64,000 bases of DNA, from assembly GCA_029245725.1 (NCBI GenBank), contig JAQWOT010000324.1, positions 1-64,000 of the forward strand, written 5' to 3'. Source of the stretch: SAR324 cluster bacterium. Its GTDB lineage: Bacteria; SAR324; NAC60-12. The position numbers and the translations under genes were made by a program. Below, piece after piece: positions 1-64,000 of the stretch. The notes beneath the pieces are model-generated. The model was not told the DNA's origin, did not search any database, and saw nothing but the letters and a program-made list of their open reading frames with translations. The first letter of the stretch is position 1, and the number at the start of each line of letters is the position of its first letter.

Positions 1-325
1 GGTTGGTGATGACGAATGTGTGATTGTCATTCCAGCCCACTTGGTAGAAGAGATTGCAGAGGAAGCTGTTGAAATGACTGCATTTGAGGGTTTTGTGGTG
101 GAGAGAGTTCGGGAAGGTGCGTCCATCATTGGACTTTATCCCGCTACAAAAGAAGAGAATCAGAAGGCGTTTGCTCAATGGAGAATGCGGGTAGGCCTTA
201 GGCTTCACTTTGATCACTCATTCAAGAAATCTTTGAGTTTCCGCTATGCAGAATTCAAATTCTGTGGCTTTTTAGCAAAGAAGAAGCTCAAGGCTCCTGC
301 TAAAGAGAGGAAAGCCACTAGTTGA
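1..325 (+). CDS. RraA-like protein, C-terminal part (5' end outside window)
   Basis: The frame is open from base 2, so the gene begins before the window. The visible start, with DDECVIVIPAHLVEEIAEEA and later GLYPATKEENQKAFAQW, matches the C-terminal end of the RraA / HMG-aldolase-like family (regulator of RNase E in E. coli, but many members are aldolases or decarboxylases), so the precise function cannot be told from this piece. Family members normally end close to the FAQWR position; here the frame continues about 44 more residues, basic and without recognisable motif, and overlaps the tail of the convergent MFS gene by 82 bases. The extension may be real, or a small frameshift may have removed the usual stop. 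Confidence 0.7.
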   Translation, partial: VGDDECVIVIPAHLVEEIAEEAVEMTAFEGFVVERVREGASIIGLYPATKEENQKAFAQWRMRVGLRLHFDHSFKKSLSFRYAEFKFCGFLAKKKLKAPAKERKATS

Positions 326-1530
326 AACGCCATTTCGTAGCTACCATAGGTATCGACGATCACACCACAAATCATTGGCCCACCCATCATACCCAGCATA
401 ACAATCAAAGAGGATATTCCCATGATTGTCCCAAAGGAGCGTGGCCCAAAGTAATCCGCCCTGATAGCAACCATCAATGGTCCGCGAGTCCCCCAAGCCA
501 ATCCGTGAAGTACACAGGCTAGAATTAGCATCGGGAAAGCTTCAAAATAAGCGAGAATCAGCATTCCAGACCCATGAAACAGCATGCAGGTCATTGCAAT
601 CAGCCGCTTGTTGAAAATATCACCCAAGAACCCACCGATCCCCAAGCCGATCAACTGAAAAATGCTCACCAAGGAGAAGATCAGACTTGCTTCCGTCAAC
701 CCCAAACCGACTCCCCTTGTCAAATGAGGGACCATGTGGACGATCACTGATGAAACTGAAAGAAGTGCAATACCATGACCGGCTGAAATCAACCAAAAAG
801 CGGGGGTTTGCACTGCATGTCGCCATGTGAATGAGGTTTCTCCACCTCCAGCTTTGTTTTCTAGTGCTTCCTGGCTCACCATTCCATCAACTTGTTCACC
901 TCTCTCTTCGGGGCGATGACGAATCCATTGTACCGTGGGAATACCCAACAAAAAGATCATTCCTCCCGAAATCATAGCTACTGTTCGCCAATCATCCCAC
1001 TCCATTCCCCAGGCGACAACAGGAACGCAGAGTCCACCAATAGAATATCCCATCTGTGACCAAGCAACCGCTTTGGTTCGATGCCGTTGAAACCAGTTAA
1101 CAATCGATACCATCAGAGTGTGAAATCCACCGAGGCTGACTCCAACTGAAATAATAAACACAATGAGGTAGTAGGAAAGTAGCGAATCAGTTTGCGAAAG
1201 CAAAAGGAAGCCAATGCCGAACATAGCAAGCCCGACTGTCAGAATGATTCTTGGACCATATCGATCGACTAACCAGCCCTGCAGGGGACCAAGTAAACCA
1301 CTTTCCACACGAGTCAGAGCAAAAGCTCCTGAAAGGACCGTCATGCTCCAGTTGAATTCTTCATGCAGAACGACCGTATAAAGCCCATAACTCTGCATCC
1401 ACAATACTCCTCCGATGAATTGAATCAGTGCTGCGATGGCAACAATCCACCACCCATAAAACACTTTCCCATTGGGTCTGAACAATTTATCGATTGATTT
1501 TATTGGAGAAACTGAAGATGGCATGAACAT
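244..1530 (-). CDS. MFS transporter, oxalate/formate antiporter-like or monocarboxylate-type
   Basis: Integral membrane transporter of the major facilitator superfamily, about 428 residues, the usual length, with around 12 hydrophobic segments. The N-terminal FYGWWIV and the loop GWLVDRYGPR after the second segment (the MFS motif A position) are typical of the OFA/monocarboxylate branch; substrate is not predictable but a small organic anion is likely. A TTG lies in frame at 1536, but the ATG at 1530 or 1524 is a more natural start; no strong ribosome site is seen for any. The gene stands alone, tail to tail with the RraA-like gene. Confidence 0.85.
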   Translation of the reverse strand: MFMPSSVSPIKSIDKLFRPNGKVFYGWWIVAIAALIQFIGGVLWMQSYGLYTVVLHEEFNWSMTVLSGAFALTRVESGLLGPLQGWLVDRYGPRIILTVGLAMFGIGFLLLSQTDSLLSYYLIVFIISVGVSLGGFHTLMVSIVNWFQRHRTKAVAWSQMGYSIGGLCVPVVAWGMEWDDWRTVAMISGGMIFLLGIPTVQWIRHRPEERGEQVDGMVSQEALENKAGGGETSFTWRHAVQTPAFWLISAGHGIALLSVSSVIVHMVPHLTRGVGLGLTEASLIFSLVSIFQLIGLGIGGFLGDIFNKRLIAMTCMLFHGSGMLILAYFEAFPMLILACVLHGLAWGTRGPLMVAIRADYFGPRSFGTIMGISSLIVMLGMMGGPMICGVIVDTYGSYEMAFQLVAFLSLAGALSFFFAKKPQNLNSA

Positions 1531-1766
1531 CAGCAAAAACGTAAGGACTGCGGATCAACGTCCTTCACTTTTCCAATGGAGGTCAGCTGGACAGGCGATC
1601 GATGACTTCAGAGAGCAAATCCGTTGGGAAGAAACGGACCGGAATGTTTGGGAGACTCGCCTTTCAAAAAAAGGTTTTCAGGGCCTGTCTAGTAAGAGTC
1701 TGGTTGTTGGTCCTTTTTAGACTCCCCTAAAGCCATAGAATCGGAAATGCGTATTCAAAGGAAGGA

Positions 1767-1841
1767 TGGTTGGGGTGGCAGGGATCGAACCTGCGCATGG
1801 CGGGATCAAAACCCGCTGCCTTACCACTTGGCTACACCCCA
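1767..1841 (-). tRNA. tRNA-Gln (anticodon TTG), CCA encoded
   Basis: Reading the minus strand from 1841, a 7-bp acceptor stem TGGGGTG/CACCCCA encloses a D arm, a 5-bp anticodon stem GCGGG/CCCGC with loop TTTTGAT (anticodon TTG, glutamine), a short variable region and a T arm GCAGG-TTCGATC-CCTGC. Discriminator A is followed by an encoded CCA at 1769-1767. A discriminator A instead of G is compatible with an organism that charges tRNA-Gln indirectly through glutamate and GatCAB (inference). Confidence 0.95.
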
Positions 1842-1892
1842 GAAAGTAAGCTGTTAACCTTAAGGTCTCTATGTTTGAATTTCAAGGAATTT

Positions 1893-4757
1893 TTAGTCAT
1901 TGAGGTAGTTTTCATAAGCCAACTGACGGCTCAATGCCTGATGTTGTTCACTGGACAACTGTTGCCACAAAGCAGGGGAAGCTGGGGTTTTTTCCATCAA
2001 ATCGCCAAAAATTTCCAAGGCTTGTTGGAGTTGTCCCATGTCCTTATGCAGTACTCCGGTTTGGTATCGAGCCCAGTTGATTTGCTCCTGTACCCGCTCA
2101 TCAGGCCAATTGGTGTAGGTCACAATCGCCTGCTCGTATTGAGCCAGAGCTCGTTCATCGTTTCGGACTTTATAAAGCATCTCTGCCGCGCGGAAATGAC
2201 TTTGCACAACATAATTTGGGACATCCGGTTCAATAAGCGGATGATTGTATGTGGCGATGGATTTCTGGAAAGCCTCCGCAGCCTCAGTATAACGCCCCAT
2301 CTCTTCATACATTAAGCCCAGTTCATAATAGAGTTCTGGCACTACCTCAGCTTGAAGCAGATCTGTGTCCTGTTCATACTTCTCAATCGCCTGCTCATAA
2401 ACAAGGGCTGCACTCTCAAATTCCTTGGCTTGCTTGTAAACATCGGCAAGCTTCTTACGAACGTCTGCATCGTAAACACTATCTGGATACCGCTGAAGGA
2501 AACGGGCTAGCTGATCTCGAGCCTGCTGAAAATCATCTGCTTGAATCAAGGCCTCAGCAGCCTGCAATTGCAATAATTCCAACATAGGACCCTCTACACG
2601 ACTTTCCAGAAACTGGTACAGGTCCATTGCTTCATTATGGAAACCCAGTTTCTGATGTGCGTGGGCCACCTGAAATAATGTCGTGTCAAATCGGAAGTTG
2701 AGTAGGTACTTAGCCTGGTAATCTCGATAAATCGTGACGACACCCAAATCATCCTGGCGCTGGTAGGCACGATCAACTAGCCCCTTCAAGTTCTCGTCGA
2801 TATTCTCCTGGATGATGTTGCGGCGCACGTAAATACTCTGAGGATATTCCTCCATGAAGCCTTCCAGCGCAGCAATCGCCTCCCGATATGCTCCGTAGAG
2901 TGTGAGCGTCAACCCCTTGCGCAATTTTGCTTCCTCAACCTGTGGAGAATCTGGATAAAGCGTAATGATCTCATCATAGGTTCTCAGCGCTTGGCGATAT
3001 TCATCGGAGTAGGGTCGCTCTGCCTGGATGTTGGCAATACGAAGCTTGCCCATCAGCGCTATCTCCAATGAATAGCTGCGGATGGCATTGCTGTAGGCAG
3101 CGATCGCTTCATCCTCCTTACCCTCATCCCTCAGAAAATCACCTAACCGCAGTGCGACAAATTTTGAGAAATCTGCGTCAGGATAGCGATCTAGCAGCAG
3201 TTGGAAAATTTCTCGAGCCACATCGTAGTCTGCATTTTCGTAGTAGGTCTCTCCCATGTGGAAGAGCAACATTGGATCTTCCTGAACATACCGACTGTCT
3301 AGTGCTCGGGCTCGATCAAAAAAGTCTCTAGCTTCAGGGAATTTTTGTTGTTGGTAGTACGCCTGTGCAATCTTGTAGTAAGCAATATGGATGAATTTTG
3401 GATTTGGCATCGCCTTGAGGTATTCCTCAAACTGCAAAATCGCCTGGCCCCATTCTCGTCGAGCGATCTGATTCAATGCTTGCCAGAATGAGGATTCCTG
3501 TGCTTCGTAGGAGGAGGGAAAATCTCTTCTCAGAAGTTCGTAGCTCGTGTTCGCCTCTTGGCTGAAGCGCATCTGCTGGTAACTGCGACCTATTCGAAAC
3601 TGAGCATGCGGAATTAAGTCTTTGGCTATCTCTGTCGAATTTGCCACCCTGATTGCTGTTGTGTAATCATCAATCGCTTGATGATAGTTCCTTCCTCGTC
3701 GTCTTTCCAATTGGGTATACTTGGTATCAGCAATCCTGAACAAAGACTGGATGGCTAGAGGATTCCATTCATCCTCAAATTCACTAACGCCATTTTTCCC
3801 TGCTGCATAAGCCTTCTGAAACTGCTCGATAGCCAGGTCATATTCACTTTTGCGGAAATGATTTTCACCTTGTTGATAAGCCGCTCTAATTTCTGCCTTA
3901 AGAACGCGTTTTTCTCGATCTAACTTGGCAGCTTCCTCTGGTGTCAATGAAGAATCTTCCTCCTCAATGGCAATGTCTTGAAAAATGGGTTGACCATAGA
4001 TTCGAATCACCCAACGAGCAGGGTCTGAGAGCTCATCTTTTTCAAGCCTGAAATCTGTCGCAATCTGCCCCAAGGTGACAAACACCTGATTAGGATCAGT
4101 GGTCAATTCATCGACCCGTACACGACCATCTTTATAGGGTGTCAGCGTAAATGAATTACCCGGTGCTGTATCCGCAAACCGTAAGCGTACCATTCGATCC
4201 TGAGGGTTTTCCAGAACAAATAAGCGAGGAGGACCCGTGAACGAGAAGGTCAGACTCGTAAAATCTGGATTGCTGTCGTCGTAGTCCAAAGCCTCCAAGG
4301 CAATAGTTGCTGGCTCTGGATCTGGCGGGAGTGTGACGGGAGGCAGTTGAATTAACGGGCGGAATCGGAAGACCAATTGTCCAGGGTTATTGCCTGGTAC
4401 CATGTCGAAAATTAAATCATCCTTACGAAGCTTGAATTGGGCCCAAGTGTCTGGATCCATATCCAAAAACCTTATTCCTTCAACCTGAGGATCATTAAAC
4501 AATCGATCACGACGTCCATCCGCAAAAGTAGCCTTAGTATTGCGGAACTTGACAACCAAGGTACGGGCTTTGAGATTTTCATTAAGCTCATATATCGGCT
4601 TGCCACTGGTTTGCAGAGTGATGCTGACCTGCTCACCTTTGCGCAGCAGTTCCACCCCAGAGATGCTCATTGGTTCTTCCTGAGCGTTTACGCTCATTGG
4701 AAAAAACATTAATATCGAAATGATCAACCAGCAGCTGGTTTGGTATTTAGCCTTCAT
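1893..4757 (-). CDS. Large exported TPR protein with AMIN-like N-terminal domain
   Basis: 954 residues. A signal peptide with cleavage after VNA (about residue 25) sends it to the periplasm. Residues about 30-260 form a beta-rich region with AMIN-like character (VSITLQTSGKPIY, ARTLVVKF), a domain found in periplasmic proteins that bind peptidoglycan or secretin-type pores. Residues about 290-945 are a long run of tetratricopeptide repeats, for example around AIEQFQKAYAAGKN and YTEAAEAFQKS, with family resemblance to the YbgF/CpoB and BamD kind of scaffold. It is the last gene of the overlapping run from thrC and lies 21 bases after the prepilin peptidase gene. A scaffold role in the envelope is inference; no enzyme motif is present. 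Confidence 0.8.
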   Translation of the reverse strand: MKAKYQTSCWLIISILMFFPMSVNAQEEPMSISGVELLRKGEQVSITLQTSGKPIYELNENLKARTLVVKFRNTKATFADGRRDRLFNDPQVEGIRFLDMDPDTWAQFKLRKDDLIFDMVPGNNPGQLVFRFRPLIQLPPVTLPPDPEPATIALEALDYDDSNPDFTSLTFSFTGPPRLFVLENPQDRMVRLRFADTAPGNSFTLTPYKDGRVRVDELTTDPNQVFVTLGQIATDFRLEKDELSDPARWVIRIYGQPIFQDIAIEEEDSSLTPEEAAKLDREKRVLKAEIRAAYQQGENHFRKSEYDLAIEQFQKAYAAGKNGVSEFEDEWNPLAIQSLFRIADTKYTQLERRRGRNYHQAIDDYTTAIRVANSTEIAKDLIPHAQFRIGRSYQQMRFSQEANTSYELLRRDFPSSYEAQESSFWQALNQIARREWGQAILQFEEYLKAMPNPKFIHIAYYKIAQAYYQQQKFPEARDFFDRARALDSRYVQEDPMLLFHMGETYYENADYDVAREIFQLLLDRYPDADFSKFVALRLGDFLRDEGKEDEAIAAYSNAIRSYSLEIALMGKLRIANIQAERPYSDEYRQALRTYDEIITLYPDSPQVEEAKLRKGLTLTLYGAYREAIAALEGFMEEYPQSIYVRRNIIQENIDENLKGLVDRAYQRQDDLGVVTIYRDYQAKYLLNFRFDTTLFQVAHAHQKLGFHNEAMDLYQFLESRVEGPMLELLQLQAAEALIQADDFQQARDQLARFLQRYPDSVYDADVRKKLADVYKQAKEFESAALVYEQAIEKYEQDTDLLQAEVVPELYYELGLMYEEMGRYTEAAEAFQKSIATYNHPLIEPDVPNYVVQSHFRAAEMLYKVRNDERALAQYEQAIVTYTNWPDERVQEQINWARYQTGVLHKDMGQLQQALEIFGDLMEKTPASPALWQQLSSEQHQALSRQLAYENYLND

Positions 4758-4778
4758 CGGCTCATCTTTTATCTAAAC

Positions 4779-5546
4779 TCAGAAAATTTGATACAGAGGC
4801 CATTGGTCGAGAATTTCTGGATATGTCCAATGCACTACTAGACCTCCCAGGCATAAAAAAGGAGCAAAAGGTACTGGGGTTTCTCGCAAGTTCTGTCGAT
4901 TCTTTAGCAGCCATAAACCACCAAATAGTGATCCACTGATCGCTGCCACAAAGATAACAAAAATAAGCCCCTCCGGACCAGTCCATGCACCAATCAATGC
5001 CATGACCGCAGGATCTCCATCTCCAAGTCCTGCTCTACCTCGAAGGGCCTCATAAAGTACACCTAACAAATACAGTCCACCTGCCCCAAGTAGAGCACCA
5101 TAAACTGCTCCACGAACTGAACCTGGTTCATTCAATAACAAAATCGTAAAATGTAGGGATAGTGTCAGGATGACAATGCGGTATTCAATCCACATCGTAT
5201 GCCAGTCAATTGCTGCGATGAGCAGCAAAGACCAGAGCATTAGCAATTCCTGACAAAGTTGCCAAGGCTCTTGAGGTCTGTCAGGCCAAAATCCTAGCCA
5301 AATTCCGAGTGGGAACCCAAAAGCTAACCATGGCGAAATTGCCCCACATTTCAGACATCTTCCCTTGTTTTTAAAGGCATTGAAAAGCAGCGACTTTCGC
5401 CAGCCTGTCAGCATTTCAAGACACGACGAACAACGCTGAGATGGCTGGGGGATTTCAGCCTCTTGAAGTATTTGGCACCACCACCGCTCTGCTAGCCAAC
5501 CGAGACTCAAAGCGCCTAAAGTCCAGAACAACAACCACAAGGTCAT
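4779..5546 (-). CDS. Prepilin peptidase, A24 family
   Basis: 255-residue polytopic membrane aspartic protease of the type IV prepilin peptidase family, which cleaves and usually N-methylates pilin or pseudopilin precursors at the inner membrane. Two CxxC pairs, CSSC (about 39) and CLKC (about 62), form the zinc-binding cytoplasmic loop of the bifunctional PilD/GspO type. The catalytic aspartates lie in AAIDWH (about 112) and in GLGDGDP (about 173), a variant of the usual GxGDxK motif with Pro where Lys is common. Start overlaps the fecR-like stop by 4 bases (ATGA). No pilus or type II secretion genes are nearby, so its substrates must be encoded elsewhere. Confidence 0.88.
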   Translation of the reverse strand: MTLWLLFWTLGALSLGWLAERWWCQILQEAEIPQPSQRCSSCLEMLTGWRKSLLFNAFKNKGRCLKCGAISPWLAFGFPLGIWLGFWPDRPQEPWQLCQELLMLWSLLLIAAIDWHTMWIEYRIVILTLSLHFTILLLNEPGSVRGAVYGALLGAGGLYLLGVLYEALRGRAGLGDGDPAVMALIGAWTGPEGLIFVIFVAAISGSLFGGLWLLKNRQNLRETPVPFAPFLCLGGLVVHWTYPEILDQWPLYQIF

Positions 5547-6491
5547 TTCCCCGGCAGAATTTTACCGGTATCTGCATCAATCTCTAAGCGTTTGACATCA
5601 CCAGGCTTACGAATTTCAATCTCAGTTCCTGAGATTTTTAAACCAAGAGGATCATTGACCATGACGATGAAGCGTAAAAAGCCCTTTCGATACAGTCGAT
5701 CTGGGACAAGCAATTGAACTTCGACCTCAGCCTTTCCTTCTTCATCCAAGCGCACCCCATCAGGAAAATGGACTCCTTCACCATCCGTCAAAATACTAAG
5801 TGGTAATCCAGCGCCAATTGCTTCACCTTTCAGCTCACGTGCTTGAATCTGAATCAGTAGCTTTTGAGAACTGCGCTCACTTACAAGTTCACTTGGCTCA
5901 GCCTGCAGCTGAAGTTGTTGAGTCAACTTTTCAATTCGGTCAGAGAGTATGTCACCTCGGTTGACACCAAGGACCACCTCTCCCAGCTCCAGAAGTGCTT
6001 TTCCTCGAACGTTTTGAACGAGTAGCTTCCCTGAGAAAAGCGCCACAAATCCTTGCTCTTTCGTCACTTGCACATGAAAGGAAGTTCCCTCAGGTTTTAA
6101 TTGAAAATCAGGAGTTTCGATGACTGTATGATCACTCCTGCCAAAAAAATTGCTCAAGGATGGTCCAAATCTTAGCAATAATTTTCTTCGGAAGGTACGC
6201 TCTCCCGCACCATGTTCAGAAGCTTCTTGAATTTGAAATTCTGTGTTTTCAATCAATCGAATCTCAGAGCCATCACGAAATAGAATCGTTGCTTTCCCAT
6301 CTACTCCTGTACGAACCAGATCCCTTTCATAAAGCAGCAAACCCTCACGTCCCTGAGTTGTTCGCATACTTTTGGATAGAGTGGGCCTCAACTACACCTT
6401 TTGATGAATAGAGAGTAGCCACCGCATCCTGAGCTAGAGCCGCGAAGCTAAAGGTGGTTAGCAGACAGAGCGTCAACACCAATTGGATCAA
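5543..6491 (-). CDS. FecR-domain exported protein, frameshifted near the N terminus
   Basis: The main frame (from about 6391 down) holds a FecR-type domain: RDLVRTGVDGKATILFRDGS, then ETPDFQLKPEGTSFHV, followed by a C-terminal Ig/beta-like stretch ending GKILPGK. In that frame a stop sits just upstream and no signal peptide exists. One frame over, a TTG at 6491, overlapping the upstream TGA and preceded by GGGAGG, opens a good signal peptide (LCLLTTFSFAALA, then QDAVATLYSSKGVVEAHS), exactly the usual FecR beginning. The two halves join near the A-run at about 6370-6375 if one base is skipped. Family members typically sense or bind at the cell envelope; here the role is unknown. Confidence 0.7.
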
Positions 6492-7294
6492 AGGTGGCCT
6501 CCCTCATAACTCCTTGGCACCCAACGTTGTCGCCTGACAAAATCCAAGTAGGCTGGAAGCAAAATTTTCGAATTAAGAAGACCCTCATGATATTCAAGTT
6601 GGGGAAAAATATGATATCTCCAGTAGGCACAGTTTCTTCCTGCCTCACGCATCTTCATAAAGCTAGTTTCACGGGTGCTGGTAAAAAGCATACCTGGAGC
6701 GCTTGGGGCAGGGGGAAGTTCTTGGTCCACTCCTGGCCACTGCATTTCTGCTTGCATAGCAGCAACTCGGTTGCTGCTTTTAACTTTTTGAATTCTATCC
6801 CATTGAAGATCTGATAATTCTTTCAAACCAGGTTCCTGACGAAGCTTCTCCCAATCCTGCGCTTTGACCCAGTCTACATGCTGTTGCCAAGTCTTCTTTT
6901 CATATTCCTCAGCAATGTAGGGGTGTCCATCCAGAACCGCCATTGAACGAAGACGATTTGGTTCCCACGCTGAGATCAAATAGCCCATGCGTGCACCCTC
7001 ACCAATTCCAAGAAAGTGGACGTTCTCTAATTCAAGGGTAGTCAACAAGCAACAGAGATCTTGCAATCGTGCTGCTGGCAAATAATCGGAGATATCATCA
7101 GAATCATCACTTCTTCCCTGTCCAAGCGGATCCATTCTCAAAACACGATACTCTTGTTGCAACACATCAAGATATCCTGCTTCTTCCCAAGATTGCAGAT
7201 CCATCCAAAGCGAAGGATAGAGCAAAAGGTATGGTCCTCGTTCACCATCAAGATCATAAAATATTTTTCGTTGCCTCGAGACTACAAACGCCAT
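6488..7294 (-). CDS. Alpha/beta-hydrolase-like protein without the nucleophile serine
   Basis: 268 residues with the order of strands expected for an alpha/beta hydrolase: YRVLRMDPLGQGRSD in the oxyanion/early region, the nucleophile-elbow position VHFLGIGEGARMG (about residue 96), SMAVLDGH, and a C-terminal EYHEGLLN that could supply the histidine. The elbow, normally GxSxG, reads GIGEG, so the nucleophile serine is glycine and ordinary ester hydrolysis looks impossible. It sits 2 bases after the LpxL-like gene and overlaps the start of the fecR-like gene. A non-catalytic or altered role is inferred. Confidence 0.75.
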   Translation of the reverse strand: MAFVVSRQRKIFYDLDGERGPYLLLYPSLWMDLQSWEEAGYLDVLQQEYRVLRMDPLGQGRSDDSDDISDYLPAARLQDLCCLLTTLELENVHFLGIGEGARMGYLISAWEPNRLRSMAVLDGHPYIAEEYEKKTWQQHVDWVKAQDWEKLRQEPGLKELSDLQWDRIQKVKSSNRVAAMQAEMQWPGVDQELPPAPSAPGMLFTSTRETSFMKMREAGRNCAYWRYHIFPQLEYHEGLLNSKILLPAYLDFVRRQRWVPRSYEGGHL

Positions 7295-7296
7295 TG

Positions 7297-8298
7297 TTAG
7301 TTCATTCCTCCCTCAAGCTTTTGCTCCATCTTCTGGGAAAAAGCCTCATCTTCCGAGGAAGCTTGATGACGCCAGCGACGATGAAACCAGGCCCATTGGG
7401 GCGGATCGACACGTATTAATTCCTCAATTCTTTGATTGAGCCAACGAGTAATTCTGTAGAGATCTTCCTCCAGGACTTTGGATTCTGAATGAAAGTTACC
7501 CCAGTCATAAATCTTTACCTCAAAACTACCATCAGGTTGCCGCAATGTCGTAAATCCTAATACCGGAGCCCCAGTTTTCATAGCAAACCGAGCAACACTT
7601 ACCGGTGTCTTAGCCAACATTCCAAAAAAAGGTGCCCAGACACTTGGAACATTCGTGTCCTGATCTACAGCTAGAAACAAAATTCCATTTCGTTTGAAAC
7701 AGTTAAGAATTTTGCGCATCGTCTTAGGATCACCTCTTGGTATCAACTCTAGATTACCCCTCTGTCGATGTTGTCGGATCAACTCATTCAGACGTTCATC
7801 TGGAACGTTCGTTGTCACCAAGGCAGCATAGTGCCCTTTTTCTGCTGCAAAGGGCAGAAGCATCTCCCAGTTCCCCATGTGAAGTCCCACAAAGATCACA
7901 CCTTTCCCTTTTGCTAACGCCTGCTCAACGATTGGATACCCCTCCACAATCACATGCTCTTGATGATTTTTCATCAAGTGGTTCAGGGCGAAGAATTCCA
8001 TTAGCAGCATCCCAAAGTGCTTGAAGCATTCATGCAACCATTGGGAACGAGTGGATTCAGAGACCTCCGGAAAGACACGCCCCAGTTGGACCCTTGCGAT
8101 TCCTCTCTCCTTGGAAAGTAACCAATAAGCAAGATTACCAATTCCACGACCAATCTTTTGAAGTTGACTTAGCGTAAGTCGATCTCCCAACCACAAACCG
8201 AATTTGAAGAGTTGATATTGCAGATTTCGGCTGAGACGAATTGTCCAGGAAGCTCGTGGATCTTTACGAAACTGGGAGTAAGAAATTGAATCAGTCAT
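7297..8298 (-). CDS. LpxL/HtrB-type lipid A acyltransferase family protein
   Basis: 333 residues from the ATG at 8298, which overlaps the thrC stop by 8 bases (ATGACTGA); a longer upstream frame is only thrC shadow. The family transfers a fatty acyl chain to lipid A precursors or other lipids at the inner membrane. The catalytic HX4(D/E) motif is present in GLHMGNWEML (about residue 139), and later blocks ELIPRGD, FLAVDQD and VSVARFAMKTGAPV agree with the family. Typical family length is about 300-330. The exact acceptor (lipid A or another glycolipid) cannot be told. Operon position between thrC and an altered hydrolase is unusual. Confidence 0.85.
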   Translation of the reverse strand: MTDSISYSQFRKDPRASWTIRLSRNLQYQLFKFGLWLGDRLTLSQLQKIGRGIGNLAYWLLSKERGIARVQLGRVFPEVSESTRSQWLHECFKHFGMLLMEFFALNHLMKNHQEHVIVEGYPIVEQALAKGKGVIFVGLHMGNWEMLLPFAAEKGHYAALVTTNVPDERLNELIRQHRQRGNLELIPRGDPKTMRKILNCFKRNGILFLAVDQDTNVPSVWAPFFGMLAKTPVSVARFAMKTGAPVLGFTTLRQPDGSFEVKIYDWGNFHSESKVLEEDLYRITRWLNQRIEELIRVDPPQWAWFHRRWRHQASSEDEAFSQKMEQKLEGGMN

Positions 8299-9682
8299 AC
8301 TTATGAACGGTCTTTTCCAGGAAATTGCGGACTGCCTCAGAAGTTGCCGGTAAACGATGACATCTTGTGTCCCTGTTACGTAGATTGGCCAATTCAGAGG
8401 GTTCTGGAGGAGGATTTCCCGTGGCTTGCTCGATAGCGGTAGCAAACTTCGCAGGGTGTGCACATGCCAAGCTGATCACAGGACTGGATGATGAAATCTT
8501 TTGCGCTGCAGCATACCCAACCGCAGAATGGGGATCTAGCAGATAACCGTGCTTTGAATGCACCTCTCGGATGGTTGCTACAGTCTCCTCATCGTCCACA
8601 CGAACTGACTCAAACTGGGTTTGAGCCTTATTTAGATAATCTCCGATAAGCGTTAATTTTCCCGAAGACTGAAATTCTGTCATCCAATTTCGTACAATTT
8701 TAGGATCTTTATCACACAAGTCGTAGAGGTAACGTTCCAAGTTACTTGAAATTTGGATATCCATTGATGGGCTAAGCGTTTCTTGAACATCTTCTTGATA
8801 GTATTCACCCTTACTGAACAGACGATGGAGAATATCATTTGAATTGGTGGCTACAATTAGTTTCTCAACAGGCAGCCCCATTTGCTGGGCATAATATCCC
8901 GCCAGTACATTTCCGAAATTTCCGGTTGGCACTGAGAAAATAACTGGACTTTTAGCACTTGGCGCCACACGACAGTGGGCATATATGTAATAGACAATTT
9001 GGGTGAGAACTCTAGCCCAATTGATTGAATTGACAGCCCCCAATCGCTGAGTTTTTTTAAATTCCACATCGTTGAAAAGGGCTTTGACAATTTTTTGAGC
9101 ATCATCAAAGGTTCCGTCCACAGCAAGGTTGTGTACATTTTCATCTGTCACTGTAACCATCTGCAGCTCTTGTACAGGACTGACTCGGCCAAAAGGGTGC
9201 AACATATAAATTTCGAGATTCTTACGGTGTCGCACCCCATGAATGGCAGCGCTACCAGTATCTCCCGAAGTTGCACCTAGAATTCGTAATCGTTCACCCC
9301 GTCTGTTCAGCAGAGACTCAAACAGGTTCCCCAACAACTGAAGAGCCACGTCCTTAAAAGCGAAGGTGGGGCCATGGAATAATTCTAGTACATGTATCAA
9401 AGATACTGGAACAACTGGGGTGATGCTTGATGTTCGAAAACTTCTGTAGCTCTGTTGAATCATTGCTCTTAATTCTGATCTGTCAACAGACTCCCCCACA
9501 AACAAATCCAGTACTTCAAGACAAAGGTCTTTATAATTCAACGAACGCCAATCTTTGAGTTTTCCTTTGATACTTGGCAACTCTTGGGGAATTAATAGAC
9601 CTCCATCTTCGGCAAGGCCCATCATGACTGCATCATCGAAATTTAGCTCACTCACACCTCCGCGGGTACTGCAATACTTCAT
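8291..9682 (-). CDS. thrC: Threonine synthase
   Basis: 463-residue PLP enzyme making threonine from O-phosphohomoserine in the cytoplasm. The N terminus MKYCSTRGGVSELNFDDAV and AEDGGLLIP are characteristic; the PLP lysine lies in GPTFAFKDVALQLLG (about residue 109), and the phosphate-binding glycine motif is in LGATSGDTGSAAIHG. Length fits the bacterial class. The start has a fair ribosome site (AGGAAA). It appears to be the first gene of a six-gene overlapping run ending at 1893; no other threonine genes are nearby. Confidence 0.96.
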   Translation of the reverse strand: MKYCSTRGGVSELNFDDAVMMGLAEDGGLLIPQELPSIKGKLKDWRSLNYKDLCLEVLDLFVGESVDRSELRAMIQQSYRSFRTSSITPVVPVSLIHVLELFHGPTFAFKDVALQLLGNLFESLLNRRGERLRILGATSGDTGSAAIHGVRHRKNLEIYMLHPFGRVSPVQELQMVTVTDENVHNLAVDGTFDDAQKIVKALFNDVEFKKTQRLGAVNSINWARVLTQIVYYIYAHCRVAPSAKSPVIFSVPTGNFGNVLAGYYAQQMGLPVEKLIVATNSNDILHRLFSKGEYYQEDVQETLSPSMDIQISSNLERYLYDLCDKDPKIVRNWMTEFQSSGKLTLIGDYLNKAQTQFESVRVDDEETVATIREVHSKHGYLLDPHSAVGYAAAQKISSSSPVISLACAHPAKFATAIEQATGNPPPEPSELANLRNRDTRCHRLPATSEAVRNFLEKTVHKYD

Positions 9683-9775
9683 TTATTTCCTGAATAAACA
9701 CTGAACATCTTGGTTGTAAAATAGGGTATGCAGGTACAGAATAACATCAATTGGGCGCATTAAAGAAGTAATGTT

Positions 9776-10009
9776 TCAGAGCCCTTGCATCCACCATGTC
9801 AGCACTAATTTTGCTTCTCTTTCTCTAAAAGAAGTTTCATCGATCTTGCCGAGAGCAAATCCATCTCGAAGATAGTGAAGCTTCGCCAAGCATTCTTTTC
9901 GACTCTCACAGTGACTCCAGCCTTTATCCTTCCGATACACCAATTGATAGTATTCCTCGTCATCAACCAAGATAGGGTGATCAATAGAATGCGGCGTAAG
10001 ATTGATCAT
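9776..10009 (-). CDS. Small hypothetical protein
   Basis: 77 residues, charged, no signal peptide or membrane segment, with WSHCESRKECLAKL in the middle. I do not recognise a family. It starts at ATG 10009-10007, so its start codon overlaps the start codon of the divergent lnt gene (CATG at 10007-10010), and it precedes thrC by 93 bases on the same strand. The amino-acid composition looks like a real cytosolic protein, but the evidence is only an open frame in a sensible place. Confidence 0.55.
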   Translation of the reverse strand: MINLTPHSIDHPILVDDEEYYQLVYRKDKGWSHCESRKECLAKLHYLRDGFALGKIDETSFREREAKLVLTWWMQGL

Positions 10010-11681
10010 GACTAATTCTCATTGGACTAGGAGGGCATTCTGCAATCGTGGTCGTAGATTTCTTGTAGCCGCGAGCAGTGGGGTAATGTTTGGTTTCAGT
10101 ACCCCAGGGTTCGGATTGCCATTACTGGGGCTAGTTTCTTTGGTGCCATTATTAATTTTGTATGAGGAAATCCTCTCAATTCCCCAAAAGAGGCGCAAAT
10201 CATTTTTCAACATTCTTGTTTACAGTTTTGTTGCAGGATCCATCAGTGCCGTGATTGGGGGCTATTGCATCACCAACAGCGCCCACGTCTATGGTCATCT
10301 GCCACTACCTCTAGCAGTCTTAGTCACAGCTGTTGGATATGGCCTCGAGGTTGGTCTGATTTTCTTCTTCTATTTTGGGTTTTTGCTTCCATTTTTACCT
10401 AAACATTCCTGGGCTGACCTGCCTGTCCGTATTCTTTGGATTTTGATTCTGGAACCTCACTATCCTCGTCTGTTCGAATGGAGTCTTGGCGGATTCACTT
10501 ACTACAAAGTCCCATATATTGAGCAGCTCGCTGATATAATTGGCTCTTCAGGACTTAGCTTATTTAGTGTCGGCTGTAATTTTACATTCGTCTTGGCCTG
10601 GCGTTGCCTCAAGCAACGAAACGATGCGTGGTTCAACGTTAAGTTCGCAACAATACTATTGATAACAGCGCATTTGCTAGCTGGGGCCTATGGTAGGTGG
10701 CGCATAATAGAGTTGCATGATTTCAAGTCAGAAGCACAGATTGAGGTAGTATCTTTACAACCCAATTTCTCTTTAGCACAACTTGCTTCTAATCCCGATC
10801 TAGCTTACTCGGAACGCATTCGTAATATTGATTCTTTGTTGGATGATTCGAGAAAGGCCCTAGCGAAAACCCATCGAAAAGAGAAAGATCTACCAAGAAT
10901 ACTTGTTTGGCCAGAATCTACCTTCCCAGCCCCAATTTTTAAAGATGCTTCTGCTAAAGAGTTAGTCTCAAATTTTGCTGAAGAAGAACGGGTACATATT
11001 CTACTCAGTACTGTGGACTGGGAAATGCAGGCAGATGGTAGTTACCGGTTTTTTGGTATTTCAGTTTTGGTTAACCCTGAAGGAGAGATTGCAGGGCGCT
11101 ACAACAAGATCTTTTTAATCCCATTTGGAGAGAGTATTCCAGGTTCAAGTTGGTTTCCAAGTTGGGCCGCTTGGTTAAGGGAGATGATTCCCAACATCTC
11201 AGAATTTGAGCCGGGCCAGGAATTTACAGCTATGCCAATTGGGGATGTCAAGATTTCGGCGCCTATTTGTTTCGACGGATTCTCACCAGAGATTATTCCG
11301 AAAATGGTTCAGAATGGTGCCAACCTGATCGTGTTGAGTGGAAATTTAGCCTGGTTTGGAAAATCCAATGCCGCTGATTATCTGGAAATGATTACGCGTT
11401 GGAGAAGTCTTGAGAGTCGTGTACCCGTGATTTTTGCTACGAATAGCGGCTACAGTTCGTACTGGGATGCCACAGGCCAAGTGCGTACCAAGAGGATGAA
11501 ACTCTTTGAGGAAGGACATTTGAGTGCAGTGATGGAATTGGCCACATATAATTCTTGGTATAGGGAGAAGTCCAAGTGGTTAGTGTGGCTTTACTGTATA
11601 CTCAGTTTGATGGCGTTTGGATATTTGATTAAACATAGGAAAAAGATAACAATTAGTCAGGACGACGCATCCGGCCTCTAA
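10008..11681 (+). CDS. lnt: Apolipoprotein N-acyltransferase
   Basis: 557-residue inner-membrane enzyme that adds the third acyl chain to lipoproteins in Gram-negative bacteria. The N-terminal half has several membrane segments beginning GFSTPGFGLPLLGLVSLVP; the C-terminal half is a nitrilase-like domain with the catalytic triad Glu in WPESTFPAP (about 301), Lys in YNKIFLIPFGE (about 365) and Cys in PICFDGFSPE (about 420). One more membrane segment near the end (WLVWLYCILSLMAFGYLI) matches the known topology. A TTG lies in frame at 10002, but the ATG at 10008 is preferred. The 3' end overlaps the convergent recombinase-like gene by 29 bases. Confidence 0.93.
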   Translation: MTNSHWTRRAFCNRGRRFLVAASSGVMFGFSTPGFGLPLLGLVSLVPLLILYEEILSIPQKRRKSFFNILVYSFVAGSISAVIGGYCITNSAHVYGHLPLPLAVLVTAVGYGLEVGLIFFFYFGFLLPFLPKHSWADLPVRILWILILEPHYPRLFEWSLGGFTYYKVPYIEQLADIIGSSGLSLFSVGCNFTFVLAWRCLKQRNDAWFNVKFATILLITAHLLAGAYGRWRIIELHDFKSEAQIEVVSLQPNFSLAQLASNPDLAYSERIRNIDSLLDDSRKALAKTHRKEKDLPRILVWPESTFPAPIFKDASAKELVSNFAEEERVHILLSTVDWEMQADGSYRFFGISVLVNPEGEIAGRYNKIFLIPFGESIPGSSWFPSWAAWLREMIPNISEFEPGQEFTAMPIGDVKISAPICFDGFSPEIIPKMVQNGANLIVLSGNLAWFGKSNAADYLEMITRWRSLESRVPVIFATNSGYSSYWDATGQVRTKRMKLFEEGHLSAVMELATYNSWYREKSKWLVWLYCILSLMAFGYLIKHRKKITISQDDASGL

Positions 11682-12372
11682 TCCGGATTGGCTCTCCGTA
11701 AACAGGATTCGTGCAAACTGTTTTCACAGTTTCCGTATACCAATTGCCACCGCGTTTTGCGGGAATGAGATTCTGGTTTAAGTATTTTGCGATTTTGCTG
11801 TAACTGAGTTGCTCCATCTCCCTTTTCTGACGGATCAGTTTAACAATTTCTACTTCCTCCTCGGCTGGGATCAATTTTTTATTCTGATAAACAAAGCCGT
11901 AGGGAGCATGGCCCACACGCTCTCCAATGCGGCGCTTTCTCTCGATCAATTCACGAGTTCGATCAGAGATTCTTCGGGATTCCCACTTCGACAAAATGCC
12001 GATGATGTTTAGAATACGTTGCCCGCAGGCGGTTGCTGTCTCAACGTTTTCCTCAATCGAGATTAGATTGACACCACTCTCATGACATAATTTCTGTAAA
12101 ACTTGCTGATGAAGATGAAGTACTCGCACCAATCGATCCAATCGAGGAACAATCAAAGTTGTAATTTCACCGGATTCAGCAAGATGCAAAACTTCAGCAA
12201 GACCAGATAGATCAAGAGTTGCACTAGTTTCCGCTTCATCTTGGATTATTCTCTTGAGTGTAAGGTTTCTTGCGGCTGCAAAGTGTCTGATTTGTGACTC
12301 CTGCTCTTCCAGGGTAAAACCTTTGGGCTGAGTGCGCTGATAGTTGATTCGAATGTAGCCGTAAACCGCCAT
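11653..12372 (-). CDS. Serine-recombinase-like protein lacking the catalytic serine
   Basis: 239 residues. The first about 140 follow the resolvase domain: YGYIRIN, GFTLEEQESQIRHFAA, IVPRLDRLVR, ILSKWESRRISDRTRELI. A partial Recombinase domain follows (HAPYGFVYQNKKLIPAEEE, YSKIAKYLNQ, TNPVYGEP). The nucleophile position of the canonical YxRxS motif is Asn10 (YIRIN), and the SGxxxxRPG segment has lost the arginine, so strand cleavage is doubtful. It is shorter than large serine recombinases and lacks the zinc ribbon and coiled coil. No terminal repeats or cargo genes are seen nearby. It may be a domesticated DNA-binding protein (inference). Convergent with lnt, divergent from the next gene. 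Confidence 0.8.
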   Translation of the reverse strand: MAVYGYIRINYQRTQPKGFTLEEQESQIRHFAAARNLTLKRIIQDEAETSATLDLSGLAEVLHLAESGEITTLIVPRLDRLVRVLHLHQQVLQKLCHESGVNLISIEENVETATACGQRILNIIGILSKWESRRISDRTRELIERKRRIGERVGHAPYGFVYQNKKLIPAEEEVEIVKLIRQKREMEQLSYSKIAKYLNQNLIPAKRGGNWYTETVKTVCTNPVYGEPIRIRGRMRRPD

Positions 12373-12458
12373 AGTTTGCCCTTTGAACGTCCCTCTTGAT
12401 TTCTGGATTCCGAAAAAAGTAAGGAATTTGAATTTTTAAATCATTCTGAAAGGTTTAG

Positions 12459-13304
12459 ATGGTTTGTCGGAATAGTCAATCAGTTTGTCAGATAAAACAA
12501 TTTTATTTCATCATTTTGTCTTTTATCTTTTACAGTCTATTTTCGCAGGATTTACTAGCGAATAACTACCTTTCACTGCTTCAAGATGGATCCACTTTAC
12601 GCTACGAACATTGGAACTTAGATCGCAAAGAGGTAACAGGTTACAGTAATTTCCTCCAAATTTATCAAAATGATAAAAAACAATGGCTGGAGCAAAACGC
12701 CAACACTAAACCTGATGGGGAAGTCTTTACTCGCAAACAGCTTATTTTCACAGACACTGGTCAGATTCAACAATACACTGAAGAAGATCTGAGAGATGTA
12801 TATCAGGTTTCAACAATTTATCAGGGATCAACTTCAGAGTCTGTTCTCAATAGATCCCACGAAATTCGGACTTTTAAACAACAACTTGAGCAGGGCACGG
12901 TACCCCTAGAGTTGATCATGTTGCACATGCGATTTCTCATGCCTGAGCTCTTGAAGGATAAGGAAGTGAAATTCCCCATTTATGCGTCGATGTTAGCATT
13001 GGAATTGGAAGAGCAGGGACTGCCTCAATCTCTGAGCCAATTGGAAATGATTGCAGAGCCCATCAAGAAACGAAATTATTCAGCTCCATGGGGCGCTCAA
13101 GAAGCACTTCAAATTGACCTTTATCCCGCATCATGGACAGTCCGAGCTCTACTTCCCGCAGAAAAAAGTCGTTTTCGGTTTGTTATCGCGACGAGCTCAC
13201 CACATTTGATCCTGGAGTTTGAAGAAGGTAAAACTCGTCATACACTACTTGAATGGAACAATGAGGGTTCAAAAATGATTGATGAGATCAAACCACTGTT
13301 TTAA
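12459..13304 (+). CDS. Exported protein of unknown function
   Basis: 281 residues. Residues about 14-35 form a hydrophobic segment (FYFIILSFIFYSLFSQ) ending near LLA, a signal peptide. The mature part is mixed alpha/beta without cysteine clusters or known motifs; phrases such as LQDGSTLRYEHWNLDRKEV and RFRFVIATSSPHLILEFEEG suggest a beta-rich periplasmic domain of the kind that binds or carries lipophilic ligands, but this is weak. AAAGG lies upstream of the ATG. The next gene starts 92 bases later and may be co-transcribed. I do not recognise it. Confidence 0.7.
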   Translation: MVCRNSQSVCQIKQFYFIILSFIFYSLFSQDLLANNYLSLLQDGSTLRYEHWNLDRKEVTGYSNFLQIYQNDKKQWLEQNANTKPDGEVFTRKQLIFTDTGQIQQYTEEDLRDVYQVSTIYQGSTSESVLNRSHEIRTFKQQLEQGTVPLELIMLHMRFLMPELLKDKEVKFPIYASMLALELEEQGLPQSLSQLEMIAEPIKKRNYSAPWGAQEALQIDLYPASWTVRALLPAEKSRFRFVIATSSPHLILEFEEGKTRHTLLEWNNEGSKMIDEIKPLF

Positions 13305-13395
13305 AAGTGCGTATGATCCTGAATGCTAGCCCTATTTATTCCACAAGCAACATAATGATCGACTCTTGATCGAGTAAAGAACCTCACAGGTATCT

Positions 13396-15090
13396 ATGGA
13401 ATTTTTGAAGAAGATTTTCAAAGAAGGCGGGACAAAAGATGAGGGTTATCAGACACATCTCAAAAAAGCCAAACAGTTGTTGGACAGCCGATTTTATGAC
13501 CGAGCCTCTGTTGAGTACAGCAAGGCTCTCCAGATTAATGCTCAGCAATCAATACCAATTGTTAAGAGACAATTTGAGGATGCAGAAGCTGCGGGGGGTT
13601 TGGACCTGTTATCTCTGGGACAGAGCTTACTAGTTTCCTTTCCCAACAACCCAGAATTAGCTAACTTTTTAGGGAATTTATGTCGACGCCACTCTCAGCC
13701 AAGACAAGCAGAGAACTACTATAAACATGCGCTGAAGGTAAATCCGGACTACGAATGGGCATCCTACAATCTTGCAGCAACACTAGCTCACAGCTATCAG
13801 TATGATGACAATGCAAAGCTTTCAATCAGTGTCTTTGAGGTCAGAACTAGCTTTGTCCTACCCCCGTTTGAGGATGAGTTAGCCCAACTGATTGACATGG
13901 AATTCAATGAAAAGTTTGCAGCATGGGAGGCCGCAAAAGAAGCTGCAGAAGAAGAAGCCAAACTGGAACCAGAACCGAAAGCATTTGACCAGCCTGAACC
14001 AAAACGGCCAAAAACGCCAAAAGAACCTGGTCAGCTATTCTCAAAATTAAAATTAGCATGGAATGAAGCCCAATCACCCCAAGAAAAAAAAGAACCCTTC
14101 AAACTGATCTGTGCGCTTGGCTATCAACTACTATCTCAAAATCAAGCTGTCTCCTTCAAAGTTTTTGAGTGGGCTGTGCAGCGAAATCCTCTTGATGCAA
14201 ACCTGCGTTGCTTTTTATTTTGTTCATTAGCACTAAAGCAACCAAAAATTGCCGTTGAAAAGCTCATTGCCTTACTGGCAAAAGTGCCAAATCATCGCTA
14301 CACCCTGATCAACTTAGGATTAACCTATCGTCGAGCTAATAATATTCAGTTGTCACGTCGTTATCTCTTCATTGGCTTCGAGATGCTGCGGCGGTCCCAG
14401 GGAAAATATGAAGTCGCAGGATTGTTCGAGGAAGCTAAGCTTCTAATCAGAAAAAATCGACGCAAAGCTTGGGAGCTGCTACATGATCTGCGACTGGATA
14501 TGACAAAGCCAGAGCAACTTTTGCAGTTGGGCACCTTATCCTTGGAGTTTAAAGAGTGGAATACAGCTCAGAGTTGCTTTCATGAAATTTTACTGAAGGA
14601 TCCAAAAAACCGGCAAGCACTAGATGGGATGAGAACCATCCGCCAAGAATGGCTGGCCTTGGCAAGAATTGCGGCTGACAGGAATAACTGGCAAGAATCT
14701 GTGCTGGGATATCAACTCGTAATCAGCGTGGAAGCGGACGAAGAAGTCTTAGAGGAAGCCTTGGAAGTTGCCAAGGGGCTCGGGAATCCAAAAACAATTC
14801 GTGAGTTCGAGAGAGAGCTTGCCTTACAGAAACAAAAAGATCGCTTGGCTATTGCCAATCAACATTTGGAAAGAGCGATGATGCTTGAGGGGAAACGTCA
14901 GGGTCCAGCAGCAATTCAGGAATATCAGCAATCAATCATTATGTTGCCACAGCATAAAGTTTTTGTCCAAATGTTGGATTGCTGTCGCAAATTTCGTCTA
15001 GACAGTCACGCAGAACAGCTCAGTGTGTGGTTTGAGAAGGTACAGAAAGCTGATCCTGAAGAAGAAATTCCACCACTAGAGATTGTCTAA
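13396..15090 (+). CDS. Cytoplasmic TPR-repeat protein
   Basis: 564 residues without a signal peptide. TPR-like pairs occur at about 15-60, 80-130 (AENYYKHALKVNPDYEWASY) and 230-420 (YTLINLGLTYRRANN, WNTAQSCFHEILLKDPKN). Between them, about residues 165-215, lies a charged, proline- and lysine-rich linker. It is likely a scaffold for protein complexes; no partner can be named. It ends 18 bases from the end of a convergent lipoprotein gene. The segment SKLKLAWNEAQSPQEKKEPF marks the start of a second, more conserved-looking helical domain. Confidence 0.75.
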   Translation: MEFLKKIFKEGGTKDEGYQTHLKKAKQLLDSRFYDRASVEYSKALQINAQQSIPIVKRQFEDAEAAGGLDLLSLGQSLLVSFPNNPELANFLGNLCRRHSQPRQAENYYKHALKVNPDYEWASYNLAATLAHSYQYDDNAKLSISVFEVRTSFVLPPFEDELAQLIDMEFNEKFAAWEAAKEAAEEEAKLEPEPKAFDQPEPKRPKTPKEPGQLFSKLKLAWNEAQSPQEKKEPFKLICALGYQLLSQNQAVSFKVFEWAVQRNPLDANLRCFLFCSLALKQPKIAVEKLIALLAKVPNHRYTLINLGLTYRRANNIQLSRRYLFIGFEMLRRSQGKYEVAGLFEEAKLLIRKNRRKAWELLHDLRLDMTKPEQLLQLGTLSLEFKEWNTAQSCFHEILLKDPKNRQALDGMRTIRQEWLALARIAADRNNWQESVLGYQLVISVEADEEVLEEALEVAKGLGNPKTIREFERELALQKQKDRLAIANQHLERAMMLEGKRQGPAAIQEYQQSIIMLPQHKVFVQMLDCCRKFRLDSHAEQLSVWFEKVQKADPEEEIPPLEIV

Positions 15091-15108
15091 ATCATGTAAC
15101 AAATTGGT

Positions 15109-15495
15109 TTAGGAGGCCTTCTGTTTCAATAGTACTTCACGCTTAATCACTCCCTCCGTTGTATACACCTCAACAGTAAAACTCTTTTCCTCAGACTTCA
15201 GTGAGTAGGGTATTTTATAGAGAAAATCATAAGACCTTCCAGCTAGAGTCATTGGGATGTTGTCGACATATATAGCTTGTACTGGTTTGAAGGAACTGAC
15301 TATGAGATTCCAGCTTCCTTCAGGCTCAGAAACAATAGCTGAGCTTTCATTGAAAATCAGAACATTCTGGGTTTCAGATTCAGAGAACTTTGCAGCACCG
15401 CTTTGACTTTCGCTTGATACTTTTCCTATTGATTCGTGTTCAGCTGCACACCCCAAAAGAAAGCCAAACATTAAGCACAACAGTAACCTTTTCAT
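15109..15495 (-). CDS. Small lipoprotein
   Basis: 128 residues with a lipoprotein signal: MKRLLLCLMFGFLLGC, lipobox LLGC at residue 16. The mature part is Ser/Glu-rich at first, then beta-strand-like (WNLIVSSFKPVQAIYVDNIP, KSFTVEVYTTEG), as in a small Ig-like or PEGA-like fold. It starts 6 bases after the ileS stop and is probably the last gene of that transcription unit. Function unknown. Confidence 0.72.
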   Translation of the reverse strand: MKRLLLCLMFGFLLGCAAEHESIGKVSSESQSGAAKFSESETQNVLIFNESSAIVSEPEGSWNLIVSSFKPVQAIYVDNIPMTLAGRSYDFLYKIPYSLKSEEKSFTVEVYTTEGVIKREVLLKQKAS

Positions 15496-15501
15496 GTAAC
15501 C

Positions 15502-18500
15502 TCAAGGAGAAGGATTCATTCTTTGTAATTCAATCGTACAAATCTCACCATTGATGTCCCACTCACTGCCGTAGTTTTCTTCAAGCAGTAGTTTCTCACA
15601 AAGGGTTTCGGTGCAAACAAAATCCTGGTAAGCATTAAGCGCTTTGCCCACAATATCTGTGGGCTTGCACCTAATTAGGATACGGTCCATGACTGCGAGG
15701 TCTTGTTCCTTGCGCATGTGCTGAACTTTGTTCACAAATTCTCTCGCAAGACCCTCTTTGATTAGGGATTCATTCAATTGAGTGTCAAGTGCAATGGTTA
15801 CACTACCACAAGACTCCACCAAAAGTCCTTCACGCTGTGAACGCTTAATAAGGACGTCTTCAAGTGTGAGCGTAACTTCTCCATTCGTATGTTGTAAGGT
15901 GACACTTCCTCCATCCTGCAATCTTCGAATGTTTTCCAAGTCAAGTGTCTTGATTTGATCAGCGACCTCCTTCATACGCTTGCCCAAACGCTTCCCTAAA
16001 ACTCTAAAATTTGCCTGTGCGCTTAATCCCACTAGATCCTCCTCGTTTTCTGTGAGGACTAATTCTTTGATGTTTAGTTCATCCAGCAGCAGCGCATCCA
16101 GTTCATTCAAGATTCTCTGTGCCTCTGGATCACGTGTTATCAAAAATAATCTATGAAGCGGTTGGCGGATTTTCAACTGATGCTTCGCTCGAAGAGCACG
16201 CCCCATATTAACTGCGGCTAAGACAAGATCCATTCTTGCCTCCAACTCTGAATCCCTCACTTTGTCATCTACTGCTGGAAAGAAGTCCAGATGTACACTA
16301 ATCGGATCCCCTTCCCTTCGAAGTGATTCATAGATTCCTTCTGCAACATATGGAACGAAGCTAGCGATAATTTTAGAAAGATCTCTCAGCACTAAGAACA
16401 GAGTAGCATATGCAGACATCTTGTCTTGGCCCCTACCATCTTTCCAAAAGCGACGTCGGCTGCGTCTCAAATACCAGTTTGTCAGGAGGTCGATAAAGTG
16501 AACAAAGGGTGCAGATGCTTTATTCAATTCATAAAGGTCCATTGCAGAGTCAACCTCAGCGATGAGTCCTTGCAAACGACTCATAATCCAACGATCCAAT
16601 GGATTCGTTTTTTCTACAGCTAGATTTGCTTCAGTCGGATCCCAACCATCTATTTCTGCATAGGTTGAAAGGAAGGATAGTGAATTCCACAAGGGCAAGA
16701 GTACGGAGCGAGTTACTTCAACTAAGCCTTGCTCAGAAAAACGCAAAGACTCCCCTTGAACTGCAACAGAGTTGAGCATGTATAGCCTAATGGCGTCAGC
16801 CCCATACCGATCCAGCATCTCAACTGGATCAGGATAATTTTTGAGACGTTTGCTCATCTTCTTGCCATCTTCCGCTAAAATCAGTCCATTTACGATACAG
16901 TTGCGAAAAGCGGGAGCATCGAACAAGGCTGCAGCATGAACCACTAAGGTATAGAACCAACCGCGTGTTTGATCTAGACCCTCACAGATGAAATTTGCTG
17001 GGAAATTTTCTTCGAATAGTTCCTTGTTTTCAAAAGGATAGTGCTGTTGTGCGTAGGGCATTGCACCTGACTCAAACCAACAATCTAATACTTCAGGAAT
17101 GCGTCGATAGGTTTTCCCGTCCTTGTTGATCAATAAATCATCCAAAAAGTGCTTGTGCAGGTCTGTAATTTTTTGACCAACGGCCTCTTCCAAATCAGCG
17201 ACGTTTCCAAAACATAAAATATCCCCATCCTCACTACGCCAGATAGGTAACGGTGTGCCCCAATATCGGTTGCGACTGATCGCCCAATCTCTCGCATTTT
17301 CTAACCATTTGCCGAAGCGTCCATCACGAATGTGTGTTGGTACCCAATGAACAGCTTGGTTGTGAGAAACCATTCGGTCTTTGATTGCCTCTGCGTTGAC
17401 AAACCATGTTGAGATAGCTTTGTAAATCAGTGGAGTGTCTGTTCTCCAGCAGAATGGATAGCTATGCTGAATTGTGTCCTGCCTGAATAGTGAGCCTTGT
17501 TCTTTCAGCTCACGAATAATCGTTTTATCAGCCTCCTTGATATTCATTCCTGCGATAAAATCCATGTAAGTGCAGAAATTTCCCTCTGTATCCACAGGAT
17601 CAAAAACAGGAATGCCTTCACGCTGACAGATTCTTAGATCATCCTCACCAAATGCAGGAGCTTGGTGCACGATTCCCGTACCGCTTTCATCACTGACATA
17701 CTCATCCAATACAACACGTCGTGCCTTGGAAAGCTCGACTCTCCCATCGGCAAAACGGAATATTGGTTCATACGCTAGGCCTTCCAACTCCTTCCCGGCA
17801 CACTTCTTAATAATTTGATAGCTGCCTTCTTCAAAGTATGCCGAAAGGCGACCTTCACAGATCCAATACTTCTCTTCACTTCCGTGGGGCTGCAAACAGA
17901 CATAGTTCAAGTTCGGACCTGCACAGAGCGCAAGGTTGGAAGGCAAAGTCCAAGGAGTCGTTGTCCAAGCAAGAATAAAGGTGTCTGGTTCGGATGCTAA
18001 GGCAAATTTAACGGTAACTGATGGATCTTGGGTGTCCTTGTAGTTCAAATTTGCTTCAAAGTTTGAAAGCGGGGTGGAGACTCTCCAAGAGTACGGCATC
18101 ACCTTGACACCCTCATAGATGAGTCCCTTCTTCCAGAGTTGGTCGAAGACCCACCAAACCGACTCCATGAATGTCAGATCCATTGTCTTGTAGTCATTGT
18201 CAAAATCGATCCAGCGAGCCATTCTTTCTACGGTTTCTCGCCATTCACTTGCATAGCGGAGCACAATCTTGCGACATTCTTCGTTGAAGTTTCCGACTCC
18301 AAATTCCTCAATATCTGGACGTCCCTTCAAACCCAAAGTCTGCTCAATCTCGTATTCAACGGGTAACCCATGGCAATCCCATCCAAATCGTCTTTCTACT
18401 CGATAGCCCTGCATGGTTTTGTAGCGTGGAATCACGTCCTTGATTGTTCCTGCTAACAAATGTCCATAATGTGGGAGACCAGTCGCAAACGGAGGTCCAT

Positions 18501-18630
18501 CATAAAATATGAATTCATTATCAGCCGGTCGTTCCTCTACCGATTTTCTGAAGATGTTTTCTTGTCGCCAAAATTCGAGAATTCGAGATTCCAGCTCAGG
18601 GAAATTGATTTTGTTAGAGACTGATTTCAT
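15502..18630 (-). CDS. ileS: Isoleucyl-tRNA synthetase, IleS2-like
   Basis: 1042-residue class I aminoacyl-tRNA synthetase charging tRNA-Ile. The HIGH motif reads HYGH in GLPHYGHLLAG (about residue 51), and KMSKS reads GKKMSKRLKNYPDP (about 591). The editing domain lies between them (TTTPWTLPSN is the threonine-rich editing block). Length and the KMSKRLKNYPDP form match the eukaryote-like IleS2 type rather than the E. coli type; IleS2 enzymes are known to be less sensitive to mupirocin. The gene is divergent from leuA with a 315-base intergenic region. Start at MKSVSNKINFPELE agrees with the family. Confidence 0.96.
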   Translation of the reverse strand: MKSVSNKINFPELESRILEFWRQENIFRKSVEERPADNEFIFYDGPPFATGLPHYGHLLAGTIKDVIPRYKTMQGYRVERRFGWDCHGLPVEYEIEQTLGLKGRPDIEEFGVGNFNEECRKIVLRYASEWRETVERMARWIDFDNDYKTMDLTFMESVWWVFDQLWKKGLIYEGVKVMPYSWRVSTPLSNFEANLNYKDTQDPSVTVKFALASEPDTFILAWTTTPWTLPSNLALCAGPNLNYVCLQPHGSEEKYWICEGRLSAYFEEGSYQIIKKCAGKELEGLAYEPIFRFADGRVELSKARRVVLDEYVSDESGTGIVHQAPAFGEDDLRICQREGIPVFDPVDTEGNFCTYMDFIAGMNIKEADKTIIRELKEQGSLFRQDTIQHSYPFCWRTDTPLIYKAISTWFVNAEAIKDRMVSHNQAVHWVPTHIRDGRFGKWLENARDWAISRNRYWGTPLPIWRSEDGDILCFGNVADLEEAVGQKITDLHKHFLDDLLINKDGKTYRRIPEVLDCWFESGAMPYAQQHYPFENKELFEENFPANFICEGLDQTRGWFYTLVVHAAALFDAPAFRNCIVNGLILAEDGKKMSKRLKNYPDPVEMLDRYGADAIRLYMLNSVAVQGESLRFSEQGLVEVTRSVLLPLWNSLSFLSTYAEIDGWDPTEANLAVEKTNPLDRWIMSRLQGLIAEVDSAMDLYELNKASAPFVHFIDLLTNWYLRRSRRRFWKDGRGQDKMSAYATLFLVLRDLSKIIASFVPYVAEGIYESLRREGDPISVHLDFFPAVDDKVRDSELEARMDLVLAAVNMGRALRAKHQLKIRQPLHRLFLITRDPEAQRILNELDALLLDELNIKELVLTENEEDLVGLSAQANFRVLGKRLGKRMKEVADQIKTLDLENIRRLQDGGSVTLQHTNGEVTLTLEDVLIKRSQREGLLVESCGSVTIALDTQLNESLIKEGLAREFVNKVQHMRKEQDLAVMDRILIRCKPTDIVGKALNAYQDFVCTETLCEKLLLEENYGSEWDINGEICTIELQRMNPSP

Positions 18631-18704
18631 CCGGAGTTAGCCACACGTGAGTTGAGCAAATATAGAAAACAAAAGATCTTATTTATTTGGAAAATCTTAA
18701 CTTT

Positions 18705-18732
18705 TTGCTTGCAATGAATTTGCTAAGATACT
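18705..18732 (+). promoter_or_regulatory. Possible leuA promoter
   Basis: TTGCTT at 18705-18710 and GATACT at 18727-18732 are separated by 16 bases, a plausible sigma-70 pair of modest quality. A transcript would start near 18739, just ahead of the leader hairpin at 18751-18800. The surrounding AT-rich stretch 18660-18730 may also hold the ileS promoter on the other strand. Confidence 0.35.
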
Positions 18733-18750
18733 GGCAGACTCGGCACGACG

Positions 18751-18800
18751 CAAGCAAGGACGTAAGCTATAGGCTGGCCTGTAGTTGCGTTTAAGGCTTG
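18751..18800 (+). promoter_or_regulatory. Structured leader hairpin upstream of leuA
   Basis: A 50-base segment folds into one long stem. The closing stem CAAGC (18751-55) pairs with GCTTG (18796-800); after an internal loop, ACGTAA (18760-65) pairs with TTGCGT (18785-90) with one G-U; past a bulged G, CTATAGG (18767-73) pairs with CCTGTAG (18778-84) around the tetraloop CTGG. That is 18 base pairs in 50 bases. The 3' arm contains AAGG just before the ATG of a small ORF, so the fold could hide that ribosome site. No U-tract follows, so it is not a plain terminator. No known riboswitch class recognised. Confidence 0.55.
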
Positions 18801-18968
18801 ATGATGCTTGAATCTTCTATCGCAAGTGCTAAATTTATTATTTTAGTTGCAATCTCAATTTCGCAAGGAATTGCAGCGCAGCACAACTACTCATTGGGAC
18901 CTGTAATGGTGCAGAGTTCCATCGATTCCTGTCAAGGAGAGCTTTATGGAAACGATCCGCATTTTTGA
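18801..18968 (+). CDS. Small leader ORF overlapping leuA start
   Basis: 55 codons starting at ATG ATG directly after the leader hairpin and ending at a TGA 23 bases inside leuA, in a different frame. The peptide begins MMLESSIASAKFIILVAISI; residues 12-20 contain four Ile, one Leu and one Val, which would suit a branched-chain attenuation peptide, but the same stretch also looks like a signal peptide (FIILVAISISQGIAA). The overlap would let its translation influence leuA initiation. No conservation evidence is available, so this is a candidate only. The 18631-18945 stretch otherwise holds only the promoter-like elements and hairpin listed. Confidence 0.35.
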   Translation: MMLESSIASAKFIILVAISISQGIAAQHNYSLGPVMVQSSIDSCQGELYGNDPHF

Positions 18969-20499
18969 TACTACGCTTCGCGATGGCGAGCAGTCCCCTG
19001 GTTGTTCCATGTCCGCGAAAGAAAAGCTACTACTGGCTCGCCAACTGGATCGGCTAGGAGTAGATGTGATAGAAGCTGGTTTCGCAGCATCGTCCCCTGG
19101 GGATTTTGAAAGCGTTAAGCAAATTGGACAACAAATTAGTCGAGCAAAGGTAGTTTCACTTTGCAGAGCCAGTATTTCAGATATTGAGCGGGCAGTTGAT
19201 GCTCTAAAGGAATCTGAAAACTGGGGAATCCACACTTTCATCGCTTCCAGCCAACTGCACATGAAATATAAGCTGCAGATGGATGAGGATGAAGTGCTCA
19301 AGCGCTCGATTGAAGCCGTCGAGTTTGCACGCAAGCACACGGATTACGTCGAATTCAGTGCAGAAGATGCAACCAGAAGTGAACCAGAGTTCTTGGTCAA
19401 GCTTTTCTCTGCTGTAGTTCGAGCCGGTGCAACTACTCTCAATGTGCCTGACACTGTAGGTTATACCACACCTGATGAAATGTATGACTTAATCAAACTG
19501 CTGAAAAATGAGGTATATCAAGCAGATCAAGTAGTCTTCTCAGTTCATTGCCACAATGATTTGGGAATGGGTGTAGCTAATTCACTGGCTGCCGTGAGAG
19601 CTGGGGCTCGACAGATCGAATGTACGATCAACGGTATCGGTGAGAGGGCTGGTAATGCTGCGATGGAAGAGATTGTGATGGCAATGAACACCCGTCAGCA
19701 GTACTTCGACCTCCAGACAAATATCGTCACTGAGCAACTTTACCCTACAAGTCGCTTGCTGGCTCAAATCACGGGTGTTGCTGTTCAACCTAACAAGGCT
19801 ATCGTTGGGGCAAATGCCTTTGCACACGAAGCTGGAATTCACCAACATGGGGTGCTGAAGAATGCTTTGACCTACGAGATAATGACTCCACAGTCAGTTG
19901 GTGTAAGGCAGAGTCAACTTGTTCTTGGAAAACATTCTGGCCGACATGCATTGAGTGAGCGAGTGAAATCACTTGGCTTCGAACTTAATGATGTAGAGTT
20001 GAATCACATCTTCAAGGAGTTCAAACACCTTGCTGATGTCAAGCGACAAGTTTTTGATGAAGACATTGAGGCACTGATCACCAACAATGTTCGCAAACAA
20101 AACAATCGCTTCGAACTACAGCATTTGACTGTCACATCGGGAACGACTTCTGTGCCCACAGCAACGATAACAATGAGAGTGGGCAACGATGTTGTTCGCA
20201 AAGCAGGCTTCGGCGATGGTCCCGTAGATGCTGCTTTGAACACGATCAAGCAGATTACCGAACAAAACTGTACTCTAAATTCCTACGTAGTGAAGGCAAT
20301 CACAGGTGGCACTGACGCCCAAGGGGAGGTTAGCGTAACTGTTGAACATGAGGGACAGCAAGTTACAGGACGTGGAGCTCACACAGACATCATTCTGGCA
20401 AGTGCACTCGCCTTTGTACATGCACTTAATCGACTAGAAGCAAGATCTTCTTCCATAAGTTTGATGACCCCTCTCCAGCAAGAAGCTGCTGCTGTCTAA
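18946..20499 (+). CDS. leuA: 2-isopropylmalate synthase
   Basis: 517-residue cytoplasmic enzyme condensing acetyl-CoA with 2-oxoisovalerate, the first committed step of leucine synthesis. The HMGL-like TIM barrel carries [16 protein letters not shown] at the N terminus, the metal-binding [13 protein letters not shown] (about 201-213), and [11 protein letters not shown]. The C-terminal LeuA allosteric domain (about 390-500; [18 protein letters not shown]) is complete, so leucine feedback is expected. Strong ribosome site AAGGAG before the ATG. The upstream leader hairpin and small ORF point to additional control of expression (inference). leuS follows in the same direction. Confidence 0.97.
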
Positions 20500-20510
20500 G
20501 CGCTAATGAC

Positions 20511-20533
20511 AGACGGGTCTAGTAGGCCCGTCT
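20511..20533 (+). terminator. Hairpin between leuA and leuS
   Basis: AGACGGG (20511-17) and CCCGTCT (20527-33) form a perfect 7-bp stem with a 9-base loop, 12 bases after the leuA stop. The following bases are pyrimidine-rich but not a clean T-run, so it could be a weak terminator or a processing or attenuation element ahead of leuS. Confidence 0.45.
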
Positions 20534-20601
20534 TCCCTTCCCTAACGATTACTTTCCATCCCTCCCCGCAATTACCGTCAAGGTTCTGGAGCAAAACATT
20601 C

Positions 20602-23600
20602 ATGAAAATTTATCGGGACGCCTCCAAGGAATTTGAGCCCAAATGGCGTCAACATTGGGATACTCAAAAGATTTTTAAGACCCCCAATCCAAGCGAAGAA
20701 GGATTTGATAAGCAGCAGCCAAAATTTGTTGTCCTAGACATGTTTCCTTATCCTAGTGGCATTGGATTACACGTAGGACATCCACTTGGTTACATTGCGA
20801 CTGACATTCTAAGCCGTTTTATGAGAATGCGTGGTTACAATGTCCTGTATTCAATGGGGTTTGATTCCTTTGGGCTTCCCGCTGAACAATATGCAATCCA
20901 GACCGGCCAGCATCCCTGGATCACAACGGACAACAATATTCGTAATATGCTGCAGCAACTAAAGATGCTGGGGCTGAGCCATGATCCAACAAGGCGATTC
21001 TCAACAACAGATCCAGATTACTTTAGGTGGACGCAATGGATCTTCCTTCAAATCTACCATTCCTACTACGATCCCACTGTAAGTTGGCAGGGACCTGATA
21101 GTTACATGTCCCAAGGTAGAGCAAGACCTATTTCAGAACTCAAAGAAAAACTGCTTACTGGTGAATGGCTACTTGATGATGACGGCGCCCCACAACCAGC
21201 GGTATATTTGCCTGAGGGTCGACGAGCGAAAGAGGATGAACTGAGAAGCGCTATCGACCAAGCAAGACTCGCTTACGTTGAGGAGTCACCCGTCAATTGG
21301 TGCCCTCAATTGGGTACCGTGCTCTCTAACGAGGAAGTAACGAACGAGGGACGCAGTGAACGAGGAGATTACCCTGTTTATCGGAGACCACTTCGCCAAT
21401 GGAACCTCCGCATCACCTGCTATGCGGATCGATTGATTCAAGATCTGGAAGATGTGAACTGGCCTAATGGTGTGACGGAGATGCAGAAGGCTTGGATCGG
21501 CCGAAGCCAAGGAGCCCGCATTGAATTTCCAGTTCAACTAAACAACGGGAAGCAGGAGCGTATCGCCGTATTTACAACCAGACCAGATACACTTTTTGGA
21601 GTGACATATCTAGTGCTGGCACCAGAACATCCGCTGGTTCAACTAGTAACTGCCAAGGATCAAGAGTCGAATGTACTCGCTTTCCAAAAGGAATCAGCAA
21701 GAATTACATCCCTGTCTGCTGGTGAAGATCTGGAAAAGAACGGCACTCCCACAGGCGGATTTGCAATTCACCCAGTCAGTGGAGATCAGATTCCAATCTG
21801 GATTGGTGACTACGTTTTGATGGAATATGGGACAGGTGCTGTGATGGGAGTTCCTGGACACGACGAACGAGATTTCTTGTTCGCCAAAAAATATCAATTA
21901 CCCATCGTACCTGTAATTCAGCCTCCATGGAACTGGCTCAAGTCAGAGACTCTTCAGGAAGAAGCAAGCGATTGGACTGAAGAACAACTACTGGATCTGT
22001 ACCGTCTATCCCCAACAGAATTTCAAACTTCTTATACTGGGCCTGGAACCTGTTTCCAATCAACTCATAAGAATTTGAGTATTGACGGACTAGACAATGA
22101 AACTGGAAAGTTGAAAGTCGGTGAGTGGCTCGCTGAAAAAGGATTAGGGCGACCACAAGTGCAGTATAAATTACGCGACTGGCTCTTCAGTCGACAACGA
22201 TACTGGGGAGAGCCCTTCCCAGTCGTTTTTGATATTGAAAATGATCTGCCCTATCCTCTTGATGATAGTGAATTGCCCGTTCAACTACCTGAACTAGATA
22301 ATTTTGAACCCAAGGGCAGTGAAGACCCTGATTCACTACCTGAGCCACCCTTGGGTCGCGTGAAAGACTGGGTAAATGTCCATGGTGTAATCCTATCGAA
22401 TCAATGTGTCCGTTTGGTCAGTAAAGAACAGGCATCACAAGGTTTTCTTAAAGTAGAAGGTGAGCGTCTACCAGTTCAGGGTTTTCAAAGGGACATGAAT
22501 TCCATGCCCAACTGGGCTGGATCCTGTTGGTATTACTTACGTTACATGGACGCTCGCAACGATCATGCAATGGTAAACTCTGATATCGAACGCTATTGGA
22601 CATTGGATGGAAGTTCTCCAGAACAGAAACCAGCTGGTGCAATTGATCTTTATGTGGGGGGGACCGAACACGCAGTACTACACCTTTTGTATTCGCGCTT
22701 CTGGCACAAGGTACTTTATGACCTGGGACATGTTTCAACTAAAGAGCCCTTCCAACAATTATTCAATCAGGGAATGATCACAGCCGATGCTTACAAGGAT
22801 TCCAGAGGGGCCTATGTTGATATTCATGATGTTGAGGTAAAACACATCAATGGAGAGGCTAAGGCATTCCACAAACCGACGGGAAATGAGCTTGAAATTG
22901 ATCCTGGGAAAATGGGGAAACGCTACAAAAACGGTATCCCTCCTGAGGAGATTTGTGATCTTTACACTACTGACACCTTCCGATGTTACGAGATGTACCT
23001 AGGGCCCCTTGATGCTGGTAAGCCTTGGAAGCAGGAATCGATTATTGGAATTCAACGTTTCTTGGCTGGAGTGTGGAATCTGATGGAGATCACCCTTCCA
23101 GATGCTCAAGTCAGTATATCCACGGAACTTGAGCGAATGATGCACAAGACCATCCGCAAGGTAACCGAAGATGTTGGTCGTTTGCGGATGAACACTGCGA
23201 TCGCAGCGCTGATTGAATGTAAAAACGAATTTGCCCGCCAAGAAAAACTACCCAAAAGTTATTTGAAGAATCTAGTCCTGTTGACCTCACCTTTCGCTCC
23301 CCATCTTGGGGAAGAAATGATGTCTATTCTCGAACCAGATGAGCATTCAGCGCAAAAGTCAGTTCTCCGTTACAATTGGCCCAACTTCGATCCTGACAAG
23401 TGCTTAGAAGACACCATTGAAGTGCCCTTGATGGTTAATGGAAAAAAGAGAGACGCTATGGCAGTAGCAGTAGATATTAACGAGGAGACTCTTAAAGAGA
23501 TGGCGATGAGCAACGAAAAGGTACTATCTCACCTCAATGGCAAGTCACCTAAGCGGGTGGTGGTTGTCATGCAACCCAACCGCAAGTTGGTGAACATTGT

Positions 23601-23607
23601 TGTCTGA
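20602..23607 (+). CDS. leuS: Leucyl-tRNA synthetase, long form
   Basis: 1001-residue class I synthetase charging tRNA-Leu. The start at 20602 (MKIYRDASKEFEPKWRQHW) fits the family; 32 upstream codons in frame are intergenic. HIGH reads HVGHPLG (about residue 56). The KMSKS loop is GKMGKRYKNGIPPEE (about 770), with Gly and Arg in place of both serines, a form related to that in actinobacterial-type enzymes. Editing-domain blocks TTRPDTLFG and GTGAVMGVPGHDERD are intact. The enzyme is longer than the common 800-870 residues, mainly from an insert near 185-235 and another near 590-640. Its stop abuts the stop of the convergent hrpA. Confidence 0.95.
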   Translation: MKIYRDASKEFEPKWRQHWDTQKIFKTPNPSEEGFDKQQPKFVVLDMFPYPSGIGLHVGHPLGYIATDILSRFMRMRGYNVLYSMGFDSFGLPAEQYAIQTGQHPWITTDNNIRNMLQQLKMLGLSHDPTRRFSTTDPDYFRWTQWIFLQIYHSYYDPTVSWQGPDSYMSQGRARPISELKEKLLTGEWLLDDDGAPQPAVYLPEGRRAKEDELRSAIDQARLAYVEESPVNWCPQLGTVLSNEEVTNEGRSERGDYPVYRRPLRQWNLRITCYADRLIQDLEDVNWPNGVTEMQKAWIGRSQGARIEFPVQLNNGKQERIAVFTTRPDTLFGVTYLVLAPEHPLVQLVTAKDQESNVLAFQKESARITSLSAGEDLEKNGTPTGGFAIHPVSGDQIPIWIGDYVLMEYGTGAVMGVPGHDERDFLFAKKYQLPIVPVIQPPWNWLKSETLQEEASDWTEEQLLDLYRLSPTEFQTSYTGPGTCFQSTHKNLSIDGLDNETGKLKVGEWLAEKGLGRPQVQYKLRDWLFSRQRYWGEPFPVVFDIENDLPYPLDDSELPVQLPELDNFEPKGSEDPDSLPEPPLGRVKDWVNVHGVILSNQCVRLVSKEQASQGFLKVEGERLPVQGFQRDMNSMPNWAGSCWYYLRYMDARNDHAMVNSDIERYWTLDGSSPEQKPAGAIDLYVGGTEHAVLHLLYSRFWHKVLYDLGHVSTKEPFQQLFNQGMITADAYKDSRGAYVDIHDVEVKHINGEAKAFHKPTGNELEIDPGKMGKRYKNGIPPEEICDLYTTDTFRCYEMYLGPLDAGKPWKQESIIGIQRFLAGVWNLMEITLPDAQVSISTELERMMHKTIRKVTEDVGRLRMNTAIAALIECKNEFARQEKLPKSYLKNLVLLTSPFAPHLGEEMMSILEPDEHSAQKSVLRYNWPNFDPDKCLEDTIEVPLMVNGKKRDAMAVAVDINEETLKEMAMSNEKVLSHLNGKSPKRVVVVMQPNRKLVNIVV

Positions 23608-26600
23608 TCAGGCAACAACTAGGGAAGCTTCGGGGAAATGTTCTTCAAGGAAGCGTGTTAGTCTCTTGACTGAAATAGGCATTGAGGTCTTTAACTCTGG
23701 TGCGAATAGAGAGACTCGATACTCTTCTAATAGCCAGAAGAACTCATCTAGATTCTTGCGTTGATTCCAATTCAACTCCATCAACTTCAACTCTTGGTAA
23801 ACCTTAAGCCAAGGCTGCAACTGTAAGTTTTTCTCTTCATCTTTAACAGGATTGTGATCCAGACGTTCTGTGCGAACTCTGATTCCTTTCAAGTATCTTT
23901 GAACATGAGCCCAACGCAAGTAAGGCAATTTTGCAACAAAATTGGTGGGCACTAGATTTTGTAAATGATCCTGTAAACAATTAAGGTCATCCGTATTTTT
24001 ACTGTACTGACGAATAGCGCCACGAGTCTTCTGTTCTGCCTGCAAAAGCAATCGCAACTGTTCAATGTAACGTGACAATAATTTTGGCAGACGATGCTTC
24101 GCTAATTTGAGCTTTGCCTGAAACTCTTCTTCAGATTCCAGCCATTCGAACCCAAACAAGTAATCCAGCAGAGCTTGTTTGGATCCTTGTTTCAGTTGTC
24201 CCAAGGTTCCAAAAGGCCTGTATTCATCTCTTAGTTCTTCCAATTTCCAAAGCTCCTGTTCCAGCCAAACTAACTCTGGCCCGACAGCCAAGGCCATCAA
24301 CTTTTTCATCGCAGGTTGGGTTTTGCGCTGAGCTTCATCTCTAGTGTGAAATAAGGTTCTTAGAATACTACCATCTTCTTGAATCAGTAGGCCCGGGTAT
24401 GCGTATAGTGGAATACCGTGATTCACCTCAAGTTCGATACGTTGAGGTAAACGCTCAAACGTCCAATTCTGAAGATTATCCAGTTCCCAGAATTTCAATG
24501 CGTCCTTCCAAGATCTTAAATCTTCCCTGAATTCTTTGTTATTCCCTCGTTGGCGGAGCTCATCTTTGCGCTTTGAAATTAGCTCTTCGAGATTCCGCCC
24601 AGATGAGACAATCTTCTGATTAGTATTTCTGACTTCCACTCTCATCTGGAGATGGGAAGGCAACTCTACATCAGCCCATTGAGAAGGTTTCAATTTAATC
24701 TGATAACGCCTTTCAATCAGTCGACATAAACTCACCAAAAAACTTTCATCACATGGTTTCAGTTCGGACGCTAACTTTGCTGAGGTTTCAGGAAGTGGCA
24801 CAAAGCTCTTCCTAATAGACTTGGGCAAAGCCCTTAAGAAAAATTGGATTTTCTCAGCCCAAATTCCGGGAATCAGCCACTCTAGGGCGTATTCATGTAG
24901 GTGCGGAATAGAAGCATCTTGTAACTGCAAAGTTACACCATCAGGTTCCTTTGTCGGCGCAAAAACATAACGCAAGGGCATCTTGAGATCACCGACTTCC
25001 CAAAAGTCTGGATATAGCTCACTAGAAGGAGGTTTGAGTGTTGAAGGTGTAATATCACTCTCCTCAAGAAAGAGGAAAGCGCCCTGACCTGATTTTCTTT
25101 TTGTTTTCAGAAGGCGATTCAAATCATGGAAGGAGGCAACATTTTGGATTTTTTCCTGGTAGAAAGCTTCTAGCATAGCATCTACTTCTTCTCGAAAATC
25201 TCGACGGAGCTTTGCCCCTTTACTCAAAACTAGTTCATGAAGTTCATTGTTGTGCTTGAAAAAAGAATAGTATTGACGCAACCCGCCATCAATTAATGCT
25301 TCCCTTACAAAGATTGCTGTAGCTTCAGCTGGATTTACTCGACCGTAACTTACTCTACGTTTTTCAACGATTGTCAGGCCGTACAAAGTCACTCTTTCCC
25401 AAGCCTGAACAATCCCTGTTTCAGGATCAAAATGTGCCTCTGAGTAATGCCGCTTACAAAGCTTACCTCCAATTTGCTCTAACCAATCAACCTTGATATT
25501 GGCGATCTTTCTTGAGTATAGACGTGAAGTCTCAACTTGCTCTCCAGCTAATATCCACTTTCCAGAGCGTTTATAGACTCCAGAACCTGGAAAGACCCAG
25601 AGTTCCTTGCCTCCAATGGAAGTATATTGCTGTTTATCTTTCTGCCTAGCTATGCAATTGAGATAACCGGAAAGAAGTGCTCGATGGATGGCATCATAAT
25701 CTATTCCGACCTCAAAAATTGACTTGGGCTTAGTTTCCTCTTTGCTAGGACGATTTAATCTAAAATTCCGAATTTCCCTATCGTGAGACTCTTCGGGTCG
25801 TGCTTCGACAACTGGCAAGGCTTGCAGGGATTTTAGAGGATACTTTCCAGAATCCTTCAAAATAGAACTGAGTTGGTGATGGATATCTCTCCACTCCCGC
25901 ATTCGCACAAATGATAGAAAGTGCTGCCGGCAAAACTTCCGCATCTTTTTTTCGGTCTTCAGTTCATTCCACTGTGCCTGGTAAGCCCGCCAGATGCTTA
26001 ACAGCGTTATGTAGTCTGACTCTCTGCTGACAAAACTACTGTGCATCTGGCGAGCTTTCTCTTTTTCTTCAGCTGGGAACTCTCTTGGATCCTGAATTGA
26101 CAAACCAGCTGCAATCACCAGCATTTCACTGAGAACAGACTCTTGATGGGCCTGCAGTAACATTCGGGCTGTTTGAGGTTCAATAGGAAGAGTAGCCATT
26201 TCTCTACCCAGTGGTGTAAGCTGCATGTTATCAGTGACGGCACCTAATTCACGAAGTAGTTTTTCACCCTCCCTAATTGCGTGACTACCCGGTGGGTCAA
26301 TGAAAGGGAATTCCCGGATATTCCCTAGTCGCAAATAGAGCATTTGCAAAATCACACCAGCAAGATTGGAACGTAAAATTTCTGGCTCTACATATTCTCG
26401 CCGGTTCTGTAAAGATTCTTCTGAATAGAGTCGAATACATGCACCTGGAGCAATTCGACCTGCTCGACCCGCTCGCTGAAGTGCAGAACTCTGTGCAATT
26501 GGCTCTACTGGAAGTCGCTGAACCCGATTTTTCGGACTGTATCGGCTAATACGTGCCAACCCAGCATCAATCACATAACGAATTCCTGGAATCGTCAGTG

Positions 26601-27663
26601 ATGTTTCCGCAAGATTCGTTGAAACAATCACTTTGCGTTGGCTGGAATTCTGAAAAATCCGATGTTGTTCTGCTTGGGTCAATCGTCCATAAAGTGGAAG
26701 AATTAGAACTGTGGAATTATCCTGTCCAACTCTTTGACAAACCTCACGAATCTCCCCTTCTCCTGCGAGAAAAGCTAAAACATCCCCATCATATGTTGTT
26801 TCTAACAATTCCCTGATCGTATCAACTAAGGCATCTTCAACTGTATAATCTCCTTGATTCTCAACTTCGGGATCAATCGGGCGATAATCTATTTCAACTG
26901 GATAACTTCTGCCTGACACCTCGATAATTGGTGCACCTGAGAACGCCTCTGCGAATCTGCCAGTATCAATACTAGCTGATGTTATAATGAGCTTTAGATT
27001 GCTGCGTTTCGGCTGTAACCTTCGTATGTAACCAAGTAGAAAATCAATATTGAGAGAGCGCTCATGCGCTTCATCAATGATCAATACCTCATAGTTCTCC
27101 AAAAACCGATCAGACTGCGTTTCGGCTAATAATGTCCCATCTGTCAAAAGCTGAATAAGTGTGTTTGGGCTAGTTTTATCAGAGAAGCGGATTTTGTAAC
27201 CAACTTCTTCACCAAGGTTACATTGCAGCTCTCGAGTAATTTGCTGGGCAATGGAAATTGCAGCAACTCTACGAGGTTGAGTACAGCCAATCTTTCCAGC
27301 TATGCCATAGCCTGCTTCAAGGCACATCTTAGGTAATTGGGTGGTTTTACCTGATCCCGTCTCACCAGCTACAATTAGAACAGGGTGCTTTTGGATTACA
27401 CTTATGATCTCCTCTCGGTGATCAAGAATGGGGAGACTTGAGTTATATTCAGGAATTCTATGAAGACTCGCTCTTTTACCACGGAGTGCACTTGATCGTT
27501 CAATCCGGATCGCAAGTTTCAGAAGCTCATCTTCATTGAGTCTTTGCTGATGTTCTGCTCTCTTCAATTGTTCAAACTGTCGCCGAAATCGAAACTGATC
27601 TCGCAACATCACATTTTGTAACTGGGTTTCTAGTTCTGACAACATGGCTGCCTCAATAGACAT
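23608..27663 (-). CDS. hrpA: ATP-dependent RNA helicase HrpA-type (DEAH)
   Basis: 1351 residues, the typical HrpA size. The helicase core shows Walker A GETGSGKTTQLPKMCLE (about 106), DEAH in LIIDEAHERSLN (about 193), SAT-like ITSASIDTGRF, and motif VI QRAGRAGR. The HA2/OB-fold part and a long C-terminal DUF3418-type region follow. In E. coli HrpA acts on mRNA and helps rescue stalled ribosomes. The start may be 27663 or the ATG at 27645; the latter would share CATG with the ATG of the divergent reductase gene. The last codon abuts leuS directly, without a spacer. Confidence 0.95.
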   Translation of the reverse strand: MSIEAAMLSELETQLQNVMLRDQFRFRRQFEQLKRAEHQQRLNEDELLKLAIRIERSSALRGKRASLHRIPEYNSSLPILDHREEIISVIQKHPVLIVAGETGSGKTTQLPKMCLEAGYGIAGKIGCTQPRRVAAISIAQQITRELQCNLGEEVGYKIRFSDKTSPNTLIQLLTDGTLLAETQSDRFLENYEVLIIDEAHERSLNIDFLLGYIRRLQPKRSNLKLIITSASIDTGRFAEAFSGAPIIEVSGRSYPVEIDYRPIDPEVENQGDYTVEDALVDTIRELLETTYDGDVLAFLAGEGEIREVCQRVGQDNSTVLILPLYGRLTQAEQHRIFQNSSQRKVIVSTNLAETSLTIPGIRYVIDAGLARISRYSPKNRVQRLPVEPIAQSSALQRAGRAGRIAPGACIRLYSEESLQNRREYVEPEILRSNLAGVILQMLYLRLGNIREFPFIDPPGSHAIREGEKLLRELGAVTDNMQLTPLGREMATLPIEPQTARMLLQAHQESVLSEMLVIAAGLSIQDPREFPAEEKEKARQMHSSFVSRESDYITLLSIWRAYQAQWNELKTEKKMRKFCRQHFLSFVRMREWRDIHHQLSSILKDSGKYPLKSLQALPVVEARPEESHDREIRNFRLNRPSKEETKPKSIFEVGIDYDAIHRALLSGYLNCIARQKDKQQYTSIGGKELWVFPGSGVYKRSGKWILAGEQVETSRLYSRKIANIKVDWLEQIGGKLCKRHYSEAHFDPETGIVQAWERVTLYGLTIVEKRRVSYGRVNPAEATAIFVREALIDGGLRQYYSFFKHNNELHELVLSKGAKLRRDFREEVDAMLEAFYQEKIQNVASFHDLNRLLKTKRKSGQGAFLFLEESDITPSTLKPPSSELYPDFWEVGDLKMPLRYVFAPTKEPDGVTLQLQDASIPHLHEYALEWLIPGIWAEKIQFFLRALPKSIRKSFVPLPETSAKLASELKPCDESFLVSLCRLIERRYQIKLKPSQWADVELPSHLQMRVEVRNTNQKIVSSGRNLEELISKRKDELRQRGNNKEFREDLRSWKDALKFWELDNLQNWTFERLPQRIELEVNHGIPLYAYPGLLIQEDGSILRTLFHTRDEAQRKTQPAMKKLMALAVGPELVWLEQELWKLEELRDEYRPFGTLGQLKQGSKQALLDYLFGFEWLESEEEFQAKLKLAKHRLPKLLSRYIEQLRLLLQAEQKTRGAIRQYSKNTDDLNCLQDHLQNLVPTNFVAKLPYLRWAHVQRYLKGIRVRTERLDHNPVKDEEKNLQLQPWLKVYQELKLMELNWNQRKNLDEFFWLLEEYRVSLFAPELKTSMPISVKRLTRFLEEHFPEASLVVA

Positions 27664-28216
27664 ACAAAAAAGATCAGAAGTGGAGATCTACATCTTCTTG
27701 GCAATCAGCCTAGATGGTTTCATTGCTCGAAATAATGGAGAGATCGATTGGCTGGAGAAATTTAATTCCGATGACCCTAATGAGGATTATGGCTTTGGAG
27801 AATTTTTCAAGCGTATGGATTGCTTGGTCATGGGCCGAAAGAGCTTTGAGAAAGTTCTCAGCTTTCAGAAATGGCCTTACACAGGGAAACCTGTTCAGGT
27901 ATTGAGCCAGACTTTGACATCTCTTCCAATTACCATATCTGGTTTCGCGGAGCTTGCACCAAAACTGACTCCGCACGAGCTTTTGGATTATTGGAAGGGA
28001 TTAGGATGGCAGCGTATTTACTTGGATGGAGGAGAAGCAGCAAGATCGTTTCTAGAGTGCGGTTTGGTAAAACAACTTAACCTAACACGTATTCCAATCA
28101 TCTTGGGTACTGGCAAACCACTATTTGGAAATACACTTCCAGAAATCATCCTAAATCACCTCCATACCAGGAGTTTTGATTCAGGATTCGTACAATCAGA
28201 TTATGAGGTAATTTGA
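27644..28216 (+). CDS. RibD C-terminal / dihydrofolate-reductase-like protein
   Basis: 190 residues of the DHFR-fold family typified by YyaP/YwjB: IYIFLAISLDGFIARNNGEIDWL at the N terminus, then DCLVMGRKSFEKVLSF and IYLDGGEAARSFLECGLV, ending in ILGTGKPLFG. These proteins bind NADPH in a Rossmann-like DHFR fold, but the substrate is usually unknown; true DHFR or RibD activity should not be assumed. The listed ATG overlaps the divergent hrpA start; a GTG 36 bases downstream (VEIYIFLAISL) would give a more standard N terminus. The next gene is convergent, 30 bases away. Confidence 0.82.
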   Translation: MAASIDIQKRSEVEIYIFLAISLDGFIARNNGEIDWLEKFNSDDPNEDYGFGEFFKRMDCLVMGRKSFEKVLSFQKWPYTGKPVQVLSQTLTSLPITISGFAELAPKLTPHELLDYWKGLGWQRIYLDGGEAARSFLECGLVKQLNLTRIPIILGTGKPLFGNTLPEIILNHLHTRSFDSGFVQSDYEVI

Positions 28217-28246
28217 ACAATTTGAACTCTGAATTAGAATAATGCC

Positions 28247-30025
28247 CTAAGCAAACAACTCCTCAAGCTCAGCCCATCGATCATAAAGTTGCTGAACTCT
28301 GTCTTCTGCTGCAATCAACTGATTAGAAAGTTCCTGTAGCTTTGCCACATTGTTTAAGTTCTCTGGAGCGTGTAATCGGGCTCCAATCTGGACCACCTCA
28401 CTCTCTGCTTTTTGGATTTTTCCTTCAATCCTTTGCAATTCTTTTCTGCCTTCATAACTAATCTTTTTACCAACTTGTTGATTCTTTTTCTGGTGTTCAG
28501 TTCCTGTGGCTCTCTCTCTCTGGTGCAAATGCCACTGTGCATAATCCGCAAAAAAATCAACGCTTCCATCATCATGTAGACAAATTAGGTAGTCGCTGAG
28601 CCGATCCATCAAATACCTGTCATGGGTAATCAACAAAATCGCTCCAGGAAAATTCACTAGACTCTCTTCCAAAACTTCTAGGGTAGAGATGTCTAAATCA
28701 TTTGTTGGTTCGTCAAGTAGGAGAACATCTGCTGGCTGAAGCATCAGGTTGGCAATCAAAACACGGGCACATTCACCGCCTGAAAGTTGACTGAGGGGAA
28801 GAGTCAGCTTTTCTTTCGGAAAGAGGAACCGGCTTGCCCAGGCTGCCACGTGAATAGGACGTTCCTGATAGATGACAGTATCCCCGGCAGGTGATAGGGC
28901 CTGTTTAAGCGTTTGGTTCAGTGACAGTTGATCACGATGTTGATCAAAGTGCACCACCTTAAGATTTTCAGCCCAGCGAATTTCCCCCTGATCTGGTCGA
29001 AGCTCTTTCTTCATCAACTTCAGGAGGCTGCTTTTTCCACTACCGTTTTGACCAAGTACGCCCAAGCAGACGCCCGCTGGCAGTGTTAGACTCAATTTTG
29101 AAAAAAGTGGCTTGGATGGGTACCCGAAAGTTACATCACCTAACTCTATCAATTTTCGAGTTTTCCGATTGGACGCATCAAAGTTGACTCCTACCTGACG
29201 GTTTTGTGAGTTGAGCATCCTTAGTTGATCCAACTCTTTTCGTAACACCCCTGCATTTTCAACACGGAAGCGGGCCTTTGTAGTTCTGGCTTTTGGACCT
29301 CTTTTCAACCACTCATCCTCGCGACGCATTTTATTGGCCAGTGTCTCTTGCTGTGCTTTCTGGTTCCGGATGAATTCCTCTTTCCTGTCCTGGAAAACTT
29401 CGTATGGACCATCAATCCTGAGAAAGCCTGAAGGATAGCTCTTATTCAGTTCAATCGTTTGGTTTGTCGTCTGCTGTAAAAATTCTCTATCATGGCTCAC
29501 CAAGACGAAGGCGAAGGCTGCCTGCCTTAACAGATCTTCCAGCCAAAGGACTCCCTCCAGATCAAGATGATTTGTTGGTTCGTCCAACAGCAACATATCT
29601 GGCTGTTGAATTAATACTTGGCCAAGTGCAACTCGTTTTCTCCAACCGCCAGACAGTTCTCCAACAGGGATTTGCGAATCAATGACACCAAGCGTTCTTA
29701 AAATTTCTTGTACTCTGAAAGGTCGCTCTGAAGCACTGACATGCTGGGGAATTTTCTCTTCCAAACATTCTTGAACCGTAGCTGAATTCGAGAAGGCTTC
29801 CGTTTGTGCAAGATAGGTCATCTCACATTGTCTATTTCTAGAAAGAACTCCGTCATCTGGTTCTTCCATACCTGCAAGAATCTTCAAAAGCGTAGACTTA
29901 CCCGAACCATTTGGGCCAATTAGCCCAACTTTTTCATTTGTGTTAAAACCAAAGCTCAACCCCTGAAAAAGGGGCAGTAATCCGTATGACTTGGTCAAGC
30001 CTTGGACGCTGACTAGAATGCTCAT
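28247..30025 (-). CDS. ABC-F family ATPase, Uup-like
   Basis: 592 residues with two ABC domains in one chain and no membrane part. Domain 1: Walker A GPNGSGKST (about 38), signature LSGGWRKRV, LLLDEPTNHLDLEG. The linker about 230-290 is charged and helical. Domain 2: GQNGSGKSS (about 325), LSGGECARV, LLLDEPTNDLDIST. The C terminus after about 515 is a coiled coil (RKELQRIEGKIQKAESEV), as in Uup. ABC-F proteins act on the ribosome as translation factors; Uup is also linked to DNA branch handling. A 50-base gap with an inverted repeat separates it from the upstream small gene. Confidence 0.92.
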   Translation of the reverse strand: MSILVSVQGLTKSYGLLPLFQGLSFGFNTNEKVGLIGPNGSGKSTLLKILAGMEEPDDGVLSRNRQCEMTYLAQTEAFSNSATVQECLEEKIPQHVSASERPFRVQEILRTLGVIDSQIPVGELSGGWRKRVALGQVLIQQPDMLLLDEPTNHLDLEGVLWLEDLLRQAAFAFVLVSHDREFLQQTTNQTIELNKSYPSGFLRIDGPYEVFQDRKEEFIRNQKAQQETLANKMRREDEWLKRGPKARTTKARFRVENAGVLRKELDQLRMLNSQNRQVGVNFDASNRKTRKLIELGDVTFGYPSKPLFSKLSLTLPAGVCLGVLGQNGSGKSSLLKLMKKELRPDQGEIRWAENLKVVHFDQHRDQLSLNQTLKQALSPAGDTVIYQERPIHVAAWASRFLFPKEKLTLPLSQLSGGECARVLIANLMLQPADVLLLDEPTNDLDISTLEVLEESLVNFPGAILLITHDRYLMDRLSDYLICLHDDGSVDFFADYAQWHLHQRERATGTEHQKKNQQVGKKISYEGRKELQRIEGKIQKAESEVVQIGARLHAPENLNNVAKLQELSNQLIAAEDRVQQLYDRWAELEELFA

Positions 30026-30047
30026 TTTAAGGTGTTAGAAGAGAAGA

Positions 30048-30069
30048 CTTGGTTACAAATTAAACCAAG
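30048..30069 (-). terminator. Inverted repeat ahead of the ABC-F gene
   Basis: CTTGGTT (30048-54) and AACCAAG (30063-69) form a 7-bp stem with an 8-base loop. On the minus strand it is followed by TCTTCTCTTCT, a pyrimidine-rich run. It could end the upstream run (30.1-35.6 kb) or act as leader structure for the ABC-F gene. Weak evidence. Confidence 0.3.
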
Positions 30070-30074
30070 CAAAG

Positions 30075-30272
30075 TTAGAGATATTGAGAAAAGAGCCCAC
30101 TTCCTTTGTTGGTCCAGAGGGATTTTTTGCGCTTCCCAATCATGGGGATATTAATTTTGCCGAACCCCACATCCAAGGTGTAACTTACATTCAGTCCATT
30201 TTTGGATGTGCTGACACTCAAACCGTTCTTATGAGCCTTAAGGACTCTATAAGAAAATCCTATATCTTTCAA
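30075..30272 (-). CDS. Small DUF4236-like protein
   Basis: 65 residues from a TTG directly following the stop of the preceding gene, with GAGGAAT as ribosome site. The pattern GLSVSTSKNGLNVSYTLD, then a glycine-spaced beta stretch and a final KGSGLFSQYL, resembles the short DUF4236 proteins (beta-rich, function unknown). Translation is probably coupled to the gene before it. The identification rests on glycine and serine spacing by eye only. Confidence 0.45.
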   Translation of the reverse strand: MKDIGFSYRVLKAHKNGLSVSTSKNGLNVSYTLDVGFGKINIPMIGKRKKSLWTNKGSGLFSQYL

Positions 30273-30578
30273 TTATTCCTCGTCAATCTCTTCCTTGCCA
30301 AAGGTCAAAACCTTGGTGGAAAAGGCTACTGTTATTTCAAAATTTTCGTCATTAATTGTGGTCATTTCCACGAGTTCATCGTCGATTTTTGCAATCAGTT
30401 CTTCTGTCTCAGATTCAGACAAAGCTTGCTCCATTACCACCAACCCATTGACCAAACCGTAAAGCGAGTAATGAATATCTACCCTTCCTACCGGGCCTTT
30501 TTCAACTTGGTCACTAATGAAGATACCATAGATTTCCGAATGCGGAGTGCGCATATATCTGTGAAATTGAAATACCAT
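30273..30578 (-). CDS. Hypothetical acidic protein
   Basis: 101 residues from the ATG at 30578 (MVFQFHRYMRTPHSEIYGIF); the frame stays open further upstream but there it overlaps the end of the FGE-like gene, so the internal start, 22 bases after that gene's stop, is preferred. The chain is acidic, with SESETEELIAKIDDELVEM forming a helix. No motif recognised. The antisense frame of 180 codons here is Phe/Cys/His-rich and looks like a shadow. Sits between the FGE-like and DUF4236-like genes in one run. Confidence 0.55.
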   Translation of the reverse strand: MVFQFHRYMRTPHSEIYGIFISDQVEKGPVGRVDIHYSLYGLVNGLVVMEQALSESETEELIAKIDDELVEMTTINDENFEITVAFSTKVLTFGKEEIDEE

Positions 30579-30600
30579 TTTTCTCAGAAAATTTTGATCG

Positions 30601-32271
30601 TCAGTAATGTTTTCGAACAAGTCTGAGACCGAATCGATCACGACTGCTGCGAGGCTGTTGGCGAGCACTGCATCGGATGTGCTTCGTTTCGGTAACTGGA
30701 AGTAGATTGACAACACCACCTCCCCTTATCACATTACCTCTTCCTTTCTGGGAAAGAGGATTGAGTTCAGGCAGATCACGATAACTTTTTTGATATTTAT
30801 CTGCAGTCCACTCCGCCACATTTCCACTGAAATCAAACAAACCAAAACTATTTGGTGGATAACTTCCGACAGCTTGGATTGGCACGTTGGAGTAAGCAGA
30901 AGCTTTTTCAGAAATTTCATCTTCACCATTCCCAAATCGAACTTTTCTTCCTCCTTCACGGCAGGCATATTCCCACTCAGCTTCTGTAATCAAGCGAAAT
31001 TCTCCACCTGCGCTTTTTTCATTCAATTTATTGAGGAACCGATTAGTCTCTGCGAGAGTTACTTCCACAGGGTATCTTGATGAAGCATTTCGGCTGGCTG
31101 GTTTCCCCATGACTCGTTCCCAGGCTTGCTGGGTAACTTCTGTAGTACTGACCCAATAGGGGTCGAGCACAACATTTCGAACCCATTTTTCATCAGAATT
31201 TCCTTCTCCGAAGATATCACCCATCTCAAATTGTCCCTCTGGAATGAAGTGGTATTCCATTTTGGTCACAGGATCTATCCAAGATGATTTTGAGGGAGTA
31301 CCTTCTGGCTTTGATGGCTTTATCAGGGATGCATGTGAAGAATCTGGATCAACAGCGGTTTTGGAAGTTATCTTTGAATTAGTCTTTGGCGATGTCTTAA
31401 CTTGAAGTCCGCTGTAGGCGACAGGGGCTAACTGGACACTACTAGTCTCAAGGGTTTCACCTTTCCAATTCTGCAACCGATAAGTTAGGACTATCCCTTT
31501 AGCTGTAATTATGTATTCACCACGGAGAATAAATTTTGACTGAGCAGGACGACTGACTTCTCTAAGTTGGCTGGCAAGCCGACTGCGAAAGACTTTGGCT
31601 AACTCTGTGATTTCCTCTGATCCACTAAGTAATGGAGGATAGACATAAACCTTTTCAAGGTCTTTCCATGGATCGGCAAATATCTGAACAGCAACTTCGA
31701 TAGTCTGTGGATTTTGTTGGAGTTGCTTAATTCGATCATTAATTGATGTGACAGTTATTATAAGTTGAGGTAGTTCTGCACCAAGATAGCGCGCAATCAG
31801 TCGCAGCAACTTAAGTTCTTCGAGGACAAGTAGAGCGGCTTTCAAGCTGGGGATCACACGAATTGGATCGCTAATCTTTCCAATCTTCCAAGAATCATCT
31901 AATTCCTTTGTTAGTTCATCAATTCTGACTTCGTAGAGTGGTAGAGAGGTAGCAGCGTCAAGGCTTGCAGTAGCGAAGTAGGTCCCATCTTTTTCAGTGA
32001 TTTCAATCGTGCTACCAAGGAGAGGTAGTTCTGAAGTGACACTCAGCCGTTGGCTTGAAGTTTGGTTGAATTCCTCATTTCGCAGTTCTTGAATTGAATC
32101 AATCTGGCTCTCGACATTAGCAGCTATTCTAAAGGATAGTTCTGCGAGTGCTGCTTGCTGTGCCTCTTCAGAACTTAGACCATCCCCAGTTGCCCGCAGA
32201 GAAACTTGTTGTCCATTGACAACAACTGGGATCATCAAGAACCACCATAACCCAAGAAAGAGTCTGTTCAT
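30601..32271 (-). CDS. Exported LPP20-like plus formylglycine-generating-enzyme-like protein
   Basis: 556 residues with signal peptide (cleavage near VNGQ, about 20). Residues about 22-130 resemble the LPP20/flagellar-assembly-T N-terminal fold (ATGDGLSSEEAQQAALAELS). About 190-290 is a second alpha/beta domain as in penicillin-binding-protein-activator-like lipoproteins (FADPWKDLEKVYVYPPLL, FILRGEYIIT). After a Ser/Lys/Thr linker, about 335-556 is an FGE-sulfatase domain: FIPEGQFEMGDIFGEG, STTEVTQQAWERVMG, LITEAEWEYAC, GLFDFSGNVAEWTAD, GLRLVRK. Most such domains in bacteria are not true formylglycine makers; only one Cys lies in the C-terminal block. Overlaps the upstream gene by 4 bases. 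Confidence 0.82.
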   Translation of the reverse strand: MNRLFLGLWWFLMIPVVVNGQQVSLRATGDGLSSEEAQQAALAELSFRIAANVESQIDSIQELRNEEFNQTSSQRLSVTSELPLLGSTIEITEKDGTYFATASLDAATSLPLYEVRIDELTKELDDSWKIGKISDPIRVIPSLKAALLVLEELKLLRLIARYLGAELPQLIITVTSINDRIKQLQQNPQTIEVAVQIFADPWKDLEKVYVYPPLLSGSEEITELAKVFRSRLASQLREVSRPAQSKFILRGEYIITAKGIVLTYRLQNWKGETLETSSVQLAPVAYSGLQVKTSPKTNSKITSKTAVDPDSSHASLIKPSKPEGTPSKSSWIDPVTKMEYHFIPEGQFEMGDIFGEGNSDEKWVRNVVLDPYWVSTTEVTQQAWERVMGKPASRNASSRYPVEVTLAETNRFLNKLNEKSAGGEFRLITEAEWEYACREGGRKVRFGNGEDEISEKASAYSNVPIQAVGSYPPNSFGLFDFSGNVAEWTADKYQKSYRDLPELNPLSQKGRGNVIRGGGVVNLLPVTETKHIRCSARQQPRSSRDRFGLRLVRKHY

Positions 32272-32753
32272 AAGAGACTTTTAGTGTTTTCTTGGATTTT
32301 CTCACCTAGTTGTTTTGAACCCTCCTTCGTCTTCTCCCACAGTTCTTTCAAAGAATTTCCGACTGCTGAATCGTCCTCACTTTTCTTTTCTGAATCAGAA
32401 AAATTCCACCAAACACTCGAGTTGTCAGGATTTTTCTTGGACTGTTTCAGTTCATCATATTTTTTTGTCGACCATTCCTTAGTGGTTTCCCAGCCATCTT
32501 TTGCTTTTTCTTCTAAATTCTCTCGTAGCGGCTCACTATCATCCCAAAGCTCAACAGATTTTTCACTAATCGCCTCCCTAAGAGGTTCATTATCATCCCA
32601 AGTACTTCGTACAGTTTCACTTACTGTATCGGCAGCATCTTTAGACTTATCCCACAAGTCTATGGCTCCCTCTTTGAGATATTGATCATCGATAGCCCAT
32701 AGAGAAGAATTTGTCAGCAATAGTGAGATGATCAGGATCTTAGCCTTCTTCAT
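32268..32753 (-). CDS. Exported helical repeat protein
   Basis: 161 residues. Signal peptide to about residue 20 (LLLTNSSLWA). The mature chain is highly charged and helical, with an imperfect repeat: STWDDNEPLREAISEKSVEL followed by WDDSEPLRENLEEKAKDGW, and further Trp-spaced units (LWDKSKDAAD, LWEKTKEGSK). It resembles late-embryogenesis-like or apolipoprotein-like amphipathic helices by composition. Function unknown; its place directly before the FGE-like gene (4-base overlap) suggests joint action at the envelope. Confidence 0.7.
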   Translation of the reverse strand: MKKAKILIISLLLTNSSLWAIDDQYLKEGAIDLWDKSKDAADTVSETVRSTWDDNEPLREAISEKSVELWDDSEPLRENLEEKAKDGWETTKEWSTKKYDELKQSKKNPDNSSVWWNFSDSEKKSEDDSAVGNSLKELWEKTKEGSKQLGEKIQENTKSLL

Positions 32754-33012
32754 CTTCCTGACTAGAAACTTTGTTTGCGTGGTAATCTTGCTGCAGTTCC
32801 TTAAATTTCTGACTACCAGTGTCTTTGACTTGCTGCCATAGTGTCATCATCAACTCCTCCACATCAGTATCAGTTGATTTCGCTGTTAGAAAAGCTAAAT
32901 TCTGCAAGATTGCTTCAAGGTAGGCTCGGTTTTCCAGAGTGAGTTGTAGCAAAAGTTGATTTGCCTCATCTTGAGATTCAAAGTTCCAGTTTGGACGAAT
33001 TTTGACACTCAT
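32740..33012 (-). CDS. Hypothetical helical protein
   Basis: 90 residues, soluble, mostly helical (EANQLLLQLTLENRAYLEAI), acidic C terminus. No recognised family. Its end overlaps the start of the exported repeat protein by 14 bases, and it lies 26 bases after hpt on the same strand, so it belongs to the prc-hpt transcription unit. Confidence 0.6.
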   Translation of the reverse strand: MSVKIRPNWNFESQDEANQLLLQLTLENRAYLEAILQNLAFLTAKSTDTDVEELMMTLWQQVKDTGSQKFKELQQDYHANKVSSQEDEEG

Positions 33013-33038
33013 ATAGATGACTTTTTGGAGGGTTAATA

Positions 33039-33572
33039 TCAGTCTAAACAGCGGATGTCAGGCACTTCCCTGTAGCGCTCTGCGTAATCCAAACCGTAGC
33101 CGACAACAAAGCGGTTAGGAATTTCAAAACCAATGTACTTGGGTTCAATCTTAATATCCCTAGGGATCTGCTTAGATAAAAGCGTACAAACTTCGAGGGA
33201 AGCTAAATTTTCTGACCGTAGGTGCCCCAGAATTTTCTGCAGAGTCAACCCGCTGTCGAGGATGTCTTCAACGACTAAAACATTTGCATGTCGTAGATCA
33301 GGCAGTTCAGAAAGTTGCAATTGTCCAGAACTGACCTTCGCATCTTTGTAGCTTGAGGCTCGAATGAATTCGATACGGCAAGGAATCGAAAGTTGTCTTG
33401 CCAGATCTGCACAGAAAAGAAACGAACCTTTGAGAACGACAAGCAGTACCAAAGGTTGATTCTTATAGTCTTGGCTAATTTTACGTCCTAATTCTTCCAC
33501 ACGTTTTCGGATTCGGTCTGCGTCAATCAGAACTGGCAGAGTGTTAGAAGGAAGAAATTCTGTTTCACTCAT
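33039..33572 (-). CDS. hpt: Hypoxanthine phosphoribosyltransferase
   Basis: 177-residue cytoplasmic purine-salvage enzyme joining hypoxanthine or guanine to PRPP. The PRPP-binding block VLVVEDILDSGLTLQKIL is clear; LVVLKGSFLFCADLARQL and the C-terminal FVVGYGLDYAERYREVPDI complete the family pattern. Its ATG overlaps the upstream protease stop as TAATG, so translation is coupled. Hpt is often beside tilS/ftsH; here it follows a periplasmic protease instead. Confidence 0.93.
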   Translation of the reverse strand: MSETEFLPSNTLPVLIDADRIRKRVEELGRKISQDYKNQPLVLLVVLKGSFLFCADLARQLSIPCRIEFIRASSYKDAKVSSGQLQLSELPDLRHANVLVVEDILDSGLTLQKILGHLRSENLASLEVCTLLSKQIPRDIKIEPKYIGFEIPNRFVVGYGLDYAERYREVPDIRCLD

Positions 33573-35605
33573 TAATTCTGAACCTCCACACGTTGCTGCA
33601 ACTGAATATAGTCTTCTAAGATGGCCATGCTTTCCAAAAGATAGGCATCATTCCGAATGGTTGTCTCTTCATTTGAAGCAGTCTCATCCTCGGAATCTTC
33701 TTGTGTGGTATTCTTCATAGTCTTCTGGGCACTGGCCATCTCTTCGTCTCTCTCTTCTTTTCGCTTTGCTGCGTCTTCCTGCATTTTCAAAATACTGGTG
33801 TACTCCAGCGGTTTAACATTGGTCAAAAATTCCTGAACATTCTCTTCAATTTCTTTGAAATCTGTATCCTTGGTAAGTCGCTCATGTGAATACTGCTGCA
33901 ACTCATTAATGTAGCGTCGAATGTTACCGACAGGTGTGTATGAGATTGGTGAGATCGCTTTCCAAGGCAGAGCATTTTCTAAAGTGGATTCCCCAAGATC
34001 ACGAGCATTATTAATCGAAGGTAAGATCATGTCTGTTTCCACACCACGATTTTGTGTGGACCACCCAGAGACCCTATAAAATTGGGCAATGGTCACTTTC
34101 AGAGCCCCATAGCCCTCAGGAAGTTGCACAATGTTTTGTACAGTACCTTTGCCAAATGTAGTACGGTCCCCAACCAAGATTGCTCGTTGGTAGTCATGCA
34201 TTGCTCCCGCTAGGATTTCGGAGGCAGATGCACTGAAGCGATTTAGCATGACCAACAGCGGACCTTCATAAATAGCTTCTTCTCGACTGCGATGGACTGT
34301 AATCCGCGCACCACTGGCCTGACGGACAATGACGATTGGCTTACGTCCGACAAACAAGCCGGCCATCGTGATGGCTTCGTCAAGACCACCACCGCCATTA
34401 TTTCTAAGATCTAAAATCACTCCATCAACCCCATCCCCCTTAAATTGCTCCAAATGAGCGCGAACATCGCGGGATGAACTCTTGTAGTTGTTCGGATTCT
34501 GTCTTCGGTCATTAAAATCAACATAGAACGAAGGTAGTTCAATAACACCTATTTTGTAAGCCGAGGGACTTTCCTCCGAAGATGCGGTCGGTTCAAAAAT
34601 TTCTGCTTTGGCTTCGCCATCCTTCAGAATAATTTTATCACGAACAATCGCAAAATTGAGGTTATCAAATCCGTTTTCATTCTTACGCATAACTTGAAGA
34701 CGAACGGTAGTTCCACGCTGCCCACGGATCAGCTCAACGACATCATTCAAGCGCATATCAATGACGCTTTCGAATGGTTCTGTACCTTGTGCAACAGCAA
34801 TGATCCGATCATCGACAGCCAATTTTCCATGCCGTGCAGCTGCACCACCAGGAATAATTGAGTTCACAACGGTGTAGCCATCTTCCCAGCGCAACACCGC
34901 ACCGATACCATCCAAAGAGAGTTTGATCGAAATATCAAAATTCCTTAGATCCTCCGCAGCCATGTAGGTCGAATGAGGATCATAGGCTCGTGTAAGTGCA
35001 TTTAGATAAAGCGCTATTACATCATCGTCAGTGTACTGAGAATAATCCTTCCAGACTGAGCGAATACGCTTTAATAAGCGGTCCCTGGCCTCTTGATCCG
35101 TATTGCCTGCTAACTTGAGCGTCAGTAGGTCAAACTTTGTTTTCAGCCTCCAAGTCTGTTTCGCTTCGTCTTCATTCTTAGAATAGGGTTCATCTTTCCG
35201 ATCAATTCTCCATTGACCATCTTTTTCGAAGTCAAACTCGTCTTCCAGAAAAGATTCCAGCATCGATTGACGTTGACTAAGCCTGGTTAGGAATCGTGTG
35301 AAGACGTCCATTGCCCAAGTAACATCACCACGCCGAAGCATGTCATCCAAACTGGTCTCTTTAGCTCGAAACTCTTTCACATCGGATTCCAGGAAGTAGT
35401 AATGTCCAGAATCCAAGGAATCTAGGTAGAGCTGAAAAATCCTTTTGGACAATTCATCATTTAAAGGCTCCTGAGCATAGTGCAACGATGTAAATCGCTC
35501 CACAATCCCTCGAACAACCGCCTGATTGAGCTTGTCTTCCTCAGCCACTCCGGTATTTCCTCCCAGAAATACAAGAAGCAGCAAGCTAGCTATAAGTTTT
35601 TGCAT
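33572..35605 (-). CDS. prc: Tail-specific (C-terminal processing) protease, S41
   Basis: 677 residues with signal peptide (cleavage near GVAE, about 21). The N-terminal helical region is followed by a PDZ domain (about 225-310; VVNSIIPGGAAARHGKLAVD) and the S41 core: GGGLDEAITMAGLF, catalytic Ser in RFSASASEILAG (about 455) and Lys in TTFGKGTVQN (about 485), the Ser-Lys dyad of Prc/Tsp. A long charged C-terminal part follows, as in E. coli Prc (about 680 residues). In the periplasm Prc trims or degrades proteins by their C termini, including peptidoglycan-enzyme partners. It heads a six- to seven-gene run and is divergent from the Hsp70 gene. Confidence 0.93.
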   Translation of the reverse strand: MQKLIASLLLLVFLGGNTGVAEEDKLNQAVVRGIVERFTSLHYAQEPLNDELSKRIFQLYLDSLDSGHYYFLESDVKEFRAKETSLDDMLRRGDVTWAMDVFTRFLTRLSQRQSMLESFLEDEFDFEKDGQWRIDRKDEPYSKNEDEAKQTWRLKTKFDLLTLKLAGNTDQEARDRLLKRIRSVWKDYSQYTDDDVIALYLNALTRAYDPHSTYMAAEDLRNFDISIKLSLDGIGAVLRWEDGYTVVNSIIPGGAAARHGKLAVDDRIIAVAQGTEPFESVIDMRLNDVVELIRGQRGTTVRLQVMRKNENGFDNLNFAIVRDKIILKDGEAKAEIFEPTASSEESPSAYKIGVIELPSFYVDFNDRRQNPNNYKSSSRDVRAHLEQFKGDGVDGVILDLRNNGGGGLDEAITMAGLFVGRKPIVIVRQASGARITVHRSREEAIYEGPLLVMLNRFSASASEILAGAMHDYQRAILVGDRTTFGKGTVQNIVQLPEGYGALKVTIAQFYRVSGWSTQNRGVETDMILPSINNARDLGESTLENALPWKAISPISYTPVGNIRRYINELQQYSHERLTKDTDFKEIEENVQEFLTNVKPLEYTSILKMQEDAAKRKEERDEEMASAQKTMKNTTQEDSEDETASNEETTIRNDAYLLESMAILEDYIQLQQRVEVQN

Positions 35606-35754
35606 GTTGATTTGAATTTTAAGCTTTGGTTACTTGAAGAAGATAAATCTTATTCCATGATTGCCCCAAAAGTTCAAACGAATTGCCAGAGTTACCATGG
35701 CCACTAGAGCATCTAAAGATATCATGAGATCAAGCCTCTTTTGAAGAAAACATC

Positions 35755-38658
35755 ATGAAATTGCCCACATCGAGATTTAGAATCGGAATTGATCTTGGTA
35801 CCAGCAACAGTGCACTTTGCTATTTAGACCAGGAAGATCTTACAAATCAACTGCACTGTTTTGAAATTCCACAGTGGATTGGCAATGGCGAGTGGTACAA
35901 TCAGAAGACCTTACCTTCTCATGCATTTTTATTGACCAAAGAAGAAAAACTTTCTGGTCGCTATCAATTGCCTTGGTCAGAGGATTCTGAACCTGATTTA
36001 GCTACTGGAGAATGGGCCCGGCAACAGCAGGTGCTCCGACCTGGGCGGAATATTCATTCTGCGAAATCATGGTTATGCTACCACAATTTAAATCCAGAAG
36101 CAGAGATTCTCCCTAAGAGTGACCAGCCGGATCTCAGACGCTATTCTCCACTGGCTGCGAGTTCACTATTTCTTCAGCATCTTAGAGATTCGTGGAATCA
36201 CAAAATTGCCAAAGACAGAACCGAACTGCGGCTGGAAGAACAAAAAATTGTGCTTACGGTTCCAGCCTCTTTTGACGAAGTGGCCCGAGAGTTCACCCTC
36301 CGTTCCGTCAAAATGACAGGACTAAAAAACATTACGCTGCTGGAAGAGCCTCAGGCGGCCTTTTACTCATGGATTGCTGAAAATTTAGAGGCTCATGATT
36401 CCCTAAAAACATTATCAGATTATTTCACAAACTCCGAAAATATTGTCTTAGTTGTTGATATCGGTGGTGGAACAAGCGATTTCAGTCTCGTCAAAGTAAA
36501 GATGCCGGATGATCCCAAAGAGAATCCTGAGATGGAACGTCTGGCTGTCAGCGACCATATCTTACTGGGTGGGGATAATTTGGATTTAGCCCTAGCAGCA
36601 CATGTTGAGCAACAACTGACTGGACAACAGAGAAAACTATCCCCCCGTCTTTGGGAGGCACTCACAGCCCAATGCAGAAGAGCAAAGGAAATACTTTGGA
36701 CAACTGAACAGGATCAGTTTCCGATCACTATTGCCGGAAAAGGGAGCAGACTGATTGGAAAGACAAAGAACTATATTCTTTCCCAAAAAGAATTCGAACA
36801 AATTATCTTGGATGGTTTTTTCCCTGAACTGGACTGGGATGCTGATTTACCAGCCAAGAAGATTCAGGGATTGCGAACCCTTGGACTCCCATACGCCAGT
36901 GACACCGCAATTACTCGACATCTGCTGAGATTTTTAAGGAATCACTGCTCCCAAATTGAACCAGAGCGCTTTCCTACTCACGTACTTTTCAACGGTGGGA
37001 CACTTGAGCCTTCTTTGCTTCAGGAGAAAATCCGGTGTCTACTAGAAAAATGGGGCTCTCAACTAGGAGAAACTGAGAAAAGTGTTCAGGTGCTTCCTCA
37101 AGAGCAAATGCAGTTGGCTGTTGCCAAAGGGGCAACTTATTACCATCTTGTTCGTGAGGGTAAAGGTCTGCAAATCAAAGGAGGGAGTGCTCGAAGCTAC
37201 TATGTCTCACTGCTGGTTGATGGAATGGAGCCTGGTTCACAAAACCTAGCTTGGTTGTGCATCTTGCCTCAACAAGCCTCAATTGAGGAATATCAGGAAG
37301 TGCAGGGACACACCCTTGAAATTGCCGTAAATCAACCTGTTCAATTTGAGATGAGGGCGTCCAGTATCCGAACGCAGGACCACTTGGGTGATATAATGCA
37401 ACTTGAACAAGAACAATTGGAACGTGATTTTACTGAACTTCCACCGATTCAGACATTTCTGGGAATAGACCGCAATCGGCTTCCCAAAAAAGCCACAACG
37501 CTGGGAATCCAAATCCGAGCAAAGTTGAATGAGATAGGGACCCTCAGCCTAGAGTGTGTTAACCACCACTTAAGAGAAGAATGGCGTCTTGAATTCCATA
37601 TCCGAGAATCTGTACCAGAGGTAATTCAACCCGATCAAAGCATCACTGTTGGTAATCAATGGGTACCTCCTAGCAATTGGGATGATGTTCAGAAGACTCT
37701 GCAAAGCTGGTTTGGTAAGAGAAGCCGCCAAGAAAATCTGCCCTTGAGCCTAAACAAACAACTGGAGGCGTTACTGGGTCTCCGATCTGGGTGGCCACTA
37801 CCGCTTTTGCGAGAAATTGCTGATCAATTACTCAGTGGAATGGGAACTAGAGTTCGTTCTGTAAACCATGAAATGAATTGGTTGAAAATCTGTGGATTCT
37901 GCCTGCGCCCAGGATTTGGATTTCCAAATGATGAGCTACGTATCAAGCAACTGACAGAGTGGATTGATCGGGGACCACAGTTTCGAAAAGAGAGAAACGT
38001 AGAAGTTGAGTGGTGGATTTTTTGTCGCCGTGTAGCCGCGGGACTACCTCCACAAACCCAAGAAGCCATCTTCAAATCTTTGGAAGAGCGATTGGTCGAA
38101 GGGAATCGTAAGCCAAGGTCTTCAAAACTTCCAAAAGGGAAAAGGCCTGCATCTATTTCTCCAAGCGCTCTCAACGAATTATGGTTGTTACTTAGCAACC
38201 TAGAATCAGTACCACACGAGAAGAAGAGAATTCATGGCAAACAGTTACTCGATCGCTTGGAGAAGGGGCAAAATACAGGAATTGAGGGACTCTGTCTGGC
38301 CCGCTTTGGTTCACGTGAATTAGTGCATGCAGGTTCTTTGTATGCAATACCTCCCAAAGAAATTGAATCTTGGATAAAAAGTTTGGTTGAAATCCATCAT
38401 CAAAAACCGATTCAAGAGTTACCATTGGTTCTGACTAAGCTGGGGCAGTTTACCGGAGACCGACACAGAGATATTTCTCAAGATCTTCGAAAAGAACTGA
38501 TTGCTTTCGTAGAATCCTATGATGAAGATGGTACCCTGGTACGATTACTTAACGAAGAATCAAAGAGAGATACTGTGGAGATTCTACAAAGCAACTTGCA
38601 GAACTGGTTGTTTGGTGATGAACTACCGATAGGTTTGAAATTGACTAAATCATCCTGA
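35755..38658 (+). CDS. Hsp70-family protein, large form
   Basis: 967 residues, longer than DnaK (about 640). The actin/Hsp70 ATPase is recognisable: FRIGIDLGTSNSALCYLD (phosphate 1), VVDIGGGTSDFSLVKV (phosphate 2), THVLFNGGTLEPSLLQE (adenosine). Instead of the DnaK substrate domain it has a beta-rich part (about 470-630) and a long helical C terminus (about 640-967) of the DUF3731-like kind known in large bacterial Hsp70 homologues. Client proteins are unknown. Alone upstream of cysE with a 29-base gap; the 149 bases before it form a divergent promoter region shared with prc. Confidence 0.85.
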   Translation: MKLPTSRFRIGIDLGTSNSALCYLDQEDLTNQLHCFEIPQWIGNGEWYNQKTLPSHAFLLTKEEKLSGRYQLPWSEDSEPDLATGEWARQQQVLRPGRNIHSAKSWLCYHNLNPEAEILPKSDQPDLRRYSPLAASSLFLQHLRDSWNHKIAKDRTELRLEEQKIVLTVPASFDEVAREFTLRSVKMTGLKNITLLEEPQAAFYSWIAENLEAHDSLKTLSDYFTNSENIVLVVDIGGGTSDFSLVKVKMPDDPKENPEMERLAVSDHILLGGDNLDLALAAHVEQQLTGQQRKLSPRLWEALTAQCRRAKEILWTTEQDQFPITIAGKGSRLIGKTKNYILSQKEFEQIILDGFFPELDWDADLPAKKIQGLRTLGLPYASDTAITRHLLRFLRNHCSQIEPERFPTHVLFNGGTLEPSLLQEKIRCLLEKWGSQLGETEKSVQVLPQEQMQLAVAKGATYYHLVREGKGLQIKGGSARSYYVSLLVDGMEPGSQNLAWLCILPQQASIEEYQEVQGHTLEIAVNQPVQFEMRASSIRTQDHLGDIMQLEQEQLERDFTELPPIQTFLGIDRNRLPKKATTLGIQIRAKLNEIGTLSLECVNHHLREEWRLEFHIRESVPEVIQPDQSITVGNQWVPPSNWDDVQKTLQSWFGKRSRQENLPLSLNKQLEALLGLRSGWPLPLLREIADQLLSGMGTRVRSVNHEMNWLKICGFCLRPGFGFPNDELRIKQLTEWIDRGPQFRKERNVEVEWWIFCRRVAAGLPPQTQEAIFKSLEERLVEGNRKPRSSKLPKGKRPASISPSALNELWLLLSNLESVPHEKKRIHGKQLLDRLEKGQNTGIEGLCLARFGSRELVHAGSLYAIPPKEIESWIKSLVEIHHQKPIQELPLVLTKLGQFTGDRHRDISQDLRKELIAFVESYDEDGTLVRLLNEESKRDTVEILQSNLQNWLFGDELPIGLKLTKSS

Positions 38659-38687
38659 AAACCAGTCATGATTCTTCTCAGTTAGTT

Positions 38688-39623
38688 ATGCAAACAGAGT
38701 TACGACTTCGGAAGGCAGTGGATGCCTTACTAGACTCCTATCATAGTCATCCAGAAATTCAGAGCATCGGCTGCTCTGGTCTGCCTGCTCGAGAAAGCAT
38801 CGTTCAGTTGGCCAATGATTTACAGGTTTTGCTGTTCCCGGGTTTGCTCAGGCAAGAACAACTTGATGCGATCAGTTTACCTTATTGGTTAGGCCAAAAA
38901 AGCGCCTCAATCTTCTACAGATTACGTGACTATCTGGAGCAAGTGATCTGCTGGCAAAGCAGACAGGAGGGATTACCCCAGCCACCAGTAGGAGCCTGCA
39001 GTGAAAGAGCTGAAGAAATTTCTCTCAACTTGCTCGAGACTCTTCCAGAAATGAGAGAAGTTTTGGCTGAAGACGTCGAAGCAACCTTTGCAGGTGACCC
39101 AGCCGCCAATGATCGTAAGGAAATCGTTCTGGCCTACCCTGGAATACACGCCCTTAGCATTTATCGTATTGCCCATTTCCTCCACAACTATGAAATCCCG
39201 CTAATGCCCCGGATTCTCAGTGAGCATGTTCATTCATTGACCGGAATCGACATCAATCCAGGTGCCTGGATTGGACGTGGTGTGATGGTTGATCACGGCA
39301 CTGGCATCGTCATTGGTGGCACCGCGGTGATTCACGACCAAGTGCGCATTTACCAAGGGGTAACACTTGGAGCATTCAGTCCAATACAGCATAAGAATGA
39401 ACCACATCTCAAACGGCACCCAACTATTGAGCGTGAAACCATTATCTATGCTGGTGCCACGATTCTAGGGGGCAATACCGTAGTGGGGGCTCGTTCAATT
39501 ATTGGTGGTAATGTATGGCTAACTCACAGTGTACCTCCAGATAGCCGAGTATATATCCAAGAACCTGGTCAGCAGCGTACTGAAGTTCGTGCTGGTTTAG
39601 AGATGAGACCTACAGGAACCTGA
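38688..39623 (+). CDS. cysE: Serine O-acetyltransferase, EpsC/CysE type
   Basis: 311-residue enzyme acetylating serine with acetyl-CoA, the first step of cysteine synthesis. The helical N-terminal part is long as in the EpsC class; the left-handed beta helix begins at ITGIDINPGAWIGRGVMVDH (with the catalytic His in VDHGTG) and continues through VIGGTAVIHDQVRIYQGVTL and HPTIERETIIYAGATILGG. The C-terminal tail, which in CysE binds cysteine synthase, is short. It follows the Hsp70 gene closely. Confidence 0.92.
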   Translation: MQTELRLRKAVDALLDSYHSHPEIQSIGCSGLPARESIVQLANDLQVLLFPGLLRQEQLDAISLPYWLGQKSASIFYRLRDYLEQVICWQSRQEGLPQPPVGACSERAEEISLNLLETLPEMREVLAEDVEATFAGDPAANDRKEIVLAYPGIHALSIYRIAHFLHNYEIPLMPRILSEHVHSLTGIDINPGAWIGRGVMVDHGTGIVIGGTAVIHDQVRIYQGVTLGAFSPIQHKNEPHLKRHPTIERETIIYAGATILGGNTVVGARSIIGGNVWLTHSVPPDSRVYIQEPGQQRTEVRAGLEMRPTGT

Positions 39624-39682
39624 ACGACAAATCCCTCGATATGAAACGGTATATTATTGAACTTATTTAGGAATTCATCTAA

Positions 39683-40042
39683 ATGTTGCTGGGATTATCA
39701 CAAAGGAAATTTCCCGGTAAGCCAAAAATAAGAATGAGTAAGTTTAAGCCTCAAGAAGACCTCGTCACACTGACGAAACAGAAAGTAAAACCACCGGTTC
39801 AGTTTAAAGTCCTACTGCATAACGATGACTACACCACAATGGATTTTGTGGTACGTGTTTTAGAGGCGGTCTTCCACAAAAAGGCTGAAGAAGCGATTCA
39901 GATTATGTTACAGGTCCACAAGACTGGTGTCGGTATCTGCGGTGTCTACTCCTATGAGGTGGCAGAAACCAAAGTTGAAGCTGTTCATGAGATGGCTCGT
40001 CAAAACGAGTTTCCTCTCAGAGCAAGTATGGAAGAAGTTTGA
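39683..40042 (+). CDS. clpS: ATP-dependent Clp protease adaptor ClpS
   Basis: 119 residues from 39683 (AGGA about 10 bases upstream), or about 102 from the in-frame ATG at 39734. ClpS binds proteins with N-degron residues and hands them to ClpAP. The core VLLHNDDYTTMDFVVRVLEA holds the N-degron-pocket Asn-Asp, and MLQVHKTGVGICGVYSYEVAETK is the conserved second half. Directly followed by clpA with 17 bases between, the usual pairing. Together with bpt at 60.8 kb the window contains both an N-degron writer and the reader. Confidence 0.95.
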   Translation: MLLGLSQRKFPGKPKIRMSKFKPQEDLVTLTKQKVKPPVQFKVLLHNDDYTTMDFVVRVLEAVFHKKAEEAIQIMLQVHKTGVGICGVYSYEVAETKVEAVHEMARQNEFPLRASMEEV

Positions 40043-40059
40043 TCTGACAGGAATCCCAT

Positions 40060-42297
40060 ATGTTCACGAGAGATTTAGAAATGTGCTTGATGGCTGCACA
40101 AAGTGAAGCCAAGGATCGACGCCATGAGTACCTTTGCGTAGAGCACATTCTTTATGCCCTATTGCACAATGACAATGGGGTAAGAATTATTAGAAGTTGT
40201 GGAGGCAACGTTGATCGAATCAAAGAAGATCTGGAAGATTTTTTTGATCAACAAGAAACCATGCGAGAAGAGGGATCCAATCCTCAACAAACTAGAGCGG
40301 TTCAACGTGTTCTCCATTTAGCAATCATGCACGTTAATAGTTCTGGTAAGGCATCTGCTGACGTTGGGGACATCCTTGTGGCAATTCATCGAGAATCCCA
40401 ATCTTATGCTTCCTATTTTCTGCAGAAAGAGGGCATTACGAGGCTCGATCTACTGAATTACATCTCACATGGGATTGCCAAGGTCGCTGTCGAGGATGAA
40501 GAAGAAAACCATAATTTTGATAGTACAGACGAAGAAGAAAGCTCCCAGGGACGTGGGGAGCAGGATGCCCTCAAACACTACACCACAAACCTAACAAAGC
40601 TTGCCGAAGAAGATCGCATTGACCCCTTGATTGGACGTGATGCGGAGTTAGACCGAACAATCCAGATTCTCTGTAGGCGTCGGAAAAATAATCCCATCTA
40701 CGTGGGTGATCCTGGGGTCGGAAAAACTGCCATTGCGGAGGGTCTTGCCTTACGCATATTCTGTCAAGAGGTTCCTGAACTACTGGAAGGATCTGAAATT
40801 TATGCGCTTGATATCGGGGCACTCTTAGCCGGTACAAAATTTCGTGGGGACTTTGAGCAACGCATCAAAGCAGTGTTAAAATCTTTGCAGCAGAAGCCAA
40901 AATCTATCCTCTTTATCGATGAGATTCACACGATCATTGGAGCCGGAGCGACTAGTGGTGGATCCATGGATGTCTCAAACTTGCTCAAGCCAGCTTTGGC
41001 AAAGGGTGAAATTCGATGCATAGGTTCTACAACCTATGATGAATACAAAAAACTTTTCGAAAAAGACCGAGCTCTATCAAGACGCTTTCAGAAAATCGAC
41101 ATTGATGAACCCTCAATTGAGGAAACCTTCTTAATTCTCAAGGGACTAAAGAATCGTTACGAGGAACATCACGAACTCCGCTATACCGTTTCTTCCCTAA
41201 GAACAGCCGCTGAACTGTCTGCAAAATACATTAATGACCGCTACCTGCCTGACAAGGCTATCGATGTTATTGACGAAACTGGTGCTGCTATTCGGCTGAA
41301 AGGAGCGGGCCGCAAAACTGTTAATTCCCAAGACATTGAAAAGGTGATTGCCAGTATTGCGCGGATTCCAATTGAGCGAATGAATAGTTCTGACAAGGAA
41401 AAGCTCAAAGATCTTGAGAAAGAACTCCAACTTCAGGTCTTTGGGCAGGACAATGCGATCCATGCATTGGTTCAAGCCATCAAACGTTCTCGAGCTGGCT
41501 TGCGACAAATTGATCAACCAATTGGCTCTTTCTTATTCACTGGCCCTACAGGAGTTGGGAAAACTGAGTTGGCCAAGCAATTGGCACAAATTACAGGCAT
41601 TCATTTCCAACGCTTCGACATGAGTGAATATATGGAGAAGCATACTGTGTCCCGGTTGATCGGAGCACCTCCAGGATATGTCGGTTATGATCAAGGAGGA
41701 CTGCTTACCGATGCGATTCGTAAGCATCCCCACACTGTATTGCTGCTGGACGAGATCGAAAAAGCTCACCCGGATATCTTCAATATTTTGCTTCAGGTGA
41801 TGGATCACGCTACTCTCACAGACAACAATGGCCGAGAAGCAGACTTCAGAAATGTAGTTTTGATTATGACGTGTAATGTGGGTGCTAAGGAAATGGCTTC
41901 CTCGGTGATTGGATTTGGAAGTCAGTCTCCAACGACTCCATCAAAACAAGCTCTAGAGCGCACATTCAGTCCAGAGTTTAGAAATCGATTGGATGCGATT
42001 ATTTCCTTCGCACAGTTACCAAAAGAAGTCGTCCAGCTCATCGTTGACAAATTGATCATCCAGCTAGAGATCAAACTGCAACAGAAAAAAGTAACGATCA
42101 ATGTCAGTAACAAGGCCAGAGATTGGCTAGCTAATAAGGGTTATGATCCTCATTTTGGAGCACGTCCGATGAAGAGAGTCATTCAGCAGGAAATCGAAAC
42201 AGTTCTTGCCGATGAAGTTCTATTTGGAAATCTAGAAAACGGAGGAGAGGTAACGATTGGCCTCAAAGCCGACAAGCTAACTTTTAAATATAATTGA
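40060..42297 (+). CDS. clpA: Clp protease ATP-binding subunit ClpA
   Basis: 745-residue AAA+ unfoldase. The N domain is at about 1-140; an acidic linker (EDEEENHNFDSTDEEESS) follows. AAA-1: GDPGVGKTAIAEG (about 216) with FIDEIHTIIGAG. AAA-2: GPTGVGKTELAKQL (about 495) with LLLDEIEKAHPD. The ClpP-binding loop is present as SSVIGFGSQS, so it should dock ClpP, whose gene is not in this window. The C-terminal D2-small domain ends PHFGARPMKRVIQQE. No M-domain insertion, which excludes ClpB. Confidence 0.96.
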   Translation: MFTRDLEMCLMAAQSEAKDRRHEYLCVEHILYALLHNDNGVRIIRSCGGNVDRIKEDLEDFFDQQETMREEGSNPQQTRAVQRVLHLAIMHVNSSGKASADVGDILVAIHRESQSYASYFLQKEGITRLDLLNYISHGIAKVAVEDEEENHNFDSTDEEESSQGRGEQDALKHYTTNLTKLAEEDRIDPLIGRDAELDRTIQILCRRRKNNPIYVGDPGVGKTAIAEGLALRIFCQEVPELLEGSEIYALDIGALLAGTKFRGDFEQRIKAVLKSLQQKPKSILFIDEIHTIIGAGATSGGSMDVSNLLKPALAKGEIRCIGSTTYDEYKKLFEKDRALSRRFQKIDIDEPSIEETFLILKGLKNRYEEHHELRYTVSSLRTAAELSAKYINDRYLPDKAIDVIDETGAAIRLKGAGRKTVNSQDIEKVIASIARIPIERMNSSDKEKLKDLEKELQLQVFGQDNAIHALVQAIKRSRAGLRQIDQPIGSFLFTGPTGVGKTELAKQLAQITGIHFQRFDMSEYMEKHTVSRLIGAPPGYVGYDQGGLLTDAIRKHPHTVLLLDEIEKAHPDIFNILLQVMDHATLTDNNGREADFRNVVLIMTCNVGAKEMASSVIGFGSQSPTTPSKQALERTFSPEFRNRLDAIISFAQLPKEVVQLIVDKLIIQLEIKLQQKKVTINVSNKARDWLANKGYDPHFGARPMKRVIQQEIETVLADEVLFGNLENGGEVTIGLKADKLTFKYN

Positions 42298-42466
42298 ACA
42301 AATAGTTCATACAAATTTCAGGGAACATCGAATTTTGAAGCTTTTACAAAATCAGCACTACGTGTGTTGAACTTTTCCCTTTTTGCGATTTTCATACAAT
42401 ATTACCCGTCCGCCTCCTTCCGCACTCAGGCAGGAAGCCAGATTGCCTCTCACAAAGGAGTCTATG

Positions 42467-43204
42467 ATGTCTCAGCATCTTCGCTCTACCCTCATCGCCA
42501 TTGCTGACACCGAACAGCAGGGTTTTGCTCTTAAACTACAGTTGAGACGCTTCGAAAAAGAAATTGCTGATGTAAATGAACTAGTTGCTCCTCTCGAAAT
42601 GGTTTTTCAAAACCTTCAGGCAGAGAAAAGCACGTTGATCAACCAACAGCAGCAAATGGAAAATGAACTCGAAGAGCAACGCATACTCATCGAAAAACTC
42701 GAAAAGCATGTTCCGCGAATCCGGAATGAAAAAGAATTTGAAGCCAGTAAAAAGCAACTGGAATTATCCCGCAAGCATCGCTCAATGCTAGAAGAAAACT
42801 TGTTAGAAGTTGCGATCAAATTAGAAGATTTAGACCCTGAACTGACTGAGCAGGAAGCTGAATTAGAAAAAGGGAAACAGGAATCAGAAGCAGCACTAGA
42901 ACAAACTGTTCTATCTCAAAAGCAAACTATCCTGGCGATACAAGAATTGTAAAATTTCTTCCAAAAATCTTTTGAAGGTGCGCCCAGGCCTATTCAGCAA
43001 TTTTACAAACGTTGCCAGCAAAATGGACTACATCGTCCGATCACCCCAGTTGTGGACAAAACTTGTGGGGGGTGTAACATTCGACTTCAACCTCAATTTG
43101 TAAATGAATTTCTAGCAGAACCAGATAATTATCGAAACTGCCCTCACTGCAACCGCATTCTTTACATGCCCCTAAGTGAAGAAGAGACTGCAGTCGACGC
43201 CTGA
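42467..43204 (+). pseudogene. Coiled-coil zinc-ribbon protein (COG1579-like), split by in-frame TAA
   Basis: Starting at ATG 42467 (6 bases after AAAGGAG; an ATG at 42464 is alternative), the frame encodes a long antiparallel coiled coil (PRIRNEKEFEASKKQLELSR) up to a TAA at 42950-42952. The same frame then continues without another stop to TGA 43202-43204 and encodes the missing C-terminal zinc ribbon: KTCGGCNIRLQPQ and NCPHCNRILYMP, four cysteines as in COG1579/CT398 proteins. Full length would be 245 codons, as in the family. Either the gene is newly broken, the stop is read through, or one base is wrong. Family members have been linked to flagellar or secretion ATPase and sigma-54 partners in some bacteria; function here unknown. 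Confidence 0.75.
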
Positions 43205-43218
43205 TTTCTCTCCTTTAC

Positions 43219-44289
43219 ATGAAAATCCCACTAATTCTCGTTTGTTGCCTACTACTGGCTGGATGTGAACTGAGCTACTACTGGCAAGCCACACGAGGCC
43301 ATCTAGACCTGCTTCAACGTAAGCAGGAAATCCAGAGTCTGTTGCTAGATAACACAACTGATCCGGAACTCAGAAAAAAGTTTCTGCTTCTTTCCGAAGT
43401 TCGCCGCTTCGCTTCCGCTGAATTAAATCTACCATCCGGCAATGGCTACAAAAGTTACGTAGAGTTGCCAAATTCCTATGTAAGTGTCCTCGTCTCTGCT
43501 GCACCACCCTTTTTACTAAACCCAAAACAATGGTGCTATCTGATCATTGGCTGCCAAAGCTATCGTGGATATTTCGATATTGCAGATGCTGAACAACTAG
43601 CAAATGAGTTGAGAGAGAATGGTTTTGACGTATCTCTTTCTTACGCAAGTGCTTATTCCACATTGGGTTACCTGAATCAGAGCTGGTTACCCGATTATTT
43701 TTCAGATCCAGTACTTAGTACTTTCCTCCAGCGTTCCGACAGGGAGCTAATCGCAACCCTCATACACGAGATGGCACATCAGGTGGTTTATGTTGCTGGT
43801 GACACATCTTTCAATGAGTCCTACGCTACCTTTGTAGAGCAGGAAGGCACATTGCAATACCTTAGAGCAAGTAATCTGGAGGATGAGATGGAACAAATCC
43901 GACAAAACTACGAGGATCGTTTATTATTTCGAAGTTGGATTGATGAAACTGTCAAAGATTTAAACGACCTCTACAGATCTTCATTAGATGAAGATAAAAA
44001 ACGACTGCAGAAACAATTGATTTTTGAACAATTGAAACAGCGCTATCAACAAAACTCATCCCAATTTCAGTTCTTGAATTACAGTCGATGGTTTGCTCAG
44101 GATTTGAACAACTCACATCTATTGGGTGTCAAGCGCTACCATAATTTTGTGCCTGCTTTTGAGGAGTTGTTTAAGAGCGAAGAACGCAATTGGGAGGATT
44201 TTCATGCGAAAGTTGGAAAACTCGCACAGTTACCAAAAGAAGGGAGAGATAAGTCGTTGAATCAATTAATTCTATCAAAAGTAAACTGA
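43219..44289 (+). CDS. Predicted aminopeptidase-type metalloprotease, lipoprotein
   Basis: 356 residues. Lipoprotein signal MKIPLILVCCLLLAGC with lipobox LAGC. The sequence matches the Aminopep (COG4324) family: SWLPDYFSDPVLSTFLQRSD, the zinc site LIHEMAHQVVY (HExxH, about residue 183) and the downstream SFNESYATFVEQEG giving the third, glutamate, ligand. The C-terminal region is helical (RLQKQLIFEQLKQRYQQ). Members are predicted, not well characterised, envelope peptidases. It overlaps the next gene by one base and follows the zinc-ribbon gene by 14 bases. Confidence 0.86.
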   Translation: MKIPLILVCCLLLAGCELSYYWQATRGHLDLLQRKQEIQSLLLDNTTDPELRKKFLLLSEVRRFASAELNLPSGNGYKSYVELPNSYVSVLVSAAPPFLLNPKQWCYLIIGCQSYRGYFDIADAEQLANELRENGFDVSLSYASAYSTLGYLNQSWLPDYFSDPVLSTFLQRSDRELIATLIHEMAHQVVYVAGDTSFNESYATFVEQEGTLQYLRASNLEDEMEQIRQNYEDRLLFRSWIDETVKDLNDLYRSSLDEDKKRLQKQLIFEQLKQRYQQNSSQFQFLNYSRWFAQDLNNSHLLGVKRYHNFVPAFEELFKSEERNWEDFHAKVGKLAQLPKEGRDKSLNQLILSKVN

Positions 44290-45281
44290 TGAAGAAGTTG
44301 GTTTTTACAGGTGGGAAATTATCTATTGTAGGTGGAATTATATATTACTTAATTAGCAGTGATCGCTTAAACTTAGAGCGATTATTGTTATTGAAGGATT
44401 CACCTGATTTGTTGGTGCTGATTCTCTCTATTCTCATCATGTTAGTGGTCCCGTTGGCAGCGTTACGGTGGTGGCTGCTACTCAGAGCACTCGGCCTTCA
44501 AGTTTCTCCCCGCAGAACCTTTCTATTGACTTGGATTGGTAACTTCTTCAACAGTACTCTTCCTGGGGCTGTCTCCGGTGACGTTGTAAAAGGCTATTAC
44601 ATCATAAAGACCCAAGCTGAAGAAGGCCGAACCCGTGCTTTCATGACTCTTCTGATTGATCGTTTCGTAGGTTTATTTGGACTGATCGTCATCTCCTTTT
44701 TTTCCCTGCTTGCGAACTTATCTATCTTTCTTGAAAATCCACGACTCTATGGTTTGATTTGGATGATCAGTTTTTTGTTTTTAGCCACGATTTGCTTTTA
44801 CACTTTGGTCGTTTGGCCATTTCATGATGGTAAAGATCCCTTCCTACAATTTTTTGAAAAACTCCCCGCTACAAAGTTTACAACCAAAATTTATTTGGCT
44901 TTCAAAAGCTACCAAAATCAGAAACCAATTTTGCTCTCCACATTGTTGATAGCGATTCTCATTCACTGCCTAGTGGCGTTCTTATTTTGGAAAATTGCTC
45001 ACTTACTGACTGGCACTGAAATGGGACTAGGAACTCAATTATTTCTCATGCCAATTGGACTTATAACCACTGCTATTCCACTTGCGCCTGGGGGAATTGG
45101 AATTGGCCATGTCGCATTTGAATCGCTGTATCAGTTAGTGGGGATATCTGGTGGAGCAGATATTTTCAATGTGTACATCATCGTACAATTGACAGTATAT
45201 CTGTTGGGAGGAATTCCCTACTTTCTCTATAACAGCGAGTATCACATACCCCAAGAAGAGAATATTTCACGAAGTATGTGA
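44289..45281 (+). CDS. Lysylphosphatidylglycerol-synthase-TM/AglD-like membrane protein
   Basis: 330 residues with about eight membrane segments, of the UPF0104 / LPG synthase transmembrane family. Conserved family features include RWWLLLRALGLQVSPRRTF, NSTLPGAVSGDVVKGYYI, TLLIDRFVGL and the glycine-rich TTAIPLAPGGIGIGHVAFES. Without the soluble synthase domain these are regarded as lipid-handling or flippase-like proteins. The stop/start overlap TGATG couples it to the metallopeptidase gene; the 3' end is 11 bases from the convergent CBS gene. Confidence 0.85.
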   Translation: MKKLVFTGGKLSIVGGIIYYLISSDRLNLERLLLLKDSPDLLVLILSILIMLVVPLAALRWWLLLRALGLQVSPRRTFLLTWIGNFFNSTLPGAVSGDVVKGYYIIKTQAEEGRTRAFMTLLIDRFVGLFGLIVISFFSLLANLSIFLENPRLYGLIWMISFLFLATICFYTLVVWPFHDGKDPFLQFFEKLPATKFTTKIYLAFKSYQNQKPILLSTLLIAILIHCLVAFLFWKIAHLLTGTEMGLGTQLFLMPIGLITTAIPLAPGGIGIGHVAFESLYQLVGISGGADIFNVYIIVQLTVYLLGGIPYFLYNSEYHIPQEENISRSM

Positions 45282-45292
45282 CTGTATATCAG

Positions 45293-45724
45293 CTATTGCC
45301 TCAAAAGATAGCTTTCTAGACTATCAATAGTATTTTTCTGTTCAGCAACCACACCTCGCATCACATCTCCTGAACTCAACACACCGATCACTTTTTCGTT
45401 TTCCATTACTGGGACGTGACGGAATCTATGATCGTTCATAAGTTCCATCACATCCTGAATTGTCCGTGACGGATCAATGCAATAGACCTTGCTGGTCATC
45501 AATTCTTTAACCTCTGTCATTTTGGAAGAACGGCCTGCCAGAATCAACTTGCGCGCATAATCACGCTCAGAAAAAATTCCGAGTAGTTCTTCTTCTTCCA
45601 TCACCAAAACCGCACCTATATTCTTCTCACTCATGACCTTCAGTGCATCGAACACACTTGTATTTGGAGTGATTGAGACGACTGCACTGCCCTTTTCGGA
45701 TAGCATTTGACGGACACTCAACAT
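45293..45724 (-). CDS. CBS-domain-pair protein
   Basis: 143 residues from the ATG at 45724, which has a strong GGGAGGAAT ribosome site; the longer frame to 45823 lacks one. Two CBS repeats fill the chain: SVFDALKVMSEKNIGAVLVM with GIFSERDYARKLIL, and TIQDVMELMNDHRFRHVPVM with GVLSSGDVMRGVV. Stand-alone CBS pairs bind adenosine nucleotides and regulate partners; none is evident here. Possibly the last gene of the fliN-CARDB run. Confidence 0.9.
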   Translation of the reverse strand: MLSVRQMLSEKGSAVVSITPNTSVFDALKVMSEKNIGAVLVMEEEELLGIFSERDYARKLILAGRSSKMTEVKELMTSKVYCIDPSRTIQDVMELMNDHRFRHVPVMENEKVIGVLSSGDVMRGVVAEQKNTIDSLESYLLRQ

Positions 45725-45860
45725 GGATTCCTCCCTGAAAAGTGGTTGTTGACTGACGAACTCAACGGAAACAAGCTTGTAACGCTTTTGGAAAAGGAAC
45801 GCAAGGCTTTGGGAGGAAAACAACGTAACTGGAACCAGCCGAGTAGGCTAGCTTTTCAAT

Positions 45861-47147
45861 CTAGGACGCGTCGGAGGTAGGTTTGATTGTGAAGCTTTGA
45901 ACGTCTGAAATAGCCTGCTGACCGCTGATATTTCGACCTATGACACGCCAAAAGAGCTTGTTCTTCTGACTTGTTTGCATAAGCCCCATTGCCATTCCTG
46001 GCAATTCACCTGTCAGTGGCACCAATTCTTTATCGGCTATCCAGCGGTCTCCCTGCGGTAGGTCGAAGTAAAGACGTGGATCTTCGAATTTGTCATCAAC
46101 CCCAACCTGAATCTTGAATTCAGCAAAGACTAAACTATCCCACTGAAATAGAAATAGTCCGTTTTCATCGAAAACAAAGCTATCCGAAGGGAGGAGCAAC
46201 CGAATATCACTAAGACGGATAGTTTCAGACTCCATTGCATTGTTGTCTTCTTTCAATTCCTTTAACTGGTCGTCAGGATCTACGGTCACAGCAATCTTGT
46301 ATTCGCCAAGTAATTGGTCGGTGGGTGGGATATATTCCAGATCAAAGGTTACTGTCTCTCCGGGCGCAATTACGTCTGCAATGGGATTGGCGATAGTAGT
46401 TCGTCGTCGTGGTTGTCTTTCGTTGTAGTACTCCACCTTGCAAAGTACATTTTGAACAACATCTCCACCTACATTCAGCAAGTTCAGACGCATCCTTAGC
46501 GTCTCACCACGTAGCAGGTGTTCTGGCAATACACTGACACTCTCCCAGCGCAGATCGGGTGGGTCAAATTGAAGTGGCGAAGGCCTCGGAGCTTTGCCAC
46601 TACTTTCCATGACAACTAACTGTTCCTGAGCAGCTGCCAAATCGTCTGGTGTGGCAATGTAAAATTGTCGGTTGACACCCAGATCTGATTCGGCAATTGG
46701 TTTCTCAAATTCTGTGTCCCAGATTCTTGCCGCCACACGATAGCGGCCAGAAGCCTCAAGAATCACATCATGTAGCATTCGAGAAGTTTCGTAAGGGGGG
46801 ATCGTAAAGATTTGCCTTTGGGACTGATCCAATCGATTGCCATCCAATGTCAACAAAACCTCAAGGCCCACACTTCGAACTTCTTCACCAGGGTTGTGGA
46901 CTGTGACTTGAACTAATTGAATATCATTAATCTTAGGACAATATGGATCGTCGACAGACTTGAGGACAATTTCTGGTGACTTGATTACTAAATCTGGACC
47001 GTCAGGAATTGGGCAATTCTTGGACAAAACAATTGACTCTACAATCGGATCTGAGGGACCCTGTGCATTCGGCAGACTCAGAAATCCAATCAAAATATAG
47101 AGGGTAATTAGAATGAAGCTGGATTTCAAAAGCTTGGGAAGTGGCAT
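45861..47147 (-). CDS. Exported protein with CARDB/Ig-like domains
   Basis: 428 residues with a signal peptide (cleavage near PNAQG, about 30). Two Ig-like repeats of CARDB type are visible: about 60-160 (VQVTVHNPGEEVRSVGLEVL) and about 205-315 (MRLNLLNVGGDVVQNVLCKV, then VDPDDQLKELKEDNNAMES, the classic CARDB ending). A third beta domain is at about 325-425. CARDB domains mediate adhesion or assembly outside the cell. Its neighbour is the FliN/SpoA gene, 100 bases upstream on the same strand, but a link to motility is not shown. Confidence 0.72.
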   Translation of the reverse strand: MPLPKLLKSSFILITLYILIGFLSLPNAQGPSDPIVESIVLSKNCPIPDGPDLVIKSPEIVLKSVDDPYCPKINDIQLVQVTVHNPGEEVRSVGLEVLLTLDGNRLDQSQRQIFTIPPYETSRMLHDVILEASGRYRVAARIWDTEFEKPIAESDLGVNRQFYIATPDDLAAAQEQLVVMESSGKAPRPSPLQFDPPDLRWESVSVLPEHLLRGETLRMRLNLLNVGGDVVQNVLCKVEYYNERQPRRRTTIANPIADVIAPGETVTFDLEYIPPTDQLLGEYKIAVTVDPDDQLKELKEDNNAMESETIRLSDIRLLLPSDSFVFDENGLFLFQWDSLVFAEFKIQVGVDDKFEDPRLYFDLPQGDRWIADKELVPLTGELPGMAMGLMQTSQKNKLFWRVIGRNISGQQAISDVQSFTIKPTSDAS

Positions 47148-47247
47148 AGGCTTAGTTTGAACAGTCAGCGTTTGATGGGATTTAATTTCTTACGGTGATT
47201 CAAGAAATACACAAATTCGGTTAATTGTCTGAATTCAGAAAAGTCTT

Positions 47248-47544
47248 TCAGATCCGAGACTGGCTTGGTTTGTCAGTAGGATGGGTAATTTCTGAAATAC
47301 GAACACCATAATGGTCATTGATCACAACAACCTCTCCTCTGGCAATGATTCGGTTATCTATGAAAATTTCCACAGGTTCTCCAATCAATTTTGGAAATGA
47401 CAATACTGTTTTCTTTCGCCAGGTCAGAATTTCTCGTAAAGCTAGGCGTTTTCTAGAAATTTCTACCACTAAACGTTGGGGAACATCGCTCAAAAAATCA
47501 ATAGTATGGCCGGGTTCTATGTTAGGAGGATCATTAGAAGGCAT
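47248..47544 (-). CDS. FliN/SpoA-domain protein (flagellar switch or type III C-ring)
   Basis: 98 residues from ATG 47544 (MPSNDPPNIEPG). The C-terminal about 75 residues form a SpoA domain: VPQRLVVEISRKRLALREIL, GEPVEIFIDNRIIARGEVVV, YGVRISEI, all typical of FliN/YscQ-C. FliN builds the C-ring for motor switching and export. It is found here as an orphan, outside a flagellar operon, with a divergent unknown gene. It might be the main FliN or a specialised paralogue; the window cannot tell, so no gene symbol is given. Confidence 0.82.
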   Translation of the reverse strand: MPSNDPPNIEPGHTIDFLSDVPQRLVVEISRKRLALREILTWRKKTVLSFPKLIGEPVEIFIDNRIIARGEVVVINDHYGVRISEITHPTDKPSQSRI

Positions 47545-47654
47545 GGGAATTCTTGGCAAGCAACAATAAATATTATATAAAGAATCTACGTGATGGATCA
47601 AGCCTAGTCAATCTAGTCTTCAAATGACTAATTCTTGGGGTTCTTAATTCTCTA

Positions 47655-47677
47655 AAGTGTGCAATAATGGCACACTT
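47655..47677. promoter_or_regulatory. Inverted repeat in fliN-like/416-aa intergenic region
   Basis: AAGTGTGC (47655-62) and GCACACTT (47670-77) are perfect 8-base arms separated by AATAATG. It lies between two divergent genes, about 94 bases before the 416-residue gene, so an operator for a dimeric regulator is possible. Only the symmetry supports this. Confidence 0.4.
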
Positions 47678-47709
47678 AATAATGCCAGAGGCTTAATTAA
47701 GACAATTCC

Positions 47710-47727
47710 AGCAGACAACGGTCTGCT
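47710..47727 (+). promoter_or_regulatory. Short hairpin upstream of 416-aa gene
   Basis: AGCAGAC (47710-16), loop AACG, GTCTGCT (47721-27): a perfect 7-bp stem with a four-base loop, 43 bases before the ATG at 47771. It may be a 5'-leader structure of that mRNA or part of the operator region with the repeat at 47655-47677. Confidence 0.4.
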
Positions 47728-47770
47728 ATTTCAAAAATTAGATTGATTCAATTTTGTCAGCAAAGGGGCT

Positions 47771-49021
47771 ATGGCAAAACAACCTAGCGAGAACAAAGAT
47801 ACTCCTAACGTCAACATCTTGAAAATGCAACAGGAGTTGGAAGAGATCGCAAAAGAGGTCCTCGCGATGGAGGGCAAAGGATTTTTTGCAAAGTTAGGAC
47901 TTGGAAGAAAAACGAGAGAGGTTACCCCGGCCACAGGAACTGACATCCTCGAAATTGCTTTTTTACGTGGGGATAAGGAAATCAACAAACTGGTCTCTCA
48001 ATTGTCGGGAGACCCAAAAAACCAAGCAATTCGAATGCAATTGGTTGGACGTGCACTGCAAATGGAAGGCAGACCTCAGCTGGAGGTAGCACGAGCTCTA
48101 TTGATCCACTCCTGTCTACCATTTTATTGGGGTGAAGTCACAGGACCTGCAGTACAGATGCTACTGAGAACTTTCAAACTCTTCCTCGAAAGAATCCTAC
48201 AGATTCACAAAGAGAAGATGATGGCTATTCAGTCAAATGTACTGAAGGGAGTGAATCTCAGTGGAATCGAAGTGAACGAAGATGACATGGAAGACTCGGG
48301 AGTAGGAAACCGAGCTGGAATGATGATGGAAATTAAGATTTGTGAGGGTTTACTTGAAAAGATCAGTGAAGCCAGTGTCACGCTTCAAAATAAAATGGGA
48401 GTATCCCTAAGTAAGTACGAACTGGATTTGGCACTAGGCAAGGGTGGTGGTGGTGGCATGTTTGGTTCAGAAGGCTCAGACATTAATGTTGAACAGGTTC
48501 AAGGAATTGTCACCACCAAAATCATGCACTCTATTGACATGATTAAGCTCATTCCAATGATGAATAGCGCTGGCTTATCACTCGCAGAAAAGATGAAGGA
48601 AATTGAAGATAAGATTCCCTACCCGTGGGTAATGATTGGGCGCCTCAACCAGCAAATGGTGCGTTATCACATTATGCGCATGGAAGCCGGAGACGACCAG
48701 GCACGACCCTTTGTTGCGCCTGCTTTCAATGCCGCAGTCGTTGCGTACCGAAGATCCATGAAAACTGTCTCTCAATCCATGCCCAAAAAACAGGACCTCC
48801 CTGCTCTAGCTGAGTTTGCAAATCTCACTTACTACGGTTACATCAACCGCCAAATTATGAGGCTTGACAAGGAGGGATTGAAAAAGCTGTTACAAGCAGG
48901 AAAAGACGCTGCCGATGCTGCTATGACTGTTGATGAGTCCTACGCACCCATGCAGGCTAGGCTGCTTAGAGCCTGTAATTCAATGGGCATGGGCTTAAGC
49001 GAAGGCGAAACGCAAGAATAA
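47771..49021 (+). CDS. Unrecognised 416-residue cytosolic protein
   Basis: No signal peptide or membrane segment. The N-terminal part is helical (NILKMQQELEEIAKEVLAME), with a basic loop GKGFFAKLGLGRKTREV. A central region about 70-200 is helical, and a glycine-rich hinge (GKGGGGGMFG) at about 225 separates it from a second helical region (SIDMIKLIPMMNSAGLSLAE, and ending CNSMGMGLSEGETQE). Composition and codon use look like a genuine, well-expressed protein, but I recognise no family. Divergent from the FliN-like gene across 226 bases holding two inverted repeats; its 3' end is 3 bases from the end of carB. Confidence 0.75.
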   Translation: MAKQPSENKDTPNVNILKMQQELEEIAKEVLAMEGKGFFAKLGLGRKTREVTPATGTDILEIAFLRGDKEINKLVSQLSGDPKNQAIRMQLVGRALQMEGRPQLEVARALLIHSCLPFYWGEVTGPAVQMLLRTFKLFLERILQIHKEKMMAIQSNVLKGVNLSGIEVNEDDMEDSGVGNRAGMMMEIKICEGLLEKISEASVTLQNKMGVSLSKYELDLALGKGGGGGMFGSEGSDINVEQVQGIVTTKIMHSIDMIKLIPMMNSAGLSLAEKMKEIEDKIPYPWVMIGRLNQQMVRYHIMRMEAGDDQARPFVAPAFNAAVVAYRRSMKTVSQSMPKKQDLPALAEFANLTYYGYINRQIMRLDKEGLKKLLQAGKDAADAAMTVDESYAPMQARLLRACNSMGMGLSEGETQE

Positions 49022-49024
49022 TCT

Positions 49025-52000
49025 CTAAGTACTCTTGGCCACAGGAAATGGAAGAGGCTGATAGCTCAAATTCTCCAAAGATCTTAACTGATGGAGAGAT
49101 TTTGAGAATTGCACTGCTGCTTCAGAAGTTGTGAAATAGGGAAGGTTGTACACCAATACAAGTCGGCGAATGTGGCGTGCACCAACAGCCCTTTTTCTAC
49201 GGCGGGTCGTATTGATAAGCAATGCAACTTCTTTCCTCAGAATATATTCGATGATATTGCCCTCCTCACTAATATCCATAGATGTGATTTGGATTCGTTG
49301 CACACCTTGGTCCTTCAAAACTTGGAAGGTTCCTCTAGTGGACAGGATCTCATAACCCATTTCTTCTAGCATCTTAGCAACTATTACCATCTTGGGCTTG
49401 TCTTCGTCCATCACCCCTATGAACACATAAGGTCTGTTTAAGCTGTCCTCAAAAACGGCCATTTGTGCTTTCAAAAACGCCTCCTCGAAGTTAGTTCCCC
49501 TGCCCATTACCTCACCAGTCGAGAGCATTTCTGGACCTAGAGTCGTATCAGATCCTGTAAAACGCATAAATGGAAAGACCGTTTCCTTGACCGCATAATC
49601 TGTTAGAGCATGATACTCAAAACCAAGGGAAGAGAGCTTTTCTCCGAGCATCAATCTAGTTGCATACTTGGCAAGGGGAACCCCAGTTGCCTTGCTAACA
49701 AAAGGAACCGTTCTAGAAGCACGTGGATTCACCTCAATGACGTAAATATCTTTGCCTTTAACTGCGAATTGAACATTTATGAGCCCGCAAACTTTAAGTT
49801 CTTGAGCCATCGATTTCGCCTGTATGCAAAGCTCTTCCAAGATATCTTGCCTAAGCCCAAATGGTGGAAGTGAGCACGCACTATCTCCAGAATGAATTCC
49901 TGCCCGTTCAATGTGTTCCATAATCCCAGCGACTTCTGCTTTCTCTCCATCTCCCAAAAGATCAACATCAATTTCAACTGCATTGCTCAGGAATTGGTCA
50001 ATCAAGACTGGATGATCTGGTGAAACTTTAATGGCTTCAGCAAAAAATTCTTCTAAGCGATCCTCGCTCTCAACGACCACCATAGCTCTTCCACCCAATA
50101 CATATGAAGGTCGAACTAAAATTGGATATCCGATACGATCTGCTATCTTGCGAGCCTCTTCCAACGACCTAGCTGTGCCATTCGCTGGTTGTTGCAGTCC
50201 AAGCTTAATGATCATTGCTGCAAAAAGTTCTCGGTCTTCTGCTCGGTCAATACTCTCAAAATCAGTTCCTAATAGCTGCACACCAGCGGCATGTAGCGGC
50301 TTTGCCAACTTTAATGGAGTTTGTCCCCCTAGTTGTACGATCACCCCAATAGGCTTCTCCAGTTCGATAACATGCATGACATCTTCGAAGGTGAGGGGCT
50401 CAAAATAAAGTCTATCTGAGGTATCATAATCTGTACTTACCGTTTCAGGATTACAGTTGTACATAATGGCTTCATATCCATATTCGCGAACTGCCAGAGC
50501 TGCATGGACACAACAGTAGTCAAACTCGATACCCTGACCAATCCGATTTGGACCACTCCCCAAAATCAATACTTTAGGCCGATCCGTTGGGATGGATTCG
50601 TTTTCCTGAGCATATGTAGAATAGAAATATGGAGTCTCCGAAGGAAATTCAGCCGCACAAGTGTCTACCATCTTGAAAACGGGACGCAATCCCTGTGATC
50701 TTCTAAGTTCAGCAACCTCAGCTTCAGGTACTTGGAATTTTTTCGCCAGCAAGGCATCTGAAAAACCCAAGGACTTCCATCGACGTAAATCTGTTTGTGT
50801 AACTTGATCAACGCTTTGCCGAGCTATTTTGATTTCTTCCTGAATCAAACTCTGCATCTGCATTAGAAACCAAGGGTCAATGAAAGTTTTTTGGTGTAGA
50901 CGCTCAACACTCCATCCAGCTCTCAGCGCATCAGCCACATACCATAAGCGCTGGCTTGTGACGCAAGAGAGTTCTTCCTCCAAAACCTCATCAAGATCTC
51001 GATCTTTTGGGTAAATTTGTGGATCTAATCCAATATGGCCTGTTTCCAAAGATCGAAGTGCTTTCTGTAATGATTCCCGGAAGGTACTACCAATTGCCAT
51101 TGCTTCGCCAACGGATTTCATTTGGGTTCCCAAACGCGGATCCGAAAGAGGGAATTTTTCGAAGGTAAAGCGGGGAATTTTTGTAACCACATAGTCGATA
51201 GATGGCTCAAATGAAGCAGGAGTTTTCTTTGTGATATCATTGGGAATTTCATCCAATGTGTAGCCTACTGCCAGTTTGGCTGCAATCTTGGCAATCGGGA
51301 ATCCTGTAGCTTTAGAGGCAAGTGCAGAACTTCTCGATACTCGAGGGTTCATCTCAATGACCATAACCTGGCCATCTCTTGGATTAACTGCAAACTGGAC
51401 ATTTGAGCCACCAGTATCAACTCCAACCTCACGCATGATCTGAAAAGACATGTCACGGAGTTGCTGGTATTCAACATCAGTAAGAGTCTGAGAAGGAGCC
51501 ACCGTGATACTATCCCCAGTGTGAACACCCATTGGATCAAAATTTTCAATGGAGCAGATGATGACGCAATTATTACTGTGGTCCCTCATTACTTCCATCT
51601 CGAATTCTTTCCAGCCGAGAATGGACTGCTCAACAAGAATTTCCTGTGTAGGTGAAGCCGATAATCCGTTAGTGGCAATCTGAATTAGTTCTTCCTGATC
51701 GTTTGCTACTCCACCTCCTTCTCCCCCTAAGGTGAAAGATGGCCTTATGATCAAAGGATAATCAATCTGCTCTGCAACATCCAAAGCCTCTGCAACCGAG
51801 TGAACAACACGACTCAGTGGCATTGGAATGCCTAGTTTTTCCATAGAAACCCTAAAGAGTTCGCGATTCTCCGCCTTTTGGATGGCCTCTATGTCCGCAC
51901 CAATTAATTCCACCTCATATTTTTTAAGAATCCCCGCTTCATCCAACTTCATAGCCATGTTCAAAGCTGTCTGCCCACCCATTGTTGGCAAAAGGGCGTC

Positions 52001-52249
52001 TGGGCGTTCTTGCGAGATGATTCGCTCCAAGACAGGTAATCGGATTGGCTCAATGTAAGTTGCATCAACAAGCCCGGGATCAGTCATAATTGTAGCCGGA
52101 TTGCTGTTGACCAAGATCACCCGAAATCCTTCTTCCTTGAGGGCTTTGCAGGCTTGCGTGCCACTGTAGTCAAACTCACAGGCTTGACCAATCACGATAG
52201 GGCCAGAGCCAATCAGCAGGATGGAGGAGATATCGTTTCTTCGAGGCAT
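49025..52249 (-). CDS. carB: Carbamoyl-phosphate synthase large subunit
   Basis: 1074 residues, the normal size. It makes carbamoyl phosphate from bicarbonate, ammonia (from CarA) and two ATP for pyrimidine and arginine synthesis. Both ATP-grasp halves are complete: the first begins [20 protein letters not shown] and holds [16 protein letters not shown]; the second begins [20 protein letters not shown] with [15 protein letters not shown]. The C-terminal MGS-like regulatory domain (about 940-1060) is present. carA is not adjacent. The gene is separated by 186 bases from the upstream lipoprotein gene and probably has its own promoter there, though none is clear. Confidence 0.97.
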
Positions 52250-52409
52250 AATTCGGCCCTAGCTACTCAGCTTTAATTTTGGAGTAGATTTTAAATCAGT
52301 GTTGATTCAGTGAGGCAGGCAGGTATTGGAATGAAACTCTAGGTTTTGTTCCGAAGACAAGTGGAATAACCATCACTTGAACCTTGGAAGATTGTCAGGA
52401 AGCACACAG

Positions 52410-52421
52410 GACTTGCAAGTC
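52410..52421. promoter_or_regulatory. Perfect 12-base palindrome upstream of carB
   Basis: GACTTGCAAGTC is fully symmetric and lies 160 bases before the carB start and 15 bases after the end of the lipoprotein gene. On the plus strand it is followed by TTTT. It could be an operator half-site pair or the core of a terminator. Weak on its own. Confidence 0.25.
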
Positions 52422-52435
52422 TTTTAAGAATTGCA

Positions 52436-53635
52436 CTAGTTGACTCGATTCAGAGCCTCCTCATAAAGGTCTTCACTGTCCCGACGATTCGCTGATTCAT
52501 AAAATGTTCGGGCCTGTTGTCTTTGTCCAAGCGCTTCATACGCCAAACCTAAGTTGTAATCATCGGATGCTGTTCTATCTTTGCGTCCCTGCAAGTAAGT
52601 GACTGCCTCTTCATACGCGTTACCTTGCAGCAAGGTAATGCTGACTTCGTCACCATCGTCATCAATACTCATATCAGCTTTTCTAAAAGTGGGGACAACT
52701 TGGGAAACATATTCCCGAGCAATTTGTTCCGTCAGCCGATATTGCAGATCCAGATTGGATAGAGGGATCCTGCTATCACGCCTTAGATTGTACCCCTGTG
52801 CTAGGTATTGCTCGTAGTTTTCCGAAATCATCCTAGTTTTGTCAGCTTCGTTTAAAAATCGTTCAGTCAGATTTTCATCCTCCTGAAAGTTTTTAGTAAT
52901 CCAAACTCTAACGTTATCAGGCAAGTGGGACGTTTCACTTTTCCCGCCCCATTTCCGAACATAAAAGGCCTGTAAAGTTTGAGGAGGGATAAGTTCTGCT
53001 CCATTGCTCTGACGATTGAGACTAACACGAACCTCAAGGGCTCCCATCAATTCAACATAGGGCGTATTCTCCTCGATTCCACCCACAAGTCGTTCTGCAC
53101 CAAAAACAGCACCACGGGCCAAAAGCTGCTGTTCAATCGGCAGGGCCTCATTGAAAACTGTTACGAAATAAGGGACAGACTCTTTGCTTTCCTTGCGAAT
53201 TTGCGAATAACGGACTAATGCAGAGATGACCACTACTCGATTTGGGGCAGGAATGACACCACCGTAGCCTTTCACGTCTTCGCTAGTATTCAACAATCTC
53301 AGAGAGGAATTTTTAGAGAAATTTTTAATGACTTGTAATCGGAAGAGTTCAGCTACTTGTTCACTTGATTGATCAGCTTCAAAAGAAAGCACACTAGGAG
53401 ACAAATGGGGAGTCCCTTCTGCCTCCACTGGTAATGATATTTTTACTAACGGTTGACCTTTAAACGAGCCTACTTTCAGAGCATCTATTTCATTGAGTTG
53501 AAATTTTGGACTTTGTGCAACCACAAACTCGATTTGTGGACGCTGACTAAAAAAGGAGCAGGACACCTGGCTTGCAGCAAAAAACATTAACCATGCAATT
53601 AGAAACAAATTTGAACAGATCATCCCAGAACTCAA
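52436..53635 (-). CDS. Exported TPR-containing protein, relative of the next gene
   Basis: 399 residues. N-terminal signal with FFAASQVSCSFF, a possible lipobox (VSC) at about residue 26. The middle is alpha/beta (RVVVISALVRYSQI, YVELMGALEVRVSLN), and the C terminus carries a TPR pair (SDDYNLGLAYEALGQRQQAR). The C-terminal pattern of acidic Asp-Gly-Asp-Glu, LLQGNAYEEAVTYLQ, then TPR is shared with the adjacent gene at 53636, so the two are probable tandem paralogues. The first base after this gene's start abuts that gene's stop. Function unknown. Confidence 0.72.
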   Translation of the reverse strand: MSSGMICSNLFLIAWLMFFAASQVSCSFFSQRPQIEFVVAQSPKFQLNEIDALKVGSFKGQPLVKISLPVEAEGTPHLSPSVLSFEADQSSEQVAELFRLQVIKNFSKNSSLRLLNTSEDVKGYGGVIPAPNRVVVISALVRYSQIRKESKESVPYFVTVFNEALPIEQQLLARGAVFGAERLVGGIEENTPYVELMGALEVRVSLNRQSNGAELIPPQTLQAFYVRKWGGKSETSHLPDNVRVWITKNFQEDENLTERFLNEADKTRMISENYEQYLAQGYNLRRDSRIPLSNLDLQYRLTEQIAREYVSQVVPTFRKADMSIDDDGDEVSITLLQGNAYEEAVTYLQGRKDRTASDDYNLGLAYEALGQRQQARTFYESANRRDSEDLYEEALNRVN

Positions 53636-54790
53636 TTAAAGCTTTCTACTCTGAATTTGTGAACGAAGCTTAGGAAATTGACGCTGTAAATTTTCGATTC
53701 TGCCAATCCCTTGGGCATACATTAGGTTTGTGTCATCAATTTGGTGAGCCGCACGGAAATTGAGAAGTGCTAATCCATAATCGCCAAGAGCCTCAAAACA
53801 AAGACCAAGATTATAGAGATCTTCTGAATTGGGATCATTAGCTGTCTGCCTCTGAAGCCTCTGCAAAGCAGACTCATATGCCCCCCCTAATATCAAAAGT
53901 CGGGCTTGTTCATCTCCATCTTCAGCAATGGGATATTCAACTGTCGATTGACTTACAGAAACTCGCCTCACAAAATCAGCCCCCACTGAAGCCACCATTT
54001 CTCCAACCATTACAGATAATGGTGGCAAAACCTCTGAAGTACTTGTAACCGACTGATCATCACCTTGATCTTCCACAAATTCTTGGAGCAAACTCATTCC
54101 TTCTTCAGCTTGGTCCACAATTCCACCGGGGCTTCCACCCACTCGCTGGGCAAATCTTCTGTGCACTACATCGGCAGCCACAATTTCAGCAGGTTGTAAT
54201 CGAACGAGTTTAAGCTCCACTATCAAACTTCCACTCAGTTGTTTGTAGGGCCACCAGACTAGTTGTTGAACAGTTAACTTTTCTGCTGGAATTTTTTGTC
54301 GTGAATTAGCAGGTGTAAAATATTTCAGAGAAATTTTTTGAAGATCGACTCCGTCCAGTCTCTCTGATGTCAGCCAAATCTTTCCACTCAAGACCGCATC
54401 CACATCTCGAGTTTTATAACCTTGAGTTGCGATCATTTGCTGTAGAGCTACATCATTCTCAAGACTAGAAAACTCGTCAGTCAGTAAAACCTCAAAAAAA
54501 GGGACCTTGGTTAATTGATTGGTAATTCGAGCTCGAATATTTTGTGACAGAATTTGACGTTCTTCATCAGTCAGATTTGCTGATTTTTTGAACCAATCAC
54601 CCCCTCTTTCCGTAACAAAATCTTCTTGAATAACTCCAACCTCAAAAGCACCAATGGCAATTCGTTGAATATCTGAAGTATCAATTTCAGCTGGCTGAAG
54701 AATCTGAAGGCTTGTTTTCTCAGAGCATGCTGACAAAAGAATTAGTAATAAGATCCAACTGATTTTTCTGAGCCTTAATTCACAATTCAT
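53636..54790 (-). CDS. TPR-containing lipoprotein
   Basis: 384 residues from ATG 54790 (MNCELRLRKISWILLLILL) with lipobox LSAC; 14 more codons upstream are open but would spoil the signal. About 35-260 is an alpha/beta domain with IQRIAIGAFEVG near its start and VDAVLSGKIWL, as in outer-membrane lipoproteins of the CsgG/DUF-type fold (weak). The C terminus shares LLILGGAYESALQRLQ and SEDLYNLGLCFEALGDYGLA with its downstream neighbour. Probably an envelope assembly factor pair; the evidence is only domain shape. Confidence 0.75.
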   Translation of the reverse strand: MNCELRLRKISWILLLILLSACSEKTSLQILQPAEIDTSDIQRIAIGAFEVGVIQEDFVTERGGDWFKKSANLTDEERQILSQNIRARITNQLTKVPFFEVLLTDEFSSLENDVALQQMIATQGYKTRDVDAVLSGKIWLTSERLDGVDLQKISLKYFTPANSRQKIPAEKLTVQQLVWWPYKQLSGSLIVELKLVRLQPAEIVAADVVHRRFAQRVGGSPGGIVDQAEEGMSLLQEFVEDQGDDQSVTSTSEVLPPLSVMVGEMVASVGADFVRRVSVSQSTVEYPIAEDGDEQARLLILGGAYESALQRLQRQTANDPNSEDLYNLGLCFEALGDYGLALLNFRAAHQIDDTNLMYAQGIGRIENLQRQFPKLRSQIQSRKL

Positions 54791-54854
54791 TTTTGATAAA
54801 TATCTTAAATTTAAAGGTAGTGAGATTGTCATGAATGAAAGGGATTAGCATGAA

Positions 54855-55907
54855 CTACTCTCTCACCTTTGGCAACAGTAACTGAGCGGCATCCCAGACT
54901 TTCTGAGTCGAAATGGAATACATACAGATCTGCTGTTCTCTGTTCTTACATGTGCCTTTCCCTGTTCTGGAACATGGACGACAGCGCAATGCCAAATCAG
55001 TCTCGATTAACATACTTTGTGCTAACATGGGAGCGTAACCAAATTCTTTCACGGTAGGACCAAATACTGCGATTGATGGGGTCCCCATTGCTTCTGCAAG
55101 ATGGACTATGGAGGTGTCGTTAGCGATTACTGCATTGGCCATTTCAAGAAGTGCGGCTGATTGGAGAATAGTAAAAATCCCTGCAGCAGAGAAAACGTCT
55201 TGGGAACCCTTAAAATACTCTGCCAATTCTTCTGTTTCACTTTCCCCACTGGCACCGACCAATACTACCGAGACTCCTGACTGAATTATTCTCTCAATCA
55301 GTTGCTTAAAATTCTGTATCGGCCAGCATTTGAGAAGAAAAGATGCCGAGGCACCAATGCAGATAAATGACTTGTCCTGCAGACCATTTTGGTTCAGCCA
55401 AGCCTCCACACAGTTTTTGTCTGCTGCGCGTGGAAACAATTCTGTCTTGGTCAACAGCTTACCTGAGTGATGACGTTGTAACGGTTCAAGCCACTGTTCC
55501 CGTTGTGATCTTCCATTGAAAAACTGCCCCCAGCCAAATCTAATTTGAAGTTCACGAGCTAGCGTTCGCTTCTCAATCAACCAATGTTCTAGTTTTGGAA
55601 CATGACACTTCAGTTGCCAACCAATCCAACGACTGCGCAAAGAGTTGTGGATATCATAGATTAGATCGAATTTTTGCAGACGCAGTTGATCTATAAGCTC
55701 TTTTAGATCGTTACGGGTCTCTTTTCGATGATGGTAGATGATTTCGTCAAGATGTGGATTATTTTCCAGGACTCGACCAAATCCCTCTGAGGTCAGAAGT
55801 GTTAATCGGGAGTCAGGATATACTTTGCGGAGTTCACGATAGATTGGAGTCGTCAACACCAAGTCTCCCAATGAACTAAAGCGAATTAGCAGGATATTGC
55901 TAAACAC
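54855..55907 (-). CDS. Glycosyltransferase family 9 (heptosyltransferase-like)
   Basis: 350 residues with the GT9 pattern: ILLIRFSSLGDLVLTTPIYR at the N terminus, FDLIYDIHNSLRSRWIG, CIGASASFLLKCWPIQNFKQ at the second Rossmann domain, and ANDTSIVHLAEAMGTPSIAVFGPT for nucleotide-sugar binding. The family adds heptose or related sugars to the LPS inner core at the inner-membrane face. A late CRPCSRTGKGTCKN with three cysteines is seen in several GT9 members. It supports an LPS-bearing Gram-negative host. Confidence 0.92.
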   Translation of the reverse strand: MFSNILLIRFSSLGDLVLTTPIYRELRKVYPDSRLTLLTSEGFGRVLENNPHLDEIIYHHRKETRNDLKELIDQLRLQKFDLIYDIHNSLRSRWIGWQLKCHVPKLEHWLIEKRTLARELQIRFGWGQFFNGRSQREQWLEPLQRHHSGKLLTKTELFPRAADKNCVEAWLNQNGLQDKSFICIGASASFLLKCWPIQNFKQLIERIIQSGVSVVLVGASGESETEELAEYFKGSQDVFSAAGIFTILQSAALLEMANAVIANDTSIVHLAEAMGTPSIAVFGPTVKEFGYAPMLAQSMLIETDLALRCRPCSRTGKGTCKNREQQICMYSISTQKVWDAAQLLLPKVRE

Positions 55908-55940
55908 AAGGCGTGGGTCTAATAATGAAGCGGCTGATTA

Positions 55941-56387
55941 TCAGTTACAATTTCCGTTTTGAAGTTCAGCTAATAGTGCTGTTTGGTTGCCTTCCAGAAT
56001 ATCGATAGTGAGCTTGATCATCCTTGACCTTTGCTGCGGAGATAAGGCCTTCTGACGTTTGGTGCAATAAAGTTCTTGTAGTTCACTGAGCAAGTTGTCT
56101 CGTGCTGGCTGATCTGTAAGCGAAAATTCTTTCTCTGCAAGATATTCGTATGTACCATCTGATTTGAGATAAAGCTCCTTATTTTTAAGATACTCGTAAG
56201 TCATATCCTGACGTAAAATGACTTTCTCACCCTGCTCAGTGGCTGCTACCTTGACTGTTTCATAAGTGCCATCGGATTTTAAAATCAGAGTCTTGCCGTC
56301 TCCCAATTCAACAATGTTTTGCGCACACAAAGAACCACTAATAATTGTCGATAAGATTACAGTCCCCAAAATCATCTTCCAACGCAT
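55941..56387 (-). CDS. Small exported protein with DGTYE repeats
   Basis: 148 residues; signal peptide cleaved near LCAQ (about 22). Three short beta repeats follow: KTLILKSDGTYETVKV, KVILRQDMTYEYLKN and ELYLKSDGTYEYLAE, the kind of repeat seen in small periplasmic proteins that read out as strand-loop-strand. The last 60 residues are helical with two cysteines (LYCTKR, NGNC) that could form a disulfide. No function known. It lies between the PlsC-like and GT9 genes in one run. Confidence 0.68.
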   Translation of the reverse strand: MRWKMILGTVILSTIISGSLCAQNIVELGDGKTLILKSDGTYETVKVAATEQGEKVILRQDMTYEYLKNKELYLKSDGTYEYLAEKEFSLTDQPARDNLLSELQELYCTKRQKALSPQQRSRMIKLTIDILEGNQTALLAELQNGNCN

Positions 56388-56396
56388 AGATTCTTC

Positions 56397-57275
56397 CTAA
56401 GTGTTCACCAGATCATGTCGAGTCGGTTCAGTGGTCACCAAAGTTTCCAACCATTCTGCTTTCTCCTTCCAGAATTGACTCAGCCATCTTCTTACGTCAT
56501 TTGCTGGTGAAGACTGTAGGGCACTGGGCAATGGAATTTCACGAACCGACAACAATATATTTTGCCTTCCTCCAAGAAACCATTGCCAAGCAAAGCGTAC
56601 TGGTTTTTCCTGATGAAAAGTCACATCCAAAATCGAATGCCAAGTTTGATTCTGCATCAGCGTAGCATCAATTAGTTCACCAGCCTTCGGAGTGTAAAGA
56701 AATTTGGAATTTCTCAATAGTTGTCGGTCTCTCCTATAAGCGTCTTTTTCAGGCAATAAAAGCAGGGAACGAGTTTGTTCAAGAAGGTTTTTGTACTTTT
56801 CAGCTACTTTTGTCAACTGCTCTTGGGTGGCCTGTGGATCGTTAGTTTGCCGCTCAGCTGGCAGGTACAGATAAACTGGTGCTTCATCTAGCCAGGCTCT
56901 CCATTCCATTATCAGATTTGGAATTTTCTTATGGCGAATTGGAGTAACAATAGGTGTGATTTTTCTACCGAGAACCCCTCTAACAATGAGAGGTACCAGT
57001 GGTCCTTCTTGGTTTGAAATTACAAGATAAGAGCGATCACGTGATAATGTGGATGGCAGCGAAATTTCCCAATTCAGATTTTGGGAACTTCTTAGACATT
57101 CCCACTGAACGCTGCGGAAAAAATGATAAAAAGCGTGCCACCAGACACTAGCTGTCGTTTTTTGAAGGATCTTTGCGAACGTGAGAGGCAGAGCTATCAA
57201 ACACAGGGCAATTTCGATGGAATAGAATTTCAGGAAACTGCCCACAGGAGAGGACTCAGGCAATACTGAACTCAT
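56397..57275 (-). CDS. PlsC-like acyltransferase-fold protein with altered active site
   Basis: 292 residues with an N-terminal membrane segment (FYSIEIALCLIALPLTFAKI). The later order, YLVISNQEGPLVPLIVRGVL, then LLLLPEKDAYRRDRQLLRN followed by FLYTPKAGELIDATL, parallels the lysophospholipid acyltransferase family of YihG type (SNHQSWxD, then EGTRF and a PPKxxG block). But the HX4D catalytic motif is absent: the histidine position reads Gln in SNQEGP. It may be inactive or divergent. Its start overlaps the previous gene by 20 bases. Family assignment by eye, moderate certainty. Confidence 0.55.
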   Translation of the reverse strand: MSSVLPESSPVGSFLKFYSIEIALCLIALPLTFAKILQKTTASVWWHAFYHFFRSVQWECLRSSQNLNWEISLPSTLSRDRSYLVISNQEGPLVPLIVRGVLGRKITPIVTPIRHKKIPNLIMEWRAWLDEAPVYLYLPAERQTNDPQATQEQLTKVAEKYKNLLEQTRSLLLLPEKDAYRRDRQLLRNSKFLYTPKAGELIDATLMQNQTWHSILDVTFHQEKPVRFAWQWFLGGRQNILLSVREIPLPSALQSSPANDVRRWLSQFWKEKAEWLETLVTTEPTRHDLVNT

Positions 57276-57654
57276 TCAACAGGTAGTCGTCATATTCGTC
57301 TGCGATGATGGCAATACAGGCAATCATCCACTCCAGTTCTTCTGGATCTAGGCCAAGCACCGGACGAACAAAACTCAGAACAAGATGTTTATTGCGAATC
57401 CCAAAAGAGACACCCTTGAGTTTAAAGGTCCCATTTAATTTCAGAACATATTCATTCAACTCAGGGTTTGATCGTGTGTAACGGAAAAGGTTGGCCGCCA
57501 CAATCAACTCTGCGTCTTCTTCGAGGGAAGTCAGAAAAATCTGAACCTTCACAGAGCCATTGACGATCCACCACTCTGTGTCATTCACAAACCCCTTGTC
57601 TGCATCACCACAATTGTGAAGAAAATCAGAAATCAGTGCACTGTATTTATTCAC
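57256..57654 (-). CDS. YbjN / type III chaperone-like protein
   Basis: 132 residues, cytosolic. The alternation of helix, VKVQIFLTSLEEDAELIVAA strands, KLKGVSFGIRNKHLVLSF and a final helix (PEELEWMIACIAIIADEYDD) is that of the YbjN/CesT-like fold (single-domain sensory or chaperone-like proteins). No catalytic motif. It may assist the neighbouring envelope proteins; this is inference only. Confidence 0.6.
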   Translation of the reverse strand: MNKYSALISDFLHNCGDADKGFVNDTEWWIVNGSVKVQIFLTSLEEDAELIVAANLFRYTRSNPELNEYVLKLNGTFKLKGVSFGIRNKHLVLSFVRPVLGLDPEELEWMIACIAIIADEYDDYLLNEFSIA

Positions 57655-57685
57655 TTTTTTTCTCGCTGAGGTGCAATATCAAGTT

Positions 57686-57847
57686 TCAGCTCTGAATCTT
57701 GTCCTGCTGAACCCCTCCGTTAGGTAGATAGTTGAGGAGCTGTGCAGCGAGGCCACTAAATAAGAAGGTCAAGACCGCTGCAGGCATAGAAGCTATAAAA
57801 AGCATCCATGGAAAAAGAAAAAGGTAGAAAATTTTCTCGTCGATCAT
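57686..57847 (-). CDS. 53-residue small membrane protein
   Basis: Runs from ATG 57847 to TGA 57688-57686, with GAGG four bases before the start and 10 bases after the deaD stop. The peptide MIDEKIFYLFLFPWMLFIAS continues with a second hydrophobic part (AVLTFLFSGLAAQLL) and a polar tail GGVQQDKIQS. One long or two short membrane spans. Good ribosome site, correct strand and tight spacing inside a run support a real gene. Function unknown; it fills what would otherwise be a 203-base gap. Confidence 0.6.
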   Translation of the reverse strand: MIDEKIFYLFLFPWMLFIASMPAAVLTFLFSGLAAQLLNYLPNGGVQQDKIQS

Positions 57848-57857
57848 TGAACCTCAT

Positions 57858-59528
57858 TCATCCATTAGAATATCGCCGTTGTGGGCGACGGGAGCGTTGA
57901 TTATTGTTGTAACGGAAGTCACGGATCCGAGCTACTTTCTCACGGGCTCTAGCTGGTTTCACACTGATTTCGCTACCACGAAAATGAAAGCTTGGCAAGT
58001 TTTCAAGCAAATGCCTTGCCCTTGTTTCAGGGACTTCAACAAAAGAAAAATCGTCCTGTAGCGTGATTTTCCCAACTTCCACACCTGGTATCTTTGTATA
58101 ATGAGTCACAGATTTCACCACATCACCAGCCATTAGTCCAATCGTTCTGCCGCCACTCAGAAAGAAGCGTACCATTCCATACTCTGCCCCAGTATTTTCT
58201 GAATTCAATTCGTGCTGCCTATCAACACTGATTTGTGGTGAAAGAGCGTCACCTGCAACCCTCAGTGTTGCAGCTAACAATTCTATTGGGGAACCATTTT
58301 CCAGTAGTTTGGCTGCAAGTTCAACGTAATCCGCACTTTCTACATCTTTGATCCCATCTTCGATTCGTGTCTGCAGAAAATCTTGGCGGTGAGACTTGAG
58401 TTCCTCGCGCCTAGGCAAATCCTGGTACTGCAGAGGAGTTTTGATCAATTTTTCAATTGCATAGAGTTGTCGGTAATCTTCCGGTGAAACAAACGTGATT
58501 GCCAATCCTTCACGACCTGCTCGACCAGTTCGGCCGATGCGGTGTACATATGTTTCCGGATTTTCTGGAACGTTGTAATTGACCACCATATCAAGTTTGG
58601 AATCAATCCCTCTAGCTGCCAAATCTGTCGCAATTAGGAGGTCTAGTTCGTGATTGCGAAATTTTTGCATTACCTGATCACGTTGGTTTTGGCTGTAGTC
58701 ACCATGTAATGCTTCAGCTTTGTAGCCTCGCTCGTGCAACTGTCTGTAAAGTTCATCCACATCCCGCTTGGTCTGGCAAAAAATCAAAGCCAACTCAGGC
58801 TGATGAGAACTCAGAATTCTGCAAAGTCCTTCAAAACGTTCCCAGGATTTTACTTTGTGAAGCCACTGGGAAATTCGTGGAACAAGGATATTGGATCTCG
58901 AAACTGAGACAGTTGAGTGCTTGCTCATATATTTGGCAGCAATCCGATCAATTTCTGGAGACATTGTTGCAGAGAAAAGAAGAATTTGTCTTTTCTTAGG
59001 AAGACTCTGCATGATCGTCTGGATGTCTTCGATAAAGCCCATGTCTAACATCTCATCGGCTTCATCTAAAATAAAGTGCCGAACTCCACTCAAATCAATC
59101 GTTCCTCTGGAAAGATGATCAAGCACACGCCCTGGAGTACCAACAATGATGTTGGTGCGGCGGCGAAGAGTACGGACTTGTTTTTCGATGGAAACTCCAC
59201 CATAAATGGTGACAACGGATAACGATTTATAAAGCCCAATCTTTCGGAGTTCTTCGGAAACCTGGGAGGCCAATTCCCGCGTGGGAGTTAAAATCAGAGC
59301 GTCTGTGGTGTGCTTGCCATCATCGCGTTGGCGAGGTGAGAGTCTTTCGATCAGAGGAATTCCGAAGGCAGCCGTTTTCCCAGTTCCGGTTTGGGCTTGG
59401 CCGATTACGTCATTATGTCCGATTTGCAGGGGAATTACCTGCTCCTGAATTGGAGTTGGTTCAGAAAAACCTGCTTCCTCCAATGCACGAAGTACTGCAT
59501 CGGACAGTCCCATTTCTTTAAACGTCAT
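57858..59528 (-). CDS. deaD: DEAD-box RNA helicase, DeaD/CsdA-like
   Basis: 556 residues. The core has the Q motif EPTPIQEQVIPLQIG, Walker A AQTGTGKTAAFG (about 46), LDEADEMLDMGF (about 154), SAT in LFSATMSPE, and HRIGRTGRAGREG. A C-terminal DbpA-type RNA-binding domain follows at about 445-525 (MVRFFLSGGRTIGLMAGDVV, IGKITLQ-like strands), then a basic tail (NNNQRSRRPQRRYSNG). It remodels structured RNA, often in ribosome assembly or in the cold. It is the first gene of a long minus-strand run and is divergent from ftsZ. Confidence 0.94.
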   Translation of the reverse strand: MTFKEMGLSDAVLRALEEAGFSEPTPIQEQVIPLQIGHNDVIGQAQTGTGKTAAFGIPLIERLSPRQRDDGKHTTDALILTPTRELASQVSEELRKIGLYKSLSVVTIYGGVSIEKQVRTLRRRTNIIVGTPGRVLDHLSRGTIDLSGVRHFILDEADEMLDMGFIEDIQTIMQSLPKKRQILLFSATMSPEIDRIAAKYMSKHSTVSVSRSNILVPRISQWLHKVKSWERFEGLCRILSSHQPELALIFCQTKRDVDELYRQLHERGYKAEALHGDYSQNQRDQVMQKFRNHELDLLIATDLAARGIDSKLDMVVNYNVPENPETYVHRIGRTGRAGREGLAITFVSPEDYRQLYAIEKLIKTPLQYQDLPRREELKSHRQDFLQTRIEDGIKDVESADYVELAAKLLENGSPIELLAATLRVAGDALSPQISVDRQHELNSENTGAEYGMVRFFLSGGRTIGLMAGDVVKSVTHYTKIPGVEVGKITLQDDFSFVEVPETRARHLLENLPSFHFRGSEISVKPARAREKVARIRDFRYNNNQRSRRPQRRYSNG

Positions 59529-59645
59529 AGTTCTTCCCTTTGGTTGCTATTAAAGCGGAGTCCTTGGGCATGTCTGACGTTGCAAGTATCTGGGCTCTCT
59601 TGTTTGGTTACGTCAGAATCACTCATTCTCCTAATCTATTTGATT

Positions 59646-59668
59646 ATATTTTCGGAGAAAATATCTCC
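59646..59668. promoter_or_regulatory. Overlapping inverted repeats between deaD and ftsZ
   Basis: ATATTTTC (59646-53), GGA, GAAAATAT (59657-64) form perfect 8-base arms. A second pairing, GGAGA (59654-58) with TCTCC (59664-68), uses some of the same bases, so the two folds exclude each other. Lies about 120 bases before the deaD start and 118 bases before ftsZ. It may be an operator or an RNA leader element. Confidence 0.4.
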
Positions 59669-59712
59669 AACAGTAATGGTCTTTACTACCAAAAAACAAG
59701 GTAAATGTAAGT

Positions 59713-59741
59713 TTGACAGTTATTTTGGCCATGAACAGAAT
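59713..59741 (+). promoter_or_regulatory. ftsZ promoter candidate
   Basis: TTGACA (59713-18), a perfect -35 box, is followed after exactly 17 bases by CAGAAT (59736-41), a four-of-six -10 box. The transcript would start about 37 bases before the ftsZ ATG, leaving room for the AAGGA ribosome site seen just upstream of the start. Confidence 0.55.
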
Positions 59742-59785
59742 CAGCCCTTCACAAACGATCTAATACTTTAGGACACAAGGATAAC

Positions 59786-60760
59786 ATGGAAGCATCTGGT
59801 CCAGCTTTTACCATTCCCCAGCAAGACGCATTCATTCCCACAATCAAGATTATCGGCGCAGGTGGAGGGGGTGGTAACGTTGTTAGCAAAATGGCAGATG
59901 AGGGCATCCAGCATGTTGAACTCATTGCTTGTAATACCGATCTGAAAGCACTCAACAACTCAAACGCCACTATAAAAATGGAGCTTGGACGTGAGCTAAC
60001 AAGGGGCTTGGGTGCAGGGGCTCGTCCAGAGATCGGTGCACATGCAGCAGAAGAAAGTGCTGCTGAAATTGAGCAGATGCTGAATGGTGCCGATATGGCT
60101 TTTATTGTCGCCGGAATGGGTGGTGGGACAGGCACGGGATCCGCTCCAGTAATTGCCCGAATATCTAAGTCAAAAAAAATTCTGACCGTTGGAGTGGTAA
60201 CGCTTCCTTTCTCATTTGAGGGAAAACGCCGGATGAGAACTGCGCTTCAGGGGGTGGGAAATCTTCGTGAAAACACCGACACATTATTGGTCATCCCAAA
60301 TGAACGTCTGCTAGAAGCAACAGATCGCTCTACGAGTTTCAAAGATGCTTTTCACATGGTGGACGAAGTGCTAGTCCATGCGATTCAGGGAATTACTGAT
60401 CTTTTGAACGGAGTAGGCGATATCAACGTTGATTTTGCTGATATGCAGACGGTGATGGAAGGGATGGGTCGCGCAGTCATTGGTAAAGGTACAGGTGTTG
60501 GCAAAGATCGAATGTTCCGTGCCATTGATAGCGCAGTCCATAGCCCTTTGATGCAGGATACAGATATCCAAGGCGCGAAAGGTATTCTGATTCATCTGGT
60601 TGCCCCAAGAGATGCGGGAGCTCTGGAAATAACTGCCGCAATGAATCAACTCGAAGATTTAGCTGATGATGATGTAAATCTCATCTGGGGAGCAACTTTG
60701 GCTGACACACCCGAAGATCAAGTTTCTGTAACGGTTATCGCCACAGGCCTGCCCGAATGA
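59786..60760 (+). CDS. ftsZ: Cell-division GTPase FtsZ, without C-terminal tail
   Basis: 324 residues. FtsZ polymerises at midcell to form the division ring. Present are the N-terminal KIIGAGGGGGNVVSKM, the tubulin signature AGMGGGTGTGSAP (about 112), TLPFSFEGKRR, the synergy loop with DINVDFADMQTVM, and the end of the C-terminal domain WGATLADTPEDQVSVTVIAT. The chain stops four residues later (GLPE). Usual FtsZ is 370-400 or more, with a linker and a conserved C-terminal peptide binding FtsA and ZipA; both are absent. No following frame supplies them. It precedes bpt, not ftsA, so this is not the classic order. Confidence 0.93.
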   Translation: MEASGPAFTIPQQDAFIPTIKIIGAGGGGGNVVSKMADEGIQHVELIACNTDLKALNNSNATIKMELGRELTRGLGAGARPEIGAHAAEESAAEIEQMLNGADMAFIVAGMGGGTGTGSAPVIARISKSKKILTVGVVTLPFSFEGKRRMRTALQGVGNLRENTDTLLVIPNERLLEATDRSTSFKDAFHMVDEVLVHAIQGITDLLNGVGDINVDFADMQTVMEGMGRAVIGKGTGVGKDRMFRAIDSAVHSPLMQDTDIQGAKGILIHLVAPRDAGALEITAAMNQLEDLADDDVNLIWGATLADTPEDQVSVTVIATGLPE

Positions 60761-60774
60761 TTTGAGCAGCATTG

Positions 60775-61500
60775 ATGGAAGAATTTTTCCCAAGTTCTTG
60801 GACGGTCTATCACACTCATAATGGTCCCTGCCCTTACAGAGCCGTTGGTCAGTGGGATAATATCACATTTTATGCTGACCAACTTCCGATTGAAACTTAT
60901 GAAACACTGTTGGGCAAGGGCTTCCGTAGAAGTGGAATCTCTATCTACCACCCAGCCTGTGAGAATTGTCGTCTTTGCATACCTATGCGAGTACATGTTC
61001 CCTCCTTCCTGCCCAGCCGCTCACAAAAGCGAACACAGCGAAAGAACCAAGATTTGCGAATTGAACACGTACCCGTTGTTTTTCGGGAAGATGTCTTTGA
61101 ATTGTACCGACGCTATCAGGAACATTGGCATCAACGCGGAAATCCGACCTCAAGAGAAGAGTTCACTGAGTTTTTGATTGATAGTCCAGTTCCCTCAGAA
61201 ATGATCCTATTCTGGTTGGAGTATAAGCTACTTGGGGTTAGTTGGATTGATCGACTCGAAGATTCCACCAGCGCTGTGTACTTTGCCTTTGAGCCTTACG
61301 CTCAGCATAGACGCTTGGGAATTTTTTCTTTGCTGCATGAAATTGAATATGCCCAGCATTGCAACCGACAATGGCACTATCTTGGGTATTGGGTACCTGA
61401 CTCGAAAAAAATGCAATACAAGGCGGGCTTTCGCCCCTCAGAAGTGTTACTGCATCAAACTTGGACACCCCTAACAGAGGAACTACGTCATGAGTGCTGA
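60775..61500 (+). CDS. bpt: Aspartate/glutamate leucyltransferase (Bpt/ATE)
   Basis: 241 residues from ATG 60775 (a TTG one codon earlier is also in frame). The enzyme attaches leucine from Leu-tRNA to N-terminal Asp or Glu, making an N-degron for ClpS. The cysteine cluster YHPACENCRLCIPMRV near the N-terminal third and YYFAFEP-like DSTSAVYFAFEPYAQHRRLG and YLGYWVPDSKKMQYKAGFRP are diagnostic. It acts with clpS/clpA encoded about 20 kb away. It overlaps moaC by 11 bases. Confidence 0.93.
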   Translation: MEEFFPSSWTVYHTHNGPCPYRAVGQWDNITFYADQLPIETYETLLGKGFRRSGISIYHPACENCRLCIPMRVHVPSFLPSRSQKRTQRKNQDLRIEHVPVVFREDVFELYRRYQEHWHQRGNPTSREEFTEFLIDSPVPSEMILFWLEYKLLGVSWIDRLEDSTSAVYFAFEPYAQHRRLGIFSLLHEIEYAQHCNRQWHYLGYWVPDSKKMQYKAGFRPSEVLLHQTWTPLTEELRHEC

Positions 61501-62050
61501 CTTCACTCATCTGGATAACCGAGAGCATCCTCGAATGGTTGATGTCTCACACAAAGCAATCACCGAGCGCAAGGCTGTCGCTCAAGCTGTCATTCGTTTG
61601 GGTGATGAATTGTTTGAATTATTGAAAGATGAAGGGAGTACATCCAAAGGGCCGGTTTTTCAAACTGCTATCATTGCGGGTATTCAAGGGGCCAAAAAAA
61701 CATCAGAAATTATCCCAATGTGCCACCATTTACCTTTGTTCGGTGTTGAGATCGAAACTGAATTGGCCGATGGACTTGCAGTGCTGACAGCAACTGTTCG
61801 GACAACCGCAAAAACTGGTGTTGAGATGGAAGCGCTGACGGCTGCAAGCGTCGCTGCACTGACCCTGTACGACATGTGTAAATCTGTAACCAAAGGCATG
61901 GTCATTGAATCAATACACTTATTACACAAGACCGGAGGGAAGTCCGGAGATTACAACTCAGCCATCTCCCGTCAAAAAACGAATTCAACCGGACATGAAG
62001 ATTCTCCTCCGCAAATCTCAAATCCTCAAAACACAACTTCTCTGGCATGA
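61490..62050 (+). CDS. moaC: Cyclic pyranopterin monophosphate synthase
   Basis: 186 residues. MoaC with MoaA converts GTP to cPMP, the first step of molybdenum-cofactor synthesis. Motifs: PRMVDVSHKAITERKAVAQA, PMCHHLPLFGVEIE, KTGVEMEALTAASVAALTLY and HKTGGKSGDY, all intact. The usual protein ends close to the last motif; here a 25-residue Ser/Thr/Pro-rich tail extends it into the ftsL region. No other mo genes are nearby, so this is an unusual place, between bpt and the division genes. Confidence 0.95.
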   Translation: MSADFTHLDNREHPRMVDVSHKAITERKAVAQAVIRLGDELFELLKDEGSTSKGPVFQTAIIAGIQGAKKTSEIIPMCHHLPLFGVEIETELADGLAVLTATVRTTAKTGVEMEALTAASVAALTLYDMCKSVTKGMVIESIHLLHKTGGKSGDYNSAISRQKTNSTGHEDSPPQISNPQNTTSLA

Positions 62051-62369
62051 CCCAGCTCTTATGCTAAAGGGTACCCTCTGTTCTTTTCGTACCATGGTAT
62101 TGCTGGCCATCCTTCTTACTTTCGGTTGTTTAATTTATCTCTGGCAGTGGATGAACTTCCTGCAAAAAAGTTACGCAGTTCAACGTCTTGAAAAAGATCA
62201 TCAGCAGATGATCGTTCGACTAGAGATGCTGAGGGTAGAAGCCGATTATTTGAGCAGACCCCAACGCCTCGAGACAGTAGCCCTCAACCAAATGCAGATG
62301 AAATTTCCCAATCCTGCCCAACTTTACCAAAGTGATATTTTCTTCTCAGATGAAGTCTCGCACCCATAA
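61995..62369 (+). CDS. ftsL: FtsL-like division protein
   Basis: 124 residues from ATG 61995, overlapping moaC by 56 bases; ATG 62061, just after the moaC stop, is an equally possible start giving about 102 residues. One membrane segment (MVLLAILLTFGCLIYLW) is followed by a leucine-zipper-like coiled coil (VQRLEKDHQQMIVRLEMLRV) and a final LETVALNQMQMKFPNPAQL, the bitopic FtsL layout. Identification rests on this layout and on its position just before ftsI. rsmH (mraW), normally upstream, is not here. Overlaps ftsI by 20 bases. Confidence 0.75.
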   Translation: MKILLRKSQILKTQLLWHDPALMLKGTLCSFRTMVLLAILLTFGCLIYLWQWMNFLQKSYAVQRLEKDHQQMIVRLEMLRVEADYLSRPQRLETVALNQMQMKFPNPAQLYQSDIFFSDEVSHP

Positions 62370-64000
62370 TCCCAAATTTTCACTATACACTTTCAATCTC
62401 CGAGTTCTGTCGATTGTTGTAGTGATTGCCAGTTGTTTGGTAGTTTTATTGGGTCGCATGTTCTACTTGCAGATTTTGCAAGCTGAGTACTTCTCAGAGC
62501 GCGCTCGTCACCAACAACAAAGTAGAATCACCCTGGAACCTCGCAGAGGAACAATTACAGATCGCCAAGGCCGACGCCTCGCTGTTTCAGTCCCAGTACA
62601 ATCCCTCTACGCAAGACCACAAAATATTGAATCTCCTTACACAGTTGCGACACGTATTGCTCCACTACTTGATATTAATCGGGACAAACTTCTTAAAACT
62701 CTCAGAACAAAACGCTCTTTCGTCTGGCTAAAACGTCAACTGCCCCCTGAGGTTGCCCAGGAAATTAAGGCAATGGACTTTGAGGGGTTAGATTTTGTTG
62801 AAGAGTACAGAAGGGTCTATCCAAATGGTGAGATGGCTGGTGCATTGTTAGGTTTCACAGGAGTCGATTCACAAGGATTGGAAGGGCTAGAATACCAGTA
62901 TCAAAACTTGATGGCTGGAGAACCTGAAGAAATCGTTGTTGAGAGGGATGGGACTCGAAGAGTAATTCCACACACCTTGCCTCACGATCTGAAAGCTCAA
63001 AGGCACTCCATTCAACTGACACTTGACAACACCATTCAACATTACACCGAAGCTGCGCTGAAACGTGGGGTCGAGACTTCCCGAGCTGACCGCGGAGTAG
63101 CCATCGTCATGCACTCCCATACAGGAGCAGTGCTGTCAATGGCGACCTATCCCCAATTCGATCCAAATCGATACACAGATTTTGACAGATCAACTTTTCT
63201 GAATCGTGCTGTCACCGTTGGCTATGAGCCTGGTTCAACTTTTAAAATTTTAACCATTGCGGCTGCTCTGGAAGAGAAGCTGATTACACCGGAGCAAGAA
63301 TTTTTCTGTGAAAATGGTACCTATCGGTTTGCTGGAGAAGATTTCCATGACACCTCACCTCATGAAAATCTGAATATCGAACAGATCATTCAGAAATCTT
63401 CGAACATCTGTGCCATCAAAATTGGTACAATGCTGAGCCCAGAGAAATTCTACGAACATATTCGTCGATTTGGATTTGGATCACGACCGGAATCTGGACT
63501 TTCTGGGGAGGCTATTGGGCGTGTGCTACCACTACAACGCTGGACTCGAGTTGATCATGCCTCCATCTCATTTGGCCATGGCATCTTAGTATCTCCGTTA
63601 CAGTTGATCAGTGCACTGAACGTAGTTGCTGCTGACGGGAAATGGTTTCATCCTTACATTGTAGACCATGCTTTCAGCGAGGAAGGGGAAATCATTCTGG
63701 AGACTCTTGATGAGGAAGGAAAAATCTCACAGAAATTTGGAGCTTATGATCCAAAGCAGTTGATTTCTGCTGAAACAGCCCAAATATTGAGGAAAATGAT
63801 GATTAGCGTAACCCAGGAAGGTGGCACTGCTGTAGAAGCAGCGATCCCAGGTTACAACGTTGCTGGAAAGACTGGGACCTCTCAAGTTTTTGATGAAAAA
63901 ACGGGTAGATACTCTAACCGAAAGCATATTGCTTTTTTCAACGGCTATGTCCCAGCTGAACAGCCACTACTCACTGTGCTTGTTGTGATCGAACACCCAC
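62350..64000 (+). CDS. ftsI: Penicillin-binding protein 3 / FtsI, 3' end outside window
   Basis: Open from ATG 62350 to the window end, 550 codons and no stop. Division-specific transpeptidase cross-linking septal peptidoglycan. N-terminal membrane anchor (LSIVVVIASCLVVLLG, about 20-36), the pedestal with EPRRGTITDRQGRRLAVS, and transpeptidase motifs SxxK in YEPGSTFKIL (about 297), SSN in QKSSNICAIK (about 349) and KTGT in VAGKTGTSQVF (about 506). All class B catalytic residues are present. The C-terminal end continues past base 64000; a PASTA domain or other tail cannot be judged. Confidence 0.95.
   Translation, partial: MKSRTHNPKFSLYTFNLRVLSIVVVIASCLVVLLGRMFYLQILQAEYFSERARHQQQSRITLEPRRGTITDRQGRRLAVSVPVQSLYARPQNIESPYTVATRIAPLLDINRDKLLKTLRTKRSFVWLKRQLPPEVAQEIKAMDFEGLDFVEEYRRVYPNGEMAGALLGFTGVDSQGLEGLEYQYQNLMAGEPEEIVVERDGTRRVIPHTLPHDLKAQRHSIQLTLDNTIQHYTEAALKRGVETSRADRGVAIVMHSHTGAVLSMATYPQFDPNRYTDFDRSTFLNRAVTVGYEPGSTFKILTIAAALEEKLITPEQEFFCENGTYRFAGEDFHDTSPHENLNIEQIIQKSSNICAIKIGTMLSPEKFYEHIRRFGFGSRPESGLSGEAIGRVLPLQRWTRVDHASISFGHGILVSPLQLISALNVVAADGKWFHPYIVDHAFSEEGEIILETLDEEGKISQKFGAYDPKQLISAETAQILRKMMISVTQEGGTAVEAAIPGYNVAGKTGTSQVFDEKTGRYSNRKHIAFFNGYVPAEQPLLTVLVVIEHP

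Follow-up and report, generated by a model that had tools for sequence, protein, structure and literature searches.

Proteins of the DUF164/PF02591 group, such as HP0958/FlgZ of Helicobacter pylori, CT398 and MSMEG_4306, are built of two parts, a coiled coil and a C4 zinc ribbon. In Helicobacter, the partner of FlgZ is sigma54 (RpoN), and in H. pylori zinc-ribbon cysteine replacement greatly lowers RpoN (PMC3372290). We analyzed a gene of this type in a 64,000-nucleotide stretch of DNA (hereafter, the window) from a SAR324 cluster bacterium. The intact protein of a congener matches HP0958/FlgZ (PDB 3na7, E = 7e-13, residues 4-239), as well as CT398 (4ilo, E = 7e-12) and MSMEG_4306 (5y05, E = 3e-7), and it has the same two-part organization and the same length as these proteins. 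Unlike that of HP0958/FlgZ, the reading frame in the window stops before the zinc ribbon. RpoN is also encoded in this genome; a role of the protein like that of FlgZ is putative here, and the truncated form would not be expected to work in it.

Structure of the interrupted gene

According to its translation, the gene (42467-43204) consists of 161 codons, an in-frame TAA, 83 additional codons in the same frame, and a TGA (Table 1). By itself, the 83-codon tail matches the Pfam family PF02591 (E = 2.9e-10), in agreement with the original prediction that the TAA lies between a coiled coil and a zinc ribbon and is followed by 83 open codons. The frame had also been described as unchanged across the TAA, and the full-length proteins of congeners indeed align through this point without an indel. 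Given this alignment and the PF02591 match, the tail is coding sequence by descent, and its openness is not due to chance. The ribbon, with its two CxxC pairs, is present in the DNA and absent from the predicted 161-aa product, and its four cysteines are invariant in 19 of 19 aligned sequences. The possibility of a paralogue that would make the loss harmless was discarded, since this is the only PF02591 locus in the genome.

Table 1. Positions of the features of the interrupted gene in the window
Feature	Position	Strand	Basis
AAGGAG ribosome-binding-type motif and spacer; start ATGATG (42464 or 42467 possible)	42455..42466	+	sequence
Coiled-coil part of the HP0958/CT398-type protein, 161 codons, open	42467..42949	+	translation, alignment, structure match
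In-frame TAA; Glu codon there in three congeners	42950..42952	+	translation, congener alignment
In-frame continuation, 83 codons: coiled-coil end and C4 zinc ribbon	42953..43201	+	translation, Pfam
PF02591 C4-type zinc ribbon, CGGC ... CPHC	43061..43162	+	Pfam match
Original TGA terminator; next gene 14 bases on	43202..43204	+	sequence

The stretch that includes the AAGGAG motif is identical in the congeners G002, G001 and G005, and these genomes also share the gene order around the zinc-ribbon gene. This gene is preceded by clpS-like and then clpA-like genes, and the next gene (43219-44289) encodes a putative lipoprotein of 356 aa; these putative names were read from the sequence. The neighboring genes are intact, with dN/dS values well below 1. 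As a separate observation, the clpS-like gene (39683-40042), which adjoins the nearly invariant clpA, is rich in amino-acid changes on this branch, with 7 nonsynonymous to 6 synonymous private changes; the nonsynonymous count is 1 in G002 and 0 in G001.

The stop codon in related genomes

The gene was searched for in 58 genomes and was present in 47, this one included. At the same locus in relatives, where the original prediction had proposed to look, no stop was observed at this position in any of the 46 other genomes with a homologue. A row flagged 'TAA' in G022 corresponded to the natural terminator of that gene, not to an internal stop, and was set aside. G002, G001 and G005 encode an uninterrupted 245-aa protein with 90-94% protein identity and the codon of Glu162 opposite the TAA, and their alignment includes no indel around the stop position. 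Compared with these congeners, the Leu codon directly before the TAA carries a synonymous change. The contig of G004, which shows 97% DNA identity beside the locus, ends just before clpA and hence gives no reading of the stop.

The original prediction had also considered that the two halves could be separate genes with their own starts in relatives; in all of them, however, the coiled coil and the ribbon form one continuous ORF, which is broken by the TAA in this assembly, so the halves are not separate genes. Judging from these alignments, the TAA is derived and private to this assembly. A premature stop where intact orthologues have a sense codon, as expected of a pseudogene that arose by nonsense mutation, is what was found here, with Glu in the three congeners.

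Selection on the interrupted gene

Excluding the stop, the private changes on this branch are 8 nonsynonymous to 12 synonymous, versus 7 to 30 when the three congeners are pooled (Fisher p = 0.12); the excess of private amino-acid changes here is not significant. Taken individually, G002 and G001 have no private amino-acid changes and the more distant G005 has 7. The earlier statement that no other damage is seen was correct in that no other stop or frameshift is present, but it did not take into account the 8 additional amino-acid changes found in no congener. When the gene was compared with that of G001, the first 161 codons showed 11 nonsynonymous and 17 synonymous codon differences, and the last 83 codons showed 4 and 8, respectively. 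Hence, the halves before and after the stop do not differ, and no clear relaxation of selection was observed. Such a pattern is what a young stop or an artefact would give, and it fits readthrough as well. In the tail taken alone, no relaxation of selection was seen, which speaks against an old loss. One substitution separates 66 of the 245 codons from TAA.

Other interrupted genes in this genome and genus

We surveyed interrupted genes, together with stop usage, in a 457-kb sample that represents about a tenth of the genome. Laxer criteria were used to look for split genes, because a codon-composition search under strict thresholds did not recover the zinc-ribbon gene itself. The gene names given below were read from the sequence and are putative. 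A urtA-like gene, encoding the binding protein of an ABC transporter (L073:729-2021; G000:C8), contains one in-frame TAG, with the stop at 945; it is intact in G004, G001, G005 and G002, and the copy in G004 is 97% identical. An inositol-monophosphatase (IMPase)-like gene (L097:567-1316; G000:C179) also contains an in-frame TAG, with the stop at 891, and since the G004 copy is split by a frame change, this gene appears to be broken in both species. Several in-frame stops were found in the livG/livF-like ABC-transporter genes (L103:about 1700-2700; G000:C213): the livF-like gene is interrupted by a TGA, more stops occur in it and in the adjoining livG-like gene, and the Walker A motif is altered (GAGETS), suggesting a decaying pair. 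In the congener G004, a ROK-like regulator/kinase gene has two in-frame stops (L116:9625 and 9856; G004:C12).

The presence of genes interrupted by all three stop codons indicates that nonsense mutation and gene decay are ordinary background in this genus. In both the urtA-like gene and the zinc-ribbon gene, a single stop lies in an otherwise well-preserved sequence, and a very recent mutation, a minority allele or a consensus error would all have this look. The reasoning of the original prediction, by which decay would leave more behind than a single stop, does not separate the possible causes: a recent nonsense mutation looks the same, and the urtA-like gene likewise carries a single TAG.

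Alternative explanations for the TAA

Recoding, reassignment and restart of translation found no support. Recoding or reassignment of TAA in this bacterium would agree with the open frame, and nothing beyond it; however, TAA is an ordinary terminator here, since a stop is visible for 178 long ORFs of the 457-kb sample, and it is TGA in 93, TAA in 51 and TAG in 34. Additionally, two genes with an RF-1-family release factor domain are present, no stop-reading anticodon, UUA included, was found in the 32 typed tRNAs of an incomplete set (33 matches, one of them an untyped fragment), and the other interrupted genes use TAG and TGA too. Based on stop usage, release factors and tRNAs, reassignment was discarded, and we consider it extremely improbable. 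A split gene, with a separate start for the zinc ribbon and two polypeptides in place of one, would account for an open tail with a complete ribbon; nevertheless, no in-frame ATG, GTG or TTG occurs in the tail before codon 34, a GTG located just before the first CxxC, without a ribosome-binding-type sequence upstream. Considering also that both parts are one ORF in all relatives, this option was rejected as highly improbable. Functional leaky readthrough, by which some full-length protein is made and selection keeps the tail, is consistent with the undamaged tail, the intact zinc-ribbon cysteines, and the report that bacterial genes sharing an in-frame stop can retain a dN/dS below 1 (Belinky et al. 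2021, PMC7918605). Against it, TAA was the stop least prone to readthrough at every temperature tested with E. coli reporters (PMC11126739), the stop is conserved in none of the relatives, no suppressor tRNA was found among those typed, and a young stop predicts an intact tail equally well. We therefore regard leaky readthrough as very improbable, including the version in which the TAA is fixed in the species and a low, useful readthrough lowers the dosage of the zinc-ribbon protein while the tail is under selection.

The main rival to a recent nonsense substitution is a consensus error, strain mixing or a minority allele in the draft, in which case most cells would carry an intact gene. The draft comprises 407 contigs with an estimated contamination of 2.27%, the stop is a single one in an otherwise intact gene of one assembly, and the conserved urtA-like gene is likewise interrupted by just one stop in this genome and by none in four congeners. 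In contrast, a second substitution adjoins the TAA, at the third position of the preceding codon, which resembles a real haplotype more than a lone miscall; there are no indels or Ns nearby, the contig is 73.6 kb long with intact and alignable neighboring genes, and the multiply broken livG/livF-like genes reveal that true decay is also present in this genome. On balance, we consider an origin in the draft to be unlikely, albeit a serious candidate. Regarding the causes listed in the original prediction, most of the probability is shared by the two that remain, recent mutation and sequencing error; readthrough and recoding lack positive support, because no suppressor tRNA was found, release factors are present, TAA is the least leaky stop, and the stop is not conserved.

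Discussion

The most probable explanation is that a recent nonsense substitution in this lineage removed the zinc ribbon from the product of an ordinary single-copy gene. This is suggested by the stop being private, by the three intact congeners with Glu162, and by the fact that a one-step change is enough; comparable events with other stop codons in this genome, the release factors, the ordinary use of TAA and the lack of a suppressor tRNA among those found point in the same direction. The Glu codon would have been changed to TAA by a point substitution, with the synonymous change of the Leu codon directly beside it. Translation would then end at residue 161 and the zinc ribbon would not be made. 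The 161-aa product without the ribbon is probably inactive, and the protein, which when intact is probably an adaptor that binds protein or RNA, as does FlgZ in protecting RpoN in Helicobacter, would lose its function. Too little time may have elapsed since the appearance of the stop for more damage to accumulate.

The case described here is like those of Belinky et al. (2021), a widespread class in which one nonsense codon interrupts an otherwise conserved bacterial coding sequence. Those authors demanded the same stop in at least two genomes to exclude sequencing error, whereas here it occurs in one assembly only. By itself, this stop matters little, since bacterial genes commonly carry single nonsense codons and it is private to a single draft genome. 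Should many strains prove to have it along with a conserved tail, the gene would offer a clean natural test of the tolerance of an in-frame TAA via readthrough.
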